Source: Rheinheimera riviphila (GTDB lineage Bacteria; Pseudomonadota; Gammaproteobacteria; Enterobacterales; Alteromonadaceae). From it: a stretch of 64,000 bases of DNA. The first letter of the stretch is position 1. Each line of letters begins with the position of its first letter. Under the pieces are notes generated by a model. It ran no database searches and was not told the origin of the DNA. It worked only from the letters and a program-made list of their open reading frames with translations. A program made the translations under genes and the position numbers. Location of the stretch: NCBI RefSeq assembly GCF_004005945.1, contig NZ_SACS01000004.1:1-64000 (forward strand). Direction: 5' to 3'. This document shows positions 1 to 64,000 of this stretch, piece by piece.

Positions 1-221
1 ACAATAAATGAAACCTATACCAAGCGTAGGGCGCGACTCAGCCGCAGGCTAGTCCGCCATGAAGCCGACCCGGATCAAATCACCATCCGGCGTACTGCCG
101 CTGCCGCGGCGAGTAGCGCCCTACGGTTTTTTTAAAACAATAAATTAAACCTATACCAAGCGTAGGGCGCGACTCAGCCGCAGGCTAGTCCGCCGTAAAG
201 CCGACCCGTATCAAATCACCA
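1..221. repeat. Direct repeat, two copies of about 85 bp
   Basis: Positions 1-85 recur almost unchanged at 137-221 (offset 136 bp, a handful of mismatches). Each copy carries the 10-mer CGTAGGGCGC (25-34 and the matching place in copy 2). The spacer ends with its inverted form GCGCCCTACG at 116-125 followed by a T run, so copy 1 plus spacer could fold as a long hairpin. This looks like a REP/MITE-type intergenic repeat; the left end lies outside the window. It has no coding potential that I can defend. Confidence 0.7.
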
Positions 222-388
222 GGTTCGTGATGGATCGATTAGAATCACATGGCGTAAGGGACGTAATGTTGATGAGTAAGAAGTTACTGTAATCGCTATG
301 CGCAAAATTTTGCTTCTAAGCCAAATATAGGCTTTATCTGCCACGCCGTAGGGTGGATAAGCGAAGCGCCGCCAGCACAGGAGTTGTA
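222..388. other. Intergenic tail before the DUF1801 gene
   Basis: No convincing gene. At 342-371 there is a GTAGGGTGGATAAGCGAAGCGC-type stretch, a sequence often seen as the arm of REP-like elements. Here it is a single arm, truncated just before the ribosome binding site of the next gene. Confidence 0.4.
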
Positions 389-778
389 ATGCACCCAGAC
401 ACCATTTTCTACAATGAGACTGTGCCGTTGCCTGAACAACGCATCTGTAACCTGCTGGCTCATGAGATAGACAAGGCGCTTCCAGAGGCACAAAACAAGA
501 TATGGCATGCGCATCCGGTGTGGTTCCTCGACGGAAATCCGGTAGTCGGGTATTCAAAGCTGAAGACCTGTGTGCGTTTGCTATTCTGGAGCGGACAGTC
601 GTTTGACGAACCATCGCTTAATGCCGAAGGAAGTTTCAAGGCGGCCGAGTTTCGGATCACGGATCCCGGCCAAATCCACATCGAGGATCTTGCACGCTGG
701 CTCAATAAGTCGCGAGATATACAATGGGATTACAAAAACATCGTCAAACGCAAAGGCAAGCTTGAACGCCTGAAATAA
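389..778 (+). CDS. DUF1801 domain protein (YdhG-like)
   Basis: A protein of 129 residues of the DUF1801/YdhG-like family: small cytoplasmic alpha/beta proteins related to the frataxin fold, with no settled biochemical role. Family-like features are the helix that opens the domain, the IWHAHPVWFLDGNPVVGYS segment and the basic C-terminus (KRKGKLERLK). The start is set at ATG 389 because GGAG lies 6 bases upstream (380-383); an in-frame ATG at 353 would lengthen the protein by 12 residues running through the repeat arm. It converges on the GH94 gene with only 7 bp between the stops. Function unknown; confidence in it being a real gene is high. Confidence 0.8.
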   Translation: MHPDTIFYNETVPLPEQRICNLLAHEIDKALPEAQNKIWHAHPVWFLDGNPVVGYSKLKTCVRLLFWSGQSFDEPSLNAEGSFKAAEFRITDPGQIHIEDLARWLNKSRDIQWDYKNIVKRKGKLERLK

Positions 779-785
779 AGGCAGT

Positions 786-3242
786 TCAACTTCTGCTAAC
801 CAACGGCAATAACAGCGTTACCTGATAACTCTGACCGGCGTGAAAATCACGGATCATGAAGTCCGGTAGTAACGCCCTATCGAGCCATAATTGCGGTGCA
901 GCAATACCTTCTTCACGACGGAACTGGATATCAAAGCGAGCGCCGCGAAACAACCTGACAATACTGGCTGCTGGCCATTGCGAAGGTAATTGTGGTTCGA
1001 CACGTAGACCATCGGCACAACCTTTGACCCCAAACATGCCTTCGACCAAAGCGCGATAGACCCAAGCGACAGTGCCGGTATTAAATAGCTGACTGGAGCG
1101 ACCAGCGGTGCCGGGTAGGGTTTGATAAGCGCCGCGATAATAATTCGGGATAAATACCGGTAATTGCCCACGTTGTTTTTGCTCAGCGACATCGTCAGAA
1201 GGCAACATTTGTTTTAACAGCGTGCAGGCTAAATCCGGCTCGCCAATCTGATACAGCGCATACAAATAAAACGCCACTGCATGGTTGTATACCGAACCAT
1301 TTTCGGCCGAGCCTGGAAACTTTTGCGTTAGCCGGCCAATATCCTGCACCATCCGGGTATAGGCTGGTGCCAGCATTTGTACGCCATAAGGCGTTTGTAA
1401 GTGCTGCTGAATTGCATTGAGTAGCAACGGGATTTTACTGGCATCCGCTGCGCCCGACAACATGGCCCAACTTTGTGGATTGAGGTAGATCCGACCTTCG
1501 GTTTCAGCGCTCACGCCAAACACCCGGCCATCATCGGTGATACCACGGCCATACCAGTTGCCATCCCAAAGCTGGCTATTCACAGCCAGATTAAACTGCG
1601 CCGCTTGTTGCTGATAGTGTGTGGCCAGTTCTGGTAAATCTCGTTGCTGGCAGATCTCGGCAAAACAGTTCAGCGCATAGGCACTGGCGAGCGACAACCA
1701 GCCCGACACACCGCGGCCTTGAAAGCCAACCATATTCATCGGATCGCACCAGTCGCCTTGTTCGATATAATTTAAACCGCGCGGGTCTTTTTTCAGCACC
1801 AGCCAGGTCATCGCGCGTTTTAGATGCTCAAAAACCGTCTGTGTACTGGCTTCGTTAGAAAAGGGGAGCAGTTCATCGAGCAGCGCATAATCATCGGTTT
1901 CAGCCAGATAAGCGCTCAGACACACTGGCAACCAGACACATTGGTCGGTATGCGGCACCTGATTAATGTATTTCAGCGTGGCATCGTGGTGCAGCAAAAT
2001 ACCATCCGGCATTTCGCCGCTGGCATGTTGCTGCGACAAGGCTTTTCGCAGAGCCTCGCGAAAAGAAGCGGGCTTTAAATAACACATCCCCATATGATCC
2101 TGCAGATAATTGCGGGTCTGCGGATCGGTGGTAAAGCGGTTGCTGTCACCATGATAAAACTGCTGGCGTGGCAGCCAATGGTTGACGAAATTATTCAGCG
2201 TTTCATCAGGCGTATTGATTTGCAGGCAAGGATTCAGTTCGTTCAGACGAGCGGCGGCTTGTTGTTGCGCTGCAGTAAAACCGTCGGTATTCGAAGCTGC
2301 TTGAGCCGCAGAATCCCCAAAATAGCGTTGCCGCACCGCCGCAATCTCACACTTGTCATAAGCCGGACCAAACACAAAACGAAAGACCCGACTTTCACCA
2401 GGCGCTAAGATCAGCCTATATTGCATGGCGCAGACTGGCGTTTGGTAGTGTGCCGGTTGATTGGCTAAAGTCGCGCCCAGTAGCGCATCCGGTTTTTGCA
2501 AACCACCTTCACCTTCAAACAGGCTTTGATTAGCGCACCAGGCGATGGGCGGTTGTTCGGCCAGTAAAAAAGTCTGATCTTTAAAAAACTGTTGTTTATA
2601 AAAATCCGGATATTTCTGATAAGGGGTGACGCTTTGGCAAACCACCGCATTAAGCTCTGCGTCAAAGTCGCCGGATTGATTCATCCACGACATATAACCG
2701 ACTGGAAAATAAGGGTAAATGCTGATCTCACGCAATTGTGCGCCGGTGTTCTGTACGGTCAGTTGCCACAGCTCATGCGGTGCATCCGGGCTCACCGAGA
2801 CTTGCCAGTTCAACGCTAACCCAGCTTGCTGTACCTGCCATTGCACATCACTTTTACCCACCGAAAAGCAAAACTGTTCGGCTTGCTGCCGTGCTGGTTC
2901 GTAGGGCAGTGAAAAAATACTGCCGTTCTGCTCGTCCTTGAAATAAACAAAGCGTCCCGGATGATGGGCGAAATACGGCTGCTCCGGCTGCATAAAGGTT
3001 TTGGCTTCCAGCACTGGTGCATGCGCGTATTTGGCCGGTTCTGGCTGCATAAATTGCGCAGTGGCAAAACCACGACAATTCAGTTGCAGCAAAAGCTGTG
3101 GGTTCCATAAAAAGCTGCAGGCGGCTGGCATCGCCGTTGGACTAAATAGCTGATAACGCTGTCCATCCGCTGTTGGTTGCATGACTTGTTGTGTGACTTG
3201 TTGCATGAGAGGCGACTGCGCATTTTTTTCAAGCAAAGACAT
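786..3242 (-). CDS. GH94 glycoside phosphorylase, candidate cellobionate phosphorylase
   Basis: Protein of 818 residues with the family 94 layout: N-terminal beta-sandwich (about 1-300), helical linker, then an (alpha/alpha)6 barrel. The likely catalytic acid sits in GDWCDP (about 496-501), corresponding to the DWND-type motif of cellobiose phosphorylases; RNYLQDHMG (about 377-385) and the late PNYYRGAY/GTAGRSSQLF stretch line the phosphate and substrate site in this family. GH94 enzymes split beta-glucosyl disaccharides with phosphate to give glucose 1-phosphate. Last gene of the operon; it starts 2 bp after the symporter stop, suggesting coupling. A gluconokinase in the same operon argues for cellobionic acid as substrate (products glucose 1-phosphate and gluconate). 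Cellobiose or laminaribiose remain possible. No signal peptide, so cytoplasmic. Confidence 0.85.
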   Translation of the reverse strand: MSLLEKNAQSPLMQQVTQQVMQPTADGQRYQLFSPTAMPAACSFLWNPQLLLQLNCRGFATAQFMQPEPAKYAHAPVLEAKTFMQPEQPYFAHHPGRFVYFKDEQNGSIFSLPYEPARQQAEQFCFSVGKSDVQWQVQQAGLALNWQVSVSPDAPHELWQLTVQNTGAQLREISIYPYFPVGYMSWMNQSGDFDAELNAVVCQSVTPYQKYPDFYKQQFFKDQTFLLAEQPPIAWCANQSLFEGEGGLQKPDALLGATLANQPAHYQTPVCAMQYRLILAPGESRVFRFVFGPAYDKCEIAAVRQRYFGDSAAQAASNTDGFTAAQQQAAARLNELNPCLQINTPDETLNNFVNHWLPRQQFYHGDSNRFTTDPQTRNYLQDHMGMCYLKPASFREALRKALSQQHASGEMPDGILLHHDATLKYINQVPHTDQCVWLPVCLSAYLAETDDYALLDELLPFSNEASTQTVFEHLKRAMTWLVLKKDPRGLNYIEQGDWCDPMNMVGFQGRGVSGWLSLASAYALNCFAEICQQRDLPELATHYQQQAAQFNLAVNSQLWDGNWYGRGITDDGRVFGVSAETEGRIYLNPQSWAMLSGAADASKIPLLLNAIQQHLQTPYGVQMLAPAYTRMVQDIGRLTQKFPGSAENGSVYNHAVAFYLYALYQIGEPDLACTLLKQMLPSDDVAEQKQRGQLPVFIPNYYRGAYQTLPGTAGRSSQLFNTGTVAWVYRALVEGMFGVKGCADGLRVEPQLPSQWPAASIVRLFRGARFDIQFRREEGIAAPQLWLDRALLPDFMIRDFHAGQSYQVTLLLPLVSRS

Positions 3243-3244
3243 GT

Positions 3245-4642
3245 TCAGACCGCTCCAGCAGATGAGTGTGATGCTACGGCCGCCGCTTTTTGCGCCTGCA
3301 ATTGTCGCTGGATTTCCGAAAGCCTTGTTTCGGTCAGCGGATAAAACCGCATTACCCAGGCCGCCAGTAACGCAATCACCCCAGGAATAATGGTCATCAG
3401 CCACAAAATCCCTTGTTGTGAGCCAGCGCTTTGTGCAGCGTTGGCAACATAACCAATGGCGGCCAGCAGCCAGCCAATCATCGCCGAAGCCAGTGCGCCA
3501 CCAAGTTTTTGCGAAAAAGTCGCGGCAGCGAAGGTCATAGCGGTGGCGCGCCGACCGGTGCGAAATTCGTTATCGTCAGCCGTGTCGGCGTACATCGAAA
3601 ATGCCAGCGGCGATTTTGGCCCCAGCAAAAAGCCAATCAATAAATTCAGGCCAAAAATCAGACTCACCGCATCAGGCGGCACAAAATACAGGCTGATTGA
3701 TAACAAGCCGACCAAAGTCATCAGCAGCATTAATAGAGGTTTTTTATCCAGAAATTTAGTCATCAATGGTGTGCAAGCGGCACCGAGTGCCAGCGCCAGC
3801 ATATAGGAGGATAAAAACTCGCCGACTAAATCCGGCCGCTGCAGATAATATTTCAGGTAATACACCGCGCTGCTGGCGCGCATGGTGATGGTCACCATAA
3901 TGATCAGCGCCAGCGCAAATAACACCAACCAGGCTTTGTTGTGTAATAAGTCTTTCAGATCCTGTGACACCGCAGCTGGCTTGGCGGCAATGGGTTGTAC
4001 CCGTTCACGACAATTGGCAAAGGTGATCAAAAACATCAAAGCGGCAGCGATACCAAAGCAGCCCATCGTCAGTTGCCAACCGAGCGCTTCGTTGCCTTGT
4101 CCAAGCCACACCACCAGTTTTGGCGTGAGATAAGTGACGACAATGCCGCCGCTAAAACCGCCGATAAACCGTAAGCTCACCAGCTGCGTGCGCTGCTGAC
4201 TGTCGCCGGTCATCACGCCGGAGAGCGCCGAATAAGGAATATTAATCGCGGTGTAACAGAGCATCAACAGCGAATAAGTGCCATAGGCCCACAGCAGTTT
4301 GCCGTTTTCAGACAAATCCGGCGTCGAGTAAGTCAGCACGCCAGCGCCCGCCAGCGGTAACGCCATCCATAACAAATAAGGCCGGAATTTGCCAAACCGG
4401 CTGTGGGTGCGATCGGCAATTGCGCCCATCAGTGGATCGGTAATGGCATCAATGATTTTGGTGATCAGCATCATGGTGCCGGCTGCTGCGGCGGAAATGC
4501 CAAACACATCGGTGTAATAAATCAGCAAAAAGGCCGAGATATTGGCCCAATAGAAGTTAAAACCCATATCGCCCAGGCCATAACTGATTTTTTCGCGCCA
4601 GCGTAGCGGGGCAGTGGAAGATTCAATCACCTGTTCTGACAT
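3245..4642 (-). CDS. GPH-family (MelB-like) MFS sugar symporter
   Basis: A 465-residue inner-membrane transporter of the glycoside-pentoside-hexuronide:cation symporter family. It opens with the family signature (RWREKISYGLGDMGFN), has about 12 hydrophobic helices, and carries the DPLMGAIADRTHSRFGKFRPY segment that holds the cation-site acidic residue and the MFS loop 2-3 motif. Start chosen at ATG 4642 with AAAGGG just upstream; an upstream in-frame ATG would add 26 non-conserved residues that overlap the gluconokinase gene. It lies between gluconokinase and GH94, so it most likely imports the disaccharide or aldobionic acid that GH94 then phosphorolyses. Substrate is inferred from context only. 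Confidence 0.88.
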   Translation of the reverse strand: MSEQVIESSTAPLRWREKISYGLGDMGFNFYWANISAFLLIYYTDVFGISAAAAGTMMLITKIIDAITDPLMGAIADRTHSRFGKFRPYLLWMALPLAGAGVLTYSTPDLSENGKLLWAYGTYSLLMLCYTAINIPYSALSGVMTGDSQQRTQLVSLRFIGGFSGGIVVTYLTPKLVVWLGQGNEALGWQLTMGCFGIAAALMFLITFANCRERVQPIAAKPAAVSQDLKDLLHNKAWLVLFALALIIMVTITMRASSAVYYLKYYLQRPDLVGEFLSSYMLALALGAACTPLMTKFLDKKPLLMLLMTLVGLLSISLYFVPPDAVSLIFGLNLLIGFLLGPKSPLAFSMYADTADDNEFRTGRRATAMTFAAATFSQKLGGALASAMIGWLLAAIGYVANAAQSAGSQQGILWLMTIIPGVIALLAAWVMRFYPLTETRLSEIQRQLQAQKAAAVASHSSAGAV

Positions 4643-4688
4643 GTTCGTGCCCTTTGTTATGGTTTTAAGTCTGGATGGACTTGTTGGG

Positions 4689-5222
4689 TCATGGGTTGTC
4701 GCTGGGGAGGTCGGCGGCAAAGGTTAACCAGAGCAAAATTTGCTGGATTAATAACTTTACCGGTTGGTCAATTGAAAACGGTTGTACATCGGTTTCGCCG
4801 CTGCTGCTTTGCATACTGTCGAGCTGACTTTGCAGCAAGCTTGCCGGCATATAATGACCGCTGCGCTCTGCCAGTCGCATTGCCAGCACTTCAGCCGGAC
4901 CTTGCAGATAAATAAAGCGGATGTGCTGACCAGCTTGGCGTAATTGCTGGCGTTGGCTGGCAATTAAACCGGAATAACTCAGCACACAAGGTTGGCCCTG
5001 CGCTGTCGTATCTGCCAGCATCGCCGCCAGCCGATCAACCCATTGTTGGCGCAAGGTGCTGGTCAGCGGTGTACCGGAAGCCATCAGGGCTTTGGCTTCA
5101 ATGCTATGAAAATCATCACCCTCCACAAAAGGGTAACCCAGTTTAGTTGCCAGCAATTGGCCGACTGTGGATTTACCACTGCCGGCCACGCCCATGATGA
5201 TCAGGGTTAGCCTTGCGGACAT
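4689..5222 (-). CDS. gntK: Gluconokinase
   Basis: A 177-residue P-loop kinase of the GntK family, phosphorylating D-gluconate to 6-phosphogluconate for the Entner-Doudoroff or pentose phosphate routes. Visible features are the Walker A motif GVAGSGKST (about 12-20), the substrate segment VEGDDFHS (about 33-40), the LSYSGLIASQRQQLR segment (normally SALKxxYRxxLR), and HYMPASLLQSQL, the family's HFMPxxLLxSQ motif. Its start overlaps the end of the GH3 gene by 16 bp, and the symporter starts 46 bp downstream, so it is clearly within the operon. A free gluconate kinase inside a glucoside operon is the main clue that the operon feeds on gluconate-ending disaccharides. Confidence 0.92.
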   Translation of the reverse strand: MSARLTLIIMGVAGSGKSTVGQLLATKLGYPFVEGDDFHSIEAKALMASGTPLTSTLRQQWVDRLAAMLADTTAQGQPCVLSYSGLIASQRQQLRQAGQHIRFIYLQGPAEVLAMRLAERSGHYMPASLLQSQLDSMQSSSGETDVQPFSIDQPVKLLIQQILLWLTFAADLPSDNP

Positions 5223-7822
5223 TGCAGTTTCACCGCATCCGCTGTGCCTTGTGGCAACAACTTCAGCTCGGCAAAGCTCAGCTGCAACTTGCTACTACTG
5301 CTGATGGCCAGCGGCACGGCAATTTGCGCTAAATCAACGCCTTTGCTGGTAAAGCAGCTGACGTCCACTTGCAGCTCAGTCCAGACACCTGCGGTGAATT
5401 GCTGCAGCTGTGGACTGACATCCAGGCTGGCACTGCATTGTTCGTTACAAAGCATCGACAGTTCCACCGGTGCGGTCACCGGAGAATCTACTTTCAGCAT
5501 TAAACTCAGCACTGCTTCTTTATTGCCAAAGGCACGTAAATCGCGTGGGAAATTACTGCGAAGGGCAACAGAAGCTTTGGCCGAACCATCAAAGCTGATT
5601 AAGCGTGCATCTTCCTGTACTTTGCGATCAAAACTTTGCAGTTTCACCGAGCCCAACGTCTGCTGATTACTGCTGACGCTGGCGGATTGCTCTGCACTTT
5701 GCAGCACAAACTGCCACGGCGCTTTGATATCTCGCTCGAACAACGGCAATGCGCTGACGCTGGTATGGCTGGTGCTGGTTTCCGTCAAAGGCGCACGAAA
5801 CAGGCTGGCCGCTTGCTCCGGTGCATCGGCGTACCTTAAACCATAACCGTAGGCAAACAGTGGTTGGTAGTCGGCATCGGCTTGATTTACTTTGGTTTGA
5901 TCCGGACCATTCGGCCAGGAAAACGATAACTTACCGCGAAAATCCTGTTGTACCTTGCTGTCTTTATCGCTGAATAACACCGGCGCTATGGCATGGCCTT
6001 CGCTGCCTGGTAACCAGATGGCGACAAAAGCATTGGACGCATTTAGCTCGGCATTGACCCACAACGGTCGGCCGCTGATAAACAACGACACCACTTTAAT
6101 ACCATCGGCCTGCAGCTTTTTCAGCAGCGCCAAATCGGTTTTGTTGCCACGCTGATATTCGACGTTATCAATATCGCCGTTGCCTTCGGCGTAAGGTTGC
6201 TCGCCAAATACCACAATCGCCACATCAGGTTTTTGCTGGTAACTGCCGTCGTTGCTCAGTTGCACCTGGCCACCGGCGGTTTCGACCTGAGTTTTAATAC
6301 CGGCATAAATTGAGCTGCCGCCAGGGAAGTCGGTATTATTATTGCCGGTGCCTTGCCAGGTGATGGTCCAGCCGCCACTTTGCATGCCGATATTGTCCGC
6401 CCCCTGGCCTGTCACCAGAATTTTTTGGGTTGGGTTTAGTGGCAATAAAGCCTGTTGGTTTTTCAGCAATACCAAGGATTGTTGCACCGCAGCAGCTGCC
6501 ACAGCGCGATGTTCAGCTGAGCCAATAATGTCGGTTTTGCCGGATAATGGCCGCTGTGCCGGGCTTGGTTTTTCAAATAAACCAGCACGAACTTTCACCC
6601 GTAAAATCCGGGTCACCGCGTCGTCAATCCGGCTTTGTGGGATTTCACCGCTTTTCGCTTGCGCCACTAAGTTTTCATACAAAGGTTTCCAGGCCGGTGT
6701 CGGCACCATGTACACGTCTAAACCAGCGTTGGCGGCGGCGGCGCAGTTGTCGTTGCTGCAACCTTTAATTTGGCCATGACCATTCCAGTCACCGACCACC
6801 AATCCGTCAAAACCCATCCGGGTTTTCAGCACGTCAGTCAGTAAGTACTTGCTGCCATGAATTTTTTCGCCATGCCAGCTATTAAAGGATGCCATCACCG
6901 TCTGAGCGCCGGCCTGCAAACCGCCGACATAACCCTGGGCATGAATATCAAACAGTTGTTGTTCGGTCGAAATATTGTCGCCCTGATCAATCCCACCTTC
7001 AGTACCGCCATCGCCAAGGAAATGTTTCACGGTACTAATCACCCGTTCATTGCCTAAAAAGTCAGCATCGGGGGCGCCTTGTAAACCTTTGACAATAGAG
7101 GCTGCGTAATTACGGACGATTTCCGGATCTTCGGAATAACCTTCGTAAGTGCGACCCCAGCGATCGTCTCGTACTACGGCGACTGTGGGGGCAAACACCC
7201 AGTCAATGCCGGTGACCATCACTTCGCGGGCAGTGGCTTTGGCAATTTGTTCGATTAATTCAGGATTGTTAGCAGCACCAAGACCGATATTGTGCGGGAA
7301 TAACGTCGCGCCAATCACATTGTTATGGCCGTGTACAGCGTCGGTGCCCCAGATGGTGGGAATGGTGGAACCGTCTTGCGAGGCATCAATCGAAGCTTGA
7401 TACATAGCTTCGGCCAGTTTGATCCAATCCGCTGGCGTGGCGTGTTTATTCCCGGCCGGGAACGAACCACCGCCATTGAGATAAGAGCCAAAACCATATT
7501 TGCGCATATCTTCGACCGTGATATCGCGGATTTCCGGTTGCACCATCTGGGCAATTTTTTGCTCCAGCGTCATCGCTGCCAGTAGCTTAGCGACTTTGGC
7601 TTCTTCTTCGGCATTGCCCTGACGGGGGATCGCAAGTTTTGGCCAGATAGCCGCCGGATCTCTAGTAGCTGCAGCTTCTTTAGCAGCAGTTGCAGGTACT
7701 GCTATGGATGTGGTTTCCGGAGTAGCTGATTTTGGCTGGCAACCCGTCAGCGCCAGCAATAAAGCTGCGGCAACGGGAGTCAGGCCGCCAGCTAAAAAGC
7801 GGTGTGGTAAAGATGGCATCAT
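5207..7822 (-). CDS. Periplasmic GH3 beta-glucosidase lipoprotein (ExoP-like)
   Basis: An 871-residue glycoside hydrolase family 3 enzyme. The N-terminus is a lipoprotein signal (LLLALTGC, Cys about 28) followed by an Ala/Thr-rich linker. The (beta/alpha)8 domain carries WGTDAVHGHNNV, the KHF(L)GDGGTEGG substrate-binding loop and the nucleophile Asp in GLVVGDWNGHGQI. The alpha/beta sandwich has GEQPYAEGNGD, and a C-terminal beta domain of about 170 residues resembles that of marine ExoP-type exo-1,3/1,4-beta-glucanases. It would trim beta-glucans or cellodextrins in the periplasm. First gene of the operon, with a 160-bp leader behind a LacI-type operator. Two adjacent ATGs (7822 and 7819) make the exact start trivial. 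Linkage specificity cannot be read from sequence. Confidence 0.92.
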   Translation of the reverse strand: MMPSLPHRFLAGGLTPVAAALLLALTGCQPKSATPETTSIAVPATAAKEAAATRDPAAIWPKLAIPRQGNAEEEAKVAKLLAAMTLEQKIAQMVQPEIRDITVEDMRKYGFGSYLNGGGSFPAGNKHATPADWIKLAEAMYQASIDASQDGSTIPTIWGTDAVHGHNNVIGATLFPHNIGLGAANNPELIEQIAKATAREVMVTGIDWVFAPTVAVVRDDRWGRTYEGYSEDPEIVRNYAASIVKGLQGAPDADFLGNERVISTVKHFLGDGGTEGGIDQGDNISTEQQLFDIHAQGYVGGLQAGAQTVMASFNSWHGEKIHGSKYLLTDVLKTRMGFDGLVVGDWNGHGQIKGCSNDNCAAAANAGLDVYMVPTPAWKPLYENLVAQAKSGEIPQSRIDDAVTRILRVKVRAGLFEKPSPAQRPLSGKTDIIGSAEHRAVAAAAVQQSLVLLKNQQALLPLNPTQKILVTGQGADNIGMQSGGWTITWQGTGNNNTDFPGGSSIYAGIKTQVETAGGQVQLSNDGSYQQKPDVAIVVFGEQPYAEGNGDIDNVEYQRGNKTDLALLKKLQADGIKVVSLFISGRPLWVNAELNASNAFVAIWLPGSEGHAIAPVLFSDKDSKVQQDFRGKLSFSWPNGPDQTKVNQADADYQPLFAYGYGLRYADAPEQAASLFRAPLTETSTSHTSVSALPLFERDIKAPWQFVLQSAEQSASVSSNQQTLGSVKLQSFDRKVQEDARLISFDGSAKASVALRSNFPRDLRAFGNKEAVLSLMLKVDSPVTAPVELSMLCNEQCSASLDVSPQLQQFTAGVWTELQVDVSCFTSKGVDLAQIAVPLAISSSSKLQLSFAELKLLPQGTADAVKLQCPQG

Positions 7823-7979
7823 TTAGTCAAGTCCTTGTTTCAGCGATTATTTTTAAAGGTAGCTTTGCAATACTCAACCTCATGCTGATGATGTGGTGTC
7901 GTGATCCAAAGCGGCAGAGCCAAGAGGAAACGACGCAAAATCAGCACAGATGCCACCTGATTGTTATGGAAGATGCTGC

Positions 7980-8021
7980 TGTAAGCGCTTTCATTTATAT
8001 CATATTGGTTGCTGATGGCAA
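7980..8021 (-). promoter_or_regulatory. Promoter overlapped by a LacI-family operator
   Basis: Read on the minus strand: TTGCCA (8021-8016), 16-bp spacer, TATAAA (7999-7994), immediately followed by TGAAAGCGCTTACA (7993-7980). The 14-mer is a near-perfect palindrome around CGCG/GCGC of the kind bound by LacI/GalR repressors, placed at the expected transcription start, so binding would block initiation. It serves the GH3-gntK-symporter-GH94 operon. No LacI-type gene lies in the window. Confidence 0.65.
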
Positions 8022-8229
8022 CGTTTTTCTGCCGAATAAGCAACGGCGCGCTTGCAGTTGCCGGTGGGCTTTGTCATGCTGGCAATGGATGGCCGACTTT
8101 CGATGTAAATCAGCAGCAAAACCGCCGCAATGTTTTGTTTAAAGCCGAAAATTCAAGCAAGCTGGACGCATGAGAGTTATCTAATTCAAACCATTCGCTT
8201 CAAACCATTAGCGGAGACTGCCACTCAGG

Positions 8230-9759
8230 ATGAAGTTGTTGTCGTATTTGTCATTGCCTGTCACGTGCCTGTTGCTGGGCACTTGTTTACTGTCTCCGTT
8301 GGCCGGTCAGGCTGTCGCCGCAGAACGTCAGGCGCGGCTGATTTTTACCGCCGAATTACCCCGTATTCTCGAAACTGAACAAGGCGATTACGCCGAGCTT
8401 GCCAGTATCGTCAAAACCCAACGTCAACAGCCAATTCCGACATTTTTTCTGTTTGGTGGCGATAGCTTAGGCCCCAGCACGCTGGCGTCCTTTGACCGTG
8501 GTTCACACATTATCGATATTCTGAATTTGCTGGAACCCGATGCAATGGGCGTGGCGAAACGTGAATTCAGCTTTTTTGAAGACGAATTGTCCTTGCGTAG
8601 CTATGAAGCGTCCTTTCCGGTGGTGGCCAGCAATCTGTTTGATCCTATTACCGGAGGTAATCTGGATGGCCTCGAATCGTCAGTGATTGTGCAACAAGCT
8701 GATGTTCGGTTAGGTGTTTTAGCGGTGTTTTCGCCGGCAGCGGCCGAGCAATACCCCCTTAATCGGGTGATGATTACATCGCCGGAAGAAGCTGTCCGTG
8801 AGCAATCGGTGTTATTGCGCCAAGCCGGTGCTGAGCTGATTGTGTTGTTATATTCCGCCAATTTTGACTTTGTCGACAGCCTGATCCAGCAGCGGGTGAT
8901 CGACGTTGCACTGCGCAAAAACGAACTGTTCCGGCTGACCAAAACCGAATTACCCAAAACGCTGCCAGCCAATATTAATTTAAGTGCGCCAGGTGAAGTG
9001 GCGGTGGTCGATTTACGCTGGACCGCCGGTGCGCCGGAAACCTTGCAACTCGAACCAAGCTTTCAGCAGTTAAAAGCACAGCAGCCAGATCCTACGGTAT
9101 TAAAAGTGGTGAAAAGCCATTCCGCCCGACTGGAACAATTATTAGGTGAAACCATTGGCACCACCACGGTCGAACTGGATACCAACCGCCGCCTGGTGCG
9201 CAGTCAGGAAAATGCGCTGGCCAATCTGGTGGTGGACGCGATGGTCTGGCATACCGGCGCGGACATCGCGCTGGTCAATGCCGGTAATATTCGCGGTGAA
9301 AAGCACTATCCGGCGGGCACCAGTTTAACCCGGCGTGATATTGCGATGGAGTTACCTTACCGCAATCAGGTGGTACTGGTGCAGGTGACTGGCAAACAAC
9401 TGCTGGCGGCACTTGAAAACGGCTTAAGCGAGTTTGAATTATTGCGTGGGCGTTTTGCACATCTGAGTGGCATGAAAATGCAGTTTGATCCGAGCCAACC
9501 GGTTGGAAAAAGAGTGATTTCGGTACAGATCAATGGTCAGCCTTTAGTGCCGAAACAGCAGTATAAACTGGCGACTTTTGATTATCTGGCGGAAGGTGGT
9601 GATGGCTACAAAGCACTGGTCGATTTGCCGCAACTTAATTACAGCAATCAGATGAATAAGCTGATTGCTGAAGTGGTGGTGGATTACATCAAATTGCAGA
9701 AAAATATTGCGCCTGTACTGCAACAACGGCTGGTCAATACCGCGCGGAGTCAGCCATGA
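8230..9759 (+). CDS. Degenerate 5'-nucleotidase-like periplasmic protein
   Basis: A 509-residue exported protein (signal peptide ending near AVAA, residue 31) with the two-domain architecture of UshA/5'-nucleotidases. The C-terminal nucleotide-binding domain looks intact: ENALANLVVDAM, NAGNIRG and YLAEGGDGY. The N-terminal metallophosphoesterase domain has lost its metal ligands. The DxH segment reads IFTAELPR (about 38-45), GNHEFD reads AKREFSF (109-115), the SHxG segment reads YSANFD, and the GGHTH segment reads LRKNE; only GGDSL (76-80) survives. It is therefore unlikely to hydrolyse phosphate esters and may act as a ligand sensor. Its stop overlaps the start of the diguanylate cyclase by 4 bp (ATGA), which implies joint function. 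Confidence 0.85.
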   Translation: MKLLSYLSLPVTCLLLGTCLLSPLAGQAVAAERQARLIFTAELPRILETEQGDYAELASIVKTQRQQPIPTFFLFGGDSLGPSTLASFDRGSHIIDILNLLEPDAMGVAKREFSFFEDELSLRSYEASFPVVASNLFDPITGGNLDGLESSVIVQQADVRLGVLAVFSPAAAEQYPLNRVMITSPEEAVREQSVLLRQAGAELIVLLYSANFDFVDSLIQQRVIDVALRKNELFRLTKTELPKTLPANINLSAPGEVAVVDLRWTAGAPETLQLEPSFQQLKAQQPDPTVLKVVKSHSARLEQLLGETIGTTTVELDTNRRLVRSQENALANLVVDAMVWHTGADIALVNAGNIRGEKHYPAGTSLTRRDIAMELPYRNQVVLVQVTGKQLLAALENGLSEFELLRGRFAHLSGMKMQFDPSQPVGKRVISVQINGQPLVPKQQYKLATFDYLAEGGDGYKALVDLPQLNYSNQMNKLIAEVVVDYIKLQKNIAPVLQQRLVNTARSQP

Positions 9760-11483
9760 ACAACTCCGGCTTCGACAAAACCAGCTTTGACAAAGCCAGT
9801 CAGGACAAAGCAAGTCACGGCAAAAGTAGCAGCCACAAGCCGCTAAAGCTGCCGGTGGCTGAATTGCGGGGCATGGTGCCGATTAAACGTCGTTATTCGA
9901 TTACCACCATGCTGACGTTAACTTCGTTGCTGGTGCTACTGTTGTTGATCTGCATGGCCGCGATGATGCAAAGCCGGTTGTTGCGGTTGCAGGGTAACAT
10001 CGGCGATATCGCCACCAACGCCATTCCATCCGTGGTGCATTCCAGTAAAGTATACAGTAAAATCAATCAGTTACTCTATCTGACTGAAGCGATGGGACAG
10101 GCGCCAAGCCAGGCGGTGCGGCACAATCTTTATCTGGATATCCAGCAAAATTTGCTAGGTTTAGAGCAACTGACCGCCGATCGGCAAAGTGTGTTGTATC
10201 AGGAAGCGCAATTGGTCGCGCTGACCGAAGAGCTGCACAGCCTGAACGAACTGACCAGCCAGCGGCTGGAGTTACAGCAGCAGGTGCAAACTCGGCTGAC
10301 CCAGGTGTATCAGCTGTATGAACAATTACAGCGCGCCGCTAAAACAGAAACTACCGCCAGCGGCCAGCAAGCCGTTGGTTTGCTCGATGTCGCCGAAGTG
10401 GTCGCGCAATCCGGTAAAGCCTTGACCATCAATCGTTTGCTGATGCTGCGGCAATTACAGCAGCAGGTGAGCAAGCAACTTGCACAAGTTACGCCTGGCA
10501 AGCCGCAGGCTGTCGCCAGCAAAACTAATTTGTTGCAACAACAACTACAACAGTTGTTGCTGGCCGATGACGGTGTGTTTCCACTGCGGATTGAGCAATT
10601 AGTGGTGACCGGCCGCGCCAATGGCCGCAGTAATTTTGTGCGCAATTTGGTGCTGGATTATGCGAGGCTGGCGGAAAATAGCGCTTATGATGTCAGCGTC
10701 ACCGTATTGGCCGATGCTGAGCTCAGTAATAAACAAATCCGTCAGTACAGTCAGCAAATATTAGTGGTATCGGCGCTGGCGCTGTTGTTTCTGGCAGCTG
10801 GTATTTACCTGGTGCATTTGCGGGTCGTGCGCCGGCTGGAGCAACTGAACACCAATGTGCTGAAACAGATGCAGGGCAAACCGGCCGCCCATCAAATTTC
10901 CGGTCATGATGAAATCGCCGCTATTGCGCGGTCGTTTCAGTTTTTTGCCGCGACCGTCAAACAGCAACAACAAGAGCTGGAACTGCTGTCCTATACCGAC
11001 AGTCTGACCGGGCTGGCCAACCGCCGATCGCTGGAATTGCGGCTGGCCGAACAACTGGCGCAGGCACAGCGGCAACAGTGGCCGTTGTCGATACTGATGA
11101 TTGATGTTGATTGTTTTAAAGCGTTTAACGACCACTACGGCCACCAGGCCGGTGATCGGACTTTGCAGCAAATTGCCGGGCTATTGCTGCAAGGTTTTAA
11201 CCGCGCCACCGACAGTGTGGCGCGATATGGGGGGGAGGAATTTGTGGTGATCCTGCCTAACACCAACAAAACCGGTGCATTGGCCTTAGCCCATCAGTTA
11301 CAGGAACTGGTGGGGCAGGCGGCCATTGCGCATGAACACAATCTGGCAGCACCTTATGTCACGGTCAGTATTGGGGTGTCGTCGTTGGAACGTGCCGGCC
11401 CATCTGACTATGACATGATTTTACGCCAGGCTGACAATGCGCTTTATCAAGCCAAAGATGCTGGCCGCAATACTGTGGCCTGA
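9756..11483 (+). CDS. Membrane-bound diguanylate cyclase with periplasmic sensor domain
   Basis: A 575-residue protein making cyclic di-GMP from two GTP. The order is: a short repetitive cytoplasmic tail rich in DK/AS units (about 1-30), TM1 (about 48-68), a 260-residue Gln-rich helical periplasmic domain, TM2 (about 333-353), a HAMP-like segment, and a C-terminal GGDEF domain with DSLTGLANRR, the active-site GGEEF (about 490-494) and an RxxD inhibitory site (RATD) exactly five residues before it. So it looks catalytically active and product-inhibited. Translation is coupled to the pseudo-nucleotidase by an ATGA overlap, making that protein the likely periplasmic partner. A solute-binding-like gene follows 120 bp downstream. 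Confidence 0.93.
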   Translation: MNNSGFDKTSFDKASQDKASHGKSSSHKPLKLPVAELRGMVPIKRRYSITTMLTLTSLLVLLLLICMAAMMQSRLLRLQGNIGDIATNAIPSVVHSSKVYSKINQLLYLTEAMGQAPSQAVRHNLYLDIQQNLLGLEQLTADRQSVLYQEAQLVALTEELHSLNELTSQRLELQQQVQTRLTQVYQLYEQLQRAAKTETTASGQQAVGLLDVAEVVAQSGKALTINRLLMLRQLQQQVSKQLAQVTPGKPQAVASKTNLLQQQLQQLLLADDGVFPLRIEQLVVTGRANGRSNFVRNLVLDYARLAENSAYDVSVTVLADAELSNKQIRQYSQQILVVSALALLFLAAGIYLVHLRVVRRLEQLNTNVLKQMQGKPAAHQISGHDEIAAIARSFQFFAATVKQQQQELELLSYTDSLTGLANRRSLELRLAEQLAQAQRQQWPLSILMIDVDCFKAFNDHYGHQAGDRTLQQIAGLLLQGFNRATDSVARYGGEEFVVILPNTNKTGALALAHQLQELVGQAAIAHEHNLAAPYVTVSIGVSSLERAGPSDYDMILRQADNALYQAKDAGRNTVA

Positions 11484-11502
11484 ACAGGTGCAAATTTTAG
11501 TG

Positions 11503-11543
11503 GCGGCAGCCAACATCCCCGTATCTTCAAGGATGACGGGTAT
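11503..11543. repeat. Right-arm fragment of the TATACCC repeat family
   Basis: The segment matches the right end of the complete copies at 13526-13653 and 56294-56418: an AACxCCGxATCTTCAAG core followed by GATGACGGGTATA. The left arm is absent. It lies between the diguanylate cyclase and the next gene. Confidence 0.6.
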
Positions 11544-11604
11544 AAAACTTGTACGACACAAGCAGCAACTGCTAATGTGTATAAAAAAACCGCTCGGAGT
11601 GGCG

Positions 11605-12465
11605 ATGAAATCTGTAGTAATTTCGGTTTTAACCTTGTTGCCATGGATGCCAGTGCCGGGGTTAGCCAAACCTGCTATTGACTGGTTGAGTATACACTGG
11701 CCACCGTCTCGGATCGCTGACGGTGTCGACAAAGGCCAGGGACACCTTGATCAAATGCAACAGTTGTTGATGGCAGAATTGGTGCAATACCGTCATCAAG
11801 TGCATTACAGCAATTTTGCCAGAGTCGAACAGACCCTGGCTGCTCCAACCGCCCAAACCTGTATGTTCGCGCTGATCTACAATGAAACCCGTGGCAAAAC
11901 GATGTTTTTCAGCATTCCGGCGGTGACCTCGGTTAATGTGATGTTGCATATGCGCGCCGACCATCCGTTAGCGCGGCAATGGCGATCTGGTACAGGAGTT
12001 GCGTTATCGGAAGTCACGCTTGATCCGACGATGAATGGGCTGGTTGAGCGCAACCGGGGTTACCCGGCGGAGGTGAAAAAATATCTTGATATTGCAGGTC
12101 GTAATTTGACCGGTCAGTCGTTGCAAAGTGTGAATCCGGTGGATTTATTAACCGCCAGTCGTTTTGATTATCTGATTGAATTTCCTGATCGGGTTCGTTA
12201 TTTCCAGTCGATCTCGCTCCAAAAAAGTCAATTGGTTGATATACCGATCCGCGGTTTAGATCCTTTGATATATTCGTATGTCGCTTGCCAGAATAGTGCC
12301 GAAGGAAAGTTACGGATCCGTGATATTAATCAGGCGTTGCAAAAATTACGGGGGAATAAAGCATATCTGGATGCGATGATGCGCTGGTTAAGTCCACATC
12401 GCCAACAGCAAGTGCAAAAAATACTGCCGCAGTTTGCCGACGATGTGAATTCTCCCTCTTTGTAG
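11605..12465 (+). CDS. Exported solute-binding-like protein (TIGR02285-like)
   Basis: A 286-residue protein with an N-terminal signal peptide (MKSVVISVLTLLPWMPVPGLA), resembling the TIGR02285 group, which is distantly related to type 3 periplasmic solute-binding proteins. Family-like traits are the early DWLSIHWPPSRIADG stretch, a CMFALIYNETRGKTMFFS core and the C-terminal LRIRDINQALQKLRGNKAYLD region. The start at 11605 has GGAG 6 bases upstream; an open frame extends further 5' but only through the repeat remnant. It lies downstream of the diguanylate cyclase and could be a further periplasmic input. Ligand unknown; no transporter genes adjoin it. Confidence 0.7.
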   Translation: MKSVVISVLTLLPWMPVPGLAKPAIDWLSIHWPPSRIADGVDKGQGHLDQMQQLLMAELVQYRHQVHYSNFARVEQTLAAPTAQTCMFALIYNETRGKTMFFSIPAVTSVNVMLHMRADHPLARQWRSGTGVALSEVTLDPTMNGLVERNRGYPAEVKKYLDIAGRNLTGQSLQSVNPVDLLTASRFDYLIEFPDRVRYFQSISLQKSQLVDIPIRGLDPLIYSYVACQNSAEGKLRIRDINQALQKLRGNKAYLDAMMRWLSPHRQQQVQKILPQFADDVNSPSL

Positions 12466-12663
12466 CTGAACGATGGTTTGAACGTTAGGCGCATATTCAC
12501 TGATTTCAAACCGGCAACTGCTGCGGCAACAAATAACGGAGTCGCCGTCAACAGCAGGGTTAAGTAACAGGTTGAATAAAATTCATCCACCAAACGTCAA
12601 CACGCTCTAAAGACAGCCTGGTATTTTTCTTAGTCGCAATCCTTTGCTGCTGAGCATGTCGGG

Positions 12664-12975
12664 TTATTTTACCCGCATATCATTTTTCACTGAAGTGACG
12701 CCTTTGACCTGACGCGCGACTTCAACGGCTTTGTCGATATCACCACGGGAATTTACAAACCCACTCAGTTGCACCACGCCTTTGAAGGTTTCGACGTTAA
12801 TTTCGGCAACTTTTAACGATTCTTCGGCGAAGATTGCGGTTTTCACTTTGCTTGTGATGACGCTGTCATCAAAGTATTCGCCGGTGCTTTCTTTGTTGGC
12901 TGAAGCGCCGCAGCCAACAATCGAAACCAGTGCCAGGGTCAGAAAAAACGCGGTAATAATTTTGAAACTTTTCAT
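12664..12975 (-). CDS. BON-domain lipoprotein (OsmY-like)
   Basis: A 103-residue lipoprotein: signal sequence with lipobox VGC at about residue 22, then one BON domain (about 37-103) with the typical ITSKVKTAIF, INVETFKGVVQLSGFV and GVTSVKNDM segments. BON domains bind phospholipids; family members such as OsmY and DolP protect or remodel the envelope. A plausible RBS (AAGGA) precedes the ATG. It stands alone on the minus strand at the edge of a region rich in stress-type envelope proteins and decayed genes. A second, broken BON sequence lies at 17853-18081. Confidence 0.88.
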   Translation of the reverse strand: MKSFKIITAFFLTLALVSIVGCGASANKESTGEYFDDSVITSKVKTAIFAEESLKVAEINVETFKGVVQLSGFVNSRGDIDKAVEVARQVKGVTSVKNDMRVK

Positions 12976-13525
12976 ATAAATCCTTCATTTCAGTTAGTTA
13001 GATAATGTTTGGCATTTGCGACAGTAAAATGGTGCTTATTCGGTCACTTCAGTGCTATCAAGCCTGATTATTTCAGTGATTCAGTCTAAAGCGCCGTGCA
13101 AGGGCCGTCCGTGCGCTGGCGCACCAAAATGTGAATTTAACTGTCAGGGTGCACATTTTATGGCTGTGGTATGTCGGAACCGGCAGGCGACAGATCTGTC
13201 GCCGACAGCGACCGTACCGGCGTTTGGTTGCCACTGTGAACTCGCGCAGGCACCAACCATGACCCCACGGCGGTCCTTACGGATTCAATCGAGTTGACGA
13301 AGAATGACCGTGATACCTATGGCATGTACAAAAATCCCGGAGCTTCCAGAGCTGCATTTAGAAAGCGAGCGCCGCACAGTACCGCAGCTTCCTTCGGACG
13401 GGGCTAAAAGCCCTTGATGCCGCGTTAGTGCTTGTCGCTTTGGAACAACCAAAGCTTCCAAATGCTGCCTTGCCTCAAGTTCTTTTATCTCCCGCTGAAA
13501 CTCGCATTTTCAAGTTGTTTGGGTG
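12976..13525. other. Long intergenic region with a second repeat-like segment
   Basis: I see no supportable gene in 12976-13525. At 13186-13203 there is an 18-bp perfect palindrome (GGCGACAG/CTGTCGCC). From about 13320 to 13527 runs a repeat-like segment ending in TTCAAGTTGTTTGGGTGTATA, which reads on the minus strand as a TATACxCCCAAA end and abuts the next repeat tail to tail. Scattered stops in all frames argue against coding. Confidence 0.5.
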
Positions 13526-13653
13526 TATACCCAAAATCATTGAAGATTCGGGTAGGCGGCAACTGAACGAATCCCCAGGAGCTTAGCAGTTCTAAGTGAC
13601 TGGGGTGAGTGAAGGCGGCCAACAACCCCGAATCTTCAAGGATGACGGGTATA
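13526..13653. repeat. MITE-like element, complete copy A
   Basis: About 128 bp bounded by imperfect inverted arms: TATACCCAAAATCATTGAAG on the left and GATGACGGGTATA on the right, each with a GATTCGGG/CCCGAATC block. The centre holds CCCAGGAGC-TTAG...CTAA-GTGACTGGGG, another stem. The same architecture is found at 56294-56418, with half copies at 11503-11543 and 31782-31811. It is non-coding and probably mobilised in trans. Confidence 0.75.
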
Positions 13654-13702
13654 TAACTTAACCGGCGAAGAACTCGGCGATATTAGGAAATTAAGCCGGA
13701 CG

Positions 13703-14179
13703 TTAATATGGAGGATGTCGTTGATCGCTTTTTAATAGTTTTTGCCGAGCCACATCACGAAACAGTGTTGAATACCATACCTGCTCTGCCAGCCACCAGA
13801 TGCCTTGTGTCAATAGAGGCAGGCTCAGTAGCTTGCTCCAGAACGATGCTGGTTCAGTGCACTGATGGGCAGCGATTTGTTCTGGCGTCAACCCGCTCGA
13901 AGTTGATGCCGTCGTTGCTCGGGTGGGAGCCTGGCTTGCTGGATCAACAGCGTTCCCTTGACGTCTGATTTGATTTAACAAGAGGCCCGTCGCTACTGCA
14001 CCCAATAATACCGGCCAACTGGTCAGGCGTTCTATCAGCAGCTCCCGTACTTTAAGTCGTTGTTGTTGCTGTAAAACAAGGTCGTCTGCCATCTGCTGTT
14101 GCAGTTGCCGGATTTGTTGATTGAGTGAAGCAGACGGTTTGGACCTATTCATTTGAGTCATTTGAGTCATTGGAGTCAT
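13703..14179 (-). CDS. Hypothetical membrane-associated protein, YqjK-like position
   Basis: A protein of up to 158 residues with an N-terminal coiled-coil (QQIRQLQQQMADDLVLQQQQ), a single hydrophobic helix near PVLLGAVATGLLLNQI (about 55-72), an Ala/Thr-rich stretch and a second hydrophobic segment (LLSLPLLTQGIWWLAEQVWY). It follows a DUF883 gene and a holin-like gene in the same order as yqjD-yqjE-yqjK of enterobacteria, so it may play the YqjK part, but I cannot show homology. The start is ambiguous: four ATGs are spaced through the 9-bp repeat at 14146-14182, all overlapping the previous gene. Confidence 0.65.
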   Translation of the reverse strand: MTPMTQMTQMNRSKPSASLNQQIRQLQQQMADDLVLQQQQRLKVRELLIERLTSWPVLLGAVATGLLLNQIRRQGNAVDPASQAPTRATTASTSSGLTPEQIAAHQCTEPASFWSKLLSLPLLTQGIWWLAEQVWYSTLFRDVARQKLLKSDQRHPPY

Positions 14180-14678
14180 TTGAGGGTGATCCGCTATCAG
14201 GCACTTTGGGTTTTAATAACGCCATGCTGGCTGGATAACATAAATAACAGCTTTGGCGCCGGATCAGGTTCAGGCAAGTCAATAACGCCAACAAATTCAG
14301 TAGCAGCACACAACTCAGCGCTGCCAGCGTCGACAAACCTGCACTTTTGAGCAGCAGCACGCCGACACCGAGCAAACCAAGCCAGCAGCTAATCAACAGC
14401 AAGGCGGCAAATAACGCCAGGATCAACATATTGACCAGGCTTTGTGCCGCTCGCTGTGTTTCCAACATCAGCAGTTGTAGTTGTGAATGCAGCCGTTGCC
14501 GGGATCCCAGCCATAAGGTGACCACGGCACTGAGCAGACTACTGTCTTGCCCTGTGAGCGGAACAGCCGCAGCCGCCTTAGCCACGGCATCGGCAGGCGG
14601 CGCAGCGGTAAGATCAGCTGCTGCAACCATGTCTGGCGCAGCCTGATTATCGGTAACCTGGGTGCTGGTATGAACCAT
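14145..14678 (-). CDS. Holin-like membrane protein (PF07332-type, YqjE-like)
   Basis: A 177-residue protein with an Ala-rich N-terminal tail, a short amphipathic helix (LWLGSRQRLHSQLQLLMLE) and two long transmembrane helices (about 87-110 and 115-137), the layout of the Phage_holin_3_6/YqjE family. These are not phage lysis proteins but small inner-membrane proteins linked to stationary-phase or stress operons with DUF883 partners. It sits 8 bp after the DUF883 gene and overlaps the next gene by 35 bp in a tandem repeat that also writes its NDSNDSNDSNE tail. Assigned by layout and neighbours rather than by strong motifs. Confidence 0.7.
   Translation of the reverse strand: MVHTSTQVTDNQAAPDMVAAADLTAAPPADAVAKAAAAVPLTGQDSSLLSAVVTLWLGSRQRLHSQLQLLMLETQRAAQSLVNMLILALFAALLLISCWLGLLGVGVLLLKSAGLSTLAALSCVLLLNLLALLTCLNLIRRQSCYLCYPASMALLKPKVPDSGSPSNDSNDSNDSNE
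14146..14182. repeat. 9-bp tandem repeat in a gene overlap
   Basis: On the minus strand ATGACTCMA-type units of 9 bp repeat about four times. In the upstream gene they encode the C-terminal NDS repeats; in the downstream gene, in another frame, they encode repeated Met-Thr-Pro/Gln units that are also candidate start codons. Confidence 0.8.
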
Positions 14679-14686
14679 CGTAATAA

Positions 14687-15022
14687 TTACTTACGTGATT
14701 TCAGTAACCAACTCAGCACAATACCTGAAGCGACTGCGACGCCAATGGTCGTCAACGGGCGCGCCTTAATTTGGCCACGAACTTTTTCGGTCAGACGCAC
14801 GCGGGCGGCATTTAACTGTGCTGATTTTAATTCCATATTTTCAGCTGCATGGCCAGCAGCCCCCGCTAAACGATCCACAGTGTCATGGGCGGTATTGGTC
14901 ATGCTATCGATTGCCGGGTGGATCGCTTCCGATACATAGTGAATTGCGCTGTTTACGCTGTGACGGACTTGTTCGATTTTTTGATCTTTAGAGTTTTGAA
15001 TAGCTTCAATAGGACTCGTCAT
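14687..15022 (-). CDS. DUF883 family protein (YqjD/ElaB-like)
   Basis: A 111-residue DUF883 protein: a long amphipathic helical region (about 15-85) with HDTVDRLAGAAGHAAENME, then the typical RPLTTIGVAVASGIVLSWLL glycine-containing C-terminal membrane anchor (about 89-107) and a basic end (KSRK). E. coli YqjD and ElaB are C-tail-anchored inner-membrane proteins that bind ribosomes in stationary phase. First gene of the three-gene minus-strand set with the holin-like and coiled-coil proteins. A GAGG-like RBS lies just upstream. The upstream gap (15023-15177) holds a 14-bp palindrome GTGCGCTAGCGCAC at 15112-15125. Confidence 0.88.
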   Translation of the reverse strand: MTSPIEAIQNSKDQKIEQVRHSVNSAIHYVSEAIHPAIDSMTNTAHDTVDRLAGAAGHAAENMELKSAQLNAARVRLTEKVRGQIKARPLTTIGVAVASGIVLSWLLKSRK

Positions 15023-15177
15023 GTAAACCTCAGTGATAAACCTGATTCGCCAGTTGGCGAGTGAGCAGGGGACATATGCAATCAGTATGGCCGTTGTCGA
15101 CCTGGTTGTCGGTGCGCTAGCGCACGCACGAAATGAGAATAAATTTTTTATTAAAAACCAATTAAATCAATTGAATA

Positions 15178-15608
15178 TCAATTATCTGGGGGTCTGTTGT
15201 CATTGCTGTAAATACTAAAACAGCTGCCACCACGGCGTTTCGACTGGTACATGGCATCATCTGCCGCCTGGATTAAAGTCTGCGCCTCGGTACCGTGCGC
15301 CGGATAAAAAGCGATGCCAAGACTGGCTCGGATCTGCACGGGGTTATCGCCAAACTGGTGCGGGTCAGCTCGCCAACATGGCTTTTCACTTGTTCCAGTT
15401 CTTGTTCGGTTTGGATCGATGACAACACCAATTGCTGATTGGCAGCGATTAAATCGCCGTGATGGTTTTGGCTGAACTCCGCTTGCAACAAATCCAGACT
15501 TTGTCGCAGCCGCAGTAGTTCGATTTTGAACTGTGCGGCTTGTTGGTGGAGACTGTTTAACGTGACATGCGCGGCAGTAAATCCGGGGTGTACATAAGGT
15601 TCAGCCAT
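15178..15608 (-). pseudogene. Diguanylate cyclase remnant with internal deletion
   Basis: The 5' part (15608 to about 15366) encodes a helical lead-in ending LEQVKSHVGELT, the usual entry into a GGDEF domain (DxLTGLPNR). The reading frame then runs out at 15273. In a different frame, from about 15365 to the stop at 15178-15180, the sequence encodes the last third of a GGDEF domain: VQIRASLGIAFYPAHG, then ADDAMYQSKRRG. The middle of the domain, including the GGDEF signature, is missing and the two parts are out of frame. The gene overlaps the upstream ORF by 8 bp, so it was once the second gene of an operon. Confidence 0.75.
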
Positions 15609-16122
15609 GTTGATAACTGCTCTGCTCAGCCGCGACCTGATGCAGCAAACGGCGGCTTAACGACAATCCAAGCAGCTTGGTCAGCAGCTGGCAACCCCGA
15701 AACCATAAGGATTGTCGGGCGAAAGCAGCAGAATGCGGTAACTGCTGCAAGGTATTTTGCACCGTTGCCAGTTGTTCTGGCCAGCTAGGCGGTGGACTCA
15801 GAGTCTGCAGTGCCGGATATTGAACGCCAAGCTGACCGATGCTATGAAATAAAATCGCCGCACTGCCTTCATTGCCCACCAGCAGGCTCAATTGTATTAA
15901 CAACAGGCGCCAACTTTCGATGGATCCGACCGCGTTGTGATCTTCAGTCGCGGTGTGAATTGCGATTAGCTTGCTTGCCACACCATCACGAGCGAGCAGT
16001 CGAACAGGCGATGCAGGTAATGAACCACCTAACCGCGAGCGGTCTGACCAAAAGCTACCGGGCAACGATCGGCCTCTACTGACCTGCGGCTGAGTTGGGG
16101 GCGGTAGTGATTGTTTTAACAT
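15601..16122 (-). CDS. Hypothetical protein upstream of a decayed diguanylate cyclase
   Basis: A 173-residue protein I cannot assign to a family. It has a Pro/Arg/Ser-rich N-terminus (about 1-45) and then a helical domain with SWRLLLIQLSLLVGNEGSAAILFHS and two further amphipathic helices. There is no signal peptide and no clear transmembrane segment. Start set at ATG 16122 with AGGAA upstream. It overlaps the start of the broken GGDEF gene by 8 bp, so it was probably that enzyme's regulator or partner and may itself now be without a function. High basic/Ser content at the N-terminus suggests disorder. Confidence 0.6.
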   Translation of the reverse strand: MLKQSLPPPTQPQVSRGRSLPGSFWSDRSRLGGSLPASPVRLLARDGVASKLIAIHTATEDHNAVGSIESWRLLLIQLSLLVGNEGSAAILFHSIGQLGVQYPALQTLSPPPSWPEQLATVQNTLQQLPHSAAFARQSLWFRGCQLLTKLLGLSLSRRLLHQVAAEQSSYQHG

Positions 16123-16279
16123 GTCGTTGGTTCCTGTAATGCCCGCTGATGCGGGCTGATGTTCAGTTTGCTTGTTGTACAACTTGCTGTCTGTCTGCAA
16201 TCGCACACAAGTGGTGATTTTTTGTCCATGAAAGGTGCTGGAAAGGGACTAAAACGGTGTTAAATAAGCGGTTCTGAAA

Positions 16280-16312
16280 GCCGGATCAGCACGTGTTGAT
16301 GCTGAGTCCGGT
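16280..16312 (-). terminator. Possible terminator after the OmpA-like gene
   Basis: An imperfect hairpin, AGCCGGATCAGCA with TGCTGAGTCCGG, lies 55 bp downstream of the OmpA-type stop. The T tract is weak on both strands. Confidence 0.4.
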
Positions 16313-16367
16313 CTATTTTGTGTGGTATTAAAGCCTTTGGTTGAGCATCCATGCCCAGTCCAGGGGA

Positions 16368-17360
16368 TTAATTCGATGCGGTCACGGCATCGGTAATAAT
16401 CACTTCGCCCCGGCGGTTTTGCTGGCGACCAGAAGCATTGTCGTTACCGGCAACCGGCAACGATTCGCCTTTACCAGCAGTCGTAATACGGCTGGCGGCA
16501 ATGCCCTGACCAAGCAAGTAACCTTGCACACTGTCAGCACGGCGTTGTGACAAACCAAAGTTGTAATCTTCATCGCCGACACTGTCGGAGTGACCTTCGA
16601 TAATCACACCGCGCTCAGGGTAAGACTTTAAAAATGCCGCTAAGTTAGCTAAATGGCTGCTGGAGCTGGCTTTGAGGTTCGATTGGGCGGTATCAAACAG
16701 CACATCCCCTAAAGTCACCACCAGACCACGTTCGGTTGTTTTGGCATTCAGCGCCGCGATTTGCGCCTGTAAAGCAGCCGCTTTGGCGTTTGCACTCTCT
16801 GCTTCCTGCTGCGAAAGTGCTGCTGCATTCCGCGCTTGCTCAGCAGCAAGACGGTCCTGCTCAGCGCCACTTCGGGCTTGTTCTGCTGCCATTCTTTCCT
16901 GCTCTGCCGCAGTTCTGGCCGCGACGGCTTCATCGCGGGCGCGCTCGGCATCATTGCGGGCCACACTGGCATCAGAACGGGCTAAATCGGCTTCGCGGGT
17001 TCGTGAATCAAGACGAGCAGCGTCGCGGGCATCGGTCAGTAATTTGCGTTGATCCTGCGCATGTTTGTCTTGCGCCTGAGCCCAGGCAATATTCACTTTG
17101 CGATCGGCAATAAACACCAGATGGTCGGATAAGGCTTGGTCTTTGGTTGGTTTTTCTGCTTCCTGCACTGCGGCGTCTGCCTGGCGGATTGCCACTGGCG
17201 CTAGTACCGCTAAATCAGCACTTGCCTGCAGTTTATTCAGTTGTTGCCGGGCGTTGATGACGCCTTCAGGCGTGGCCGGTTTGCTGGCACAAGCGCCCAG
17301 CAGCATCAGGCTCATCGCTGCGGCCACAGCCGTTGGAGCCGACCTTTTTAAATAGTTCAT
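16368..17360 (-). CDS. DUF4398/OmpA-family lipoprotein
   Basis: A 330-residue outer-membrane lipoprotein. The lipobox LLGAC lies at about residue 24. A DUF4398 region (about 30-110) follows, then a long charged helix built of AEQxRxAAEQAR-type units (about 115-215). The C-terminal OmpA peptidoglycan-binding domain (about 220-325) has VTLGDVLFDTAQSNLK, IIEGHSDSVGDEDYN and LSQRRADSV. The OmpA domain would grip peptidoglycan while the lipid anchors it in the outer membrane, with the helix as a spacer. Its start overlaps the stop of the DUF4398 gene upstream by 4 bp (ATGA), so the two are an operon and probably partners. Confidence 0.92.
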   Translation of the reverse strand: MNYLKRSAPTAVAAAMSLMLLGACASKPATPEGVINARQQLNKLQASADLAVLAPVAIRQADAAVQEAEKPTKDQALSDHLVFIADRKVNIAWAQAQDKHAQDQRKLLTDARDAARLDSRTREADLARSDASVARNDAERARDEAVAARTAAEQERMAAEQARSGAEQDRLAAEQARNAAALSQQEAESANAKAAALQAQIAALNAKTTERGLVVTLGDVLFDTAQSNLKASSSSHLANLAAFLKSYPERGVIIEGHSDSVGDEDYNFGLSQRRADSVQGYLLGQGIAASRITTAGKGESLPVAGNDNASGRQQNRRGEVIITDAVTASN

Positions 17361-17767
17361 GGTTTGACTCCGGTTTGATTACGTAACATTTCCTGTTGCA
17401 GGATTTCGGTACTTTTTTTCATTTCGTCATTGACGGCCAACGCTTCAGCGGCACCCGCGCGGGCTAAAGCTAATTCAGCGTCTAGCTTGGATTGTTGTGC
17501 CAGACGGCTGGCTTGCAGCATGTCTTTTTGCACCACAGCTGCACGGGCATCTTGAAGTTTTTGCCGCGCCTGGGCCAGTTCGGATGCCGCATAGGTGTTC
17601 ACCCGAGCCTGCTCGGCGGTTAGAATTGCCTGTTCGGCGGCGGCTAATTCAGCGACCGGTGCCGGTACCGAACTACAGGCCATCACACTAAGCAGCACCG
17701 TGGTCACGAGCAGCCAGTGGCTGGCGGCTGCCATCGTCCATTGCTCTGGTTGTAAAAAAGATTTCAT
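17357..17767 (-). CDS. DUF4398 lipoprotein
   Basis: A 136-residue protein with a signal peptide ending in a VMAC lipobox and a helical DUF4398 domain made of Ala/Gln/Glu-rich repeats (AEQAILTAEQARVNTYAASE, ARQKLQDARAAVVQ, AELALARAGAAEALA). Start at ATG 17767 with AAGGAAAA upstream; an earlier in-frame start adds 19 residues that would hide the signal sequence. It precedes the DUF4398/OmpA lipoprotein with an ATGA overlap; the N-terminal regions of both are related, suggesting they pack together as coiled coils in the periplasm. Confidence 0.85.
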   Translation of the reverse strand: MKSFLQPEQWTMAAASHWLLVTTVLLSVMACSSVPAPVAELAAAEQAILTAEQARVNTYAASELAQARQKLQDARAAVVQKDMLQASRLAQQSKLDAELALARAGAAEALAVNDEMKKSTEILQQEMLRNQTGVKP

Positions 17768-17852
17768 AAATATTTTCCTTGAAGGACGGCGGAGATGGCC
17801 ACCGTTTGCCAGTAAATCAGTCACAGCTAAAAGTTGTTGTGGTTGTTCAACA

Positions 17853-18081
17853 TCAGAACGTCAGTGCTTTTGCGTTGGCGCTGTTCACATCACGGGCATT
17901 TTGCGCCAGCTCAATCGCTAAGGACTGCTCGGCGCCGCTGTCGACTTTACCGGTCAGTACCGCTTTGCCATTTTGCAGCACCACTTTTAAATCGTTGGCG
18001 CGCAGGTATGGGTTTAAGGCGTAAGTGGTCCAGATCTGGGTTTCCTACCGGGCGTATTAATTGGCGATAGTCTTTGTTCAT
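17853..18081 (-). pseudogene. Frameshifted BON-domain gene
   Basis: An ATG at 18081 opens MNKDYRQLIRPVGNPDL, but this frame closes early. Shifting frame at about 18030 gives IWTTYALNPYLRANDLKVVL, then QNGKAVLTGKVDSGAEQSLA and IELAQNARDVNSANAKALTF with a stop at 17853-17855, which is a BON-type domain cut short. The most economical reading is one frameshift near the 5' end plus C-terminal truncation. It stands directly upstream of the DUF4398/OmpA operon. Confidence 0.7.
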
Positions 18082-18349
18082 TCTAATGCTCCATGATCGA
18101 AACAATCTTGCCATAAGGGTCTACAGCGGCGAGACCACAAAGTAAGTGCAAACGGCCACTGTGTCAGTGCGGCAGCGCGCATAGCCTGTTATTTATCGTA
18201 CAAAGTCAAATAGCGGGAAATCAAAAGCTGTTGATTTCGGCTTATATGGGATCGCGCACAATCTGGCAGTGCTGCTCTGTGCATAATGTCGGATCAATTG
18301 AAGGGAGCCGGATCCGGAGAGAAACCATGTTCACTGTTATAAGGGGGCT
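18082..18349. other. Intergenic region before the Crp fragment
   Basis: No gene seen. It separates the leftward broken BON gene from the rightward Crp/Fnr remnant. No clear operator or terminator was recognised. Confidence 0.4.
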
Positions 18350-18652
18350 ATGTTCGAATCAGCTGATCTCACAATTCTCGCCGGTTTACTCAGCCGTTAC
18401 CTGGTGGTACTGCAGGCGCAACAGGCGCTATTGAATAGCTGTACCCATTTTTACCAGTTGGAACCGCGACTGGCGCGTTGGCTATTGATGACGGCAGATC
18501 GCGCGTATAGTGCAGATTTGTATCTACCCCTCATTCTGTCTGTGCAACAACGAACATATAACACGGCAGATCTGTATATACTCAGATCACTGCAAGTCGC
18601 AGGATGCTCGGTTCACTGGCAAGCCGCTAATGATAAAAGAAAATTTTTTTGA
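18350..18652 (+). pseudogene. Fragment of a Crp/Fnr-family paralogue
   Basis: The frame opening at 18350 encodes an ADLTILAGLLSRYLVVLQAQ helix and then CTHFYQLEPRLARWLLMTAD. These match the dimer helix and the E-RLARWLLM entry to the DNA-binding domain of the Crp/Fnr group to which the next gene belongs (there CNRHHSIDQQLCRWLLLSND). The similarity stops near 18500, before any helix-turn-helix, and there is no cyclic-nucleotide-binding domain in front. The open frame continues to 18652 over the start of the intact regulator. I read it as the remnant of a duplicated regulator gene. Confidence 0.55.
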
Positions 18653-19400
18653 GCAAAATCATTTGCTTCGTGAATTCCCACAGGATGTGCAGCAACGGTT
18701 ATTTCCGTTACTGGAGCTGATCAGTTTACCGCTGGGCAAAGTGTTGTATGAAAGTGGTGACCCTTCAAATTTTGTCTATTTTCCAACGGATGCCATTGTG
18801 TCCTTGTTGTATGTGATGGAAAGCGGCGCTTCGGCACAAATCTCAATGGTGGGCAATGATGGGGTTGTTGGTGTGTCGTTGTTTATGGGGGGCGAAAGTA
18901 CCACCAGCCGTGCAGTGGTGCAGTGCGCCGGCAGTGCCTATCGGTTAAATGGTCAGCGTTTAAAAGACGAATTTAATCGCCACGGTATGTTGTTGTTTCT
19001 GATGTTACGTTACACCCAGTCGCTGATTACCCAGATGGCGCAAACTGCGGTGTGTAACCGGCATCATAGTATTGACCAGCAACTATGTCGTTGGTTGTTG
19101 TTGTCCAATGACCGGATGCCCGGCAATGATCTGCATATTACGCAGGAGCTGATTGCCAATATGCTTGGGGTACGTCGTGAGGGGGTCACTGATGCTGCCG
19201 GTCGTTTACAGCGCGACGGTGTGATTGAGTATAGCCGTGGCAAGATCAGCATTCTGAACCGTCCACAACTTGAAGTGTTATGTTGTGAATGTTACGCCGT
19301 GGTCAGGACTGAAACTGAACGTTTGTTGCCTTGGGTCTTTCAAAAAGGCTGTACTGTCAAAACCACCGAAGCCAGCATGTCTGCAGCTAAGGCGGATTAG
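18630..19400 (+). CDS. Crp/Fnr-family transcriptional regulator
   Basis: A 256-residue regulator with an N-terminal cyclic-nucleotide-binding-like beta-barrel (about 15-130, LPLGKVLYESGDPSNFVYFP, GNDGVVGVSLFMGG), a dimer helix, and a C-terminal winged helix (about 165-220) with ITQELIANMLGVRREGVT. It lacks the Fe-S cysteines of Fnr and the full cAMP pocket of Crp, like the many atypical members that respond to unknown signals. Start at ATG 18630; upstream in-frame starts run through the paralogue fragment. Its neighbours encode BON, DUF883, DUF4398 and OmpA proteins, so it may control an envelope-stress set; no operator was recognised. Confidence 0.88.
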   Translation: MIKENFFEQNHLLREFPQDVQQRLFPLLELISLPLGKVLYESGDPSNFVYFPTDAIVSLLYVMESGASAQISMVGNDGVVGVSLFMGGESTTSRAVVQCAGSAYRLNGQRLKDEFNRHGMLLFLMLRYTQSLITQMAQTAVCNRHHSIDQQLCRWLLLSNDRMPGNDLHITQELIANMLGVRREGVTDAAGRLQRDGVIEYSRGKISILNRPQLEVLCCECYAVVRTETERLLPWVFQKGCTVKTTEASMSAAKAD

Positions 19401-19449
19401 GTCTACAGGATGGCGGTGCCGGTTGTTGATCTGGCGAATGATCACGATC

Positions 19450-19490
19450 AAAGCTGGCTGCAGCAGATTACAGCCAGCTTTAAAATTTCA
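19450..19490 (+). terminator. Intrinsic terminator after the Crp/Fnr gene
   Basis: A perfect 11-bp stem (AAAGCTGGCTG at 19450-19460, CAGCCAGCTTT at 19471-19481) with a 10-nt loop lies 50 bp after the regulator stop and overlaps the end of the leftward small ORF; it could act on both strands. Confidence 0.6.
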
Positions 19491-19709
19491 GAAGATTTCC
19501 AGCAGACGTTCAAACCACGAACGCTGTCCCAGCGGCGCTGACTTGGTCAGACTTTTTTCCTTGGCAAAATCCTGTCGCCTGGTATTACTGAAATGGCTCG
19601 ATACCTGAAGAGTGCATTCAGGGACCGGGCTATTAAATCCTGCAGTGAGGATTTTACGTGGCCTGATAGTGCTTAAAGATTCTGGTTGCTGTGGAAGGGT
19701 GGACGCCAT
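19488..19709 (-). CDS. Small hypothetical protein, 73 aa
   Basis: An ORF of 73 residues with a GAGG ribosome binding site 5 bases before its ATG. The protein is Ser/Arg-rich and ends in GQRSWFERLLEIF, a basic-aromatic helix. No family recognised, no signal peptide or membrane segment. It converges on the Crp/Fnr gene and ends at the shared hairpin. Real gene status is uncertain, but the RBS and terminator placement support it. Confidence 0.45.
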   Translation of the reverse strand: MASTLPQQPESLSTIRPRKILTAGFNSPVPECTLQVSSHFSNTRRQDFAKEKSLTKSAPLGQRSWFERLLEIF

Positions 19710-19757
19710 AACTACCTCGGTTGATGTTCAGTAAAAAAACAAAACAGCGCTGTTCAG

Positions 19758-20132
19758 TCAATGCGGTCGGCAGTTAAAGAATAGCCTGATTTGTAAATCT
19801 GCAGCAGCGACCGGCAGCTGCAGTTTTTGTTTTGGCAAATTCTTTAGTCGGCTGATTGTATCGGCGCTTTGTGTCAGCTTTGTGATCGCCAACCCGCGCC
19901 AATTCTGGGCGGCTGGAGTCCATGACGATTGCCACATCCAGTAGCTGTTCCTGTTTTTCGTAAAAAATTGTAAATAGTTGTGTACGTCAGTGCCGGGCTG
20001 CAGCGCGACTTTGCATTGTGGCAGGACAAAAAAAACGGCTGCATCCTTGAGTTCCTCTGCGCTGACGACGATAGCGTTTGAATTGGCTGCATCATCGCTA
20101 CTTTGTGTTGGATCGTCAGTGCGCTGTAGCAC
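19758..20132 (-). other. Doubtful ORF, 124 codons, GTG start
   Basis: An open frame from a GTG at 20132 to 19758, with no recognisable RBS or family. It contains hydrophobic and aromatic patches (AVFFVLPQCKVALQPG, NRNSYWMWQSSW) that look protein-like rather than random, so it may be a remnant of an exported protein. The stretch 19710-20229 otherwise holds nothing I can name. Confidence 0.3.
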
Positions 20133-20229
20133 TTATGCAGTATTTTTAGTCATCAACTGATTTCTGGCTTTTGACAGTGCTGCCGACAGGGCGCAAACTT
20201 GAAGCCAATAGGTTGTATTAGGAAGCTTT

Positions 20230-21039
20230 ATGCGACTGTGCAGATTTGGCAGCATGCTGTTGTTGTTGCTAAAGATATACGGGGTCGAAGCGTTCGGGCT
20301 GACCGCCATCAGCAGCGAAAAAAGACCCTATAACTTTATGCTGGATGGCCAGGTCGTTGGCATGTCGGTCGATATTGTGCATGCAATTTTGCCGCAGCAG
20401 CCGCCCTTGCCGGTCGAACTAATGCCCTGGCCACGAGCCTTTGACACGGCCTTAAAAACCCCTGAAGTGCTGATATTTACCATGGGCAAAACCAAACAGC
20501 GCCAACAACAGGGATTTGTATTTATTGGGCCACTGTCGACCCGCAATCATGCGCTTTATGCTTTTGATCCCAAGTTAAAATCTCTGCAGAGCCTGGCCGA
20601 TGTGCAGCGCCGCCGCTTAGTGGTGGTCGGGCTGCGTGGTGGCTGGCTGAGTGCCGAAATCCGCCGGCAGGGAGTTGATGTGCAGGAAGTTGGCGATTAT
20701 CAACAGGCGTTACAGATGTTATTGCATGGTCGCGCTCATTTGTGGCTGAGCAACGATCTGGAAGTGGGCGTCCATTTAAAGCAGGCTGGCCACCAGCAGC
20801 CATTAACACTGGCGCTACCGCTGCGCTGTTCAGAGAACTTCCTGGCATTATCGCCGGGGACGGCGAAGACCACCGTGACGAAATTACAACAAGCTTACGT
20901 CAACTGGAGTCAGGGCAAAGCCCCGGCGAAACTGGCGCAGTATTGGCAGCAGCAACTGGCACTACCGATCAGGTTTTATCCGCAACATGGCTTTGTGGCC
21001 GGGGCGGCTCCGGCACAAAAGTGTCCTGATCAAGGGTAA
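20230..21039 (+). CDS. Type 3 periplasmic solute-binding-like protein
   Basis: A 269-residue exported protein of the SBP_bac_3 fold. The signal peptide is about residues 1-21. Domain features are EKRPYNFMLDGQVVGMSVDIVHAI written as two blocks (an SPPY-like entry followed by G-x-S-VDI), the MPWPRAFDTALKTP segment, and ILIF-TMGKTKQR, typical of the amino-acid-binding or sensory branch found singly in Alteromonadales. An AGGAAG RBS precedes the ATG. No permease or ATPase adjoins it, so it may serve signalling or share a transporter. Ligand unknown. The 80 bp to the convergent regulator contain no clear terminator. Confidence 0.8.
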   Translation: MRLCRFGSMLLLLLKIYGVEAFGLTAISSEKRPYNFMLDGQVVGMSVDIVHAILPQQPPLPVELMPWPRAFDTALKTPEVLIFTMGKTKQRQQQGFVFIGPLSTRNHALYAFDPKLKSLQSLADVQRRRLVVVGLRGGWLSAEIRRQGVDVQEVGDYQQALQMLLHGRAHLWLSNDLEVGVHLKQAGHQQPLTLALPLRCSENFLALSPGTAKTTVTKLQQAYVNWSQGKAPAKLAQYWQQQLALPIRFYPQHGFVAGAAPAQKCPDQG

Positions 21040-21119
21040 CGAAAGGGTACAGTGGGCAGTTGGAACCAAATTGGGGGCTGGGTTTGGCTCCTTCCGGCAC
21101 TTGCTCAGTACTGCCGCCG

Positions 21120-22103
21120 TTACGTCAGATAAAACCGCTCCCGATAGGCCTTTGGTGTCAGGCTGGTGTATTGCTGAAATAGTTTTCGAAACGATGATAA
21201 ATCTTCATACCCGACCACATTCAGCAGCTGCTCAATCGGCAACTGGCTGCTTTCCAGCAATTGTTTGGCTTTTTCAATCCGCTGTTTTTGTAAATAGGCC
21301 ATCGGTGTATCGCCGGTGCTTTGTTTAAAGCGGCGGATCAAGGTGCGCTGGGTCATTGCAAAATGGTCGGCCACTTGGGCCAGTTCGATATTTTCCGCCA
21401 GATGGTCGTGTAAATACTGCTGAATTTGCAGGATTTTATCATCGCGCTGCGGCGCCATTTGCGACAAGGTTAAATACGGGGTTTGTGAACTGCAGTTAGG
21501 ATCGGTCAGCATAATTTTTGCCATTTGCTGACTAAAGCGCACGCCCTGGTGCAGCTGAGTTAAGGCTAAACAAAGCTGAATATAAGCGTTGGTGGCGCCT
21601 GCGGTGTAGAGACCGGTTTGCTCCGACACTTTGTGATCCACCTGCAATTGTACTTGTGGAAAATAATATCGAAAAAATTCAGCTAAAAACCAACAGGTGG
21701 TGGCGATTTTACCGTCCAATAAACCGGTGGCGGCGAGCGCGAAACTGCCGTTACAACTGGCGGCAATCGGGATCTGGCGTTGATGGGCTTCGGTAAAGTG
21801 CTGCCGCGCCTCACTAAACTGCTTGATCACTGCCGTTAATTCCACATTGTTATGGGCGTAACTGCCCGGGATCACAATTAACTGGCTCTGTTGAAAATCC
21901 AGCGGCTGGCACTCGAATTTCATCATGCCAGCCTGATGTTGTGGCTGGTTGCCGATATCCATCAATTGCACCTGATACAGCGGCTCTTGTAAATCCGGCT
22001 GCTGAAACTGGGCTAAATCATTACAAAAGCGAAAATAATCGGCAATGCCACAGACCTGACCGCTGGCAACACCCGGATAAAGCACAATGCTGACCTGAAT
22101 CAT
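21120..22103 (-). CDS. GlxA-family AraC-type regulator (DJ-1/PfpI + HTH)
   Basis: A 327-residue regulator: an N-terminal DJ-1/PfpI-like domain (about 1-195) with SIVLYPGVASGQVCGIAD and the nucleophile-elbow-like IPIAASCNGSFALAATGLLDG, and a C-terminal AraC/XylS domain (about 215-325) with two helix-turn-helix motifs (LAQVADHFAMTQRTLIRRFK and VVGYEDLSSFRKLFQQY). Such GlxA-type proteins often govern amino-acid or quaternary-amine catabolism; the target here is unknown. Start set at ATG 22103; the frame extends to a GTG at 22118 but that would overlap the AAAAGG RBS. It is divergent from the 58-aa membrane protein gene. Confidence 0.9.
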   Translation of the reverse strand: MIQVSIVLYPGVASGQVCGIADYFRFCNDLAQFQQPDLQEPLYQVQLMDIGNQPQHQAGMMKFECQPLDFQQSQLIVIPGSYAHNNVELTAVIKQFSEARQHFTEAHQRQIPIAASCNGSFALAATGLLDGKIATTCWFLAEFFRYYFPQVQLQVDHKVSEQTGLYTAGATNAYIQLCLALTQLHQGVRFSQQMAKIMLTDPNCSSQTPYLTLSQMAPQRDDKILQIQQYLHDHLAENIELAQVADHFAMTQRTLIRRFKQSTGDTPMAYLQKQRIEKAKQLLESSQLPIEQLLNVVGYEDLSSFRKLFQQYTSLTPKAYRERFYLT

Positions 22104-22220
22104 AATGTCAATTATCACCTTTTAAATGTCAATATTGACACTTTAGGTGAATTCTTGCGCGCTGTAAAGTGGCGGCAGATGTGAGAGAACAGTCAAAGCA
22201 GATATACAGGGGACGTAAAA

Positions 22221-22397
22221 ATGAAACTATTCCATATCCAACTGATGGCGTTAGCGTTGCAATGGGGCTTAATCTTGTGGCTGAATCTGCGCATTGAAGC
22301 AGATCCGTTTATTCAGCTGGTGGTGACGCCATTATTGCTGCTGTTAAGCCTGGCGTTGTTACCAGGCAAAACGCAACCGCAGTCGATGCGCAGCTAG
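22221..22397 (+). CDS. Small membrane protein, 58 aa
   Basis: A 58-residue ORF with a good RBS (AGGGGA, 8 bases before the ATG). It encodes two hydrophobic helices (about 8-22 and 30-48) joined by LRIEADPF, ending in a polar tail. No family recognised. It lies alone between the divergent AraC-type regulator and the convergent esterase, and may be a target of that regulator. Confidence 0.6.
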   Translation: MKLFHIQLMALALQWGLILWLNLRIEADPFIQLVVTPLLLLLSLALLPGKTQPQSMRS

Positions 22398-22416
22398 TCG
22401 TAGACATAAAAACAGG

Positions 22417-23325
22417 TCATTGCTCTTTATGCTTGAGCATCCCGTGCATGGTGAGCCAGCTTGTGAAAGCACGATACCAGCCGGTACTGGTGGTTTCCTT
22501 GGGGTACATGCCAAAGCCGTGGCCACCTTGTTCGTAAAAATGAAACTCGACTGGCTTTTTCGCGGCATGCCAACTCTCGATCAGACCAAATTTGCCATGG
22601 GCGAAAAACGGATCGTCGGCGGCAAGTGCGACAAACAGCGGTGGTGCATCGGCTGGAACGGCCACTGCATCCAAGGGGCCATAGATGTTGGCAATAAAGG
22701 CTGGTTTGGCGTCTTTGCCAACCAAAGTCGTCGCCATGGTCAGCATGGCACCGGCCGAAAAGCCAATCATGCCGATACGCTCCGGATCGATTTGCCATTC
22801 GCTCGCGCGGCTGCGCACCAGCGCAAAGGCGGCGTGCGAGTCTTCAAGCTGTGGCGCCAGCTGAACCAACATCTGCGCTGGATCCGGTCGTGGTGGCCGG
22901 CGCGAAAACATGTCCTGCATCGCGCGTTGAAAACCAGCCATGTCGGCCGGTGTTTGATTTAACCGGTATTTCAGCACAAAGGCGGCGATGCCCTGGTCGG
23001 CCAGCGCACGGGCGACATCCCAGCCTTCGTTGTCCATCGACAAGGTCCGAAAACCACCACCGGGCGCGACGATCACCGCGGCGCCGCTGGCTTTTTTTGG
23101 ATCAGGCAGGAATGGGGTCAGTGTCGCAACCGTGACGTTCCGTACAAAGCGGCTGCCATACTGCGTATGCCATGATTCTGGCGCTATCGCGCCGGGCAGT
23201 GGCGGGGTACCAAGCACGATCGTTTGGGTCTGATCAGGGGGCGAGATCGGTGTCATTTGGTCGGCGGGTTGTGCAAATACCTGTGCCGTAAAGATGTAAA
23301 AGGCGGCCAGCAAACTCTGTTGCAT
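22417..23325 (-). CDS. Exported alpha/beta-hydrolase esterase (acetyl-xylan-esterase-like)
   Basis: A protein of about 302 residues with a signal peptide (MQQSLLAAFYIFTAQVFA) and an alpha/beta-hydrolase fold. It has the oxyanion GGGF motif (VIVAPGGGFRTL), the nucleophile elbow GFSAGA, an Asp in LAADDPFF and His in EQGGHGFGM. This is the BD-FAE/XynB-like group of acetyl or feruloyl esterases that strip side groups from xylan. Start at ATG 23325 with GAGG upstream gives a clean signal peptide; ATG 23394 (also with a fair RBS) would add a basic 23-residue tail. It follows a GH43 gene by about 45-115 bp, so the two form a hemicellulose operon. Confidence 0.85.
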   Translation of the reverse strand: MQQSLLAAFYIFTAQVFAQPADQMTPISPPDQTQTIVLGTPPLPGAIAPESWHTQYGSRFVRNVTVATLTPFLPDPKKASGAAVIVAPGGGFRTLSMDNEGWDVARALADQGIAAFVLKYRLNQTPADMAGFQRAMQDMFSRRPPRPDPAQMLVQLAPQLEDSHAAFALVRSRASEWQIDPERIGMIGFSAGAMLTMATTLVGKDAKPAFIANIYGPLDAVAVPADAPPLFVALAADDPFFAHGKFGLIESWHAAKKPVEFHFYEQGGHGFGMYPKETTSTGWYRAFTSWLTMHGMLKHKEQ

Positions 23326-23439
23326 CACTTGAAACCTCGTTGATTTGGGTGCGGTAGACCGAAGCCAATTTTTTCCTTTGTTGATGTCTTTCATCTCATC
23401 GGTATCCTTTTTGTGTCATCTGAGTAGCGCTGTAATTTG

Positions 23440-24609
23440 CTATTGCTTCGAGGTCCTGATTACTTTTTGAATGGTGCCATCCGGATTGAAATACACCCGG
23501 TCCAGACTGACGGCTCTGCGGTAATTGCCGCCTCCCTGCAAGTCGGCGCTGTGATAAGCGAGATAGGTATTGCCGTTAAAATCAAACATCGCCGGGTGGA
23601 TGGTGGTGGTGTTCGGCAGTGGAGCCATGATGATGCCCTGATACTGCCAGGGGCCGGTGGCGGATTTGCTGGTGGCATACGCCAGACTTTCCGGAAATCC
23701 CGCTGCATACACCAAATAATAAATGCCGTTATGTTTTGAAACATAAGGGCCTTCTTCAAAATTCGGCAGGCTATCAACAGCATGGATTTTGACTTTGCTG
23801 CTATCGCGGTTTTGCATCCGGCCTTGTGCGTCCAGGCTGTAGCTTTCGCCTTTGAGATGGACTAAATCCGCTTCAAGCTCGACCCACCAAAGCTGCTTAT
23901 TGCCCCAATACAGATAAGCCCGGCCGTCATCATCAATAAAGACGGCGGGGTCGATATTGCGCCAGCTGTGGTCTTTATCTTTGGCGGTATCTTCCAGCAA
24001 AATCAGCGGCATGCCGCGTGGATCAGTAAATGGCCCTTCTGGACTGTCCGATACCGCCACGCCAATCGAAAAGCCAAAGGCGTCGGCGGTTTGGCCGCCT
24101 TCGACTGCGGCGTAAAAATAATAACGAGACTTGCCGGACGCATCTTGGCGCTGGATGACATGATGGGCATAAGCGTTGCCGGTTTTTTCGTTGCCGCGAG
24201 CCCAGCCAAAGTTTGAGTATCGAAACACCGTGCCTTTATTTTGCCAATGAACCAGATCCTTGCTGCTCCAGAGCCGATAGTCGTACATGCGGTAATCTTT
24301 GCCGTCCAGTGCCTGTTCGTCGTGCGTCGAGTAGAGATACACAGTGTCATCGACCACCATGACGGCTGGATCTGCGGTGTAGATCAACGCGCCCACTTGG
24401 CGGGTCGGGTCTGTGGTGTCGTATTTAATGATAGGATTGTCAAAGATCGTGTGCGTGGTAGGGGCGGCGGTAATTTGGCTTTCAGAAGGTTGCTCTGGTT
24501 CAACACTGCAAGCGGCTAGTGTGAAAAGTGATAGTGTCAAAAATGATCGCCACCGAAATAACTTCGCCACCGGTTTTCTGATGTAGCTGATACTGTTTGC
24601 TGCTGGCAT
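23440..24609 (-). CDS. GH43 glycosidase lipoprotein (arabinoxylan-type)
   Basis: A 389-residue lipoprotein (lipobox LAAC, Cys about 34) with a five-bladed beta-propeller GH43 domain. The three catalytic acids are visible: the base Asp in IYTADPAVMV, the pKa modulator Asp in WRNIDPAVFIDDDG and the acid Glu in PNFEEGPYV. GH43 enzymes remove xylose or arabinose from xylan and arabinan oligomers. Start at ATG 24609 (GGGACAG upstream); an ATG 30 bases earlier lacks an RBS. It leads an operon with the downstream esterase. The upstream gap to the TonB-gene terminator (24610-24810) holds its promoter, but I could not pick out an operator. Confidence 0.88.
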   Translation of the reverse strand: MPAANSISYIRKPVAKLFRWRSFLTLSLFTLAACSVEPEQPSESQITAAPTTHTIFDNPIIKYDTTDPTRQVGALIYTADPAVMVVDDTVYLYSTHDEQALDGKDYRMYDYRLWSSKDLVHWQNKGTVFRYSNFGWARGNEKTGNAYAHHVIQRQDASGKSRYYFYAAVEGGQTADAFGFSIGVAVSDSPEGPFTDPRGMPLILLEDTAKDKDHSWRNIDPAVFIDDDGRAYLYWGNKQLWWVELEADLVHLKGESYSLDAQGRMQNRDSSKVKIHAVDSLPNFEEGPYVSKHNGIYYLVYAAGFPESLAYATSKSATGPWQYQGIIMAPLPNTTTIHPAMFDFNGNTYLAYHSADLQGGGNYRRAVSLDRVYFNPDGTIQKVIRTSKQ

Positions 24610-24810
24610 AAAAGCTGTCCCAAGACCACCAAAATTCATTGAGCCACAGTGTGTTGAAATTTGAGCGATAACGAAACGGCTAGCCCATTACGAATCCGTT
24701 TAACAGCCTTATCTTATTTGCGGGTTGCTGTTTAATGACCGGCGTTTTGATTGCTGCCGTTTATAGGGAGTTGTTGCCATGGGTGGGACATGAACGGCAA
24801 TTCAGCAGGG

Positions 24811-24842
24811 AAGAAAAAAAGCCACTGTCAAACGACAGTGGC
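24811..24842 (-). terminator. Intrinsic terminator of the TonB-receptor gene
   Basis: On the minus strand a perfect 9-bp stem (GCCACTGTC/GACAGTGGC, loop of 4) is followed by TTTTTTTCTT, about 100 bp after the receptor stop. Confidence 0.9.
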
Positions 24843-24939
24843 CGAGCAAACTGGCTCAATACAGGACAGATACAGGGGTAATTCACACACAACTACTTCA
24901 CACAGAGCTACTTCACTTTACATACAACAACAGATCCGG

Positions 24940-27300
24940 TTAAAAGGTATAACTCACACCGATCCGGGCGTAACGGCCAGGTTCACTAAAACGTTCGATA
25001 CCATTGCCGAGTACGCCACCTAACACCGCGCCAGGGCTTTGATTAATAAAACGAATACGCTCCCAGCGATAATATTGTTTATCCAGTAGATTAAACACGC
25101 CAGCGGTCAATTCCAGTTGTGGGCTGATGTCCCATTGCAGCGACAAATCCAGCACGGCCGCGCTGTTACTTAAGAAAGTGCTACCCGGAACCACAGCGCC
25201 ACTCGCTTGCGTCACAGTCGCGTCTTCACGGCGTTTACCTTGTTGAAATCTGGAGTTCAGCTGCAGCGAAACGGCGTCCAACTGATGACTGACGCCCAGC
25301 ACCGCTGACCAGGGGCTGATGCTTAAATACGGATCGCCATTGGCTTTTTCACCACTCTGATAAGCGCCCGACCAATGCAGTTGCCAGGCATTGGCGCTCT
25401 GCCAGTGTCCGGAAACTTCCGCACCTTGCACCTCAACTTCGCCGATATTTTGCATTTGGCTATACACTGTGCCCATCGATTCGGTGCAGGCGCCGCGGAA
25501 ACAGCTCTGGTAGCGGGTGCCCGGGTTTTGCACTTGTTGCACCGATTCAATCAGGTCACTGTACTCGTCACGAAACAGCGCAAATTTATGCTGGCTTTGC
25601 GCCGTTTCCAGCTGATAGGCCAGTTCCAGATTCAGACTGCGCTCGCTTTTCAGCGCCGGGTTGGCGATAGCGCTGAGCACCGTCACCGTTTGTTTGCTAA
25701 CTGCTTCCACTGCGGTGGTAGTTGCCGTTTGCAGATATAAATCTTCGACCGTCGGCGCGCGAAAGCCACGTCCGAGCTGCGCTGAAACCGTATGGCCAGG
25801 CATCAGTTCATAACGCAGTTGCGACTGCCAGCTCAGCGCCGCAAAGTCGACATCCTGCACCGTGCCGGTTTTGTCCTGGTAACGCGGGCCTGTGGTTGGT
25901 TGATAGTCGAGCTTGTCGTAACGCGCACCCAGTACCAATGTGGTTTGCTCATCGTTAAATTTAATCTGATCCCGCGCAAACAATGCATATTCATTGACTT
26001 GTGTCTCCGGCACCAACGCCGGATCTAACTCGATACTGGTCAGGGTGCGGCTTTGACCGAGATACCGCCGGTCGACAAAATCCGATGCGACATTTTTTTG
26101 CTGGGTGCTGACGCCATACAGCCATTGCTGATTAAATCCGCTGCCGGTCAGTTCTTTATCCAGCGACAGGCGCAATTGCTCGGCTTTTTGGCGGAAGCTG
26201 CGATCTTCAGCCCGCAAACAAGGCGTGACATTTTGCGCGCAAGGCGAAGTCACGAGCATGGTGCTGAGACCTTTATTCAGACTGTTCTGATGGTCGTAAT
26301 TGAGCGTCAGCAAGTCATAAGCAGGGGTGGCACCGCTATGTTCATACTGCAGGCCATAACGGAAACGTTCACTTTGATCATCACCAAAGCGGGCTAAATA
26401 GGTCGCATCCTGCCGGGACAGATTCGACAACAAACTCTCCGATCGCTGCAAATCTGCAGTCAGGCCAAGCTGATGATCCGGCAGCAGTTGATACTGTAAT
26501 TTCGCCAACAGATTATCGCTGCTGCTTGTAAATGGATCGGCGCTGGTGCGCGCCGGGCCGACGTTCTGATCGTTTTTGCGATAAGCTTGCTGCTGATGGC
26601 CATCGCGTTTGGTGAATACCAGCAAAGCTTCGAGGCCTTGCTCACGACCAGCGACGATCATACTTTGCATCCATTCCCGGTTGGAACCGCTGTATTGTGC
26701 GCTGAGCCTTGCATAAGCGCCATTGCCTTCCTGCGGCAAAAAGTCGGCGGCATCTTTAGTTTGAAATTGCACCGCGCCGCCTAAAGAACCGCTACCACTG
26801 CTGATCGCATCAGCACCTTTGAGCACAGTCACCTGCTTTAACGCCGCCGGATCCAGCCCACCACGACCGACCCGGAAAAAATCATAAGTGGCGAAACTGG
26901 CCGGATCCAGGCTTTCACCCAGCGCCATGCCATCGACGGTCATCGAAATTTGATCACTTTCCAAACCGCGGATATTGATACCTGAGGATCCAAAACGGCC
27001 AATATCGGTCACGGCGACACCAGGCACATAACGCAGCATATCGGTCAGATTCGTTGCTTGCTGAAGTTCCAGCTGTTTGCTGTTGATGCTGGTTTGATTG
27101 AGTACCGGGCTTGGTGACTGCTCAATGGCGGCAGCGGTTACTTCCACAGCGGCTAAAGTGCCGGTGTTAGCGGGTGACGCTGGAGCCGTTTTTTTACCGA
27201 TGGTCGCAGCTTCGGTTGGGGCAGCGGCAGCTTGCGCAGCAGCGTTGCTCACATAGCTACAGCTGATGGCCAGGGCCAGGATCGACAGCGAAAATTTCAT
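24940..27300 (-). CDS. TonB-dependent receptor, haem/haemoglobin type
   Basis: A 786-residue outer-membrane receptor. It has a signal peptide (about 1-22), an Ala/Pro-rich stretch, a plug domain (about 60-185, LTDMLRYVPGVAVTDIGRF, INIRGLESDQISMTVDGMAL, VTVLKGADAISSGSGSLGGA) and a 22-strand barrel ending in aromatic Phe (GVSYTF). The plug wording and size match the haem/haemoglobin (TIGR01785/01786-like) receptors. An internal Cys pair motif (SCFRGACTES) is unusual and may form an extracellular disulphide. A Fur box lies about 95 bp upstream, so iron-repressed. Siderophore or other metal ligands cannot be excluded. Confidence 0.9.
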   Translation of the reverse strand: MKFSLSILALAISCSYVSNAAAQAAAAPTEAATIGKKTAPASPANTGTLAAVEVTAAAIEQSPSPVLNQTSINSKQLELQQATNLTDMLRYVPGVAVTDIGRFGSSGINIRGLESDQISMTVDGMALGESLDPASFATYDFFRVGRGGLDPAALKQVTVLKGADAISSGSGSLGGAVQFQTKDAADFLPQEGNGAYARLSAQYSGSNREWMQSMIVAGREQGLEALLVFTKRDGHQQQAYRKNDQNVGPARTSADPFTSSSDNLLAKLQYQLLPDHQLGLTADLQRSESLLSNLSRQDATYLARFGDDQSERFRYGLQYEHSGATPAYDLLTLNYDHQNSLNKGLSTMLVTSPCAQNVTPCLRAEDRSFRQKAEQLRLSLDKELTGSGFNQQWLYGVSTQQKNVASDFVDRRYLGQSRTLTSIELDPALVPETQVNEYALFARDQIKFNDEQTTLVLGARYDKLDYQPTTGPRYQDKTGTVQDVDFAALSWQSQLRYELMPGHTVSAQLGRGFRAPTVEDLYLQTATTTAVEAVSKQTVTVLSAIANPALKSERSLNLELAYQLETAQSQHKFALFRDEYSDLIESVQQVQNPGTRYQSCFRGACTESMGTVYSQMQNIGEVEVQGAEVSGHWQSANAWQLHWSGAYQSGEKANGDPYLSISPWSAVLGVSHQLDAVSLQLNSRFQQGKRREDATVTQASGAVVPGSTFLSNSAAVLDLSLQWDISPQLELTAGVFNLLDKQYYRWERIRFINQSPGAVLGGVLGNGIERFSEPGRYARIGVSYTF

Positions 27301-27393
27301 GATGGTTTACCTTTATTGGTGCAGTGGTTGATGCCGTTGTTGGTGCAGATCTTGACGAGTGCTCAGGGCTGCAGAATGGCGCACACTCTAGAT

Positions 27394-27412
27394 CAAATGA
27401 GAATCATTCGCA
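27394..27412. promoter_or_regulatory. Fur box upstream of the TonB receptor
   Basis: CAAATGAGAATCATTCGCA fits the Fur 19-mer (GATAATGATAATCATTATC) at the core ATGAGAATCATT, sits about 95 bp before the receptor ATG and is embedded in an AT-rich promoter-like stretch. Confidence 0.8.
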
Positions 27413-27467
27413 ACAATAAAAAATAAAATAAATCCAATTAAAACAATTAGATAGTTTTTTTAAGTAC

Positions 27468-27500
27468 GAAAACCCCACCCAAGTTGGCTCGGGTAGGGGG
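27468..27500 (-). terminator. Terminator of the ApbE-like/DUF2271 operon
   Basis: On the minus strand CCCCTACCC pairs with GGGTGGGG (one bulge, loop of about 10) followed by TTTTCG, 20 bp after the stop of the DUF2271 fusion gene. It separates this operon from the Fur-controlled receptor gene. Confidence 0.6.
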
Positions 27501-27520
27501 CGGTGATCCAGATTGCAGTT

Positions 27521-29023
27521 TTACCCGGATGGGTTACTGCGATGGTGGCTTAGTTGGGTACCCTGTGTTGATTGGATCTGCCATTGAATGGCACCTAGCT
27601 CCAGGTGCCCTGTGGTGTTGCCTTTGTTACCGGCTTGAAACTGCAGCGGTAAACTTAGCTTTTCGTGCTCACCATGTTCACGCGCTATTTCCAGATGCAG
27701 TACATAGTCACCTGGCGGCACCGGCTTGCCCTGCTCGTCGCGGCCATCCCATGCCAACTGGTAAGAGCCGGCTTTGCGGGTCGCGCCTGCCAGACTATCA
27801 AGCGGTAACTGCGCTGGTTTGCCAATGCGCCGCCACCATTGACGCAGCTCCTGATACCAGCGGGCTTGTTGGCCTTGCAGGCTCAATTGCCTTACCAGCT
27901 GTTGATCCTTGGTGCTGACCCAAATCGCCAGATAAGGCCGTTTGGCGGCGGCAGCTTGCGGTCGGATCTGGTAATTCAGCTGCATGGCCGCCTGCGGTTG
28001 CCACTGCTGTTGATCGGTTAACCAGTTGTACCAATGCGCTGATGGTTGCAGCAGCGTGCTGGTGGTCGTGGTGATTTTCAATAAAGCGGCTGCTGGCGCC
28101 ACCGATGAAGAATGGCCTGTTGTACCCGCCAGCAGCGGCGGATGTTGCTCCTTTGGCAACACCGCCAGACTTTGCGCCAGCAACCAGGCGTCGACTGCAG
28201 TGCTCGCCACCACCGCCACTTGCGGGCCATATTCAACCGGCCAGCCTTCGCTTGGGTGTAACAGCGGACTGTAGCTGCGGTAACTCAGCTGATAACCGCC
28301 TTGTTGTTTGCTATAAGCCAGTGCCGCTTGTTGCAAATGAAGATCCAGCAATGGCGCAGTTTGGCTGTTGTCGATTTGCCACGGCAAGGTCAAAGCGCCT
28401 GCGACACCATCGATGACCGTCACATCACCGAGCTGTAGTTTCAGTTGGGTACTTTGTGGAAACAACTGTCGACACCATAACCGTAGTTCGTCGACTAAAA
28501 ATGCTTGCTCTAAGCCACTGAAATCCCATTGGATCTGCCGGTTTTGCAGTGTTTCAGCTTGCTTTGACTGCTGCAACTGTCTGGTTTGTTGGCGCAATGC
28601 CACCCGATCCGGCAATTGGTTTTGCAATTGCGCGCGCTGCCACTGCTGGCGGATACTGCCAAGGCGACAACTAAAACCGCTAGTTTGTAGATACCAGTGT
28701 TCGCAGCGGTGTAACAGTTGCAATAGTGCCGAATCTGCCGCTGGCATGATGCCTTGTTGATTCAGTTGTGATAGCGCCGAGCTATTGTTGTTGGAGTCTA
28801 ACTGCTGCAGTAACATCAGCAGTTTTTGTTGCAGTTTGGGTTGCAGCGCTGCAAATTCAGTCGCGCTGATCCCCTGCAACTCTAGTTGCAAAGATCCACC
28901 AAGCGCCGGTTGTTGCCATTGCACTGCAGAAGCAGCGCTCACCGGGTGAGTGAGCGTCAGCAAACCAAACACGCCACTCCACAGCAGCGCAAGCTGCAGG
29001 TTAATTGGGTTTAACTGCAACAT
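27521..29023 (-). CDS. ApbE-like/DUF2271 fusion, exported
   Basis: A 500-residue exported protein (signal peptide about 1-30). Residues about 35-315 follow the layout of ApbE flavin transferases but with worn motifs: the DLGGIAKG equivalent reads DFSGLEQAFLVDE, the HIIDPRTG equivalent reads LLHPSEGWP, and the TADA..T segment reads STAVDAWLLAQ. Residues about 375-480 form a DUF2271 domain (YLAIWVSTKD, LAGATRKAGSYQLAWDGRDEQGK, PPGDYVLHLEIARE). ApbE normally attaches FMN to periplasmic redox proteins; with the Asp of the DPRTG motif missing, activity here is doubtful. It overlaps the EF-hand gene upstream by 23 bp, forming one operon. Proteins with DUF2271 typically sit with iron-regulated receptors, as here. 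Confidence 0.75.
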   Translation of the reverse strand: MLQLNPINLQLALLWSGVFGLLTLTHPVSAASAVQWQQPALGGSLQLELQGISATEFAALQPKLQQKLLMLLQQLDSNNNSSALSQLNQQGIMPAADSALLQLLHRCEHWYLQTSGFSCRLGSIRQQWQRAQLQNQLPDRVALRQQTRQLQQSKQAETLQNRQIQWDFSGLEQAFLVDELRLWCRQLFPQSTQLKLQLGDVTVIDGVAGALTLPWQIDNSQTAPLLDLHLQQAALAYSKQQGGYQLSYRSYSPLLHPSEGWPVEYGPQVAVVASTAVDAWLLAQSLAVLPKEQHPPLLAGTTGHSSSVAPAAALLKITTTTSTLLQPSAHWYNWLTDQQQWQPQAAMQLNYQIRPQAAAAKRPYLAIWVSTKDQQLVRQLSLQGQQARWYQELRQWWRRIGKPAQLPLDSLAGATRKAGSYQLAWDGRDEQGKPVPPGDYVLHLEIAREHGEHEKLSLPLQFQAGNKGNTTGHLELGAIQWQIQSTQGTQLSHHRSNPSG

Positions 29024-30080
29024 CTTGGCTGCTCTGGTCGCTAGTCACTGCTCTGCTTTTCGCGTTGTAAGCGTTGCCTGCTTTGTCTGTCGCTGCTGTT
29101 TTTTCTGCAGTTTGGGGCGCGGCTTCAGCCTTTGGCAATACTTCAGCCATCGTCACTGTTGCATCGCCGGACGTATCCCAACGTTTAAACATTCGCGCAC
29201 CCGAGGCATCGTATTCAGCCTGACTCAGCCAGCTGTTTTCGTCTTTATCCAAAGCTTTAAACCTGACCAATGCTTGTTTTAGCTGGCTGGTGCGCACTGA
29301 AGCGACTTGCCGGTCTAACCGGTCGACAAATTCATTTAAATATTCATCTGCTGACAAAACGCCATCGCTATTGACATCGGTGCGGTTAAACGCGGTTTGC
29401 CGCTGTTCAAGATATTCTGCTTTGCTGACCAATCCATCCTGGTTTTGGTCGTACATTTCCAGCATGCCAGTCAGATTGTGGCTGGTGGGCATTTTTAACA
29501 CACTGTTTGGCCTTACCGTCGTTCGAGCGGTGGCTTGTTCCGGCTTTGCTGATGTGGATTTCGCTGCGCTAGTATTTGCAGCAGCAGGGCGCTCAGTACG
29601 TTGTGTTGGCGCCGGATCTTGTTTATTGATCTGTAAGTCTTTATTGGTATCTAAAAAGGCAAAAGCCCGTTCACCGCTGGCCTGATATTCCGCCAGACTG
29701 ATGGCGCCATCCTGGTCTTTATCCAGCGCTTTGACCCTGGTATGGGTTTGCTGGATCTGGCCATCACGTTCTTGCTTTAACTTGCGATCCAGGCGATCGG
29801 CATATTCAGTCTGATAATCGACGGCCGTCACTTGTTGGTTTTTGTGTTGATCCATTTGCTGATACCGTTGCTGGCGGATCAGGTTAAATTCGGCCTGACT
29901 GACGTTGTCATCACTATTCTGGTCAAACTCGGTGATAAAGCTGGCTTTGGCGGCCAAACTTGGCTGATGGCCGCTATTGGCAGGCTGCTTTTTCGCGACC
30001 GTGTCGGCGGTGGCCGTTTGTAAATACACACTGCTCAGCGCCAGAAATAACGCCACGGAGATTTTATGATTTTGCATCAT
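29001..30080 (-). CDS. Exported EF-hand protein with internal duplication
   Basis: A 359-residue secreted protein (signal peptide ending near TATA, residue 25). It carries two homologous blocks of about 105 residues (about 48-155 and 205-312), each with up to four EF-hand-like loops. Good calcium loops read DKDQDGAISLAE, DQNQDGLVSKAE and DVNSDGVLSADE; weaker ones read DQNSDDNVSQAE, DTNKDLQINKQD, DKDENSWLSQAE and DTSGDATVTMAE. One (DQHKNQQVTAVD) looks dead. A Pro/Ala/Thr linker joins the blocks, and the C-tail is disordered. It overlaps the ApbE-like gene by 23 bp and follows the DUF4198 gene by 20 bp. A calcium or other divalent-metal buffer in a Fur-controlled operon is unusual. Function unknown. 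Confidence 0.85.
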   Translation of the reverse strand: MMQNHKISVALFLALSSVYLQTATADTVAKKQPANSGHQPSLAAKASFITEFDQNSDDNVSQAEFNLIRQQRYQQMDQHKNQQVTAVDYQTEYADRLDRKLKQERDGQIQQTHTRVKALDKDQDGAISLAEYQASGERAFAFLDTNKDLQINKQDPAPTQRTERPAAANTSAAKSTSAKPEQATARTTVRPNSVLKMPTSHNLTGMLEMYDQNQDGLVSKAEYLEQRQTAFNRTDVNSDGVLSADEYLNEFVDRLDRQVASVRTSQLKQALVRFKALDKDENSWLSQAEYDASGARMFKRWDTSGDATVTMAEVLPKAEAAPQTAEKTAATDKAGNAYNAKSRAVTSDQSSQDVAVKPN

Positions 30081-30100
30081 GAGTCCTTATAAATTATTGA

Positions 30101-30934
30101 TTAGTCGGTAATTTCAACCACGGCGCTATAGCTGTAACTGTACGTTGGCGCCTTCGCACCGGCTGGGGCAGCGGCGCGGTGTTTTGCTAGCAGTAAATAA
30201 GTGGCGGCATCTTTGACTTCAAAGCTGATTTCACCAGCAGCGTTACTGGCAACTTTACTGGTTACCGGCTCGGCATTACCCATAGCGCGGTGGATCTTCA
30301 CCTCGCTGTTGGCCAGCGGTTTACCTTCAAACCACAACCGCGCTTTAACCGGCTGATTGATATACAAATCATTCGGATGCGAGATAAATTCCAGCTCAAG
30401 GCCTTTACCCCAGGGTTTCAGCGCAGCAGCTGTTGGTTTGCCTTTACTGACATAAGTTTCGGCCAGGGTGATCGACTGAAAATGCGCGGTCAACGGCACA
30501 CCGGCGGGTGGTTGTTGCTTCGGATCGCGGCTGTTGATGGTTTTGCCGTCCTGTAACCAGCTTCGAAACACTGCACCTTCACGCACGCCGCTGCTAAAAC
30601 GATAACTACCGTCGTTGGTCAGTTGATGTTCCAGCACAATCCGACTACGAACTGCTTGTTGTTCGGCTGGTTTTTCCAGCGCGCCTGACGGTGTGCGCAC
30701 TTTAAATTCACTGTGATCAAATTTGGCTTCGGGCAGGAAAAACTTGTCGGCAAATGACGCTTCCAGACTGACCCAACCGCGGATCGGCTCAAAACTTTCC
30801 GGTGCCAGATAAGGCACGTGTGCCGTGGCGCCGCCGGCACTCAGCAAAGTGCCTGCGACCAGCAGGCTTTGCCATGAGCATATGTTGAGTAATAAAGATT
30901 TCCGGCGAACGGCAGGGTGACGGGGGGCAGTCAT
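30101..30934 (-). CDS. DUF4198 periplasmic protein
   Basis: A 277-residue exported protein of the DUF4198 family, related to CbiK/NikM-like and other metal-uptake-associated periplasmic proteins. The N-terminal signal (with a basic start, cleaved near GGATA) leads directly into HVPYLAPESF, the family's conserved His start; later come the FISHPNDLYINQPVKARLWFEGKPL and GEISFEVKDAATYLLLAKH segments of its two beta-sandwich domains. The RBS GGAG lies 6 bases before the ATG. A Fur box precedes it (31002-31022), so it heads an iron-regulated operon DUF4198 - EF-hand - ApbE/DUF2271. Confidence 0.85.
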   Translation of the reverse strand: MTAPRHPAVRRKSLLLNICSWQSLLVAGTLLSAGGATAHVPYLAPESFEPIRGWVSLEASFADKFFLPEAKFDHSEFKVRTPSGALEKPAEQQAVRSRIVLEHQLTNDGSYRFSSGVREGAVFRSWLQDGKTINSRDPKQQPPAGVPLTAHFQSITLAETYVSKGKPTAAALKPWGKGLELEFISHPNDLYINQPVKARLWFEGKPLANSEVKIHRAMGNAEPVTSKVASNAAGEISFEVKDAATYLLLAKHRAAAPAGAKAPTYSYSYSAVVEITD

Positions 30935-31001
30935 AACATCTCCAGTTGATAGTAATTCGCATTTGCATTGATGCGAACGATAACTGAAAATAACTCTATT
31001 T

Positions 31002-31022
31002 GCAAATGAGAATTGATATCAT
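31002..31022. promoter_or_regulatory. Fur box upstream of the DUF4198 operon
   Basis: TGCAAATGAGAATTGATATCA: GAGAAT and GATATC hexamers match the Fur repeat, about 70 bp before the DUF4198 ATG and just after the stop of the TPR-like gene. Confidence 0.65.
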
Positions 31023-31034
31023 TTGGTCTGATCG

Positions 31035-31544
31035 TCAATGCAGATAATTCAGCGTGGCCGATGTCAGGCCAGAAGGATGTTTATTACCAGTAAAACCAAA
31101 GGTAGCGGTGTTGTTGGTTTCGCCGTGATGGCTAAATCGTTGTTCCGATAGCGCCAGTAATTGCCGTTGTTCCATCAGCTGACTGACCAACAGCAATTTA
31201 CTTTGATGCATCAACACCGCCACGGTCGCCGGGTGTTCGCTGTCACAGCCGTCAAGCATTTGCGCAAACCAATACAAACCTTGTTTCAGCGTGCGACGAC
31301 AACGCCGCCAGCGCTGTTGACTGGCATAACTTTCGGCCAAATTTAATAAAGTCACCGCCAGACAATGTGTTGGCAGCGCCGCTTCGTCGGTATTGAGTTC
31401 AACCGGGCATTCTACAAAGGCACAGTGATACCAAACCGGCCACACATCGGCCAGCGCTTGCTGATAATACTGCTGCGCCAGTTGCTGCTGATGCAGTGAA
31501 AATGCCTGATTGCCAAGGGTGATCCAATGCTGCCATTGTTGCAT
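31035..31544 (-). CDS. TPR-like cytoplasmic protein
   Basis: A 169-residue protein of paired helices resembling tetratricopeptide repeats: WITLGNQAFSLHQQQLAQQYYQQAL near the N-terminus, LAVTLLNLAESYASQQRWRRC in the middle, then a helical hairpin and a polar C-tail. It has no signal peptide. It resembles small TPR proteins (DUF2753-like) found beside iron-uptake genes in marine gamma-proteobacteria, but I would not insist on the family. GAGAG RBS before the ATG; its own Fur box sits just upstream, shared with the divergent 36-aa membrane peptide. Confidence 0.7.
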   Translation of the reverse strand: MQQWQHWITLGNQAFSLHQQQLAQQYYQQALADVWPVWYHCAFVECPVELNTDEAALPTHCLAVTLLNLAESYASQQRWRRCRRTLKQGLYWFAQMLDGCDSEHPATVAVLMHQSKLLLVSQLMEQRQLLALSEQRFSHHGETNNTATFGFTGNKHPSGLTSATLNYLH

Positions 31545-31558
31545 TGATAGACTCTCAA

Positions 31559-31577
31559 TTGATAATAGTTATCATTT
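31559..31577. promoter_or_regulatory. Fur box between divergent genes
   Basis: TTGATAATAGTTATCATTT is a clean inverted pair (GATAAT/ATTATC-type) matching the Fur consensus closely, 15 bp before the TPR-like gene's ATG and about 90 bp before the 36-aa ORF. Confidence 0.8.
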
Positions 31578-31664
31578 AATCTAGCGAAAGGCTGGCGTGC
31601 ATACAAGAGCTGCGTTAAATTAAATGCGATTAATTCCTATTTACTGTGATGTTTGAGGGTGTCC

Positions 31665-31775
31665 ATGAAAGAAATTGTGTTGCAGCAACTCCGTAAAAAG
31701 CGCTGGCCGTTGCTGATTGTTGGGGCGATGTCGGCTTTTTTGTATCTGCAACATCAGTGGCAATGGTTCAGCTAA
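31665..31775 (+). CDS. Tiny membrane peptide, 36 aa
   Basis: A 36-residue ORF with a GAGGGTG RBS: a basic N-terminus (LQQLRKKRW) followed by one hydrophobic helix (PLLIVGAMSAFLYL) and an aromatic tail (QWQWF). It has the look of a small inner-membrane protein. It is divergent from the iron-regulated TPR-like gene across a strong Fur box, so likely iron-controlled itself. Confidence 0.55.
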   Translation: MKEIVLQQLRKKRWPLLIVGAMSAFLYLQHQWQWFS

Positions 31776-31781
31776 TTTGTG

Positions 31782-31811
31782 TAATACCCGAATCTTCAAT
31801 GATTTTGGGTC
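31782..31811. repeat. Left-arm fragment of the TATACCC repeat, inverted
   Basis: TAATACCCGAATCTTCAATG and the following ATTTTGGGT form the reverse complement of the left arm of the complete copies (13526 and 56294). Confidence 0.6.
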
Positions 31812-31895
31812 CAGATCAATACCTACTTTTTACCGTTGATCCACGCCGCTCTAATGAACGTAATTTTATAAAATGTCGCTTCGGATTTAACTGTG

Positions 31896-32183
31896 ATGTC
31901 GTTGTCAGATCCCTCAGTTCCCAAATACCACACCGCAAATTTCACCCCGGCCGAACTTTCCCGTATTATCGAAATGGCATGGGAAGATCGCACGCCTTTT
32001 GAAGCCATTCAGCGTATTTTTGGTTTAAATGAAAGTGCAGTGGTGCAGCTGATGCGCCGTGAACTCAAGAGTTCAAGCTTTCGAATGTGGCGCCAGCGGA
32101 TGGCCGGTCGGGTTACTAAGCATCAACAATTGCGATCGCCGGAGATTAGCCGGGCTTATTGTCCCAGCCAATATAAGCGTTAA
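31896..32183 (+). CDS. TIGR03643 family protein
   Basis: A 95-residue protein of the TIGR03643 (DUF2805) family: small, basic, probably nucleic-acid-binding through a helix-turn-helix. Conserved wording is ELSRIIEMAWEDRTPFEAI, FGLNESAVVQLMR and SSFRMWRQRMAGRVTKHQ. The frame opens at a GTG one codon earlier (31893), but ATG 31896 is the likely start. It precedes folM by 23 bp and probably forms an operon with it and CLCA_X. Exact role unknown. Confidence 0.85.
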   Translation: MSLSDPSVPKYHTANFTPAELSRIIEMAWEDRTPFEAIQRIFGLNESAVVQLMRRELKSSSFRMWRQRMAGRVTKHQQLRSPEISRAYCPSQYKR

Positions 32184-32206
32184 TCGGTAAATGAGGAGTC
32201 TTTGGC

Positions 32207-32998
32207 ATGCGGGATACGCTACTGATCACCGGCGCTGCACAGCGGGTTGGTCTTTTTTGTGCGCTGGCGCTGCAACAGCAGGGTTATCAGGTCATTATCA
32301 GCTACCGCACGCGCCACGCCGCAGTGGCTGAACTGGAGGCCGCTGGCGTTATGTGTCTGCAGGCTGATTTAACCGATCTGAGCAGCCTATCGTCCTTTAT
32401 CGACGAAGTGAAGCGGCATTGTCTGAAGTTAAGAGCCATTATTCACAATGCATCTGCCTGGCAAAAAGACCTGCCGTTAATTGCCACAGACGGGCTGACG
32501 ACGTTGGCACAGCTGCAGCAAGATGCGACGGTGTTTGACGCCATGTCGCATATTCATGCCCGGGCCGCGTATTTACTGAACCGGGCTTTGTTGCCGTTAT
32601 TGCAGGCTTATGTCAGCGATCTTGATCAGTCACAACAAGACAGTGAAATGCCGTGTAAGATGGCCGATATCATCCATCTCACCGATTTTGTGGCGACTGT
32701 CGGCAGTGAAAAACACCAAGCCTATGCCGCTTCCAAAGCTGCTGTTGAGAATCTGACCTTTTCGCTGGCGCGCCAGTTAGCTCCAACGATAAAAGTGAAT
32801 GCCATTGCACCGGCCTTATTGATGTTTAATCAAGGCGATGACGACAGTTACCGACAAAAAGCGCTGGCCAAGTCGTTGTTGGGCGTGGCGCCTGGTGCTG
32901 ACGAAGTGTTGGCGACCATCAATTATCTGCTACAAAGCCGTTATATCACCGGCCGGGTCTTGCCGCTCGATGGTGGTCGACAGTTGCGGTTACCTTAA
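32207..32998 (+). CDS. folM: Dihydromonapterin reductase FolM
   Basis: A 263-residue short-chain dehydrogenase. The nucleotide motif TGAAQRVG (about 8-15), the IIHNASAWQKD segment, the catalytic YxxSK (YAASKAAVENL, about 180-190) and the final LPLDGGRQLRL are all typical of FolM, which makes tetrahydromonapterin (and weakly tetrahydrofolate) with NADPH. GAGGAG-like RBS. It lies between the TIGR03643 gene and CLCA_X, all on the plus strand within 35 bp gaps, an arrangement frequent in Alteromonadales. Confidence 0.85.
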   Translation: MRDTLLITGAAQRVGLFCALALQQQGYQVIISYRTRHAAVAELEAAGVMCLQADLTDLSSLSSFIDEVKRHCLKLRAIIHNASAWQKDLPLIATDGLTTLAQLQQDATVFDAMSHIHARAAYLLNRALLPLLQAYVSDLDQSQQDSEMPCKMADIIHLTDFVATVGSEKHQAYAASKAAVENLTFSLARQLAPTIKVNAIAPALLMFNQGDDDSYRQKALAKSLLGVAPGADEVLATINYLLQSRYITGRVLPLDGGRQLRLP

Positions 32999-33031
32999 TG
33001 ATTATTGGTTTCGTGTGATGAAATTTACGTG

Positions 33032-33865
33032 ATGAAAACCCCGCCAATCCAGCTTGATCTGCCACGGATCCAACGACCATATTTTCGAAACGGTCCCAAT
33101 CATCGTGCCGGTGCCGACGTCAGTTTCGGCGATATCGTAAAAATCTTTGATTTTCAGCGAATTAAAATCGGCCGTTGGGTCAGTGCCAGCGAACAGCAAA
33201 TTGCTGCCAATCTGTTTTTTGATGCGCTTTGTGATTTGCAGTTGCTATTGCAGGTACCGGCACAGGTGATTTCACTCAACGGCACTTTAGCGCTGAGTTT
33301 TGGCATTGGCGGCAGGCCGGGCAGTTGTGCTTTTTATCAACCGGCTGGTCGTTTATTGGCGCTGGCTAAAAATGCCGGAGGCGGCAGTCTGGCGCACGAG
33401 TGGTTTCATGCGTTTGATCATTATATTGCCGATAAAATGTTTGAAACTTCAGCGGCCAAGCATAGTTTTGCCAGTAAATTATGGTTACAACACAGTGCAC
33501 TGCGGCCACATCCGCTGAATGCGTTATTACATCGGGCTTTTAGCCTGCTGTATTTAGATAGTAGCGCTTCGCAGCAAAGTGAGTTTTTTAAGATTTGTCG
33601 GGATTATGATCGCAAAGCCAGTCAGCTGTATTATGCGATGCCGGAAGAAATGGCCGCCAGGGCGTTTGAACATATGTTGCAGCAGCAACAGCTGCAAAAT
33701 AGCTTTTTGGTTTCAGGGTGTTTAACTGGCCCAGCAGCGAAAGCCGGGTTGTATCCCACCGCTGAATTATCCGGACATTTGGCGCAGTGTTGGCTAGAAT
33801 ATTTTTTCGTGCTCGGTCAACTGTTGCAGCGCAAACAGTTGACCGAGCCTGACAACAACAATTAA
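33032..33865 (+). CDS. CLCA_X family protein with HExxH motif
   Basis: A 277-residue protein of the uncharacterised CLCA_X family. It opens PPIQLDLPRIQRPYFRNGPNHR and carries LAHEWFHAFDHY (about 120-131), a zinc-peptidase-like HExxH plus downstream acidic residues; LALSFGIGGRPGSCAFYQP precedes it and MPEEMAARAFEHML (about 205-218) may supply the third ligand. No signal peptide. The start at 33032 has no strong RBS and relies on the family's usual N-terminus. Its last codons overlap the convergent dbpA stop by 4 bp and fold into a 15-bp perfect hairpin. Confidence 0.8.
   Translation: MKTPPIQLDLPRIQRPYFRNGPNHRAGADVSFGDIVKIFDFQRIKIGRWVSASEQQIAANLFFDALCDLQLLLQVPAQVISLNGTLALSFGIGGRPGSCAFYQPAGRLLALAKNAGGGSLAHEWFHAFDHYIADKMFETSAAKHSFASKLWLQHSALRPHPLNALLHRAFSLLYLDSSASQQSEFFKICRDYDRKASQLYYAMPEEMAARAFEHMLQQQQLQNSFLVSGCLTGPAAKAGLYPTAELSGHLAQCWLEYFFVLGQLLQRKQLTEPDNNN
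33811..33848. repeat. 15-bp perfect inverted repeat at a convergent gene junction
   Basis: GCTCGGTCAACTGTT (33811-33825) and its exact complement (33834-33848) flank an 8-nt loop inside the last codons of CLCA_X, 14 bp beyond the dbpA stop. Neither strand has a T tract, so it is not a standard terminator; it may block 3' decay or separate the two transcripts. Confidence 0.7.
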
Positions 33866-35244
33866 CCGACGATCCGCACGCGGATATTGCGGCCTTTAAT
33901 GCCTTGGCTAAACATGCCAAGCGCCAGCTTGGTGATATCGCTGCGCACCGCCACATAAGCCCAATCATCAAATAAACTGATTTTACCAATATGGTCGCGG
34001 CCCAGTTGCTGATCGGCGGTCAAAGCGCCCAGCACATCACCGGCGCGCAGTTTTTGCCGTTTGCCAGCGTCAATTAACAAGCACGTCATCGGTGGTTGCA
34101 GCGGTGGCAAGCTCAGTACTGATAGATCCGGTAATGGCTCTGCTTCTATAGTGCCGTTCAGCGTATCTTCCAACAGGCCGATTTTATAGCCGTCTTGATC
34201 GTTAAATAAACTGCAGGCAATACCGCTGCTGCCAGCCCGACCAGTCCGGCCAATGCGGTGGGTATGGGTGTCGACATCATGGGCTAATTGGTAGTTGATC
34301 ACCGCGTCCAGCGCATCAATATCCAGACCACGGGCAGCAACGTCAGTCGCGACCAACACTGACACCGACTTATTGGCAAAACGCACCAGGGTTTGGTCGC
34401 GATCGCGCTGCTCTAAATCACCGTGTAACGCCATCACGCTAAAGCCTAAATCGGCAAGAGAATCAGCAACTTCCTGAGTTTCTTTACGAGTGTTACAAAA
34501 CACCACTGAGCTGACCGGGCGATGCTTTTGCAGCAATAACTGCACCGCTTGCAGGCGTTCGGTGTTCGAGCCAATTTTGAAAAAATGCTGACTGATACTT
34601 AAATTGTTGTGGCTGGATTCGACCTGGATCAATTCAGGGTTTTTCATCAGCCGCTCGGCCATCGCCTGAATTTGTTTTGGATAAGTGGCACTGAATAATA
34701 ATGTCTGACGTTCAACTGGCGTATAGGCCATGATGGCATCTAAGGTCGGTTGAAAACCCATTTCCAGCATCCGGTCGGCTTCATCCAGCACCAGCGTCGT
34801 TAAGTCATCCAGCTTTAACGAACCTTTGGCCAAATGTTCTTCCACCCGACCCGGCGTACCGACAATAATATGGGCGCCATGTTCCAGACTGCCCAGCTGC
34901 GGACCAAAAGGTACACCACCACACAGCGTTAAAACTTTAATATTGTGAATACTGCGTCCCAGTTTACGGATTTCTTTGGCGACTTGATCAGCCAGTTCCC
35001 GAGTTGGGCATAACACTAAACTTTGGACCCGGAATCTTTTGACTTCTAATTTCGCCAGAATACCCAAACCAAAAGCGGCGGTTTTACCAGAGCCGGTTTT
35101 ACCCTGACCAATCACATCAATGCCCTCCAATACTTTGGGTAAAGACGCCGCCTGAATGGGGGTCATTTCGGTATAACCTAAACCAGTTAAGTTTTCGACT
35201 AAAGCAGAAGGGAGTGCCAAACTGGCAAATGTTAAATTGCTCAC
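33862..35244 (-). CDS. dbpA: ATP-dependent RNA helicase DbpA
   Basis: A 460-residue DEAD-box helicase that acts in 50S subunit assembly. Motifs in order: Q motif (MTPIQAASLP), Walker A GKTGSGKTAAFG, PTRELA, TPGR, DEAD (VLDEADRML), SAT, ATDVAARGLDID and HRIGRTGR. The C-terminal DbpA RNA-binding domain (about 385-460, LLIDAGKRQKLRAGDVLGAL, GRNIRVRIVG) recognises hairpin 92 of 23S rRNA and separates it from other DEAD-box paralogues. Its leader contains a terminator-like hairpin (35317-35377), and a cold-shock gene lies directly upstream, which suits the cold-related need for RNA helicases. Confidence 0.95.
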   Translation of the reverse strand: MSNLTFASLALPSALVENLTGLGYTEMTPIQAASLPKVLEGIDVIGQGKTGSGKTAAFGLGILAKLEVKRFRVQSLVLCPTRELADQVAKEIRKLGRSIHNIKVLTLCGGVPFGPQLGSLEHGAHIIVGTPGRVEEHLAKGSLKLDDLTTLVLDEADRMLEMGFQPTLDAIMAYTPVERQTLLFSATYPKQIQAMAERLMKNPELIQVESSHNNLSISQHFFKIGSNTERLQAVQLLLQKHRPVSSVVFCNTRKETQEVADSLADLGFSVMALHGDLEQRDRDQTLVRFANKSVSVLVATDVAARGLDIDALDAVINYQLAHDVDTHTHRIGRTGRAGSSGIACSLFNDQDGYKIGLLEDTLNGTIEAEPLPDLSVLSLPPLQPPMTCLLIDAGKRQKLRAGDVLGALTADQQLGRDHIGKISLFDDWAYVAVRSDITKLALGMFSQGIKGRNIRVRIVG

Positions 35245-35316
35245 AATTTAATCCTGTTAAGTTGCAGCCGCGGCTGCATAAATGAAAAGAGTACAGCCCC
35301 GGAACGTCCAGGATTT

Positions 35317-35377
35317 CTCTGAAAACAAAAAGGTCAGAAGCAATTATTAATCAACATTAACAATTGATTCTGACCTT
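35317..35377 (-). terminator. Terminator or attenuator hairpin in the dbpA leader
   Basis: Minus-strand stem AAGGTCAGAA...TTCTGACCTT (35377-35330), extended by a second block AATTG/CAATT, followed by TTTTTGTTTTC. It lies 86 bp upstream of the dbpA ATG and 67 bp beyond the separate csp terminator, so it may attenuate dbpA rather than end csp. Confidence 0.6.
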
Positions 35378-35443
35378 ATTGTGTTGGAACAATGTCATTC
35401 CGTGGACATCACCGCTGATTTTGCTCCCTGCAACAACGGACAT

Positions 35444-35472
35444 AAAAAAGGGCAACATCCGAAGAGTTGCCC
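35444..35472 (-). terminator. Terminator of the cold-shock gene
   Basis: Minus-strand stem AGGGCAACTC/ATGTTGCCCT with an internal loop followed by TTTTTTATG, about 45 bp after the csp stop. Confidence 0.85.
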
Positions 35473-35516
35473 TGATTTAGTTTGGTAAGATTAACTTACC
35501 AAAGTCGGAGTTCTAA

Positions 35517-35726
35517 TTACAGAACAACGATTTTCTCAGCCTGAGGACCTTTCTGGCCCTGAGTTACTGTGAAAGACACGCGTTGGCCTTCCTGCAGTGT
35601 TTTGAAGCCAGTGCTAGCGATTGCGCTGAAGTGAGCGAAAACGTCTGGACCTGAAGCTTGTTCAATGAAGCCAAAACCTTTAGTTTCGTTGAACCATTTT
35701 ACTGTACCGGTAGTTGTATTAGACAT
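35517..35726 (-). CDS. Cold-shock protein (CspA family)
   Basis: A 69-residue single cold-shock domain. RNP1 reads KGFGFI and RNP2 reads VFAHFSAI, where most members have VFVHF; the start [20 protein letters not shown] and end [10 protein letters not shown] are typical of the CspA/CspE group of RNA chaperones. It has its own terminator and a long, AT-rich upstream region, as expected for a cold-regulated long 5' leader. The specific paralogue (CspA, CspD, CspE) cannot be told. Confidence 0.93.
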
Positions 35727-36231
35727 GATATGTATCCTGTATATATTTGATAATTAAGCCTGGTATCAGGCGGTGGTGCTGGAAGTGGTGCTATGACTTA
35801 TGAATACAGGACGTACTAATACAACAGTAACTGTTCGGTGTGCATAAATATGGTACTAACTTTCAAACTGTCGCCATTGTATAGTGTTTAAGCATTACGT
35901 CAAACTTTATTTCAAAAAAATTGCTGAAAGTCCCTCTGCTAAATCAATTGTTCAGATTAATATTGAGTTCTATCATTTACTTAGATAGTTTTTGCAACTG
36001 CGATAAATTTCCTGCCGATACCTATTCTTGGCGCTCAATGGCGGCAACCAGTAAGTTGAACAGCATATCATGCCCATGATCTTGATATTCGTTTGGTGGG
36101 CTTACACCATTCATCCGTTAATTTAACCAGATAAATACATCAATTTTACCTTTGGTCACCTTTTGATTTCGGCCGGTGGTTTATCATTTTACACTGCACT
36201 TGAAGTTAAAATTTTAAGTGAGGGAAGTTTG
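35727..36231. other. Intergenic region upstream of csp
   Basis: The 35727-35900 part is AT-rich and likely holds the csp promoter and leader; no precise boxes can be defended. At 36022-36114 (minus) a 30-codon ORF with an ATG encodes SPPNEYQDHGHDMLFNLL and ends in AAIERQE, looking like the tail of a former gene but lacking a good RBS. Nothing else was recognised. Confidence 0.4.
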
Positions 36232-36924
36232 GTGAAAATCGGTCGTTCTCTATGCGGGGTTTTGACTCTCGTGACTGGATTGACAGGCTGCAGTGTGATG
36301 GGGCAAGCCACTAAAGGCTATTTGATTGCTGCGAACAAGACAGTCATGTTGCAGCCAAAAGCAGTACGTGATGCACAGCCGGTCTGGGTAAAGCGAGTCT
36401 ATTTTAGTTCTGAGTTTTTAGTGTCCCCGATTGAACATTGGCGATTGCGGATCAACAGTCCACAGCCGTTGCCCGGGCACGGTGAGAACGGTAAGGTGCA
36501 GCTGGAATATAAGTATGATGAACAGCTTTATCAACAAGATGTACAACTGCATCTGGAAACCGCTGGTTATGATGAAAAACTAGCACAACACTGGTATGTC
36601 TATCGACTGGACGAAACAGCCACTCAGTTCTGGCAAGAGTATCAGGATGTACTTTTCAGGTTTGGTCGGCCAAAACTGAATTTTTTGTTGCAACCCGAAT
36701 TTCCGGGGAAAGTTGATACCCGAATCGTTAAACTGGATTATCAATATGTGGCCAGTTTCGGTTTGTTGCCGCTTGGACAAATGCTCAGACTGAACATGGC
36801 ATTTAAGGACGATGATTTTGAGCAGTTGTGTGAAAAGGATCTGTATCATTATGATAAAAGTTCGGCTTGTGGTTCAGTCGCTATTGTTGAATCTGAGTCG
36901 GTGTTACCGACAGTTGATCATTAA
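36232..36924 (+). CDS. Hypothetical lipoprotein
   Basis: A 230-residue lipoprotein read from a GTG at 36232 behind GAGGGAAG. This start places VKIGRSLCGVLTLVTGLTGC as a perfect lipoprotein signal; the open frame begins 23 codons earlier without an RBS. The mature part is beta-rich with many aromatic residues (VWVKRVYFSSEFLVSPIEHW, YQQDVQLHLET, YVYRLDETATQFWQEYQDV). No family recognised. It stands alone before nhaR. Codons are somewhat more AT-rich than in neighbouring housekeeping genes. Confidence 0.65.
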   Translation: MKIGRSLCGVLTLVTGLTGCSVMGQATKGYLIAANKTVMLQPKAVRDAQPVWVKRVYFSSEFLVSPIEHWRLRINSPQPLPGHGENGKVQLEYKYDEQLYQQDVQLHLETAGYDEKLAQHWYVYRLDETATQFWQEYQDVLFRFGRPKLNFLLQPEFPGKVDTRIVKLDYQYVASFGLLPLGQMLRLNMAFKDDDFEQLCEKDLYHYDKSSACGSVAIVESESVLPTVDH

Positions 36925-36996
36925 ACTGCCGGGACTTACCGTCAGACGCGGGCTGGTCATGTTCCCTTTTGCAAATTTTGAGGCCAGAAAGTAACG

Positions 36997-37887
36997 ATGA
37001 CTCCCGTCAATTTTAATCAGCTGTTTTATTTTTACCTGGTCGCCAAAGAAGGCAGTATTGCCAGAGTGAGCGAACAATTGCATATCACGCCTCAGACCAT
37101 CAGCGGCCAGATCAGTGCGCTGGAACACAGCACCGGCAGTGCGTTATTTAACCGGCAAAGCAAAAAGTGGTCGCTGACCGAAGTCGGGCGGGTTAGCTAT
37201 CGTTATGCCGAAAGTATTTTTGAACTTGGTGATGAACTGCGGGCCGTGCTGAAACATCAGAATGTGCGGCATTGGCAAACATTTACTGTGGGTATTACCG
37301 ATGTGCTGCCAAAAGCATTTATTTATGAAATGCTTAAACCGGTTTTTAGCATGCCGGAACAACTGCGGTTGATTTGTCGTGAAGGCGAACAGGCCAGTTT
37401 GTTGGCCGAGCTAGCGGTCAATAAAATAGATTTGGTACTCACCGATCAACCGTTATTACCCAGCAGTTCGATCAAAGCTTACAACCATCAAATCACTGAA
37501 TCGACCACCAGCTTTTTTGCGGCGAAGAGTCTGGCCGCTACTTTGGCCTTGCAGAGCTTTCCGCAATGTCTGCACCAGCAACCCATCTTGTTACAGAGTA
37601 AACGTTCGTTGATCCGGCAGCGCCTTGACGCCTGGTTTGAGCAGCATGGCATTGCTCCGGCGGTGCGGGCGGAATTTGACGACAGTGCGCTGATGAATGC
37701 TTTTGGCCAGCAAGGGCTTGGCGTTTTTTCGGCACCTTCACAAATCGAGCAGCAAATTTGTCAGCAATATGAAGTGGTGGTAGTTGGGCGCACCGATGCG
37801 GTCAAAGAAGTGTTTTATGCAATTTCACCTGAACGTAAGTTAACGCACCCTGGTGTATTGCAGCTAGTAAATGCGCTGGCGCGATAG
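36997..37887 (+). CDS. nhaR: LysR-family regulator NhaR
   Basis: A 296-residue LysR regulator. The N-terminal wording FNQLFYFYLVAKEGSIARVSEQLHITPQTISGQ (written here as the family's HTH, about residues 5-40) is the NhaR signature, followed by LEHSTGSALFNRQSKKWSLTEVG and a C-terminal effector domain. NhaR activates the Na+/H+ antiporter gene nhaA and, in E. coli, biofilm polysaccharide genes in response to sodium. No nhaA adjoins it here. It is followed by a strong hairpin terminator and the convergent isocitrate dehydrogenase gene. Confidence 0.85.
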   Translation: MTPVNFNQLFYFYLVAKEGSIARVSEQLHITPQTISGQISALEHSTGSALFNRQSKKWSLTEVGRVSYRYAESIFELGDELRAVLKHQNVRHWQTFTVGITDVLPKAFIYEMLKPVFSMPEQLRLICREGEQASLLAELAVNKIDLVLTDQPLLPSSSIKAYNHQITESTTSFFAAKSLAATLALQSFPQCLHQQPILLQSKRSLIRQRLDAWFEQHGIAPAVRAEFDDSALMNAFGQQGLGVFSAPSQIEQQICQQYEVVVVGRTDAVKEVFYAISPERKLTHPGVLQLVNALAR

Positions 37888-37949
37888 CGGGTAGCTGATG
37901 TTTAAATCGGCAGCACGCCGTTTTTAGGAATGTAACTGCACAAATAACA

Positions 37950-37976
37950 AAGCCGCAGGCGGTGCTGCGGCTTTTT
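37950..37976 (+). terminator. Intrinsic terminator after nhaR
   Basis: AAGCCGCAG-GCGGTG-CTGCGGCTTTTT: an 8-bp GC stem and T run on the plus strand; the A run on the other side lets it also end the convergent isocitrate dehydrogenase transcript. Confidence 0.85.
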
Positions 37977-38006
37977 GCTGGCGTCCGGTATTTTCAAGGA
38001 TGACGA

Positions 38007-39014
38007 TTAAAGCCGTTCTAACATCGCCGCCGTAAAATCGGTGGTGCCATGCACGCCGCCAAGGTCGCGGGTAGTGCGATCGCCAGAAGCGATCACATCG
38101 GTCAAAGCGGCACGGATTTTTTGTGCTTTGTCAGCCATGCCCAGATATTCCAGCATTTGAATTGACGCCAGGATCACTGAGCTAGGGTTGGCCAGGTTCT
38201 TACCGGCAATATCTGGTGCGCTGCCGTGCACGGCTTCAAATACGGCACAATCGTGGCCAATATTGGCGCCAGGTGCCATGCCTAAACCGCCGACCAAACC
38301 GGCACATAAATCGGACAGAATATCGCCGAATAAGTTGGTGGTCACAATCACATCAAATTGCTGTGGATTCATCACCAGCTGCATACAGGCGTTATCGACA
38401 ATCATTTCAACAGCTTGAATATCCGGATAGCGGGTAGCCACTTCACGGGCAGTTTTCAAGAACAAACCTGACGTTGATTTCAGAATGTTGGCTTTATGCA
38501 CAATGGTGACTTTTTTGCGGTTTTCGCGGCGTGCCAGTTCAAAAGCAAACTCTACAATCCGCTCAGAGCCTTCGCGGGTGACGATACTCATGGCTTCCGC
38601 CAGTTCGCCTTCGTTTTTAACCACCTGACCAGCACCTGAGTACATACCTTCGGTGTTTTCACGCACGGTAATAATATCGATATTTTCGTAACGGGCCTTG
38701 GTGCCTTTAAATGAAATCACCGGGCGGACATTGGAATACAAATTGAATTTTTTGCGCAAGGTCACGTTAATGGAGGTGAAACCTTCGCCAACCGGCGTGG
38801 TTAAAGGACCTTTTAAGGTGATTTTGTTGCGGGCAATGGCATCTAACGTTGCTGCAGGCAATAAGTCACCGGTTTTTTCCAACGCGGTCAGGCCTGCATC
38901 GACATATTCGTAATTGAACTGGCAACCGGCTTTATCCAGCACCGCAATGGCCGCTTCAACGATGCTTGGGCCAATGCCGTCGCCTTTAATCACAGTAATA
39001 GTTTGCGAACTCAT
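38007..39014 (-). CDS. NAD-type isocitrate dehydrogenase
   Basis: A 335-residue enzyme of the isocitrate/isopropylmalate dehydrogenase family, short monomer type. It begins ITVIKGDGIGPSIVEAA, holds the isocitrate-binding block TSINVTLRKKFNLYSNVRPV (about 80-99), then ENTEGMYSG, the Lys/Asp catalytic segments (IVHKANILKSTSG, TTNLFGDILSD) and HGSAPDIAGKNLANP. The NLYSNVRP wording and the length fit the NAD-dependent IDH subgroup rather than leucine-pathway LeuB or long NADP-IDH. It oxidises isocitrate to 2-oxoglutarate in the TCA cycle. Single gene between a shared terminator and a 196-bp gap with no other feature. Confidence 0.85.
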   Translation of the reverse strand: MSSQTITVIKGDGIGPSIVEAAIAVLDKAGCQFNYEYVDAGLTALEKTGDLLPAATLDAIARNKITLKGPLTTPVGEGFTSINVTLRKKFNLYSNVRPVISFKGTKARYENIDIITVRENTEGMYSGAGQVVKNEGELAEAMSIVTREGSERIVEFAFELARRENRKKVTIVHKANILKSTSGLFLKTAREVATRYPDIQAVEMIVDNACMQLVMNPQQFDVIVTTNLFGDILSDLCAGLVGGLGMAPGANIGHDCAVFEAVHGSAPDIAGKNLANPSSVILASIQMLEYLGMADKAQKIRAALTDVIASGDRTTRDLGGVHGTTDFTAAMLERL

Positions 39015-39210
39015 AAAGTTCCTTAAATCTGATGTGCGGGAAGGAAGATGTCAGTGGGAAAATACTGGACCAGACTGAAAAATGTAGCCTTGGCCTGACA
39101 TCAAAAACGGGAGAATGGTAGCATTTTTCGTTATTCGTTTCCAGTTCAGGCAGAACCTTGCCCCATACAGCAGATTGATACTGAAAATAACTGAATCTGA
39201 TGAAAGAAAA

Positions 39211-40899
39211 CTACATTTCTGGTTGCAAAGGATAATAACAACCTGCGCCTGCACTCAGTTGTTGCAACCATTCTTGCCAGGAGCGCAACGGTAGATCCAG
39301 CGCATGCCGGGCATTTTTGAAGGTATTTTCCGTGGTGGCCGGTTGTGCATTCACCCCATAAAATACCGCTTCGGCCATCATAAAGCCCAAAGCAATGAGT
39401 AAGCGGGCGCATTGCTGTTGTGTATAATTGTTTTGTATTTCAACCAGTTGTCGATAATAAAGTGCACCATCCTGCCAGATCATCGGCAGGCCAACGGCGG
39501 CGACACTTTGTGAAACCTGTCGTGGATAATCCGTTTGTTGCCAGCACATCTGGTAACTGAATTGCAGCAATGGCGACGGTTTGTCCGAAGTCGCTTGCAA
39601 CGGTAAGTAACGGCAGCGTTCATCCTGTTGTAGCGGCAATACAAAACATCCGGCGAGCAATTCCGCATCTGCTGCCGAAAGTGCCAGCGATTTTGTATGC
39701 TCGGCCAGCATTTGCCAAGCGCTCGCCAGACACACCTCTAATTGGTTAAACCAGCGCTGATACGGCTGCCGACAGAGCTGACTTTGCTGTTGCAACCAGC
39801 CCTGACGTAAAATTTGTGGTAGCTGATCGGCACCAATTAATGCCACCGCATGCGACAAACTTTCGATCTGAAGCCCCTTGCGGGTGCGTTTTCCTGCCTG
39901 GCGTAATAAATGGCTGCTGAGCTGCGGATGTTGCTCCAGCCACGCCACTTGCTTTCGCACCGGGTGATTTGGATTCAGCTGTTGAATCTCTGCGATGGCG
40001 AGCGGCGGCAATACCGTCTGCTCGCGTACTGCGGTCACAAACAAATCCAGCCACTGACTACTCGGCAGCAGTCTTGGCGGTAACAATTTAAGACTGGATT
40101 CGGTTAGTTCAATCGGATGTGGTTGTAGTTTTTTACTGGTTAAATCAAAAATATGGCCAAGAAGTTTGGGTTCAGCGGTGATGATCAGTGCCACTTCACC
40201 AATAGTGTCACTGCAAAACCGGCCAGCGAGTAGCAAAGTCCGGCCTAACTTAGCAAGTTGTCGGGCGAAATGACGCTGCTCTGGATTTGCAGGCTTGTGC
40301 AGAAGCTGCTGGATCACCAGCTCCAGCCCTGGGACCGTTTTTGTCAGACCAGGGGTGATCTGCAGACTCAGGTCATTGCAGAACATTAACGCTGCGGCAT
40401 AAGGCACACGTTGCGTGGTGGATTTAGGCTGCTTACTGAGACTGCTATCTGTCAGCAGTTGCCGCCACTGCCGGTGTTGAAAGCCGGCGCCGAATGCTTT
40501 GAGTGTATACAATCCGGCCTGCTGACTGAGCAGGAGCGCTTGCTCCTGCGAAGCCGGCGTGGTTTGACTCAGCTGTTGCACAATGCCGGTCAGCCGAAAC
40601 AAATTGCCGGCCAGCAATTCTTCTAAAACCGTTAACGGCCAGTTACCTGCGGTGGCCAGTGCTGATAGCAGTACCGATTGTTTCATCGCTAACTGGCTGA
40701 TGTACATGCTGTTAACCGGCGTTAATGCCAGTTGACTAAATGCCAGTGCTGGCTGTTGCTGGCATATTTTCGCCAGTTGCACCGCAATTTGTTCGGCAAT
40801 CAGCGGCAGTTTTTCGCCATCCGGCGGCGATTTTACCTGCTGGTAAAATCGATCCAGATACTGGTAAAGCTGCAGCAATGCCGTCGATTCTTTAAGCAT
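39211..40899 (-). CDS. HDOD-like signalling protein
   Basis: A 562-residue, Gln/Leu-rich helical protein. The middle (about 300-420) resembles an HDOD domain (LPPLAIAEIQQL, VRKQVAWLEQHPQLSSHLLRQAG, IESLSHAVALIGADQLPQIL), a non-catalytic relative of HD phosphohydrolases found in signalling proteins. The rest is poorly conserved helix. Start at ATG 40899, overlapping the DUF3192 gene by 8 bp and therefore probably translationally coupled; there is no RBS of its own. Target pathway unknown. Confidence 0.65.
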   Translation of the reverse strand: MLKESTALLQLYQYLDRFYQQVKSPPDGEKLPLIAEQIAVQLAKICQQQPALAFSQLALTPVNSMYISQLAMKQSVLLSALATAGNWPLTVLEELLAGNLFRLTGIVQQLSQTTPASQEQALLLSQQAGLYTLKAFGAGFQHRQWRQLLTDSSLSKQPKSTTQRVPYAAALMFCNDLSLQITPGLTKTVPGLELVIQQLLHKPANPEQRHFARQLAKLGRTLLLAGRFCSDTIGEVALIITAEPKLLGHIFDLTSKKLQPHPIELTESSLKLLPPRLLPSSQWLDLFVTAVREQTVLPPLAIAEIQQLNPNHPVRKQVAWLEQHPQLSSHLLRQAGKRTRKGLQIESLSHAVALIGADQLPQILRQGWLQQQSQLCRQPYQRWFNQLEVCLASAWQMLAEHTKSLALSAADAELLAGCFVLPLQQDERCRYLPLQATSDKPSPLLQFSYQMCWQQTDYPRQVSQSVAAVGLPMIWQDGALYYRQLVEIQNNYTQQQCARLLIALGFMMAEAVFYGVNAQPATTENTFKNARHALDLPLRSWQEWLQQLSAGAGCYYPLQPEM

Positions 40900-41287
40900 G
40901 TGGTTTGGTAACTTGCTGATACAAAGTAACTGCGTCGGTATCCAGTGCAATCAGTTGTTGGTTTTTAAACAATAAAGCCGTGCACTCGTGCGTAGTGGTA
41001 ATTCCGTCCGAAACCGCGCGTTTGGTGCGGTAGTACATCAATTGATAAGTATCAGCACCAATTTTTTCTGCTTCGGTAATATCGGGACCACCCAATTTTT
41101 CGATGAGGTCGGTTTGCTTGACTGCGCTGATGTTGCTGATTTGAGAAATGAACTTGTGATTAAAAGCTTCGCGATCACTCCAGACCATTTGTGACGGATC
41201 ATCCGGGTAGTAATTCAGCACCATCCAGGTAATGACTGGATAACACAACACCGCACCGATCAGTATCCACCAAATTCGCTTACTCAT
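40892..41287 (-). CDS. DUF3192 protein, membrane anchored
   Basis: A 131-residue protein: one N-terminal transmembrane helix (RIWWILIGAVLCYPVITWMV) then a DUF3192 domain with FISQISNISAVKQTDLIEKLGGPDI, YQLMYYRTKRAVSDGITT and the closing HECTALLFKNQQLIA. The family is common in marine gamma-proteobacteria and uncharacterised. Start at ATG 41287, trimming 47 codons that run upstream without support. It leads into the HDOD-like gene (8-bp overlap). A second family member, a lipoprotein, is encoded at 49652-50017. Confidence 0.85.
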   Translation of the reverse strand: MSKRIWWILIGAVLCYPVITWMVLNYYPDDPSQMVWSDREAFNHKFISQISNISAVKQTDLIEKLGGPDITEAEKIGADTYQLMYYRTKRAVSDGITTTHECTALLFKNQQLIALDTDAVTLYQQVTKPHA

Positions 41288-41474
41288 TTGTTTTGCTCCG
41301 ACGCTGCTTGGCAGGTCGCCATTAATTAATATTGATACAAAATGGATACAAAAAGCTTGCCATATATTGTAACGCAGCCTGATGCTAACCAATCTTATGC
41401 TGTTTGTCAGGGCAGATCCGGCCAACAACAGCCCACAACGACCGTTGTCGTGAGCTGGTTTTTCAAGGCAGAAC

Positions 41475-42833
41475 TCAGAGGGCGATTTTATAACAAGGAA
41501 TATATTTGCTGCCAGGCAGTTTCATCCGGCCCTGTGCGACAAAGGCTTCTAATAGCTTGTCCATCAGCACCATTAACTTCGGCTCACCCGACAACACAAA
41601 AGGTCCGTGCTGGGCAATCGCTTTGATGCCTTCATCTTTGACATTGCCAGCGACAATACCGGAAAAAGCGCGCCGTAAATTAGCCGCGAGTTTGGCCTTG
41701 TCTTGCTCCAAATGTAAATCCAACGCTGCCATGTTCTGGTGAGTTGGCGCAAATGGATGCTGGAAATCGCTGTCAATTTGCAATGACCAGTTGAAATGAT
41801 AAGCATCACCGACAGTTTTGCGGAATTGGCGAAGGTCAGCACAGCCTTGTTTTAGCTTCTGCGCGACTAATGCCGGATCATCAATAATTACTTCAAACAA
41901 TTTTAATGCCGCTGGGCCAAGCGTTTGTTCGATAAACGACTGTAATTCCAGGAAATAAGCTTCGCTTTGTTTTGGCCCGGTCAAGATCACCGGTAACACC
42001 TGATCGGCATTGTCCTGGTGCAACATAATGCCGAGTAAATACAATAGCTCTTCAGCAGTGCCAGCACCGCCAGGGAAAATAATAATACCGTGCGCGGTGC
42101 GGACAAAGGCTTCCAGGCGTTTTTCAATATCCGGTAAAATCACCAGTTCATTGACGATTGGGTTCGGCGGTTCAGCGGCAATAATGCTCGGTTCGGTCAA
42201 GCCCAGATACCGACCGTGCCGGATGCGTTGTTTGCTGTGGCCGATGGTGGCGCCTTTCATCGGGCCTTTCATTGCACCCGGTCCACAACCGGTACAAATA
42301 TTCAGGCCACGTAAGCCCAGTTGATAACCGACTTCTTTGGTGTATTTATATTCCACTTCATTAATCGAATGGCCGCCCCAACACACAATCATATTGGGTT
42401 CGGTGCTGGAATTGATCACCCGGGCATTGCGTAAAATATCAAACACGGTGTGGGTCAAATGGTCGCTGTTTTGCAGGTCAAAGCGGTTTTGATCAACCCC
42501 AAGCTGGGTGTGATAAAACAAAATATCGCGCAGCACAGCAAATAAATGCTCGTGGATCCCTTTAATGATCTGGCCATCGACAAAGGCATTGAGCGGCGGG
42601 TTAAATAACTCAATTTTGATACCGCGTTCACGGGCAATCAGGTTGACGCTAAAGTTCTCAAATTGCTGATAAATTTCCGCCGAACTATCGGTATGACTGC
42701 CAACATTTAACACGGCTAAACAGCAATTGCGGAACAACCGGAAAATTTCGCTGTTGGCATTTTGTTTCAGTTGATCAACTTCCAGCTGCGACAATAAATC
42801 CATCGCACCCAGTGGGTTCAGTTGTACGTGCAT
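41475..42833 (-). CDS. ppnN: Pyrimidine/purine nucleotide 5'-monophosphate nucleosidase
   Basis: A 452-residue PpnN (YgdH) enzyme, which hydrolyses nucleoside monophosphates to base and ribose 5-phosphate and is controlled by (p)ppGpp in E. coli. The central lysine-decarboxylase-like Rossmann fold has the signature [16 protein letters not shown] (about 252-267), with [14 protein letters not shown] and a flanking N-terminal regulatory domain ([15 protein letters not shown]). Length matches E. coli PpnN. It lies near queF and syd, as in E. coli. Confidence 0.93.
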
Positions 42834-42916
42834 GATGACTCCTTGTGGGCTGACATCACCACGACAAGCTGATGTCAGGATCGAATGTGCAGGCGGATCC
42901 TGGTGATAGTTCTACG

Positions 42917-44491
42917 CTACTTTTTAAAAACCACCTTGTCCCGGCCATTACGTTTGGCTTCGTATAATGCTTCATCAGCGCGGTCAAACGCTTCGCGGTT
43001 CGTGTCGGCGCCGCGTAATTCGGTGGCGCCAAAAGAAATGGTGATCGGCACGTTAGTGTCTTTAAACTTAAACGGGATCCGCTTAATTTTTTCCCGGATC
43101 GCATTCAGCGGTACCGACAAATCTTCCATCGCCGTTTCCGGAAACAACAAAATAAATTCTTCACCACCATAACGGGCAATAAAATCGGTGTCCCGCAGGC
43201 TTTGTTTCAGGGCCTTGGCGATGACTTTTAAGGTTTTGTCGCCGGCACTGTGACCATAACTGTCGTTGATGTTTTTAAAATGATCGACATCGCCAAGTAC
43301 AATGGCCAAAGGTTTGCCAGAGCGCTTAAAACGTTTGACTTCAAGTTCGTACCGTTCATCAAAAGCGGCGCGGTTTGGTAGTTCGGTTAACGAGTCCTGC
43401 AAGCTTCGGAATTTTTGTTCGGCCAGCCGCTTTTTAAACTGCGACGCTTCTTCTTCCAGCTCTTTTAACCTTGCATCCATTTGCTGTACTGCTTGCAGCA
43501 ACAGCTGCCGTTCCTGACGTTCCAGTGCTTCTTTATCTTTTAACGAGGAAGTAATAGCCCCCAGCTTATCCGATACCATCAGTTGCAATTGTTCTAACGA
43601 GGTCGCGGATTTGGTTTCCTGGCCCAATAATTCAATTTGCCGCTCAATCTGTTGATTCAGCAGCTGCATTTTTTCTTTGATGTTATTGCTGGTATTAAGC
43701 GACGAAACCAACGATTGCTGTACGCTGGTTAGCGCTTCATTTAGCTTTAATAAAAAGTGCTGGGCGGACTGGCGTTCATCGTTGATGCTGGAAATAATAA
43801 TTTCGATGGTGTGCAGACAAGCTTCCAGCAGCTTTTCGATCCCCAGTTCTGACAACAAGCTCAGCCGAATACTTTCGATTGATTTGGCGTATTGCCCTTC
43901 AAACGCTAGTTCGCTTAATAAATTGGTTAGTTCTACTGAGATTTGCCGACAAATCGCTTCATAACGTGTGGCATCACTGAGCTCTTCAATCGCCATATTT
44001 TGCTTGGCATTTAACGCCAGCTGGTACAGTTCAGTCAGGTGCGTCAGATGAGGTAAAAAGGCTTGCACGCTGGGTGTAGGCTCGTCGACTCTATTTAGTA
44101 AATCGCGTAAATCACGTCGAAGTTGGTCGGGCAATCCTCGTTGCTTCTGCAGCAATTTACCGGCAACAGTCAGGCTTTGTTGCGCTCGTTTAACATCCTG
44201 ATGCTGTTTCGATTCGAGGACTTTCAGATGCTCAGTGGTACCGTCGACCAGCGGCAAAACTTTTTCAAGATCAACGCCTTTACCCAGCTCTACCCGCAAT
44301 TTTGCCAGTTTATTGTCTAACTCGATATCAATCCCTTTGCAGACTAAAGACAAACGGGACACAAACTGAGTCAGAATTTTAAACTGACCTTCGTAGGTAT
44401 CTTCGAGTTGTTTTCTAGCTTTTAATGCTGCTGAGAGTTGTTGCTTGAGATTGTTTTCAGTGTCCACTACAAACTTTTTCCTGGCGCTCAC
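42917..44491 (-). CDS. Diguanylate cyclase, DgcP-like
   Basis: A 524-residue cytoplasmic protein. Residues about 1-345 are helical and coiled-coil (ending LKELEEEASQFKKRLAEQKF) and resemble the N-terminal part of DgcP, a pole-localised diguanylate cyclase of Pseudomonas. The GGDEF domain (about 360-524) has DSLTELPNRAAFDERY, the active site RYGGEEF (about 441-447) and an RxxD inhibitory site (RDTD) five residues before it. GTG start at 44491, with a weak RBS and no better alternative. A possible leader peptide and terminator lie upstream (44621-44736), and a TATACT -10-like box lies close to the start. Confidence 0.88.
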   Translation of the reverse strand: MSARKKFVVDTENNLKQQLSAALKARKQLEDTYEGQFKILTQFVSRLSLVCKGIDIELDNKLAKLRVELGKGVDLEKVLPLVDGTTEHLKVLESKQHQDVKRAQQSLTVAGKLLQKQRGLPDQLRRDLRDLLNRVDEPTPSVQAFLPHLTHLTELYQLALNAKQNMAIEELSDATRYEAICRQISVELTNLLSELAFEGQYAKSIESIRLSLLSELGIEKLLEACLHTIEIIISSINDERQSAQHFLLKLNEALTSVQQSLVSSLNTSNNIKEKMQLLNQQIERQIELLGQETKSATSLEQLQLMVSDKLGAITSSLKDKEALERQERQLLLQAVQQMDARLKELEEEASQFKKRLAEQKFRSLQDSLTELPNRAAFDERYELEVKRFKRSGKPLAIVLGDVDHFKNINDSYGHSAGDKTLKVIAKALKQSLRDTDFIARYGGEEFILLFPETAMEDLSVPLNAIREKIKRIPFKFKDTNVPITISFGATELRGADTNREAFDRADEALYEAKRNGRDKVVFKK

Positions 44492-44620
44492 CGAGTTAAC
44501 TTGCCGGTAAGTATATCGTTAATAACGGAAAAAGCGCAGTCGTTTTGGCTGATGCTGTAAAAAAAGCACGATGGATGCAAGGTGTCCTGCGACAGGTTAC
44601 AAAACGATGGTGAGGCTCAT

Positions 44621-44650
44621 AAAAAACGGCAAGCCGTAGCTTGCCGTTTT
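44621..44650 (-). terminator. Terminator between a 20-aa ORF and the diguanylate cyclase
   Basis: ACGGCAAG-CTACGG-CTTGCCGT on the minus strand, followed by TTTTTTATG: a strong intrinsic terminator 24 bp after the small ORF and 130 bp before the diguanylate cyclase start. Confidence 0.85.
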
Positions 44651-44673
44651 CTGGTCCGTAGTGGACTTTATTT

Positions 44674-44736
44674 TTATTTCCTGGTCAGGTAGTAGGGTAA
44701 CCAGGATTGTTCTTCAGCAGAGGTCAGAATTGTCAT
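44674..44736 (-). CDS. Small ORF, 20 aa, possible leader peptide
   Basis: Minus-strand ATG at 44736 behind GAAGGACAG (AGGA, 7 bases off) opens a 20-codon frame (TILTSAEEQSWLPYYLTRK after Met) ending in TAA AAA TAA, 24 bp before a strong terminator. Either a microprotein with its own transcript or a leader peptide that attenuates the diguanylate cyclase gene. The rest of the 44492-44956 gap holds nothing else I can name. Confidence 0.5.
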   Translation of the reverse strand: MTILTSAEEQSWLPYYLTRK

Positions 44737-44956
44737 CGAAACTGTCCTTCAATTATGGGTGGGTTGATGTGTCTGGCATCAACGTTGATAATTTAAACAT
44801 ATTTCGTTTCGAAAGTAAAAGTGATCTTGTAATGTTTCATAGTGGCCGACAAAATTGTTTTTTGGTAATTGAAAGGAAAAGTGTACAGCTTGAACGCATT
44901 TCGCTGGTAAAACTGCGGCAATTCCCCTAAGTTCCCGAATTAACAAAGGAGTCCTT

Positions 44957-46747
44957 ATGTCTGTGTTCGTCCGTCGTTTTGTGCTGTTGTTGTTGATGTT
45001 TCAGGTCTGGTTGGTTCATGCTGAAACGCAATATCAGATTACGATTACCCAGCCAGAGCATCATCTGGCCGATATCGAAATGCGATTTGTAGCCGAGCGT
45101 GCAGGTCCGTTGCAGCTGAAACTGCCAGCCTGGCGCAGTGGTAAATATCAAATTATGGATTTAGCCAGCGGCGTGCGGCTATTCCGGGCGACAGATAGCA
45201 ATAATCAACAGTTAACCTTTGATAAAATTGAAAAAAGCATCTGGGAGCTGCAAGTGCATACTCCAGGTGTTATCACCATCAAATACCAGATTTATGCCAA
45301 TGAACTGGCGCAGCGCACCCGCCATATTGACGATAGCCATGCCTATATCAATGCTTCTGCTTACCTGATGTATACCGATCAAACACGCCACCAACCGGTA
45401 TCAGTGCAATTAAAAGTGCCAACAGCGTGGCGCAGCACTTCCGGCATGCAGCGCGGCGAAAACCCGCATCAATTCCTGGCGGCTGATTACGATGTGTTAG
45501 CCGATTCGCCGATTGAAACCGGTATCCATCAGTTCTATAACTTCGAAGCCGATGGTCGTAGTTACGAAGTGGTGATTTGGGGGGAAGGAAATTACGATCC
45601 AAAACAAATGGTCACTGACTTACAGAAATTAGTCGCTCAGGCACCGACAATCTGGCAAGGCTACCCTTATCAGCATTATCTTTTTATTATTCATGCCACC
45701 CATGGCGCCAGAGGGGCGACTGAACACCTGAATTCGACGGTTATTCAGCGTGAACGCTTTAGTTTCGGTAGTCGCGAGCACTATTTACAGTTTTTGTCGA
45801 CCGCAGCGCATGAGCTGATCCACACCTGGAACGTCAAAGCTTACCGGCCATCTGAGCTGGTGCCTTATGACTACTTACAGCCAAACTACAGTAAGTTGTT
45901 GTGGATCTCGGAAGGTTCCACCAGCTATTTCCAAAATCAGTTATTGCTACGTGCCGGGTTAATGACGCATGCCGAGTTTTATGCGGATTTGGCAAAACGG
46001 CTGGATAAATTTGACCGGTTACCCGGCGCCCATGTGCAATCCGTGGCGCAGAGCAGCTTTGATAACTGGATTAGCCTGAACGGTGATCATGCCGACAATT
46101 TTAGCGTGAACATTTACAGTGAAGGCTATCTGGTCAGCTGGTTGCTTGATCATTATTTGCTGAGTCATTCCGGGCTTAAAGCCAGCTATCGTGATATTCA
46201 CCGGCAGCTTTACCAGCGTTTTGGTAAAACAACAGCTTTCACAGCGAAAGATGTGCAGAGCATTGCTCAGGAATTGACGGGTAAATCGTTGCTTCCGTGG
46301 TGGCAACAACAAGTCGATTCACCACCCAAGGTCGACAGCGACAAACGGCTAGCGGCCGCCGGACTAGAACGGGTTGTGGTGAAAGAGCAACAAGCCTGGT
46401 TGGGATTAACCGGCGAATTTAAAAACGGTAGCGACAAAATCAGCAAAGTTGAACGCAACTCGCCGGCCTGGAAGGGCGGGGTGACCATTGACGATGAAAT
46501 TGTTGCGCTGAATCAGTTGCAACTAAAAGCTTCATTGCTTGATCGAATGAAAGATTTTAAGCCAGGACAAACCATCGAATTGAGTTTGTTCCGCGAAGGT
46601 CGTTTGCAACACAAAAAAGTGGTGTTGGGCGCATTACCGGCTAAACCGTCGCAGATCTCGCCGGTGGCGAAGCCAACCACAGCACAGCGTAAATTTCATC
46701 AGGCCTGGTTGGGTGTTGAACTGGAAAAGGCTAAATTTAGTCGTTGA
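44957..46747 (+). CDS. M61 family metallopeptidase with PDZ domain
   Basis: A 596-residue exported aminopeptidase (signal peptide ending LVHA, about residue 22). The N-terminal beta domain is followed by the thermolysin-like catalytic domain: HELIH (about 284-288) in AAHELIHTWNVKAYRP and the third zinc ligand Glu in LLWISEGSTSY. A PDZ domain (about 480-560, AWLGLTGEFKNG, SPAWKGGVTIDDEIVALNQL) follows. M61 glycyl aminopeptidases trim small N-terminal residues in the periplasm. AAAGGAG RBS. Single gene. Confidence 0.92.
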   Translation: MSVFVRRFVLLLLMFQVWLVHAETQYQITITQPEHHLADIEMRFVAERAGPLQLKLPAWRSGKYQIMDLASGVRLFRATDSNNQQLTFDKIEKSIWELQVHTPGVITIKYQIYANELAQRTRHIDDSHAYINASAYLMYTDQTRHQPVSVQLKVPTAWRSTSGMQRGENPHQFLAADYDVLADSPIETGIHQFYNFEADGRSYEVVIWGEGNYDPKQMVTDLQKLVAQAPTIWQGYPYQHYLFIIHATHGARGATEHLNSTVIQRERFSFGSREHYLQFLSTAAHELIHTWNVKAYRPSELVPYDYLQPNYSKLLWISEGSTSYFQNQLLLRAGLMTHAEFYADLAKRLDKFDRLPGAHVQSVAQSSFDNWISLNGDHADNFSVNIYSEGYLVSWLLDHYLLSHSGLKASYRDIHRQLYQRFGKTTAFTAKDVQSIAQELTGKSLLPWWQQQVDSPPKVDSDKRLAAAGLERVVVKEQQAWLGLTGEFKNGSDKISKVERNSPAWKGGVTIDDEIVALNQLQLKASLLDRMKDFKPGQTIELSLFREGRLQHKKVVLGALPAKPSQISPVAKPTTAQRKFHQAWLGVELEKAKFSR

Positions 46748-46779
46748 TTAGCTTATATGTTCTGAATTTCGCTGCGATA

Positions 46780-46807
46780 GGCAGACAGCAACTGATCGCT
46801 GTCTGCC
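46780..46807. terminator. Hairpin between convergent M61 and queF genes
   Basis: Perfect 10-bp stem GGCAGACAGC/GCTGTCTGCC with an 8-nt loop; no T tract on either strand, so at best a weak terminator. Confidence 0.4.
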
Positions 46808-46816
46808 AAGATGGAC

Positions 46817-47665
46817 TTATTGCCGGGTTAAGCGGATGTTTGGTGGGCTGTAAGGGCCGCTGCTACGCAGTGGATTAATGTCCAATCCACCACGGCGGGT
46901 ATAACAGGCATAAACTGCCAGGAATTCCGGTTGTGCTAACCGCATCAAATCCAGATAAATTCGCTCAACACATTGTTCATGAAATTCATTGTGATGGCGA
47001 AAGCTAATCAGGTAACGCAGCAAACTTTCGTGATCAATGGCTGGTCCGCGATAATGAATAAATACGCTGGCCCAATCTGGCTGTGAAGTGATCAGGCAAT
47101 TTGATTTCAGTAAATGTGAGTGCAGTTTTTCTTCGATCACCGTTTCTGCACCTGTCAATTTTAATAAGCCGGCATCAAATTCATAGGTATCGACTTCGAT
47201 ATCCAGATCGTCGAGGCAACGACCCTGGATCCAGGTTGGCTGAAAGGCAATCAATTCATTGACATGGTGAATAGTCACCGACACTTTATCACCGGCGCAG
47301 CCTGATAAATCATGCACCAGCGTCTGATACAGCTGACTAATATCGCGAAACCGGGTCTGATTCAGACTGTTCAGATAAAGCTTAAAAGATTTTGATTCAA
47401 TCAGGTTGGCAGAAGTGACGGGCACCACAAAAGTCGCTAACGCCACCATTGGTTTGCCTTTATGGTTAAGCCACGACAGCTCATAGGCATGCCAAATATC
47501 CTGGCCAAAAAACGGCAATGGCGCCGTGCTTGCCGCTAAACCAATGGCATCCCGACCCAGTTGACGCGGCACCGCTTGCAGCAACGTGGCATCGTATTGA
47601 TCGGTATAGGCGGTTGCTTTGCCCAAATTCAGGTGGGCCAATAAAGATTCATCAGGTTTTGTCAT
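46817..47665 (-). CDS. queF: 7-cyano-7-deazaguanine reductase QueF
   Basis: A 282-residue two-domain (long-form) QueF that reduces preQ0 to preQ1 with NADPH in queuosine synthesis. Visible are [17 protein letters not shown] (substrate-binding block), the catalytic cysteine in [17 protein letters not shown], and the acid/substrate Glu region [13 protein letters not shown]. Start at ATG 47665, which gives the family's usual length; an earlier in-frame ATG overlaps the syd promoter. Divergent from syd with 56 bp between, as in other gamma-proteobacteria. Confidence 0.95.
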
Positions 47666-47721
47666 GGCAGGCTCGAACCGGTTAGAATAGGGCAATTTTA
47701 TCACAGGATCATCTGAGCGAT

Positions 47722-48267
47722 ATGTCTGAAGTGACACAAGTTTTCACCCAATTACTGCAAAATGCGCGAACTACAGCTGAATCTGCCGACAATAGCTGGT
47801 TTAGTTATGCCGATCCGGAATTAGCGTCACCTTGTCAGTACGGTAATGTTTCTGGTGATCAACAAGTACGTTGGTGGCCAGTTATGCGTAGTGAATGTCA
47901 GGATTTCAGCAATCTGGAGCACGGTCTGGAATTTAGCTTACATCCTGATCTACAAGCTTTTTATGGTCATTGTTATGGCGGTGGGCTCAAAGTTCAGCAT
48001 CAACGCGGCAATGCTGAATTATTGATGGTATGGCATCAGGAAGACTTTAGTCGGTTACAGCAAAATATCATCGCGCATATTTTGATGAAAAGACGTTTAA
48101 AACAACGTGAAACGGTGTTTTTTGCCGTCACTGACGATGATGACATTATGTTGTCGGTGCTCAATGAAACAGGCGCTGTATATCTGGAACACGCAGGTTG
48201 TGAAGTGAAAGAGCAGTTAGCCGGTTCGCTGGCGGAGTTTTTGCAGCAACTGACGGTCGCTGCATAA
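47722..48267 (+). CDS. syd: SecY-interacting protein Syd
   Basis: A 181-residue Syd protein, a cytoplasmic factor that binds SecY and checks or disrupts faulty translocon complexes. Family features are [47 protein letters not shown] and the final [10 protein letters not shown]. Position beside queF matches E. coli. It converges on the DUF2310 gene with 14 bp between stops. Confidence 0.93.
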
Positions 48268-48281
48268 ATTGACAAGTGCGA

Positions 48282-49055
48282 TCACTGGCACTGCCAGGCA
48301 ATATTGCTGAGCAACAAGCAGTGCTGGCACTGAAAGTCGAACAGCTGATGTAATGGTTCTGCCAGGTGCCACGCCTGACCACATCCAGGGCAACATTTAT
48401 CAGCTTCGGTATCGCAGTTGCGACTACTGCCGCTATACAACGCAAAATACACCGGGACTTGTTGTTGGCGGGCTATTTTCGCCGCAAATTGACGGCCTTG
48501 ACGGTTGAGCGTGCTATTGAACTGTTGCAGGCTGTTTTCCGCAATTTTTGGCAGCACCCGTTGTTCCTGCATTTGAATTTCATCCAGCGCCTGAAATTGT
48601 AGCTGCCAGCGGATCAAATCCTGATGATCGGGCCCTGAAGTTGGTGAAAACCGGTACAGGGGCACCGGTGCAAAATGTTCGGCGCAGTACAACACAGAAT
48701 TCATCAGACCAAAACGACTATACAAAATAAGCGCAGTCGGCGCTTCGCACGGATCGGTATGATTTGACATCAAATCTTCACCCAACAGCGTCAACTTTGG
48801 AAAAGCCAGACCAGCTTCGCCTAATGTCATGAGTGCTTGTTGGGCCGCTGCACTGTGATGGTGACTAGCCAACGCCGCCGTTTCCGGCAAAATAATCCGG
48901 CTGATAAAACAGTCTTGTTGTAAATAAGTTGGAAATTCTCGACCTAAAATCTGACCGTTAAAAATCAGTGTTTCCAGATAATGGCGAATGGCTTGCTCTG
49001 CTACCGGATAACTGGTGTCGGCGATAATATTAAACTGCAATTCAGCGACGTACAT
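48282..49055 (-). CDS. Zn-ribbon DUF2310 protein
   Basis: A 257-residue DUF2310 protein: an N-terminal alpha/beta region (MYVAELQFNI start), FSPTSGPDHQDLIRWQLQFQALDEIQM in the middle, and a C-terminal zinc ribbon with CCPGCGQAW and FQCQHCLLLSN cysteine pairs. Uncharacterised family seen near syd in Shewanella-like genomes. Its start overlaps the KfrA-like gene's end by 14 bp, so the two are co-transcribed. Confidence 0.9.
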   Translation of the reverse strand: MYVAELQFNIIADTSYPVAEQAIRHYLETLIFNGQILGREFPTYLQQDCFISRIILPETAALASHHHSAAAQQALMTLGEAGLAFPKLTLLGEDLMSNHTDPCEAPTALILYSRFGLMNSVLYCAEHFAPVPLYRFSPTSGPDHQDLIRWQLQFQALDEIQMQEQRVLPKIAENSLQQFNSTLNRQGRQFAAKIARQQQVPVYFALYSGSSRNCDTEADKCCPGCGQAWHLAEPLHQLFDFQCQHCLLLSNIAWQCQ

Positions 49056-49416
49056 TGGCGGCCTCAGGTTGCAAACTCTGCTCTGTACCTAACTGGGCAG
49101 CTATCTGTTCAACGAACAGCGTCAGCCGGTCAACTTTGCCATGAAGCTGTGCCACTTCTTCACGTAATGATTTGATTTCATCGTCTTTTATGAGTTCAGC
49201 TGCGGTAAAGTCCGGCGCTGTTGTAGTGAGTGCAGCTTGCGGTGTTGCTGGGACAATTGCCGGCGGATTGCTGCGCCATTGTTGGTAAGCTGAAAACAAA
49301 GCGGCCGTTTCCAGTCCTTTTCCGGCATGGGCACGCACCAGCGCCAAACTTGGGGTTTTTCCTTCAGCCTGCAGTTTGGCGGCAGTTTGGCAAACCAAAG
49401 GATATAAATCGGTCAT
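49042..49416 (-). CDS. KfrA-N-like DNA-binding protein
   Basis: A 124-residue protein. The N-terminal part (about 1-45, LYPLVCQTAAKLQAEGKTPS, LALVRAHAGKGLETAALFSA) resembles the KfrA_N DNA-binding domain of plasmid KfrA and chromosomal relatives; a Pro/Ala linker follows and then a coiled coil (IKSLREEVAQLHGKVDRLTL). Start at ATG 49416. An inverted repeat AAAGTGGT/ACCACTTT at 49478-49500 lies 62 bp upstream in the divergent promoter region and could be its own operator, since KfrA is autoregulatory. Confidence 0.7.
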   Translation of the reverse strand: MTDLYPLVCQTAAKLQAEGKTPSLALVRAHAGKGLETAALFSAYQQWRSNPPAIVPATPQAALTTTAPDFTAAELIKDDEIKSLREEVAQLHGKVDRLTLFVEQIAAQLGTEQSLQPEAANVRR

Positions 49417-49477
49417 ATCGCAGCACCCATATTTAAGCACTCACATCGAAGCACGTATATCTAAGTGCTATGGCTAA

Positions 49478-49500
49478 AAAGTGGTTTAATTTACCACTTT
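49478..49500. promoter_or_regulatory. Inverted repeat in the divergent promoter region
   Basis: AAAGTGGT-TTAATTT-ACCACTTT, 8-bp perfect arms with a 7-bp AT spacer, between the leftward KfrA-like gene and the rightward DUF3192 lipoprotein gene. Candidate operator. Confidence 0.45.
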
Positions 49501-49651
49501 GTGGATAGCATAAGCGAGCGCTTATATTTTAAGTTATTGAAATTTATCTATTTTTAAAATGGCATTGCATTTGCTTATGCCTGATTGAACCAAAACCAGT
49601 AGCTGTCACCCATTTTAAAGTTACTGATCCAACACATCACAAGGAATTTCT

Positions 49652-50017
49652 ATGCATACTTTAGCTAAATTATTCGCAGCAACTGCAGTTGTCGTCGGTT
49701 TATCAGGTTGTGTGGTTGCAGTTGGCAACGACAACGACGACGAAGAATGGGACAAAAGCCAAAAAATTCAGACCAACAATCAATCATTTATCAATCAACT
49801 GCAAACAGGCGCGACGCTGGCATCGGTTCGAAATAGCCTCGGGAACCCGAATTTCAGCGAGAACTTTCAGAAAAACGGCGAAACGACCGAAGTATTATTT
49901 TACCGCACCCACCGTACGCACGGCGATGGCATGACCACCAAAGACGAATGTACCGCACTGATTTTTAAACAAGGTTTATTGGTCGGCTGGGGTGACAAGG
50001 CCTACCAACAACTTTAA
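49652..50017 (+). CDS. DUF3192 lipoprotein
   Basis: A 121-residue lipoprotein (lipobox LSGC, Cys about 20) with an acidic linker (DNDDEEWD) and a DUF3192 domain: FINQLQTGATLASVRNSLGNPNF, VLFYRTHRTHGDGMTT and KDECTALIFKQGLLVGWGD. It is a paralogue of the membrane-anchored protein at 40892-41287. The fold recalls small OmpA-assembly-type (SmpA/BamE-like) lipoproteins, but the role is unknown. AAGGAA RBS. The 238-bp gap after it contains no gene I can support. Confidence 0.88.
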   Translation: MHTLAKLFAATAVVVGLSGCVVAVGNDNDDEEWDKSQKIQTNNQSFINQLQTGATLASVRNSLGNPNFSENFQKNGETTEVLFYRTHRTHGDGMTTKDECTALIFKQGLLVGWGDKAYQQL

Positions 50018-50255
50018 ATCTATCTATGTAACGTGCCAGCAGACTGGAATTGCCCGGTCTGCCAGCCCAATCTCAATCCCAAACTACCGTCCACCGCCCA
50101 CCACCTTTTCCAATCTATGTTCCGGTGGATCAACCACCGCATGATGTGGCACGTCAAACACAAATCTGTTGGAATTTTAACCATTCGGCGGTTTCCGTCC
50201 GCCGGTTTGCCTGCTATGTTGATGAAGCCACAACAACAATAAAAGGCCACCACGC

Positions 50256-50900
50256 ATGCAACAGACCGACACTGCAACCGAACAAGCTTTGACCGTGGAA
50301 GTACTGAACGCTGAACAGCTCAAATTAGCGGCTTCAATTTTATATATGGCTTATCACGATGATCCGCTTTTGATGCAGATTTTCCGCGCTGAACAAACCG
50401 ATTACGAAAAACGTTTGCGTTCGGCCATTCGCGAAGATTTGGCGGCTTTCTGGGATGCGGGTCAGCCATTGTTGGGATTAATGCAGGGCGAACAATTATT
50501 AGGGGTGGCCTGTATCACCACGCCGTCCAGCGCGCTTAGCGGCGACCGGTTCTGGCATTGGCGGCTGAAAATGTTACTGACGGCCGGTTTGTTGTCGACC
50601 CGGCAAATGTTGGAGAAAGAGCAAAAAATCCATGCGGCGATGCCGGCCGAACGTTATCACATGTTGGCATTTCTGGCGCGTAATCCGGCTTACCACCAAC
50701 CTGCTGCGATGCGAACATTTCTGCAAGCTATTGATCATTGGGTGGATCTGGAACCTGAATCCGAGGGCATCGGTGTATTCGTTACCTTAGATAAATATTT
50801 GCCGTTATTTCATCAGGACGATTATCAAAAGGTCTGCACTCTTGAATTTCAGACGGTGAGTGGTACCTTATTGTTCAGATCAAAACAACCGGCAAGCTAA
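50256..50900 (+). CDS. GNAT-family N-acetyltransferase
   Basis: A 214-residue protein with the GNAT layout: an N-terminal helix (ASILYMAYHDDPLLMQIF), a central strand (LLGLMQGEQLLGVACITTP), a YHMLAFLARNPAYH segment matching the LxxLAVxPxxQ acetyl-CoA strand region, and a final FVTLDKYLPLFHQDDYQKV region. The CoA pyrophosphate loop (QxxGxG/A) is weakly conserved, so activity is not certain. It is followed 6 bp later by the DUF962 gene, which implies an operon. Substrate unknown. Confidence 0.75.
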   Translation: MQQTDTATEQALTVEVLNAEQLKLAASILYMAYHDDPLLMQIFRAEQTDYEKRLRSAIREDLAAFWDAGQPLLGLMQGEQLLGVACITTPSSALSGDRFWHWRLKMLLTAGLLSTRQMLEKEQKIHAAMPAERYHMLAFLARNPAYHQPAAMRTFLQAIDHWVDLEPESEGIGVFVTLDKYLPLFHQDDYQKVCTLEFQTVSGTLLFRSKQPAS

Positions 50901-50906
50901 CCTTAA

Positions 50907-51269
50907 ATGACGTCATCACCTGTCACAGACAACCGGCAAAAGTTTACGACTTTTGCCGAATTTTACCCTTATTACTTATCTGAACATCAATTGCCGGCCT
51001 GTCGGTTATTGCATTACCTAGGTAGTTCGCTGGTACTTGCTTTGCTGGGATTTATGCTGTGGAGCGGGCAGTGGCAATGGTGGTGGACGTTATTAGTTGC
51101 GGGTTATGGTTGTGCCTGGATTGGCCACTTTTTTATCGAACATAACAGGCCAGCGACCTTTAAATACCCGTTTTTCAGCCTGGCAGCAGATTGGGTAATG
51201 TTTAAAGATATGCTGACCGGCCAGCTCGCGGCGAAACTCGCCAAAATTCCGGCAAGTTCGGCGCCATAA
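50907..51269 (+). CDS. Mpo1-like (DUF962) membrane protein
   Basis: A 120-residue inner-membrane protein of the Mpo1/DUF962 family with FAEFYPYYLSEHQLPACRLLHYLG at the start, two to three hydrophobic helices and the conserved GHFFIEHNRPATFKYPFFSL and DWVMFKDM segments. Yeast Mpo1 is an Fe2+-dependent dioxygenase of fatty-acid alpha-oxidation and needs conserved histidines, which are present here (in LLHYLG, GHFFIEHN). The bacterial role is unproven. Convergent with the DUF3301 gene, 5 bp between stops. Confidence 0.88.
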   Translation: MTSSPVTDNRQKFTTFAEFYPYYLSEHQLPACRLLHYLGSSLVLALLGFMLWSGQWQWWWTLLVAGYGCAWIGHFFIEHNRPATFKYPFFSLAADWVMFKDMLTGQLAAKLAKIPASSAP

Positions 51270-51274
51270 CCGCG

Positions 51275-51571
51275 TTACATTTTAAATGCCGGTAACTCAA
51301 ACGCCGCTAGTTTCTGACCTTTGAGCCAAAGTTCAGCCTGATAGCGGCTTTCACCATCGCCACTGAAATCAACCAGATACAAAGTCCGAAAGCCTTTTTT
51401 ACCATTGACGGTGGTCCAGCGATGGCTGTCTCTGGCACAATCTAAAAACTGGATCTGCTGCTGCTGACACAGTTGTCTGGCAAGACCGGTCGCACGTTCG
51501 TCCTGGCGTCTTTGCAGTAAAAACAGATAAGCCACGAACATCAATAAAATCAGGATAAACACCGAGCCCAT
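51275..51571 (-). CDS. DUF3301 membrane protein
   Basis: A 98-residue protein with one N-terminal transmembrane helix (VFILILLMFVAYLFLLQRRQ) and a DUF3301 domain (LARQLCQQQQIQFLDCA, GFRTLYLVDFSGDGESRYQA, FELPAF). Uncharacterised family restricted largely to Alteromonadales/Vibrionales. Single gene, divergent from yqcC. Confidence 0.88.
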   Translation of the reverse strand: MGSVFILILLMFVAYLFLLQRRQDERATGLARQLCQQQQIQFLDCARDSHRWTTVNGKKGFRTLYLVDFSGDGESRYQAELWLKGQKLAAFELPAFKM

Positions 51572-51702
51572 CTATTTTGGTTCCATCGTCAATAAGTTTG
51601 CAGAATATCGATCATGCGGTTCGCTGCAGCAAATTACAAGGCGTGATAGGATCGCTGGCATTATCTTTTGCGTCACGAAAATCAACGGGTCAGCAGGAAA
51701 CC

Positions 51703-52044
51703 ATGGACTATCAACAGACTGCGCTGTTATTGCAGCAAATTGAAGCCGAAATGAAGGCATTACAGTGGTGGAGCCAGCAAGTTCCCTCGTCAGAGGCTCT
51801 AGCCAGTACCGCACCTTTTGCTTGTGATCTGATGACGCTGGGGCAGTGGCTGCAGTTTATTTTTTTACCGCGGATGCAGACGCTGGTCGACGGCCGTTTA
51901 CCATTACCGCGCAACTGCCATATTCAGCCGATGGCAGAACTGGCCTGGGCGCCACTGACGACTGCGCAACAACCATTGTTGGACGTGCTGAAGGCGCTTG
52001 ATTCTTTGCTCAGTGACTCTATCCCAGCGGCCGGACGTCTTTAA
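51703..52044 (+). CDS. YqcC family protein
   Basis: A 113-residue YqcC-like helical protein (LLLQQIEAEMKALQWWSQQ, TLGQWLQFIFLPRMQTLV, LLDVLKALDSLL). Small cytoplasmic family of unknown function conserved in front of truC in gamma-proteobacteria, as here: the truC ATG follows its stop by one base. Start at ATG 51703 with AGGAAA upstream; the open frame continues 42 codons further 5' without support. Confidence 0.88.
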   Translation: MDYQQTALLLQQIEAEMKALQWWSQQVPSSEALASTAPFACDLMTLGQWLQFIFLPRMQTLVDGRLPLPRNCHIQPMAELAWAPLTTAQQPLLDVLKALDSLLSDSIPAAGRL

Positions 52045-52045
52045 G

Positions 52046-52921
52046 ATGACCGTATCGCAACTGTCGCAAGTACATCAACAACCAAATGCAACTGTGGTAG
52101 CTGAGTCTTCAGACCTGGTTCCGGTATTAACCATTTTGTACCTGGATCAATACCTGGTCGCAATCGATAAGCCGGCGGGTATGTTGGTGCATCGCTCGTT
52201 TTTAGACAAACACGAAACCTTGTTTGTGATGCAAACCTTGCGCAATCAGCTCGGGCAACACGTGTTTCCGGTACACCGGCTGGACCGTCCAACCTCAGGC
52301 GTGTTGGTGTTTGCCTTGTCACCTGAAGTCGCGAGGTTACTGACTGAACAACATCAGCAGGAAAGCTGGCAGAAATTTTATCTGGCCGTAGTGCGCGGTT
52401 ATGTCAAAGCGCCATTGCTGCTCGATTATCCGCTGTATGAGCAACTGGACAAAATCGCCGACAAACAGGCAAACCAGCATAAAGCGGCGCAAGATGCCCG
52501 CACCGCGCTGTGGCCTTTGGCACAGGTCGAACTGCCGGTTGCAGTTGGCCGATACGCCGCCGCGCGTTATAGCTTAGTGGCGCTGCAGCCGCTGACCGGA
52601 CGCAAGCATCAGTTGCGCCGTCATTTAGCGCATCTACGCCATCCGATTGTTGGTGATACCAGCCATGGTGATGGTAAGCATAATCAGTTGTTTGCAAAAC
52701 ATTTATCGGCGCCGCGGCTGATGTTGGTGGCAAAACGACTGCAAATCCGGCATCCGATCACAGGCCAGCTGTTGCAATTTGATGCAGGTTTAGCAGAGCT
52801 GAAACCTCTATTTACGACATTTAGCTGGCCAACAGACGAGGATTATTATCAACAGCTATGGTCAACTTTGGATTTTCAACAATTGCCGGTACAAGCAGAT
52901 CCGGCCAAACCAGGATTATAA
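52046..52921 (+). CDS. truC: tRNA pseudouridine(65) synthase TruC
   Basis: A 291-residue RluA/RsuA-type pseudouridine synthase modifying U65 in the acceptor stem region of several tRNAs. The entry VLYLDQYLVAIDKPAGMLVH-like block (here ILYLDQYLVAIDKPAG), the catalytic Asp in HRLDRPTSGVL, and the late TGRKHQLRRHLAHLRHPI segment are the family's motifs II-III. It lies in the conserved order yqcC-truC-flavodoxin. The protein is about 30 residues longer than E. coli TruC, with extra residues at the N-terminus (upstream of VPVLTILYLD) and at the C-terminus. The ATG at 52046 follows the yqcC stop directly. Confidence 0.93.
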   Translation: MTVSQLSQVHQQPNATVVAESSDLVPVLTILYLDQYLVAIDKPAGMLVHRSFLDKHETLFVMQTLRNQLGQHVFPVHRLDRPTSGVLVFALSPEVARLLTEQHQQESWQKFYLAVVRGYVKAPLLLDYPLYEQLDKIADKQANQHKAAQDARTALWPLAQVELPVAVGRYAAARYSLVALQPLTGRKHQLRRHLAHLRHPIVGDTSHGDGKHNQLFAKHLSAPRLMLVAKRLQIRHPITGQLLQFDAGLAELKPLFTTFSWPTDEDYYQQLWSTLDFQQLPVQADPAKPGL

Positions 52922-52924
52922 CCG

Positions 52925-53386
52925 ATGGCGAAAATTGCAGTCATGGTGGGAACCGTCTACGGCGGCGCACAGTACGTAGCGGAGCAAGCGATTGAATTAT
53001 TGGGAAAAATTGGCCACCAGGCACAATTGTTTCATCCGGCGCGACTGAATAATGTCCTTCAGGCTGACGCTGATCATTGGCTGGTGATTACCTCCACCAC
53101 CGGCCAGGGCGATATTCCTGATGATTTAGTACCGTTTTATGTCGAAGTGCAGGACAAGTTTCCGCTTTTCGGAAACAAAAGTTGGGCGGTAATCACGCTC
53201 GGTGATAGCAGTTATGGCGATACTTATTGCGGCTCAGGCGAAAAAGTCAGGCAATTATTCAGCGAGTTACAGGGTACTGAGTTGACGCCAATGCTCAGGA
53301 TTGACGCCGGTGAAACCTTACAGCCCGAAGATGTGGCGTTGCCGTGGATTGCTGAGCATTATCAGCTGTTGCCTGCTACCAGCTAA
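52925..53386 (+). CDS. Flavodoxin (YqcA/MioC-like)
   Basis: A 153-residue flavodoxin: FMN phosphate loop GTVYGGAQYVAEQA, TSTTGQGDIPDDL and the isoalloxazine loop LGDSSYGDTYCGSG. It is the YqcA-type short flavodoxin expected after truC, 3 bp after its stop. Such flavodoxins serve electron transfer in housekeeping pathways. Its stop overlaps the convergent regulator gene's end by 11 bp. Confidence 0.9.
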   Translation: MAKIAVMVGTVYGGAQYVAEQAIELLGKIGHQAQLFHPARLNNVLQADADHWLVITSTTGQGDIPDDLVPFYVEVQDKFPLFGNKSWAVITLGDSSYGDTYCGSGEKVRQLFSELQGTELTPMLRIDAGETLQPEDVALPWIAEHYQLLPATS

Positions 53387-55508
53387 ACTCCACAATATCA
53401 GTGCTGATCGTTTGTTTTTGATTAAATAAAATCTGCTCGGCACGGGCATCACTGATCCACAGATTGCGATCTTTTGGTAAAACGATCAGTTTCGGTTGTT
53501 GCAGTTGCAAATCAAGCTGCAATAAATCGCCACTTTTGGTGGTTGCCAGCAGGTTTTCACCGGCAATGGTAAAAGCGCTTAGCGTAAATTCCGGTACAAC
53601 AGCTTTTGCAACTTGTTGATTTTTTGGAAGTTGATATAAATGAAAACTGGCATCACTAAACCACAAGGTATCGTGCTGGTCGAGCCTGGCATCATCAAAA
53701 CTGCCATGCTGTAGCGCGGTAAGCTCGCCGGTTGTTGGTTGATAGAGCGCCAACATTTCCTGAAATTCATGTTGATATTCAAGCAATAACAGACCTTGTG
53801 CTGTCGCCTGATGCAGATATTTAATCCGCACCGGGGTTGGCAGTTGGCTCATCTGTCCATCGAGTGCAAACTGATAAAGCATGTCGTTGACAACGGCCAG
53901 CACCGAGCGACCATCAGCGGCCCACACCAAACCATTAATTTTCACCTGAGTATCAAAGGCGCTGAGTTGCCGCAGTGCAGAGCCTTCAGCCGGCCAGGAG
54001 CCTTCAGCCAGCCAGATTTGATTTTGGCCACTGCGATCCGACACAAACACCATCTGCTGCGCTTGACTGGATCCCTGTGGCGATAACTTTGCTTGCGACT
54101 CAAAAGCCGGTGAGCGCTGTAGCGTCTGCAAGTGCTCGCCCTGAAGATTACTGCTGATGATATCCAGATCAATACCGCCCATGGTGGCAACTGAGTTTTT
54201 GCCAGCAAAAGCAAACCGGCTTAACCGCAAGCCTGAAGGGGTAGGCAGCGGTTTGAGGTTGCCATCTTCCTGTAAAGTAAAGAGTTGACCATCAGACTCC
54301 AGCAGCATTTGTTTGGACTCTTTCAAATAGTGCAAAGCGATTTGATTAAAAGCTGAAGCATGCTGTTGATACTGGATCGGCAGCCGCGACAATATTTCAC
54401 CTTGCAAGGTAACTTTCAGCATTTCACTCTGGCCACTGCCAACATGGGATATCACCAGCAACTGTTGATTGGGCAGCTGGGTGAACGTCAGAATATCGCC
54501 GTCGCTTAACGATTCACCAAATAATTCAGTGAACTGGCCATTGGCAACTGACAACTGCACCAGGCTGCGCCGGCCGGTATTTTTTGCCTGACGCAGCAGC
54601 AACAGTTGCTGATCCTGGGTCCAGACCAGATGGGTCAGCGGCTGGTGCTCACAGGAACCTGGCTTTTTCACAGCAGCTGGAGTTTTGTCCTGCAGTAGTG
54701 CATGAAGCTCAATCACTTCGACCTGCCAGCACGGCGCATGATTTGGTGCAGCACAGCGATTGCTGCTGATCATGGCCAATTGTGTTGAATCCGGGGACCA
54801 GGCAGATCCGCTAAATTGTTGTAGCCTGTGTGTCAGCTGTAACTCACTTTTATCGCTACGCTGTTGTAACCAGAAAGTACTGCTGCAAAAACTGCCAAAT
54901 CGTTCAAAGGCGATAAAGCGCTGATCCGGCGAATAACTGGCATTGTCTTCATGTTGATCAGAAGCGGTGATTTGGCTTTGCAGCTGCAGCGCCTGTGGTG
55001 TTGGCTGGTTGAGGGCTGGCTGGTTGAGGATTGGCTGGTGTGGCATGAGAACAGCGCCAATCAACAGCGCAATCGCCGCGATGCCAATCAGCCAGCGGCT
55101 GGTTATGTTTGTCGTTGTTGCTGATTTCAGTGGCGATAAAACTGCAGGTCCGTCGCCGTCAGACGCAGCAGCTGACGACTTGAGGACGTCATCTTCGGTC
55201 ATCACGGGAACAATTAGTGCATAACCACGTTTTGGGTAAGTTTTGATCACATTTTGGGTTTGACTGGTTTCACCAAAGGCTTTTCGCAGCTGGGCAATAC
55301 AACGCTGCAATGTGTTGGGCGAAACCACCGTCTGGCCCCATACTTCCTGCATCAAGGTATCAATACTCACTAGCTGGCCCTGTTGTGCCATCAGGCAAGC
55401 CAGCACCTGTAGCACTTTGCCTTGCACCGGCAACACCACACCATCGCGACTGATGGTGTGCTCCTGAAAATCGACAATGCTGGTATGGATACGAACACGC
55501 TGCGACAT
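53376..55508 (-). CDS. ToxR/CadC-like membrane regulator with beta-propeller
   Basis: A 710-residue one-component regulator. The N-terminal OmpR-type winged helix (about 8-105, GKVLQVLACLMAQQGQLVS, SPNTLQRCIAQLRKAF, KTYPKRGYAL) is cytoplasmic. A single transmembrane helix (about 135-152) leads to a periplasmic part with an ILNQPALNQP repeat and then about 500 residues of PD40/TolB-like beta-propeller strands (YSPDQRFIAFERF, SAWSPDSTQLAMIS, MVFVSDRSGQNQIW, VWAADGRSVLAVV). ATG 55508 is preferred; the frame extends to a TTG at 55595. It probably senses a periplasmic signal and controls genes nearby, perhaps the divergent NTF2-like gene. Confidence 0.88.
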   Translation of the reverse strand: MSQRVRIHTSIVDFQEHTISRDGVVLPVQGKVLQVLACLMAQQGQLVSIDTLMQEVWGQTVVSPNTLQRCIAQLRKAFGETSQTQNVIKTYPKRGYALIVPVMTEDDVLKSSAAASDGDGPAVLSPLKSATTTNITSRWLIGIAAIALLIGAVLMPHQPILNQPALNQPTPQALQLQSQITASDQHEDNASYSPDQRFIAFERFGSFCSSTFWLQQRSDKSELQLTHRLQQFSGSAWSPDSTQLAMISSNRCAAPNHAPCWQVEVIELHALLQDKTPAAVKKPGSCEHQPLTHLVWTQDQQLLLLRQAKNTGRRSLVQLSVANGQFTELFGESLSDGDILTFTQLPNQQLLVISHVGSGQSEMLKVTLQGEILSRLPIQYQQHASAFNQIALHYLKESKQMLLESDGQLFTLQEDGNLKPLPTPSGLRLSRFAFAGKNSVATMGGIDLDIISSNLQGEHLQTLQRSPAFESQAKLSPQGSSQAQQMVFVSDRSGQNQIWLAEGSWPAEGSALRQLSAFDTQVKINGLVWAADGRSVLAVVNDMLYQFALDGQMSQLPTPVRIKYLHQATAQGLLLLEYQHEFQEMLALYQPTTGELTALQHGSFDDARLDQHDTLWFSDASFHLYQLPKNQQVAKAVVPEFTLSAFTIAGENLLATTKSGDLLQLDLQLQQPKLIVLPKDRNLWISDARAEQILFNQKQTISTDIVEFSW

Positions 55509-55760
55509 CTGCTCTGCCTGTTGCTGAAGTGCACCCTGCCAGGGAAACAACCGAAATCCTAAAAGCCAGGGTAAAACGTCTTTGATTCTGCTCAATAAAA
55601 GCTCGGGATGAGCATACCGTATAAAACTACCATTCAGGGTTAAATCAGCAAAAAATCAGCATTTCCGCCAGTGTTTTTAAAGCAGCCTGCTAACGTGAGC
55701 AGGTGCTTGATTGTTTGAGGACAGGCCTAATTTTTCGCCGTAACTTTCTGGAGTAACTTA

Positions 55761-56246
55761 ATGAAATTGAATCAAATTATTCTCATGTGTTTTGCAATAA
55801 GTGGTCTTGGTTTGTGCAGTTTGCAATTGATGGCCGCTGAACCAAAAACTGTAGCAGCTTCGCAAGCGCAGCCACAGCCCATGGCCGCGCCGGAAATATT
55901 AGCCTTAGTGCATCAAATCAATCAATTACAGAACAAAGCGATGTTGACCACGTCAGTAAAAGCGGATGTCGATGCGTTATTTGCTTTATACAGCGCTGAT
56001 TTTGAATATGTGCACGAAAAATATGGCGGCAGCTACAGCCGCGATTTGCTGTATCGCAATACACTCAAAGCTGTTGAAACCAAAAGGTTTAAAGACTCAG
56101 TGCCGCGTTATCAGATTGAAGCGGTGTTGCCTGGTCTTAATGCGGCAGCGGTTAGGCGCTATCAACAAACCGGCACTCCGGCTTATCACCTGGCTGTCTT
56201 CGAATTTGCCGATGGCAAAGTACGGCGCATTGTGGAGTATTGGTAG
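55761..56246 (+). CDS. Exported NTF2/SnoaL-like protein
   Basis: A 161-residue secreted protein (signal peptide about 1-25) with an NTF2-like fold: ILALVHQINQLQNKAM, DVDALFALYSADFEYVHEKYGG, YRNTLKAV and a final VFEFADGKVRRIVEYW strand pair that is the family's usual end. NTF2-like domains bind small hydrophobic ligands or act as enzymes; role unknown. Divergent from the ToxR-like regulator with 250 bp between, so likely its target. A MITE-like repeat follows 48 bp downstream. Confidence 0.8.
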   Translation: MKLNQIILMCFAISGLGLCSLQLMAAEPKTVAASQAQPQPMAAPEILALVHQINQLQNKAMLTTSVKADVDALFALYSADFEYVHEKYGGSYSRDLLYRNTLKAVETKRFKDSVPRYQIEAVLPGLNAAAVRRYQQTGTPAYHLAVFEFADGKVRRIVEYW

Positions 56247-56293
56247 CGGTGCGAGGGCATGTTAAACGCACATTAAAACATTGGTACTTCGTA

Positions 56294-56418
56294 TATACCC
56301 AAAATCATTGAAGATTCGGGTAGGCGACGAGGAGCGAGACCCAGGAGCATAGTTGTCCTATGTGACTGGGGCGAGCGAGCGAAGGCAACAACCCCGAATC
56401 TTCAAGGGTGACGGGTAA
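56294..56418. repeat. MITE-like element, complete copy B
   Basis: About 125 bp with the same arms as copy A at 13526-13653 (TATACCCAAAATCATTGAAG on the left; CTTCAAGGGTGACGGGTA on the right) and the same CCAGGAGCATAG/CTATGTGACTGG inner stem. Its right end lies 14 bp before the ATG of the next gene and merges with that gene's RBS. Confidence 0.75.
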
Positions 56419-56431
56419 AAAAGGATTATCC

Positions 56432-57214
56432 ATGAAGTTGACATTATTTTTTTTCGCCCTGATCTACTCGGCAATCGGGTGGGCAAATACTTCGAACATT
56501 GCGGTAACCAAATTGTCCGAAGACGCATTTATTTTGAATGCTATCGGTTATGGCACAAATATCGGTTTGTTCAAAACGACCGACGGAATTGTCTTGGTAG
56601 ACCCAATGCCGGGGGAAAAAAATTTAGACACTTTGCATGCGCTGATCGATAGCCTTGCTGGAGGATCTGCAAGATTTGTATTAAATACGCATGCGCATAG
56701 CGATCACTCGGGTGGAAATAGTTATTTTATTGGCCAAGGTGGTTTGCTGATGAACGATGCAGTTCATTTAACTGAGATTGAAGATTTTGCGGCTATATCT
56801 CATTCAGGTGTGGATAAAGTTTATTTTCACGCTAAGAGTAACAGTATCTTTGTGGGGGATATTTATGACACAAGCTGGCATCCAACATTTTATGCGGGTG
56901 GGGTGTCCGGGTTTAGCAAGGCCATTGAAGGCATTCTCAAGCTAGGTAATGACGAAAGTATCATTGTCCCTGGGCACGGTAAACCAACCGGCAAAACCGA
57001 ACTTCAATTGTTTAAGAATAATACTTTAGCTTGGGTGGCCAGAGTAAAAAAGCTGAAGGGGGACGGTAAATCGGCCATCGAAATTAAGAATGATGCCCAA
57101 ATAAAAATTATTTTGGGGAAGTTCAACGTGGAAAACAAAGCTGATTTTGTACCAGAAGAAGCATTTGTCCGTTTTATCGAAAGAACTTTAGCCGTCATTG
57201 AAAAGGGCGAGTAA
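56432..57214 (+). CDS. Exported metallo-beta-lactamase-fold hydrolase, shortened
   Basis: A 260-residue secreted MBL-fold protein (signal peptide about 1-20). The zinc ligands look complete: HAHSDH (about 91-96), a later His in AAISHSGVDK, Asp in FVGDIYD and His in VPGHGKPTG. Only about 32 residues separate HSDH from the SHSG histidine, roughly 40 fewer than in typical relatives, so an active-site loop is missing. Substrate unknown; nearest look is to the quinoprotein-relay/B3-like group. ATG 56432 with AAAGGA partly supplied by the end of MITE copy B. It is more AT-rich than its neighbours, suggesting acquisition. Confidence 0.82.
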   Translation: MKLTLFFFALIYSAIGWANTSNIAVTKLSEDAFILNAIGYGTNIGLFKTTDGIVLVDPMPGEKNLDTLHALIDSLAGGSARFVLNTHAHSDHSGGNSYFIGQGGLLMNDAVHLTEIEDFAAISHSGVDKVYFHAKSNSIFVGDIYDTSWHPTFYAGGVSGFSKAIEGILKLGNDESIIVPGHGKPTGKTELQLFKNNTLAWVARVKKLKGDGKSAIEIKNDAQIKIILGKFNVENKADFVPEEAFVRFIERTLAVIEKGE

Positions 57215-57245
57215 CAAAACGCTATTGCGGAAAATTCAGCCTGAC

Positions 57246-57280
57246 CAAAACAACAGCCGCAAAAGCGGCTGTATTAGTTT
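57246..57280. terminator. Bidirectional terminator between MBL and dapD genes
   Basis: ACAGCCGC-AAAA-GCGGCTGT stem (57253-57272) with TGTTTTGG on the minus side and ATTAGTTT on the plus side; ends both convergent transcripts. Confidence 0.75.
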
Positions 57281-57309
57281 CACCCTATCGTGATCGGCAA
57301 CGCACGCTG

Positions 57310-58134
57310 CTACTCGATACTGCGTAATAACGCGTTAATACCGACTTTAGCGCGGGTTTGGGCGTCCACCCGTTTTACGATGATCGCTGCATATAAACTA
57401 TGTGAACCATCTTTGCTTGGGATAGAGCCTGGCACCACAACGGCGCCAGCCGGGACGCGACCGTAGGTCACTTCGCCGGTTTCGCGGTCGTAGATGCGCG
57501 TTGACTGGCTGATATACACGCCCATCGACAGCACCGCGCCTTCTTCGATAATCACGCCTTCGACCACTTCTGAGCGCGCGCCGATAAAACAATTATCTTC
57601 GATGATGGTTGGGTTCGCTTGTAATGGCTCTAATACACCACCAATGCCAACGCCGCCGGATAAATGTACGTTTTTACCGATCTGAGCGCACGAGCCAACG
57701 GTGGCCCAGGTATCAACCATGGTGCCTTCGCCGACATAAGCGCCGATATTGACGTAACTAGGCATCAACACCACGTTTTTACCGATAAAACTGCCTTTAC
57801 GCACCGCCGCTGGTGGCACCACGCGCATGCCTTCAGCGACAAAACGCTCGTGGGTATAATCAGCAAATTTCATCGGAACTTTGTCGAAGAAACGGTTTTC
57901 TGCGCCGTCCATCACTTGGTTGTCGTTAATGCGAAAGGACAACAATACGGCTTTTTTCAGCCATTGATGCGTCACCCATTCGCCGGCGATTTTTTCAGCA
58001 ACCCGGGCCTGACCGCTGTCCAATAAGGCAATAGCGGCTTCCACCGCGCTTTTGACGTCGCTGGTGACCGTTGCCGGCGTGATATTCATGCGGTTTTCAA
58101 ACGCGTCTTCGATAATGCTTTTTAAATCAGCCAT
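57310..58134 (-). CDS. dapD: Tetrahydrodipicolinate N-succinyltransferase DapD
   Basis: A 274-residue DapD, transferring succinyl from succinyl-CoA to tetrahydrodipicolinate in lysine/diaminopimelate synthesis. N-terminal helical domain, then the left-handed beta-helix of hexapeptide repeats ([58 protein letters not shown]) and [16 protein letters not shown] at the end. Length is exactly usual. It starts 9 bp after glnD's stop, as in E. coli. Confidence 0.96.
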
Positions 58135-58143
58135 GATGGTGCT

Positions 58144-60768
58144 TTAGCCCTCTGTTGCATGGGTAAGTTGTTCCACCAGGACGCGGCGTAGCTGGCTTTG
58201 TTCGTCAGCTGTCAGTGCTTCGTCCTGGCGGGTGGAAATCATAAAAAAGTCTTCTGCACGCTCGCCAATGGTGGTGATTTTGGCGGCGTGAATATTAATT
58301 TCGCATTGCGAAAACACCTGACCGATATCGGCCAGCAAGCCCGGTGTATCTAAGGCTGCAAGTTCCAGCATCGTGCGTTGTTTGTTTTTGCCCGGTAAAA
58401 ACACCACTTTGGGTGGTACATGAAAAGCCCGTAATTGCTTATTAGGACGCGCTTTTTGCCGCTCAGTGGTCGGTGGGTTGGTGATATAAGTTTCCAGCGC
58501 TTTTTTAATGCTGGCGATGCGCGAAGTAGAGGTCACTGCGGCGCCGTTTTGTTCCAGCACCACAAAGGTATCCATCGCATAACCGTCTTTGTTGGTCATG
58601 ATCTGCGCATCAAAAATACTGACTTTTTTGCTGTCGAGAGCTGCGACCATGCGGGCAAATAAGTTCGGTTGGTCGGCGGTGTAGACGAAAATCTGCGTAC
58701 CACCGCGCATTGCGCTTGGGCTAATCAGCACCATTGGCTGGCTAAAGTCAGCATGTTGCAGCAGGTTTTCGCTATGCCAGGCAATCAACCGCGGATTATA
58801 ACGAGCGAAATAATCGGCTTTAAATTTGCTCCACAGCGGATTGACCTGTGCTTCGCTAAAGCCTTTTTCGGCCAGCAAACGTAGTGCTTCGGTTTGGTGT
58901 TCGCGGATTTGGTCGCGCAAATCCATTGGTTTTTCCAAACCACGGCGAAAGGCTTTTTGGGTTCCCAAATACAGCTCACGTAATAATGAACCTTTCCAGT
59001 CATTCCACAGGTTGTCGTTGGTGGCGCGGATATCGGCCAGCGTTAAACAGTACAGGTAGTTTAAACGGGTTTCGTCGCGGACTTTTTCGGCAAATTCGGC
59101 GATAACGGCTGGATCGTGAATATCGCGGCGCTGCGCTGTCACCGACATCAATAAATGTTGTTCCACCAGCCAGACAATCAGCTTGGTATCAAATTCACTG
59201 AGCTTATGCAGCTTGCCAAATTCACGCGCATCCATCGCGCCTAAGTCCGAGTGATCGCCGCCGCGGCCTTTGGCAATATCGTGGAAAATGCCACCTAAAT
59301 ACAGCAGCTCCGGCTTCTCCAGCCTATTAACGATATCGGTGCACAGCGGAAACTCATTGGCAAATTCTGGCTCGCTGTAGCGATGTAAGTTTTTCAGTAC
59401 CCGGTGGGTATGTTCGTCGACGGTATAAGCGTGGAATAAATCAAATTGCATCTGACCGACGATATTGCGCCACTGCGGCAAATAAGCCGCCAGAATACCG
59501 TGACGATGCATCAGGGTAATAGCGCGGTCCATACCGTGCGGATGGCGGATGATCGCCATAAACAGCTGGCGGCAGGCTTCATAATCCTGTAAATCGCCCA
59601 TCAAACGACGGCGCACTTGCCGCAGCAAGCGAATGGTTTCGGAATGAATACCATGAATTTGCGGATGATTAGCGATATGCCAGAACAAGCGCAGGATATT
59701 TTCACGCCGCGCAAACACCGCTTTGTCGGTGGCGTGAATGAGATGGCCCTGAATTTCAAAAAAGTCATCCAGCGACTGGGTTTTATATTTGCTATGGCTT
59801 TTGAGAATACTGCCTTCAAAATGCTGTAATAGCATTTCGTTCAGTTCACTGACCCGCTGCACGGTGCGGAAAAACCGTTTCATCATCCGCTCAACTGAGG
59901 CTTTACCGTCATCACCAAAACCGAGACGATGCGCCACCGCGGGCTGATAATCAAACAAGATGCGGTTTTCGTTGCGACCCGCTTCAATATGCAGCGCAAA
60001 GCGCATCTGCCATAAATACGCTTCACACTCCATCAGCTCCTGATATTCATCTTCGGTCAGGTACTGATAGGCCACCAGCTCGCGCATGGTGCGGGTGCGA
60101 AAGTGTTTTTTTGCCACCCAGCCGATGGTTTGAATATCGCGCAGGCCACCAGGGTTAGCTTTTAAATTCGGTTCCAGGTTATAAGCGGTGCCGTGATACT
60201 GGGCGTGCCGACCTTGTTGTTCGTGGCGTTTCGCCTGGAAAAAATCTTTACTGGGCCAGAAGTTATCTTTACTAACTTCAGCCTGTAGGCTGTCAAACAG
60301 CTGCTGATTACCAGCGAGATAACGCATTTCCATTAAATTGGTGGCGATGGTGATGTCGTCTTTGCCAAGGCTCACGGATTCTTTAATGGTGCGCACGCTA
60401 TGGCCGACTTCTAAGCGTAAGTCCCACAGCAAAGTAACAAAATGAGCGATTTGTTCCTGCAACGCCGGGCTTAAGCGGGCTTCGGTCAGGATCAATAAGT
60501 CGATATCAGAGTAAGGATGGAGTTCGCCACGGCCATAACCGCCAACGGCAATCAGTGTCAGTTGCTTTTGTTTATTCAGATCAAAGTGTTGCCATAACGA
60601 TTGCAGCACGTCGTCCATAAAACGCGCCCGCGATTTCACCAAACTATTGACGGTCTGGGTTTGCGAGCTGACTTTCAGCCATTCCAGAAAATCGGCAAAA
60701 TGTTTTTTGTAACTATCGAGGGTAAAGTGGCTTGGAATGGTCTTATCAAATGCAAGCGCCGTGCTCAT
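58144..60768 (-). CDS. glnD: Bifunctional uridylyltransferase/uridylyl-removing enzyme GlnD
   Basis: An 874-residue GlnD, the glutamine sensor that uridylylates and de-uridylylates PII proteins. Nucleotidyltransferase motif GGYGRGELHPYSDIDLLIL (about 77-95), GlnD-type helical region, HD domain GGIFHDIAKGRGGDHSDLGA (about 490-510) and two C-terminal ACT domains (ending VFSQCEINIHAAKITTIGE). Slightly shorter than E. coli GlnD (890). It is transcribed towards dapD and away from map by 67 bp. Confidence 0.96.
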   Translation of the reverse strand: MSTALAFDKTIPSHFTLDSYKKHFADFLEWLKVSSQTQTVNSLVKSRARFMDDVLQSLWQHFDLNKQKQLTLIAVGGYGRGELHPYSDIDLLILTEARLSPALQEQIAHFVTLLWDLRLEVGHSVRTIKESVSLGKDDITIATNLMEMRYLAGNQQLFDSLQAEVSKDNFWPSKDFFQAKRHEQQGRHAQYHGTAYNLEPNLKANPGGLRDIQTIGWVAKKHFRTRTMRELVAYQYLTEDEYQELMECEAYLWQMRFALHIEAGRNENRILFDYQPAVAHRLGFGDDGKASVERMMKRFFRTVQRVSELNEMLLQHFEGSILKSHSKYKTQSLDDFFEIQGHLIHATDKAVFARRENILRLFWHIANHPQIHGIHSETIRLLRQVRRRLMGDLQDYEACRQLFMAIIRHPHGMDRAITLMHRHGILAAYLPQWRNIVGQMQFDLFHAYTVDEHTHRVLKNLHRYSEPEFANEFPLCTDIVNRLEKPELLYLGGIFHDIAKGRGGDHSDLGAMDAREFGKLHKLSEFDTKLIVWLVEQHLLMSVTAQRRDIHDPAVIAEFAEKVRDETRLNYLYCLTLADIRATNDNLWNDWKGSLLRELYLGTQKAFRRGLEKPMDLRDQIREHQTEALRLLAEKGFSEAQVNPLWSKFKADYFARYNPRLIAWHSENLLQHADFSQPMVLISPSAMRGGTQIFVYTADQPNLFARMVAALDSKKVSIFDAQIMTNKDGYAMDTFVVLEQNGAAVTSTSRIASIKKALETYITNPPTTERQKARPNKQLRAFHVPPKVVFLPGKNKQRTMLELAALDTPGLLADIGQVFSQCEINIHAAKITTIGERAEDFFMISTRQDEALTADEQSQLRRVLVEQLTHATEG

Positions 60769-60835
60769 GAAAAAATACCCTAAGTGGTTACTTTTTGTGG
60801 TCTGAACTGCCAGCGCCTTAAAATTACTTTTAAAA

Positions 60836-61627
60836 TCAACCGGCAGTCAGGACTCGTTCGATGGTGTCATCCTGGCGTAATGTCAGAATTTCGCAGCCCG
60901 TTTCAGTGACCACAATAGTGTGTTCAAACTGAGCTGATAAACTACGATCTTTCGTTACGACCGTCCAGCCGTCTTTTAACAATTTGCTTTGACGTTCACC
61001 GGCATTCACCATTGGCTCAATCGTCAGACACATGCCGGTTTTTAAAATTTCGCCGGTACCAGGTCTGCCATAATGTAAGACCTGCGGATCTTCATGGAAC
61101 ACTTCGCCGATGCCGTGGCCGCAATATTCGCGCACAATTGAATAGTTGTGTTGTTCGGCATGCACCTGAATAGCATGGCCAATATCACCTAAACGACAGC
61201 CGTTTTTGACTTTTTTCAAGCCCAGATAAAGTGCTTCTTGGGTGACCCGGATCAGTCGTTCGGCCAGAATGCTCGGTTTACCAATCACAAACATTTTTGA
61301 GGTATCGCCGTGGAAACCGTCTTTGATCACCGTGATATCAATATTGATGATATCGCCGTCTTTCAGCGTTTTATCATCGGCCGGAATACCGTGACAGATC
61401 ACATGATTAACTGAGGTACAAATAGATTTTGGAAAACCATGGTAGTTCAGAGGCGCGGGGATAGCCTGCTGCACATTGACAATATAGTCATGGCAGATGC
61501 GATCCAGTTCACCGGTGCTGACACCCGCCTTGACATGAGGCTCAATCATTTCAAGCACTTCGGCTGCCAGACGTCCAGCGACGCGCATTTTTTCGATCTG
61601 TTCCGGAGTCTTAATGTTTGCGGCCAT
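60836..61627 (-). CDS. map: Methionine aminopeptidase, type I
   Basis: A 263-residue MetAP that removes the initiator Met. Metal ligands are visible as the two Asp in INIDITVIKDGFHGDTSKM, the His in YCGHGIGEVFHEDP, Glu in LTIEPMVNAG and Glu in SAQFEHTIVVTE. No extra N-terminal zinc finger, so type Ia. Divergent from rpsB. Two near-identical 13-mers (GCTGTAAAACTAC, GCTGTAAATCTAC) 20 bp apart at 61652-61684 sit in its promoter region. Confidence 0.96.
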   Translation of the reverse strand: MAANIKTPEQIEKMRVAGRLAAEVLEMIEPHVKAGVSTGELDRICHDYIVNVQQAIPAPLNYHGFPKSICTSVNHVICHGIPADDKTLKDGDIINIDITVIKDGFHGDTSKMFVIGKPSILAERLIRVTQEALYLGLKKVKNGCRLGDIGHAIQVHAEQHNYSIVREYCGHGIGEVFHEDPQVLHYGRPGTGEILKTGMCLTIEPMVNAGERQSKLLKDGWTVVTKDRSLSAQFEHTIVVTETGCEILTLRQDDTIERVLTAG

Positions 61628-61779
61628 GCCATTTCTCTCTGCTATACATCTGCTGTAAAACTACCCACTTTGCTGTAAATCTACGCAGCAGATTGTGTTT
61701 CAAGGGCGCCTATGGTATAAAGCGCGCCGCAATTTGGCAAATAGCTTGTGGCTTTTTTCACGAAATACCACAAATGATG

Positions 61780-61808
61780 TTGTCAGCTTAGCGAACCAAA
61801 CTTAATTA
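61780..61808 (+). promoter_or_regulatory. Probable rpsB promoter
   Basis: TTGTCA (61780-61785), 17-bp spacer, TAATTA (61803-61808), about 100 bp before the rpsB ATG, leaving room for the S2-binding leader. Confidence 0.55.
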
Positions 61809-61814
61809 AATAAC

Positions 61815-61911
61815 ACACATACACCGTCACATAAGCCGGGGTGCCAGTGAAAACTGGTCGGATTTATGGGGTGTATGGAGGCCTAACCCCCACTCAAAGG
61901 AAATAACTCTG
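61815..61911 (+). promoter_or_regulatory. rpsB 5' leader (S2 autoregulation element)
   Basis: The leader between promoter and rpsB carries the conserved GGGG...CCTAACCCC pairing (about 61868-61890) and an upstream stem (GCCAGTGAAAACTGG), the pattern of the gamma-proteobacterial rpsB leader (also listed as t44 RNA). Ribosomal protein S2 binds it to repress rpsB-tsf. AAAGGAA is the RBS. Confidence 0.75.
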
Positions 61912-62640
61912 ATGGCAAAAGTTTCAATGCGCGATATGCTCCAGGCGGGCGTACATTTTGGTCACCAAACCCGTTACTGGAACCCAAAAATGAAGCCTTT
62001 CATTTTCGGCGCCCGTAACCGCGTTCATATCATCAACCTGGAAAAAACTGTTCCAATGATGAATGACGCACTGGCTTTCATCCAGTCAGTGGCTGCCAAA
62101 AAAGGCAAAATCCTGTTTGTTGGTACCAAGCGCGCTGCTTCAGAAGCAATCAAAGAAGCTGCTCAGCAATCTGATCAGTACTTCGTAAACCACCGCTGGT
62201 TAGGTGGCATGTTGACTAACTGGAAAACAGTTCGTCAATCTATCAAGCGCCTGAAAGACCTGGAATCACAAAGCCAGGACGGTACTTTTGACAAGCTGAC
62301 CAAAAAAGAAGCTTTAGACCGTACCCGCGAGATGGAAAAGCTGGACAAGAGCTTAGGTGGTATTAAGGACATGGGCGGCCTGCCTGATGTTCTGTTCGTG
62401 ATCGATGCCGACCATGAACACATCGCTATCAAAGAAGCAAACAACCTGGGTATTCCAGTAGTTTCTATCGTTGATACTAACTCTGATCCAGAAGGTGTTG
62501 ACTTTGTCGTTCCAGGCAACGACGACGCTATCCGCGCTATCCAGTTATACCTGGCTGCCGTGAATCAGGCGATCGTTGAAGGACGTGACAAAAACATCGA
62601 AGTTCAGGCTGAAGCCGACAACTTCGTTGCTGCTGAGTAA
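61912..62640 (+). CDS. rpsB: 30S ribosomal protein S2
   Basis: A 242-residue S2: [60 protein letters not shown] and the [19 protein letters not shown] block are all canonical. Same length as E. coli S2 to within a residue. Codon use is strongly biased, as expected for a highly expressed gene. First gene of the rpsB-tsf operon. Confidence 0.98.
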
Positions 62641-62694
62641 TTAGCAGTGTCTGGTGTTTCTGTCATCTGAAGCACCATTAACACGTTTAAATTG

Positions 62695-62717
62695 AACAGG
62701 GGCCGCGGCCCCTGTTT
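62695..62717 (+). terminator. Attenuator-like hairpin between rpsB and tsf
   Basis: AACAGGGGCC-GCGGCCCCTGTTT: a perfect GC-rich stem followed by a short T run, 55 bp after rpsB. In the rpsB-tsf operon a partial terminator here sets the relative level of the two products. Confidence 0.75.
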
Positions 62718-62747
62718 GTCTAACCTGAATGAATGCGAGGAATTCCC

Positions 62748-63620
62748 ATGGCTGTTACTGCCGGTATGGTAAAAGAATTACGCGAGCGCACTGGCGCTGG
62801 CATGATGGATTGCAAAAAAGCTTTAGAAGAAACCAATGGTGACATCGAAGGCGCAATCGAATTAATGCGTAAAAACGGTCAGGCCAAAGCTGCTAAGAAA
62901 GCTGGCCGGATCGCTGCAGAAGGTACTGTTATTACTCGCGTTGGCAACGGTTATGCTGTTGCAATCGAATTTAACTGTGAAACTGACTTCGTAGGTCGTG
63001 ACGCCAGCTTCCTGGCTTTCGCAAACTCAGTAGCAGACCTGGCGCACGCCAACAAACTGTTCACTATCGAAGAAATCAGTGCTGCCTCTTTAGGTGACAC
63101 CACCGTTGAAGAAGCTCGCGCGACTTTAGTAACTAAAATCGGCGAAAACATCAACGTACGCCGCATTTCATTAGTCCAGGGCGACGTGATCGGCCAATAC
63201 ACTCACTCAGGCCGTATCGGCGTGTTGACTGTATTAGAAGGCGGTAACGAAGAAATCGCAAAAGACGTGGCAATGCACGTTGCTGCAAACAACCCATCTT
63301 TCCTGACACCAGACGCAGTTCCGGCTGAAGTTGTGGCAAAAGAGCAGGAAATCCAGGTTGAAATCGCTATCAACAGCGGCAAAACTAAAGAAATCGCAGA
63401 AAAAATGGTTGCTGGTCGCATGACTAAGTTCACCGGCGAAGTTTCTTTAACTGGCCAAATGTTCGTGAAAGACCCAAGCATCACTGTTGGCGAATTCCTG
63501 AAACAGAAAGGCGCCAAAGCTGTTAGCTTCATTCGCTTAGAAGTAGGCGAAGGCATCGAGAAACAGGAAACTGACTTCGCTGCTGAAGTTGCTGCACAAA
63601 TCGCTGCTGCAAAAAAATAA
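62748..63620 (+). CDS. tsf: Elongation factor Ts
   Basis: A 290-residue EF-Ts, the nucleotide exchange factor for EF-Tu. N-terminal UBA-like domain ([20 protein letters not shown]), the TDFVxR block ([20 protein letters not shown]), and [11 protein letters not shown] are typical. Start at ATG 62748 with GAGGA upstream; the open frame begins five codons earlier. Ends at a strong terminator. Confidence 0.98.
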
Positions 63621-63657
63621 TGCAAGCTTTAGCTAATGGCTAAAACCCGCTAAAATA

Positions 63658-63694
63658 ACCGCGACCCGGCCACGCCCGTCGCGGTTTTTTTTTA
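63658..63694 (+). terminator. Intrinsic terminator after tsf
   Basis: AACCGCGAC...GTCGCGGTT stem (9 bp, 12-nt loop) followed by nine T residues, 40 bp after the tsf stop. Confidence 0.93.
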
Positions 63695-63716
63695 AATGAG
63701 GGAGTCGACGTCGTAG

Positions 63717-63908
63717 TGTTGGAATTCTGGTCAGCAGATCCGAACCCCGATGCGCTGTCCCTCAAAGCACAGCAGACCGAACATTTGATAAAATAGTTGG
63801 TCGAAGATGCGATCAAAAGAGTATGCACCGTGATTGCTTCCAATTCCGGTGATGTTGCAGCGCGGACTGCAATAGCAGCAGCCGATTCCCGGCTGAATGG
63901 CATGTAAG
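63717..63908 (+). pseudogene. Degenerate ORF between tsf and pyrH
   Basis: From a GTG at 63717 the frame reads LEFWSADPNPDALSLKAQQ, TEHLIK, an in-frame TAG, then LVEDAIKRVCTVIASNS, GDVAARTAIAAADSRLNGM and a TAA at about 63907. The protein-like texture on both sides of one stop suggests a broken gene. Family not recognised. It interrupts the usual close tsf-pyrH spacing. Confidence 0.4.
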
Positions 63909-63962
63909 GAAACCGCAATAATGTTTACAGATGACACTTCAATCCGGCCTGATGGGGATCTC

Positions 63963-64000
63963 ATGAGCACAAGTCCAAAACCAACCTATAGAAGAATTTT
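63963..64000 (+). CDS. pyrH: UMP kinase PyrH, first codons only
   Basis: An ATG at 63963 behind GATGGGGATCTC opens STSPKPTYRRIL, the standard PyrH N-terminus (MSTNxKPVYRRILLKLSGEAL), running off the window end after 12 full codons. Position after rpsB-tsf agrees with the near-universal rpsB-tsf-pyrH-frr order. PyrH phosphorylates UMP to UDP. Confidence 0.85.
   Translation, partial: MSTSPKPTYRRI

Follow-up and report, generated by a model that had tools for sequence, protein, structure and literature searches.

We analyzed a window of 64,000 nucleotides from Rheinheimera riviphila (contig NZ_SACS01000004.1). It includes two adjacent genes, one for an exported protein of the 5'-nucleotidase fold and one for a membrane diguanylate cyclase (Table 1). 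As the earlier note had it, the stop codon of the first gene overlaps the start codon of the second. GGAG at 9746-9749 is a plausible ribosome site for the cyclase, and the two genes are likely to be translationally coupled at the overlap. Comparison with two relatives gave dN/dS values of 0.035-0.063 across both genes, so both are under purifying selection and neither is decaying.

Table 1. Features of the two-gene locus (positions in the window).
Feature	Position	Strand	Basis
Exported 5'-nucleotidase-fold pseudoenzyme, 509 aa	8230..9759	+	PF02872, AF2 model, Foldseek
Signal peptide, residues 1-30	8230..8319	+	Hydrophobic stretch at residues 3-31; cut after AVA placed by eye
Lys110-Arg111-Glu112, replacing canonical Asn-His-Glu	8557..8565	+	Family K 70/75, R 69/75, E 70/75 (partly biased, see text)
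Nucleotide pocket: Arg324, Asn350, Arg355, Tyr377, Tyr452, Asp458	9199..9603	+	Mapped by hand on profile alignment
ATGA overlap of nucleotidase stop and cyclase start	9756..9759	+	ORF calls
Membrane diguanylate cyclase, 575 aa	9756..11483	+	Pfam GGDEF, E = 2.6e-50
Transmembrane segment 1, residues 46-78	9891..9989	+	Hydropathy
All-helical periplasmic sensor, distantly TorS-like	9990..10745	+	Profile comparisons
Transmembrane segment 2, residues 331-359	10746..10832	+	Hydropathy
HAMP-like linker	10821..10979	+	Limits by eye; HAMP called in 21/34 family members
GGDEF domain	10992..11471	+	Pfam; GGEEF 11229-11243, RxxD I-site 11202-11213

The only Pfam match of the first protein is to the C-terminal domain of 5'-nucleotidases (5_nucleotid_C; E = 1.9e-40). 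Its AF2 single-chain model (pLDDT 92.1) has the complete two-domain 5'-nucleotidase fold, and the best Foldseek match is 2z1a (E = 1.6e-40). The protein scores far under the cut-offs of the NCBIfam equivalogs (for UshA, 112.6 versus 600 bits), and a search of PHROGs found one unnamed family only, whose best stretch is the C-terminal domain. We also compared the N-terminal domain with metallophosphoesterase models, as the earlier note had advised: Metallophos did not match the window protein or any of the 42 family members that we scanned.

The dimetal ligands of 5'-nucleotidases lie in the motifs DxH, GD, GNHE, HxG, and GGHxH, which we verified on 32 canonical relatives. We compared these 32 proteins with a family of 75 non-redundant relatives (45 from a pattern scan and 30 from other searches). 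Both sets are ORFs of 301-799 amino acids with a match to the A1 profile at E ≤ 1e-5. Copies that were identical over open-frame residues 101-250 were removed, so L011/L088, L094, and L096 are outside of the 75. At the DxH, NHE, HxG, and GGH ligand columns, histidine is present in none of the 75 family members, versus 26-31 of the 32 canonical relatives. The earlier note had stated that the DxH, GNHE, SHxG, and GGHTH segments were lost. All of these are indeed absent from the window protein, but the aspartate of the GD motif (Asp78) persists, as it does in 13 of the 75 relatives. Ligands might instead have shifted position, so we looked for nearby histidines in the alignments. The window protein has no histidine within three residues of any of the four ligand columns, and no family member has one within three residues of the catalytic histidine of NHE. 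Of the 75 relatives, 28, not including the window protein, have a histidine 1-2 residues ahead of the HxG column, which is possibly a slipped copy of that ligand.

In place of Asn-His-Glu (N in 30/32, H in 31/32, and E in 31/32 of the canonical relatives), the family has Lys-Arg-Glu. The family counts in Table 1 are partly biased, as one of the two scan patterns contained KREFS; KRE is present in 25 of 32 distinct sequences from unbiased searches. Similarly, when solved nucleotidases are aligned to a profile built from 42 relatives, their GNHE region falls on xKRE. Three other residues of the N-terminal domain (Asp89, His93, and Arg123) are invariant in the family (75/75) and are not conserved in canonical relatives. 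By its sequence, this is a 5'-nucleotidase-fold protein without a dimetal center.

The nucleotide pocket is retained. The NAGNIRG and GGDGY motifs that the earlier note had pointed out are at residues 350 and 456. The pocket residues in Table 1 correspond, in order, to R354, N390, R395, F417, F500, and D506 of human CD73, and the available text of PMC8677862 describes their roles in contacting AMP. These six positions are retained in 74-75 of the 75 family members, and the stacking positions are aromatic in all 75. For five of the six, conservation in the family is at least as strict as in the 32 canonical relatives; the exception is Arg355 (74/75 versus 32/32).

The second protein has the domain order TM, sensor, TM, HAMP-like, GGDEF. 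It has the GG[DE]EF active site of diguanylate cyclases (GGEEF, residues 492-496) and the optional RxxD site (residues 483-486), and GGEEF and the arginine and aspartate of the I-site are invariant in 34 of 34 cyclases of the family. Both motifs are intact, as the earlier note had described. The periplasmic domain between the two hydrophobic segments is about 250 residues, close to the 260 that had been given. Five of its residues (Pro91, Glu159, Gly273, Arg287, and Gly290) are invariant in 37 of 37 sensors. A domain scan did not call HAMP in the window cyclase itself.

The sensor is a remote homolog of the TorS sensor. A profile of the sensor matches a TorS gene (E = 2.1e-8), and hhalign of the sensor against three TorS sensors gave 93% over 176 of 280 columns; with an MCP control, it gave 16% over 37. 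Single sequences show the link weakly: the Pfam model for TorS (PF21689) matches 8 of 34 family members with E values of 0.1 or lower (2.8e-4 at best), and across 60 genomes, it matched three TorS genes and none of these cyclases above its cut-off. With Foldseek, the best 50 matches listed for the cyclase are GGDEF proteins, with no TorS among them.

The two genes are strictly linked. The earlier note had asked whether the pair stays adjacent in related genomes, with the ligands lost in all. In 54 of 57 named loci, the gene directly downstream of the nucleotidase encodes a cyclase with this sensor, and the four ligand columns lack histidine throughout the family. Of the other three loci, one runs into a contig end, one has a decayed copy, and one has an unrelated multidomain protein that is not an ortholog, so we found no unlinked orthologs among these loci. 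In 50 of the 54 linked loci, the cyclase's ATG is within -20 to +26 nucleotides of the nucleotidase's stop codon. A survey of 295 genomes from across the order agrees: it identified 16 full-length relatives of the nucleotidase and 14 strong matches to the sensor, and all 14 adjoin a nucleotidase, although only the best 5-6 candidates per genome were scored and a lone distant sensor could escape. The other two nucleotidases have as neighbors a sensor-only protein and a longer, diverged cyclase. Among 60 nearer relatives, the sensor part matched in 11, and the ten matches at E ≤ 1e-14 all adjoin the nucleotidase. Across the class, a search with the N-terminal domain, in which no more than 8 candidates of each genome were scored, gave matches at E 1e-15 in 2 of 369 genomes (G000 and G065), both of which we already knew. 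The distance matrices of the nucleotidase and the cyclase are correlated (r = 0.92), as expected for any co-inherited pair, so this is not proof of contact.

We did not find a third conserved gene, as the best shared cluster of neighbors is present in 17 of the 54 loci. Another cyclase lies upstream in three loci only (L051, L061, and L091), so we do not consider it to be part of the system; the one of these that we scanned, from L051, is an ordinary CHASE4-GGDEF protein.

An exported protein that resembles the AMP-cutting enzyme CD73, lacks the cutting residues, has kept the nucleotide pocket, and is inherited with a cyclase is probably a nucleotide receptor rather than an enzyme. We propose that the two genes form one receptor, in which the dead nucleotidase would bind a nucleotide, close, and set c-di-GMP synthesis (probability of roughly 0.7). 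This is the reading of the earlier note, and our results support it; from them we infer that the exported protein binds a ligand, touches the cyclase, and controls it. The ligand would be a nucleoside 5'-phosphate or a nucleotide like it, bound in the C-terminal domain, with the base stacked by the two aromatic residues, the ribose held by Asn350 and Asp458, and the phosphate held by Arg324 and Arg355. The N-terminal domain might then close on the ligand as in CD73, and Lys110-Arg111 may stand in for the charge of the metals at the phosphate. The closed, liganded form would dock on, or leave, the helical sensor of the cyclase, and the change would reach the GGDEF dimer by way of the second transmembrane segment and the HAMP-like linker. 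We predict the docking and signal-passing steps by analogy with TorT/TorS and NspS/MbaA.

Alternatively, the exported protein might bind no nucleotide. It might instead serve the cyclase as a structural partner, or lock it from the periplasm as YfiR does with YfiN, and take its input from elsewhere, for example from another envelope protein or from stress on the envelope. The same linkage and co-inheritance would be expected in that case, and the three invariant N-terminal residues that canonical relatives do not conserve would fit a binding surface. This seems unlikely to us, as the retention of six separate AMP-contact positions is difficult to account for unless a ligand with that shape is bound. 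We give somewhat less credence still to the protein being an enzyme with a rebuilt site that is non-metal or differently metalled (perhaps formed by Asp89, His93, Lys110, Arg111, Glu112, and Arg123), whose product, or the enzyme itself, would be sensed by the cyclase. The substrate pocket is complete, several charged residues of the N-terminal domain are invariant or nearly so, Asp78 persists in the window protein, and some relatives may have the slipped histidine; however, the four ligand columns lack histidine in every family member, none has a histidine within three residues of the catalytic one of NHE, Metallophos does not match any of the 42 members scanned, and few relatives keep Asp78.

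It is quite improbable that these are unrelated genes that merely share an operon. Contact between the proteins is a prediction, which leaves some room for this explanation, but the two genes remain together although their neighborhood varies from locus to locus (other clusters recur in 17 of the 54 loci at most), and the 295 genomes held no strong sensor match without a nucleotidase among the best 5-6 candidates of each.

As to known systems, our best reading is a two-protein receptor that resembles TorT/TorS, in which a periplasmic binding protein and a histidine kinase respond to TMAO. There too, an exported ligand-binding partner is encoded beside a membrane receptor whose sensor is all-helical, and each of the three TorS loci that we fetched has a Peripla_BP_1 neighbor. 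In contrast to TorT, which is a periplasmic binding protein, the partner here has the 5'-nucleotidase fold, and the output is a GGDEF domain instead of a kinase; the link in sequence is remote. With UshA, CD73, SoxB, and NadN, the window protein shares the whole fold and the C-terminal nucleotide pocket, but by sequence it lacks their dimetal site, and its gene is tied to that of a cyclase. YfiN is a membrane cyclase and YfiR is its periplasmic lock; YfiR is sequestered by an outer-membrane lipoprotein and is not a nucleotidase. For YfiBNR, the available text of PMC4655355 describes a periplasmic protein that acts on c-di-GMP signaling. Periplasmic control of one protein by another is also described for NspS/MbaA, which responds to polyamines in Vibrio cholerae, and there the gene for the exported partner is immediately upstream of that for a membrane c-di-GMP enzyme, as it is here (available text of PMC8079147). 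NspS differs in being a polyamine-binding periplasmic binding protein, and MbaA has EAL as well as GGDEF.

To our knowledge, most membrane cyclases have no identified ligand, and here the partner's pocket names a class of ligand. The ligand could also be something other than a nucleotide, because the clamp of CD73 accepts caffeine and riboflavin too (available text of PMC8677862). Among the literature matches listed, the accessible text did not describe a nucleotidase as the receptor for a cyclase. The nucleotide sensors listed in a review of c-di-GMP sensing use GAF, cNMP-binding, or degenerate GGDEF domains; the word "nucleotidase" is absent from the main text of the review (PMC8846402, available portion). 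We see an even chance that, in a group of marine gammaproteobacteria, an ecto-5'-nucleotidase has become a periplasmic receptor for nucleotides, with the large domain closure once used in catalysis now acting as the switch, and that the levels of extracellular nucleotides feed into c-di-GMP through a TorS-like cyclase. If so, extracellular nucleotides (such as from lysed neighbors) would be a cue for the switch between sessile and motile life in the common marine genera Alteromonas, Paraglaciecola, and Rheinheimera. This would be a new class of receptor that arose from a dead nucleotidase, a bacterial counterpart of purinergic sensing on a CD73-like scaffold, and the proteins in these genomes that are labeled as nucleotidases would be misnamed.

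We propose that these two genes most likely encode a two-protein receptor, in which a dead 5'-nucleotidase that binds nucleotides would be paired with a membrane diguanylate cyclase that has a TorS-like sensor. As the earlier note had it, the stop codon of the gene for the exported nucleotidase-like protein (509 residues) overlaps the start codon of the cyclase gene (575 residues), as ATGA. The closest named relative of the pseudo-nucleotidase is from Rheinheimera sp. SA_1 (96% identity), and dN/dS values of 0.035-0.063 against two relatives place both genes under purifying selection. At Pfam's cut-offs, the pseudo-nucleotidase matches only the C-terminal 5'-nucleotidase domain and the cyclase matches only GGDEF. 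The AlphaFold2 model of the pseudo-nucleotidase (42 relatives as input; mean pLDDT 92) resembles 5'-nucleotidases over its length in a structure search (2z1a, E = 1.6e-40). Among the matches listed, its TM-scores were 0.73-0.76 against 16 chains titled closed and 0.55-0.57 against four titled open, but this closed-like pose is a property of the model and says nothing of the protein's conformation in the cell. About 120 bases downstream of the pair is a gene for an exported-looking, solute-binding-like protein.

Coordinates of the pair and of other features discussed in the text
Sequence	Positions	Strand	Feature
Window	8230-9759	+	Pseudo-nucleotidase
Window	9756-11483	+	Diguanylate cyclase
Window	11605-12465	+	TIGR02285-family protein (135.3 bits; cut-off 143.3, not reached)
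L094 (Alteromonas marina)	5109-6285		Nucleotidase pieces leading into a HAMP/GGDEF end; middle missing
L129 (genome G183)	4112-5008		298-residue TM-sensor-TM protein without GGDEF, neighbour of nucleotidase
L130 (genome G124)	6455-8401		648-residue cyclase, neighbour of nucleotidase; diverged sensor and extra segment before GGDEF

We aligned 107 non-redundant proteins: 75 members of the pseudo-nucleotidase family (profile scores of at least 374 bits) and 32 canonical relatives (at most 180 bits), with none scoring in between. The canonical relatives nearly all retain the metal-site residues (DxH Asp, 31 of 32; DxH His, 26; and 31 each for the GD Asp, the NHE His, the HxG His and the first His of GGHxH). 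None of the 75 family members has histidine at any of the four histidine columns, and Pfam's Metallophos model matched none of the 42 members scanned. At the NHE position, the family mostly has KRE (Lys in 70/75, Arg in 69/75, Glu in 70/75). One of our two locus-finding patterns contains KREFS, so KRE is over-represented among the loci found that way; it is present in 25 of the 32 distinct sequences from other searches, and the two most distant members have KRN and QSE.

Some observations run against a complete loss. In poorly aligned stretches, 23/75 members have Asp at the first DxH column and 12/75 have His at the last GGHxH column. The GD Asp is kept in 13/75, including the window protein. 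Metal ligands at shifted positions would also count against the loss: no member has a histidine three residues or fewer from the NHE column, but 28/75 (such as the protein from locus L009, but not the window protein) have one 1-2 residues ahead of the HxG column. In those relatives the ligand may have slipped rather than been lost; this histidine could reflect chance, a slip or a new role. The odds of the receptor reading stay the same, since neither the catalytic His nor any of the other ligands is affected. Judging from the alignment, the catalytic site is gone across the family. In the draft genome that contains the window, the pseudo-nucleotidase is the only protein that we found with a 5_nucleotid_C domain, so we found no canonical UshA-type enzyme there. 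Another genome (G112) has three neighbouring canonical paralogues on one strand, all with intact ligands.

The predicted nucleotide pocket, in contrast to the catalytic site, is kept. In CD73, the base stacks with Phe417 and Phe500, while the ribose is bound by Asn390 and Asp506 and the phosphate by Arg354 and Arg395 (PMC8677862). We transferred these residues by hand through the alignment (chain index and published numbering differ by 26, as fixed by Phe500 and Asp506), and their counterparts are Tyr377, Tyr452, Asn350, Asp458, Arg324 and Arg355. Arg324, Asn350 and Asp458 are found in 75/75 family members and Arg355 in 74/75 (one Lys); the stacking positions are always aromatic (377: 54 Phe and 21 Tyr; 452: 63 Tyr and 12 Phe). 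Canonical relatives are mostly less uniform (first Arg, 20/32; Asn, 22/32), with the Arg395 equivalent in 32/32. Asp89, His93 and Arg123 are invariant in all 75 members and unconserved among canonical relatives; possible roles are lining the altered site or providing a surface for contact with the cyclase.

In the cyclase, two membrane segments flank about 250 residues of predicted helices, close to the 260-residue periplasmic domain described earlier. Pfam's TorS sensor model matches weakly in 8 of 34 family members (best E = 2.8e-4), and a Pfam TorS search of 60 genomes matched none of these cyclases. The cyclase family profile picks up the TorS gene of genome G055 (E = 2.1e-8 over the sensor part), and profile-profile comparison with three TorS sensors gave 93% over 176 of 280 columns, versus 16% over 37 columns for a control, the chemoreceptor four-helix sensors of the window's own genome. 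These profile comparisons show remote homology to the TorS sensor. Against this homology stand the Pfam search that missed these cyclases and a structure search with the cyclase, in which the matches listed were all GGDEF proteins. According to a review, TorS has an all-helical sensor whose ligand is TorT with TMAO (PMC8534201), and in all three TorS loci that we fetched, a periplasmic binding protein gene lies alongside. An exported partner with a membrane c-di-GMP enzyme is already known from NspS/MbaA (PMC8079147). We did not find a nucleotidase in this role in a literature search, which was thin on subscription journals, or in the passages that it covered from PMC8846402, a c-di-GMP sensing census.

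From the loss of catalytic residues, the kept pocket, the linkage and the remote sensor homology, we infer that the dead nucleotidase would bind a nucleotide, close on it, and in this state contact and act on the TorS-like sensor; the sign of control is equally conjectural. In CD73, the open and closed forms differ by a domain rotation of about 100 degrees, and the clamp also takes caffeine and riboflavin (PMC8677862). We are surer of the predicted class of ligand than of the exact ligand.

The nucleotidase and the cyclase are inherited as a unit. The earlier note had suggested surveying their adjacency, and a cyclase with the same sensor lies directly downstream of the nucleotidase at 54 of 57 named loci, with an ATG of the cyclase at -20 to +26 nt from the nucleotidase stop in 50 of the 54. 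(The GGDEF part is divided between two open frames in L068 and interrupted by a contig end in L077.) The three exceptions are L088 (contig end), L094 (a copy that has decayed into fragments) and L096 from Rossellomorea (a 1756-residue multidomain protein, no cyclase). In a set of 60 near relatives, 11 genomes have a match to the cyclase's N-terminal 411 residues. Ten of these matches reach E = 1e-14 or better, and each of the ten adjoins the nucleotidase; the eleventh, in G059, is marginal (E = 5e-4). Across 295 genomes of the order, 16 have a full-length nucleotidase relative and 14 have a strong sensor match (at least 339 bits), with a nucleotidase adjoining in 14/14, although only the best few candidates per genome were scored, so a lone distant sensor could escape detection. 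The next match was at 53 bits, over the HAMP part. No other cluster of neighbours (blastp, open frames of at least 100 aa) occurs at more than 17 of the 54 loci, so a generally frozen gene order does not account for the linkage. Nucleotidase and sensor distances are correlated (r = 0.92; 0 of 999 permutations), which shows joint inheritance, not contact.

G183 and G124 hold the two of the 16 order-wide nucleotidases that lack a strong sensor match beside them. The neighbour in G183 is either a truncated cyclase or an output-less signalling part, and the extra segment in G124 looks PAS-like by eye. Within Rheinheimera the pair is patchy (7 of the 22 genomes have the nucleotidase, which in G007 is cut by the end of its contig), so losses or transfers are frequent. 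At L051, L061 and L091, a second cyclase lies directly upstream of the nucleotidase; the L051 copy, the only one scanned, is CHASE4-GGDEF.
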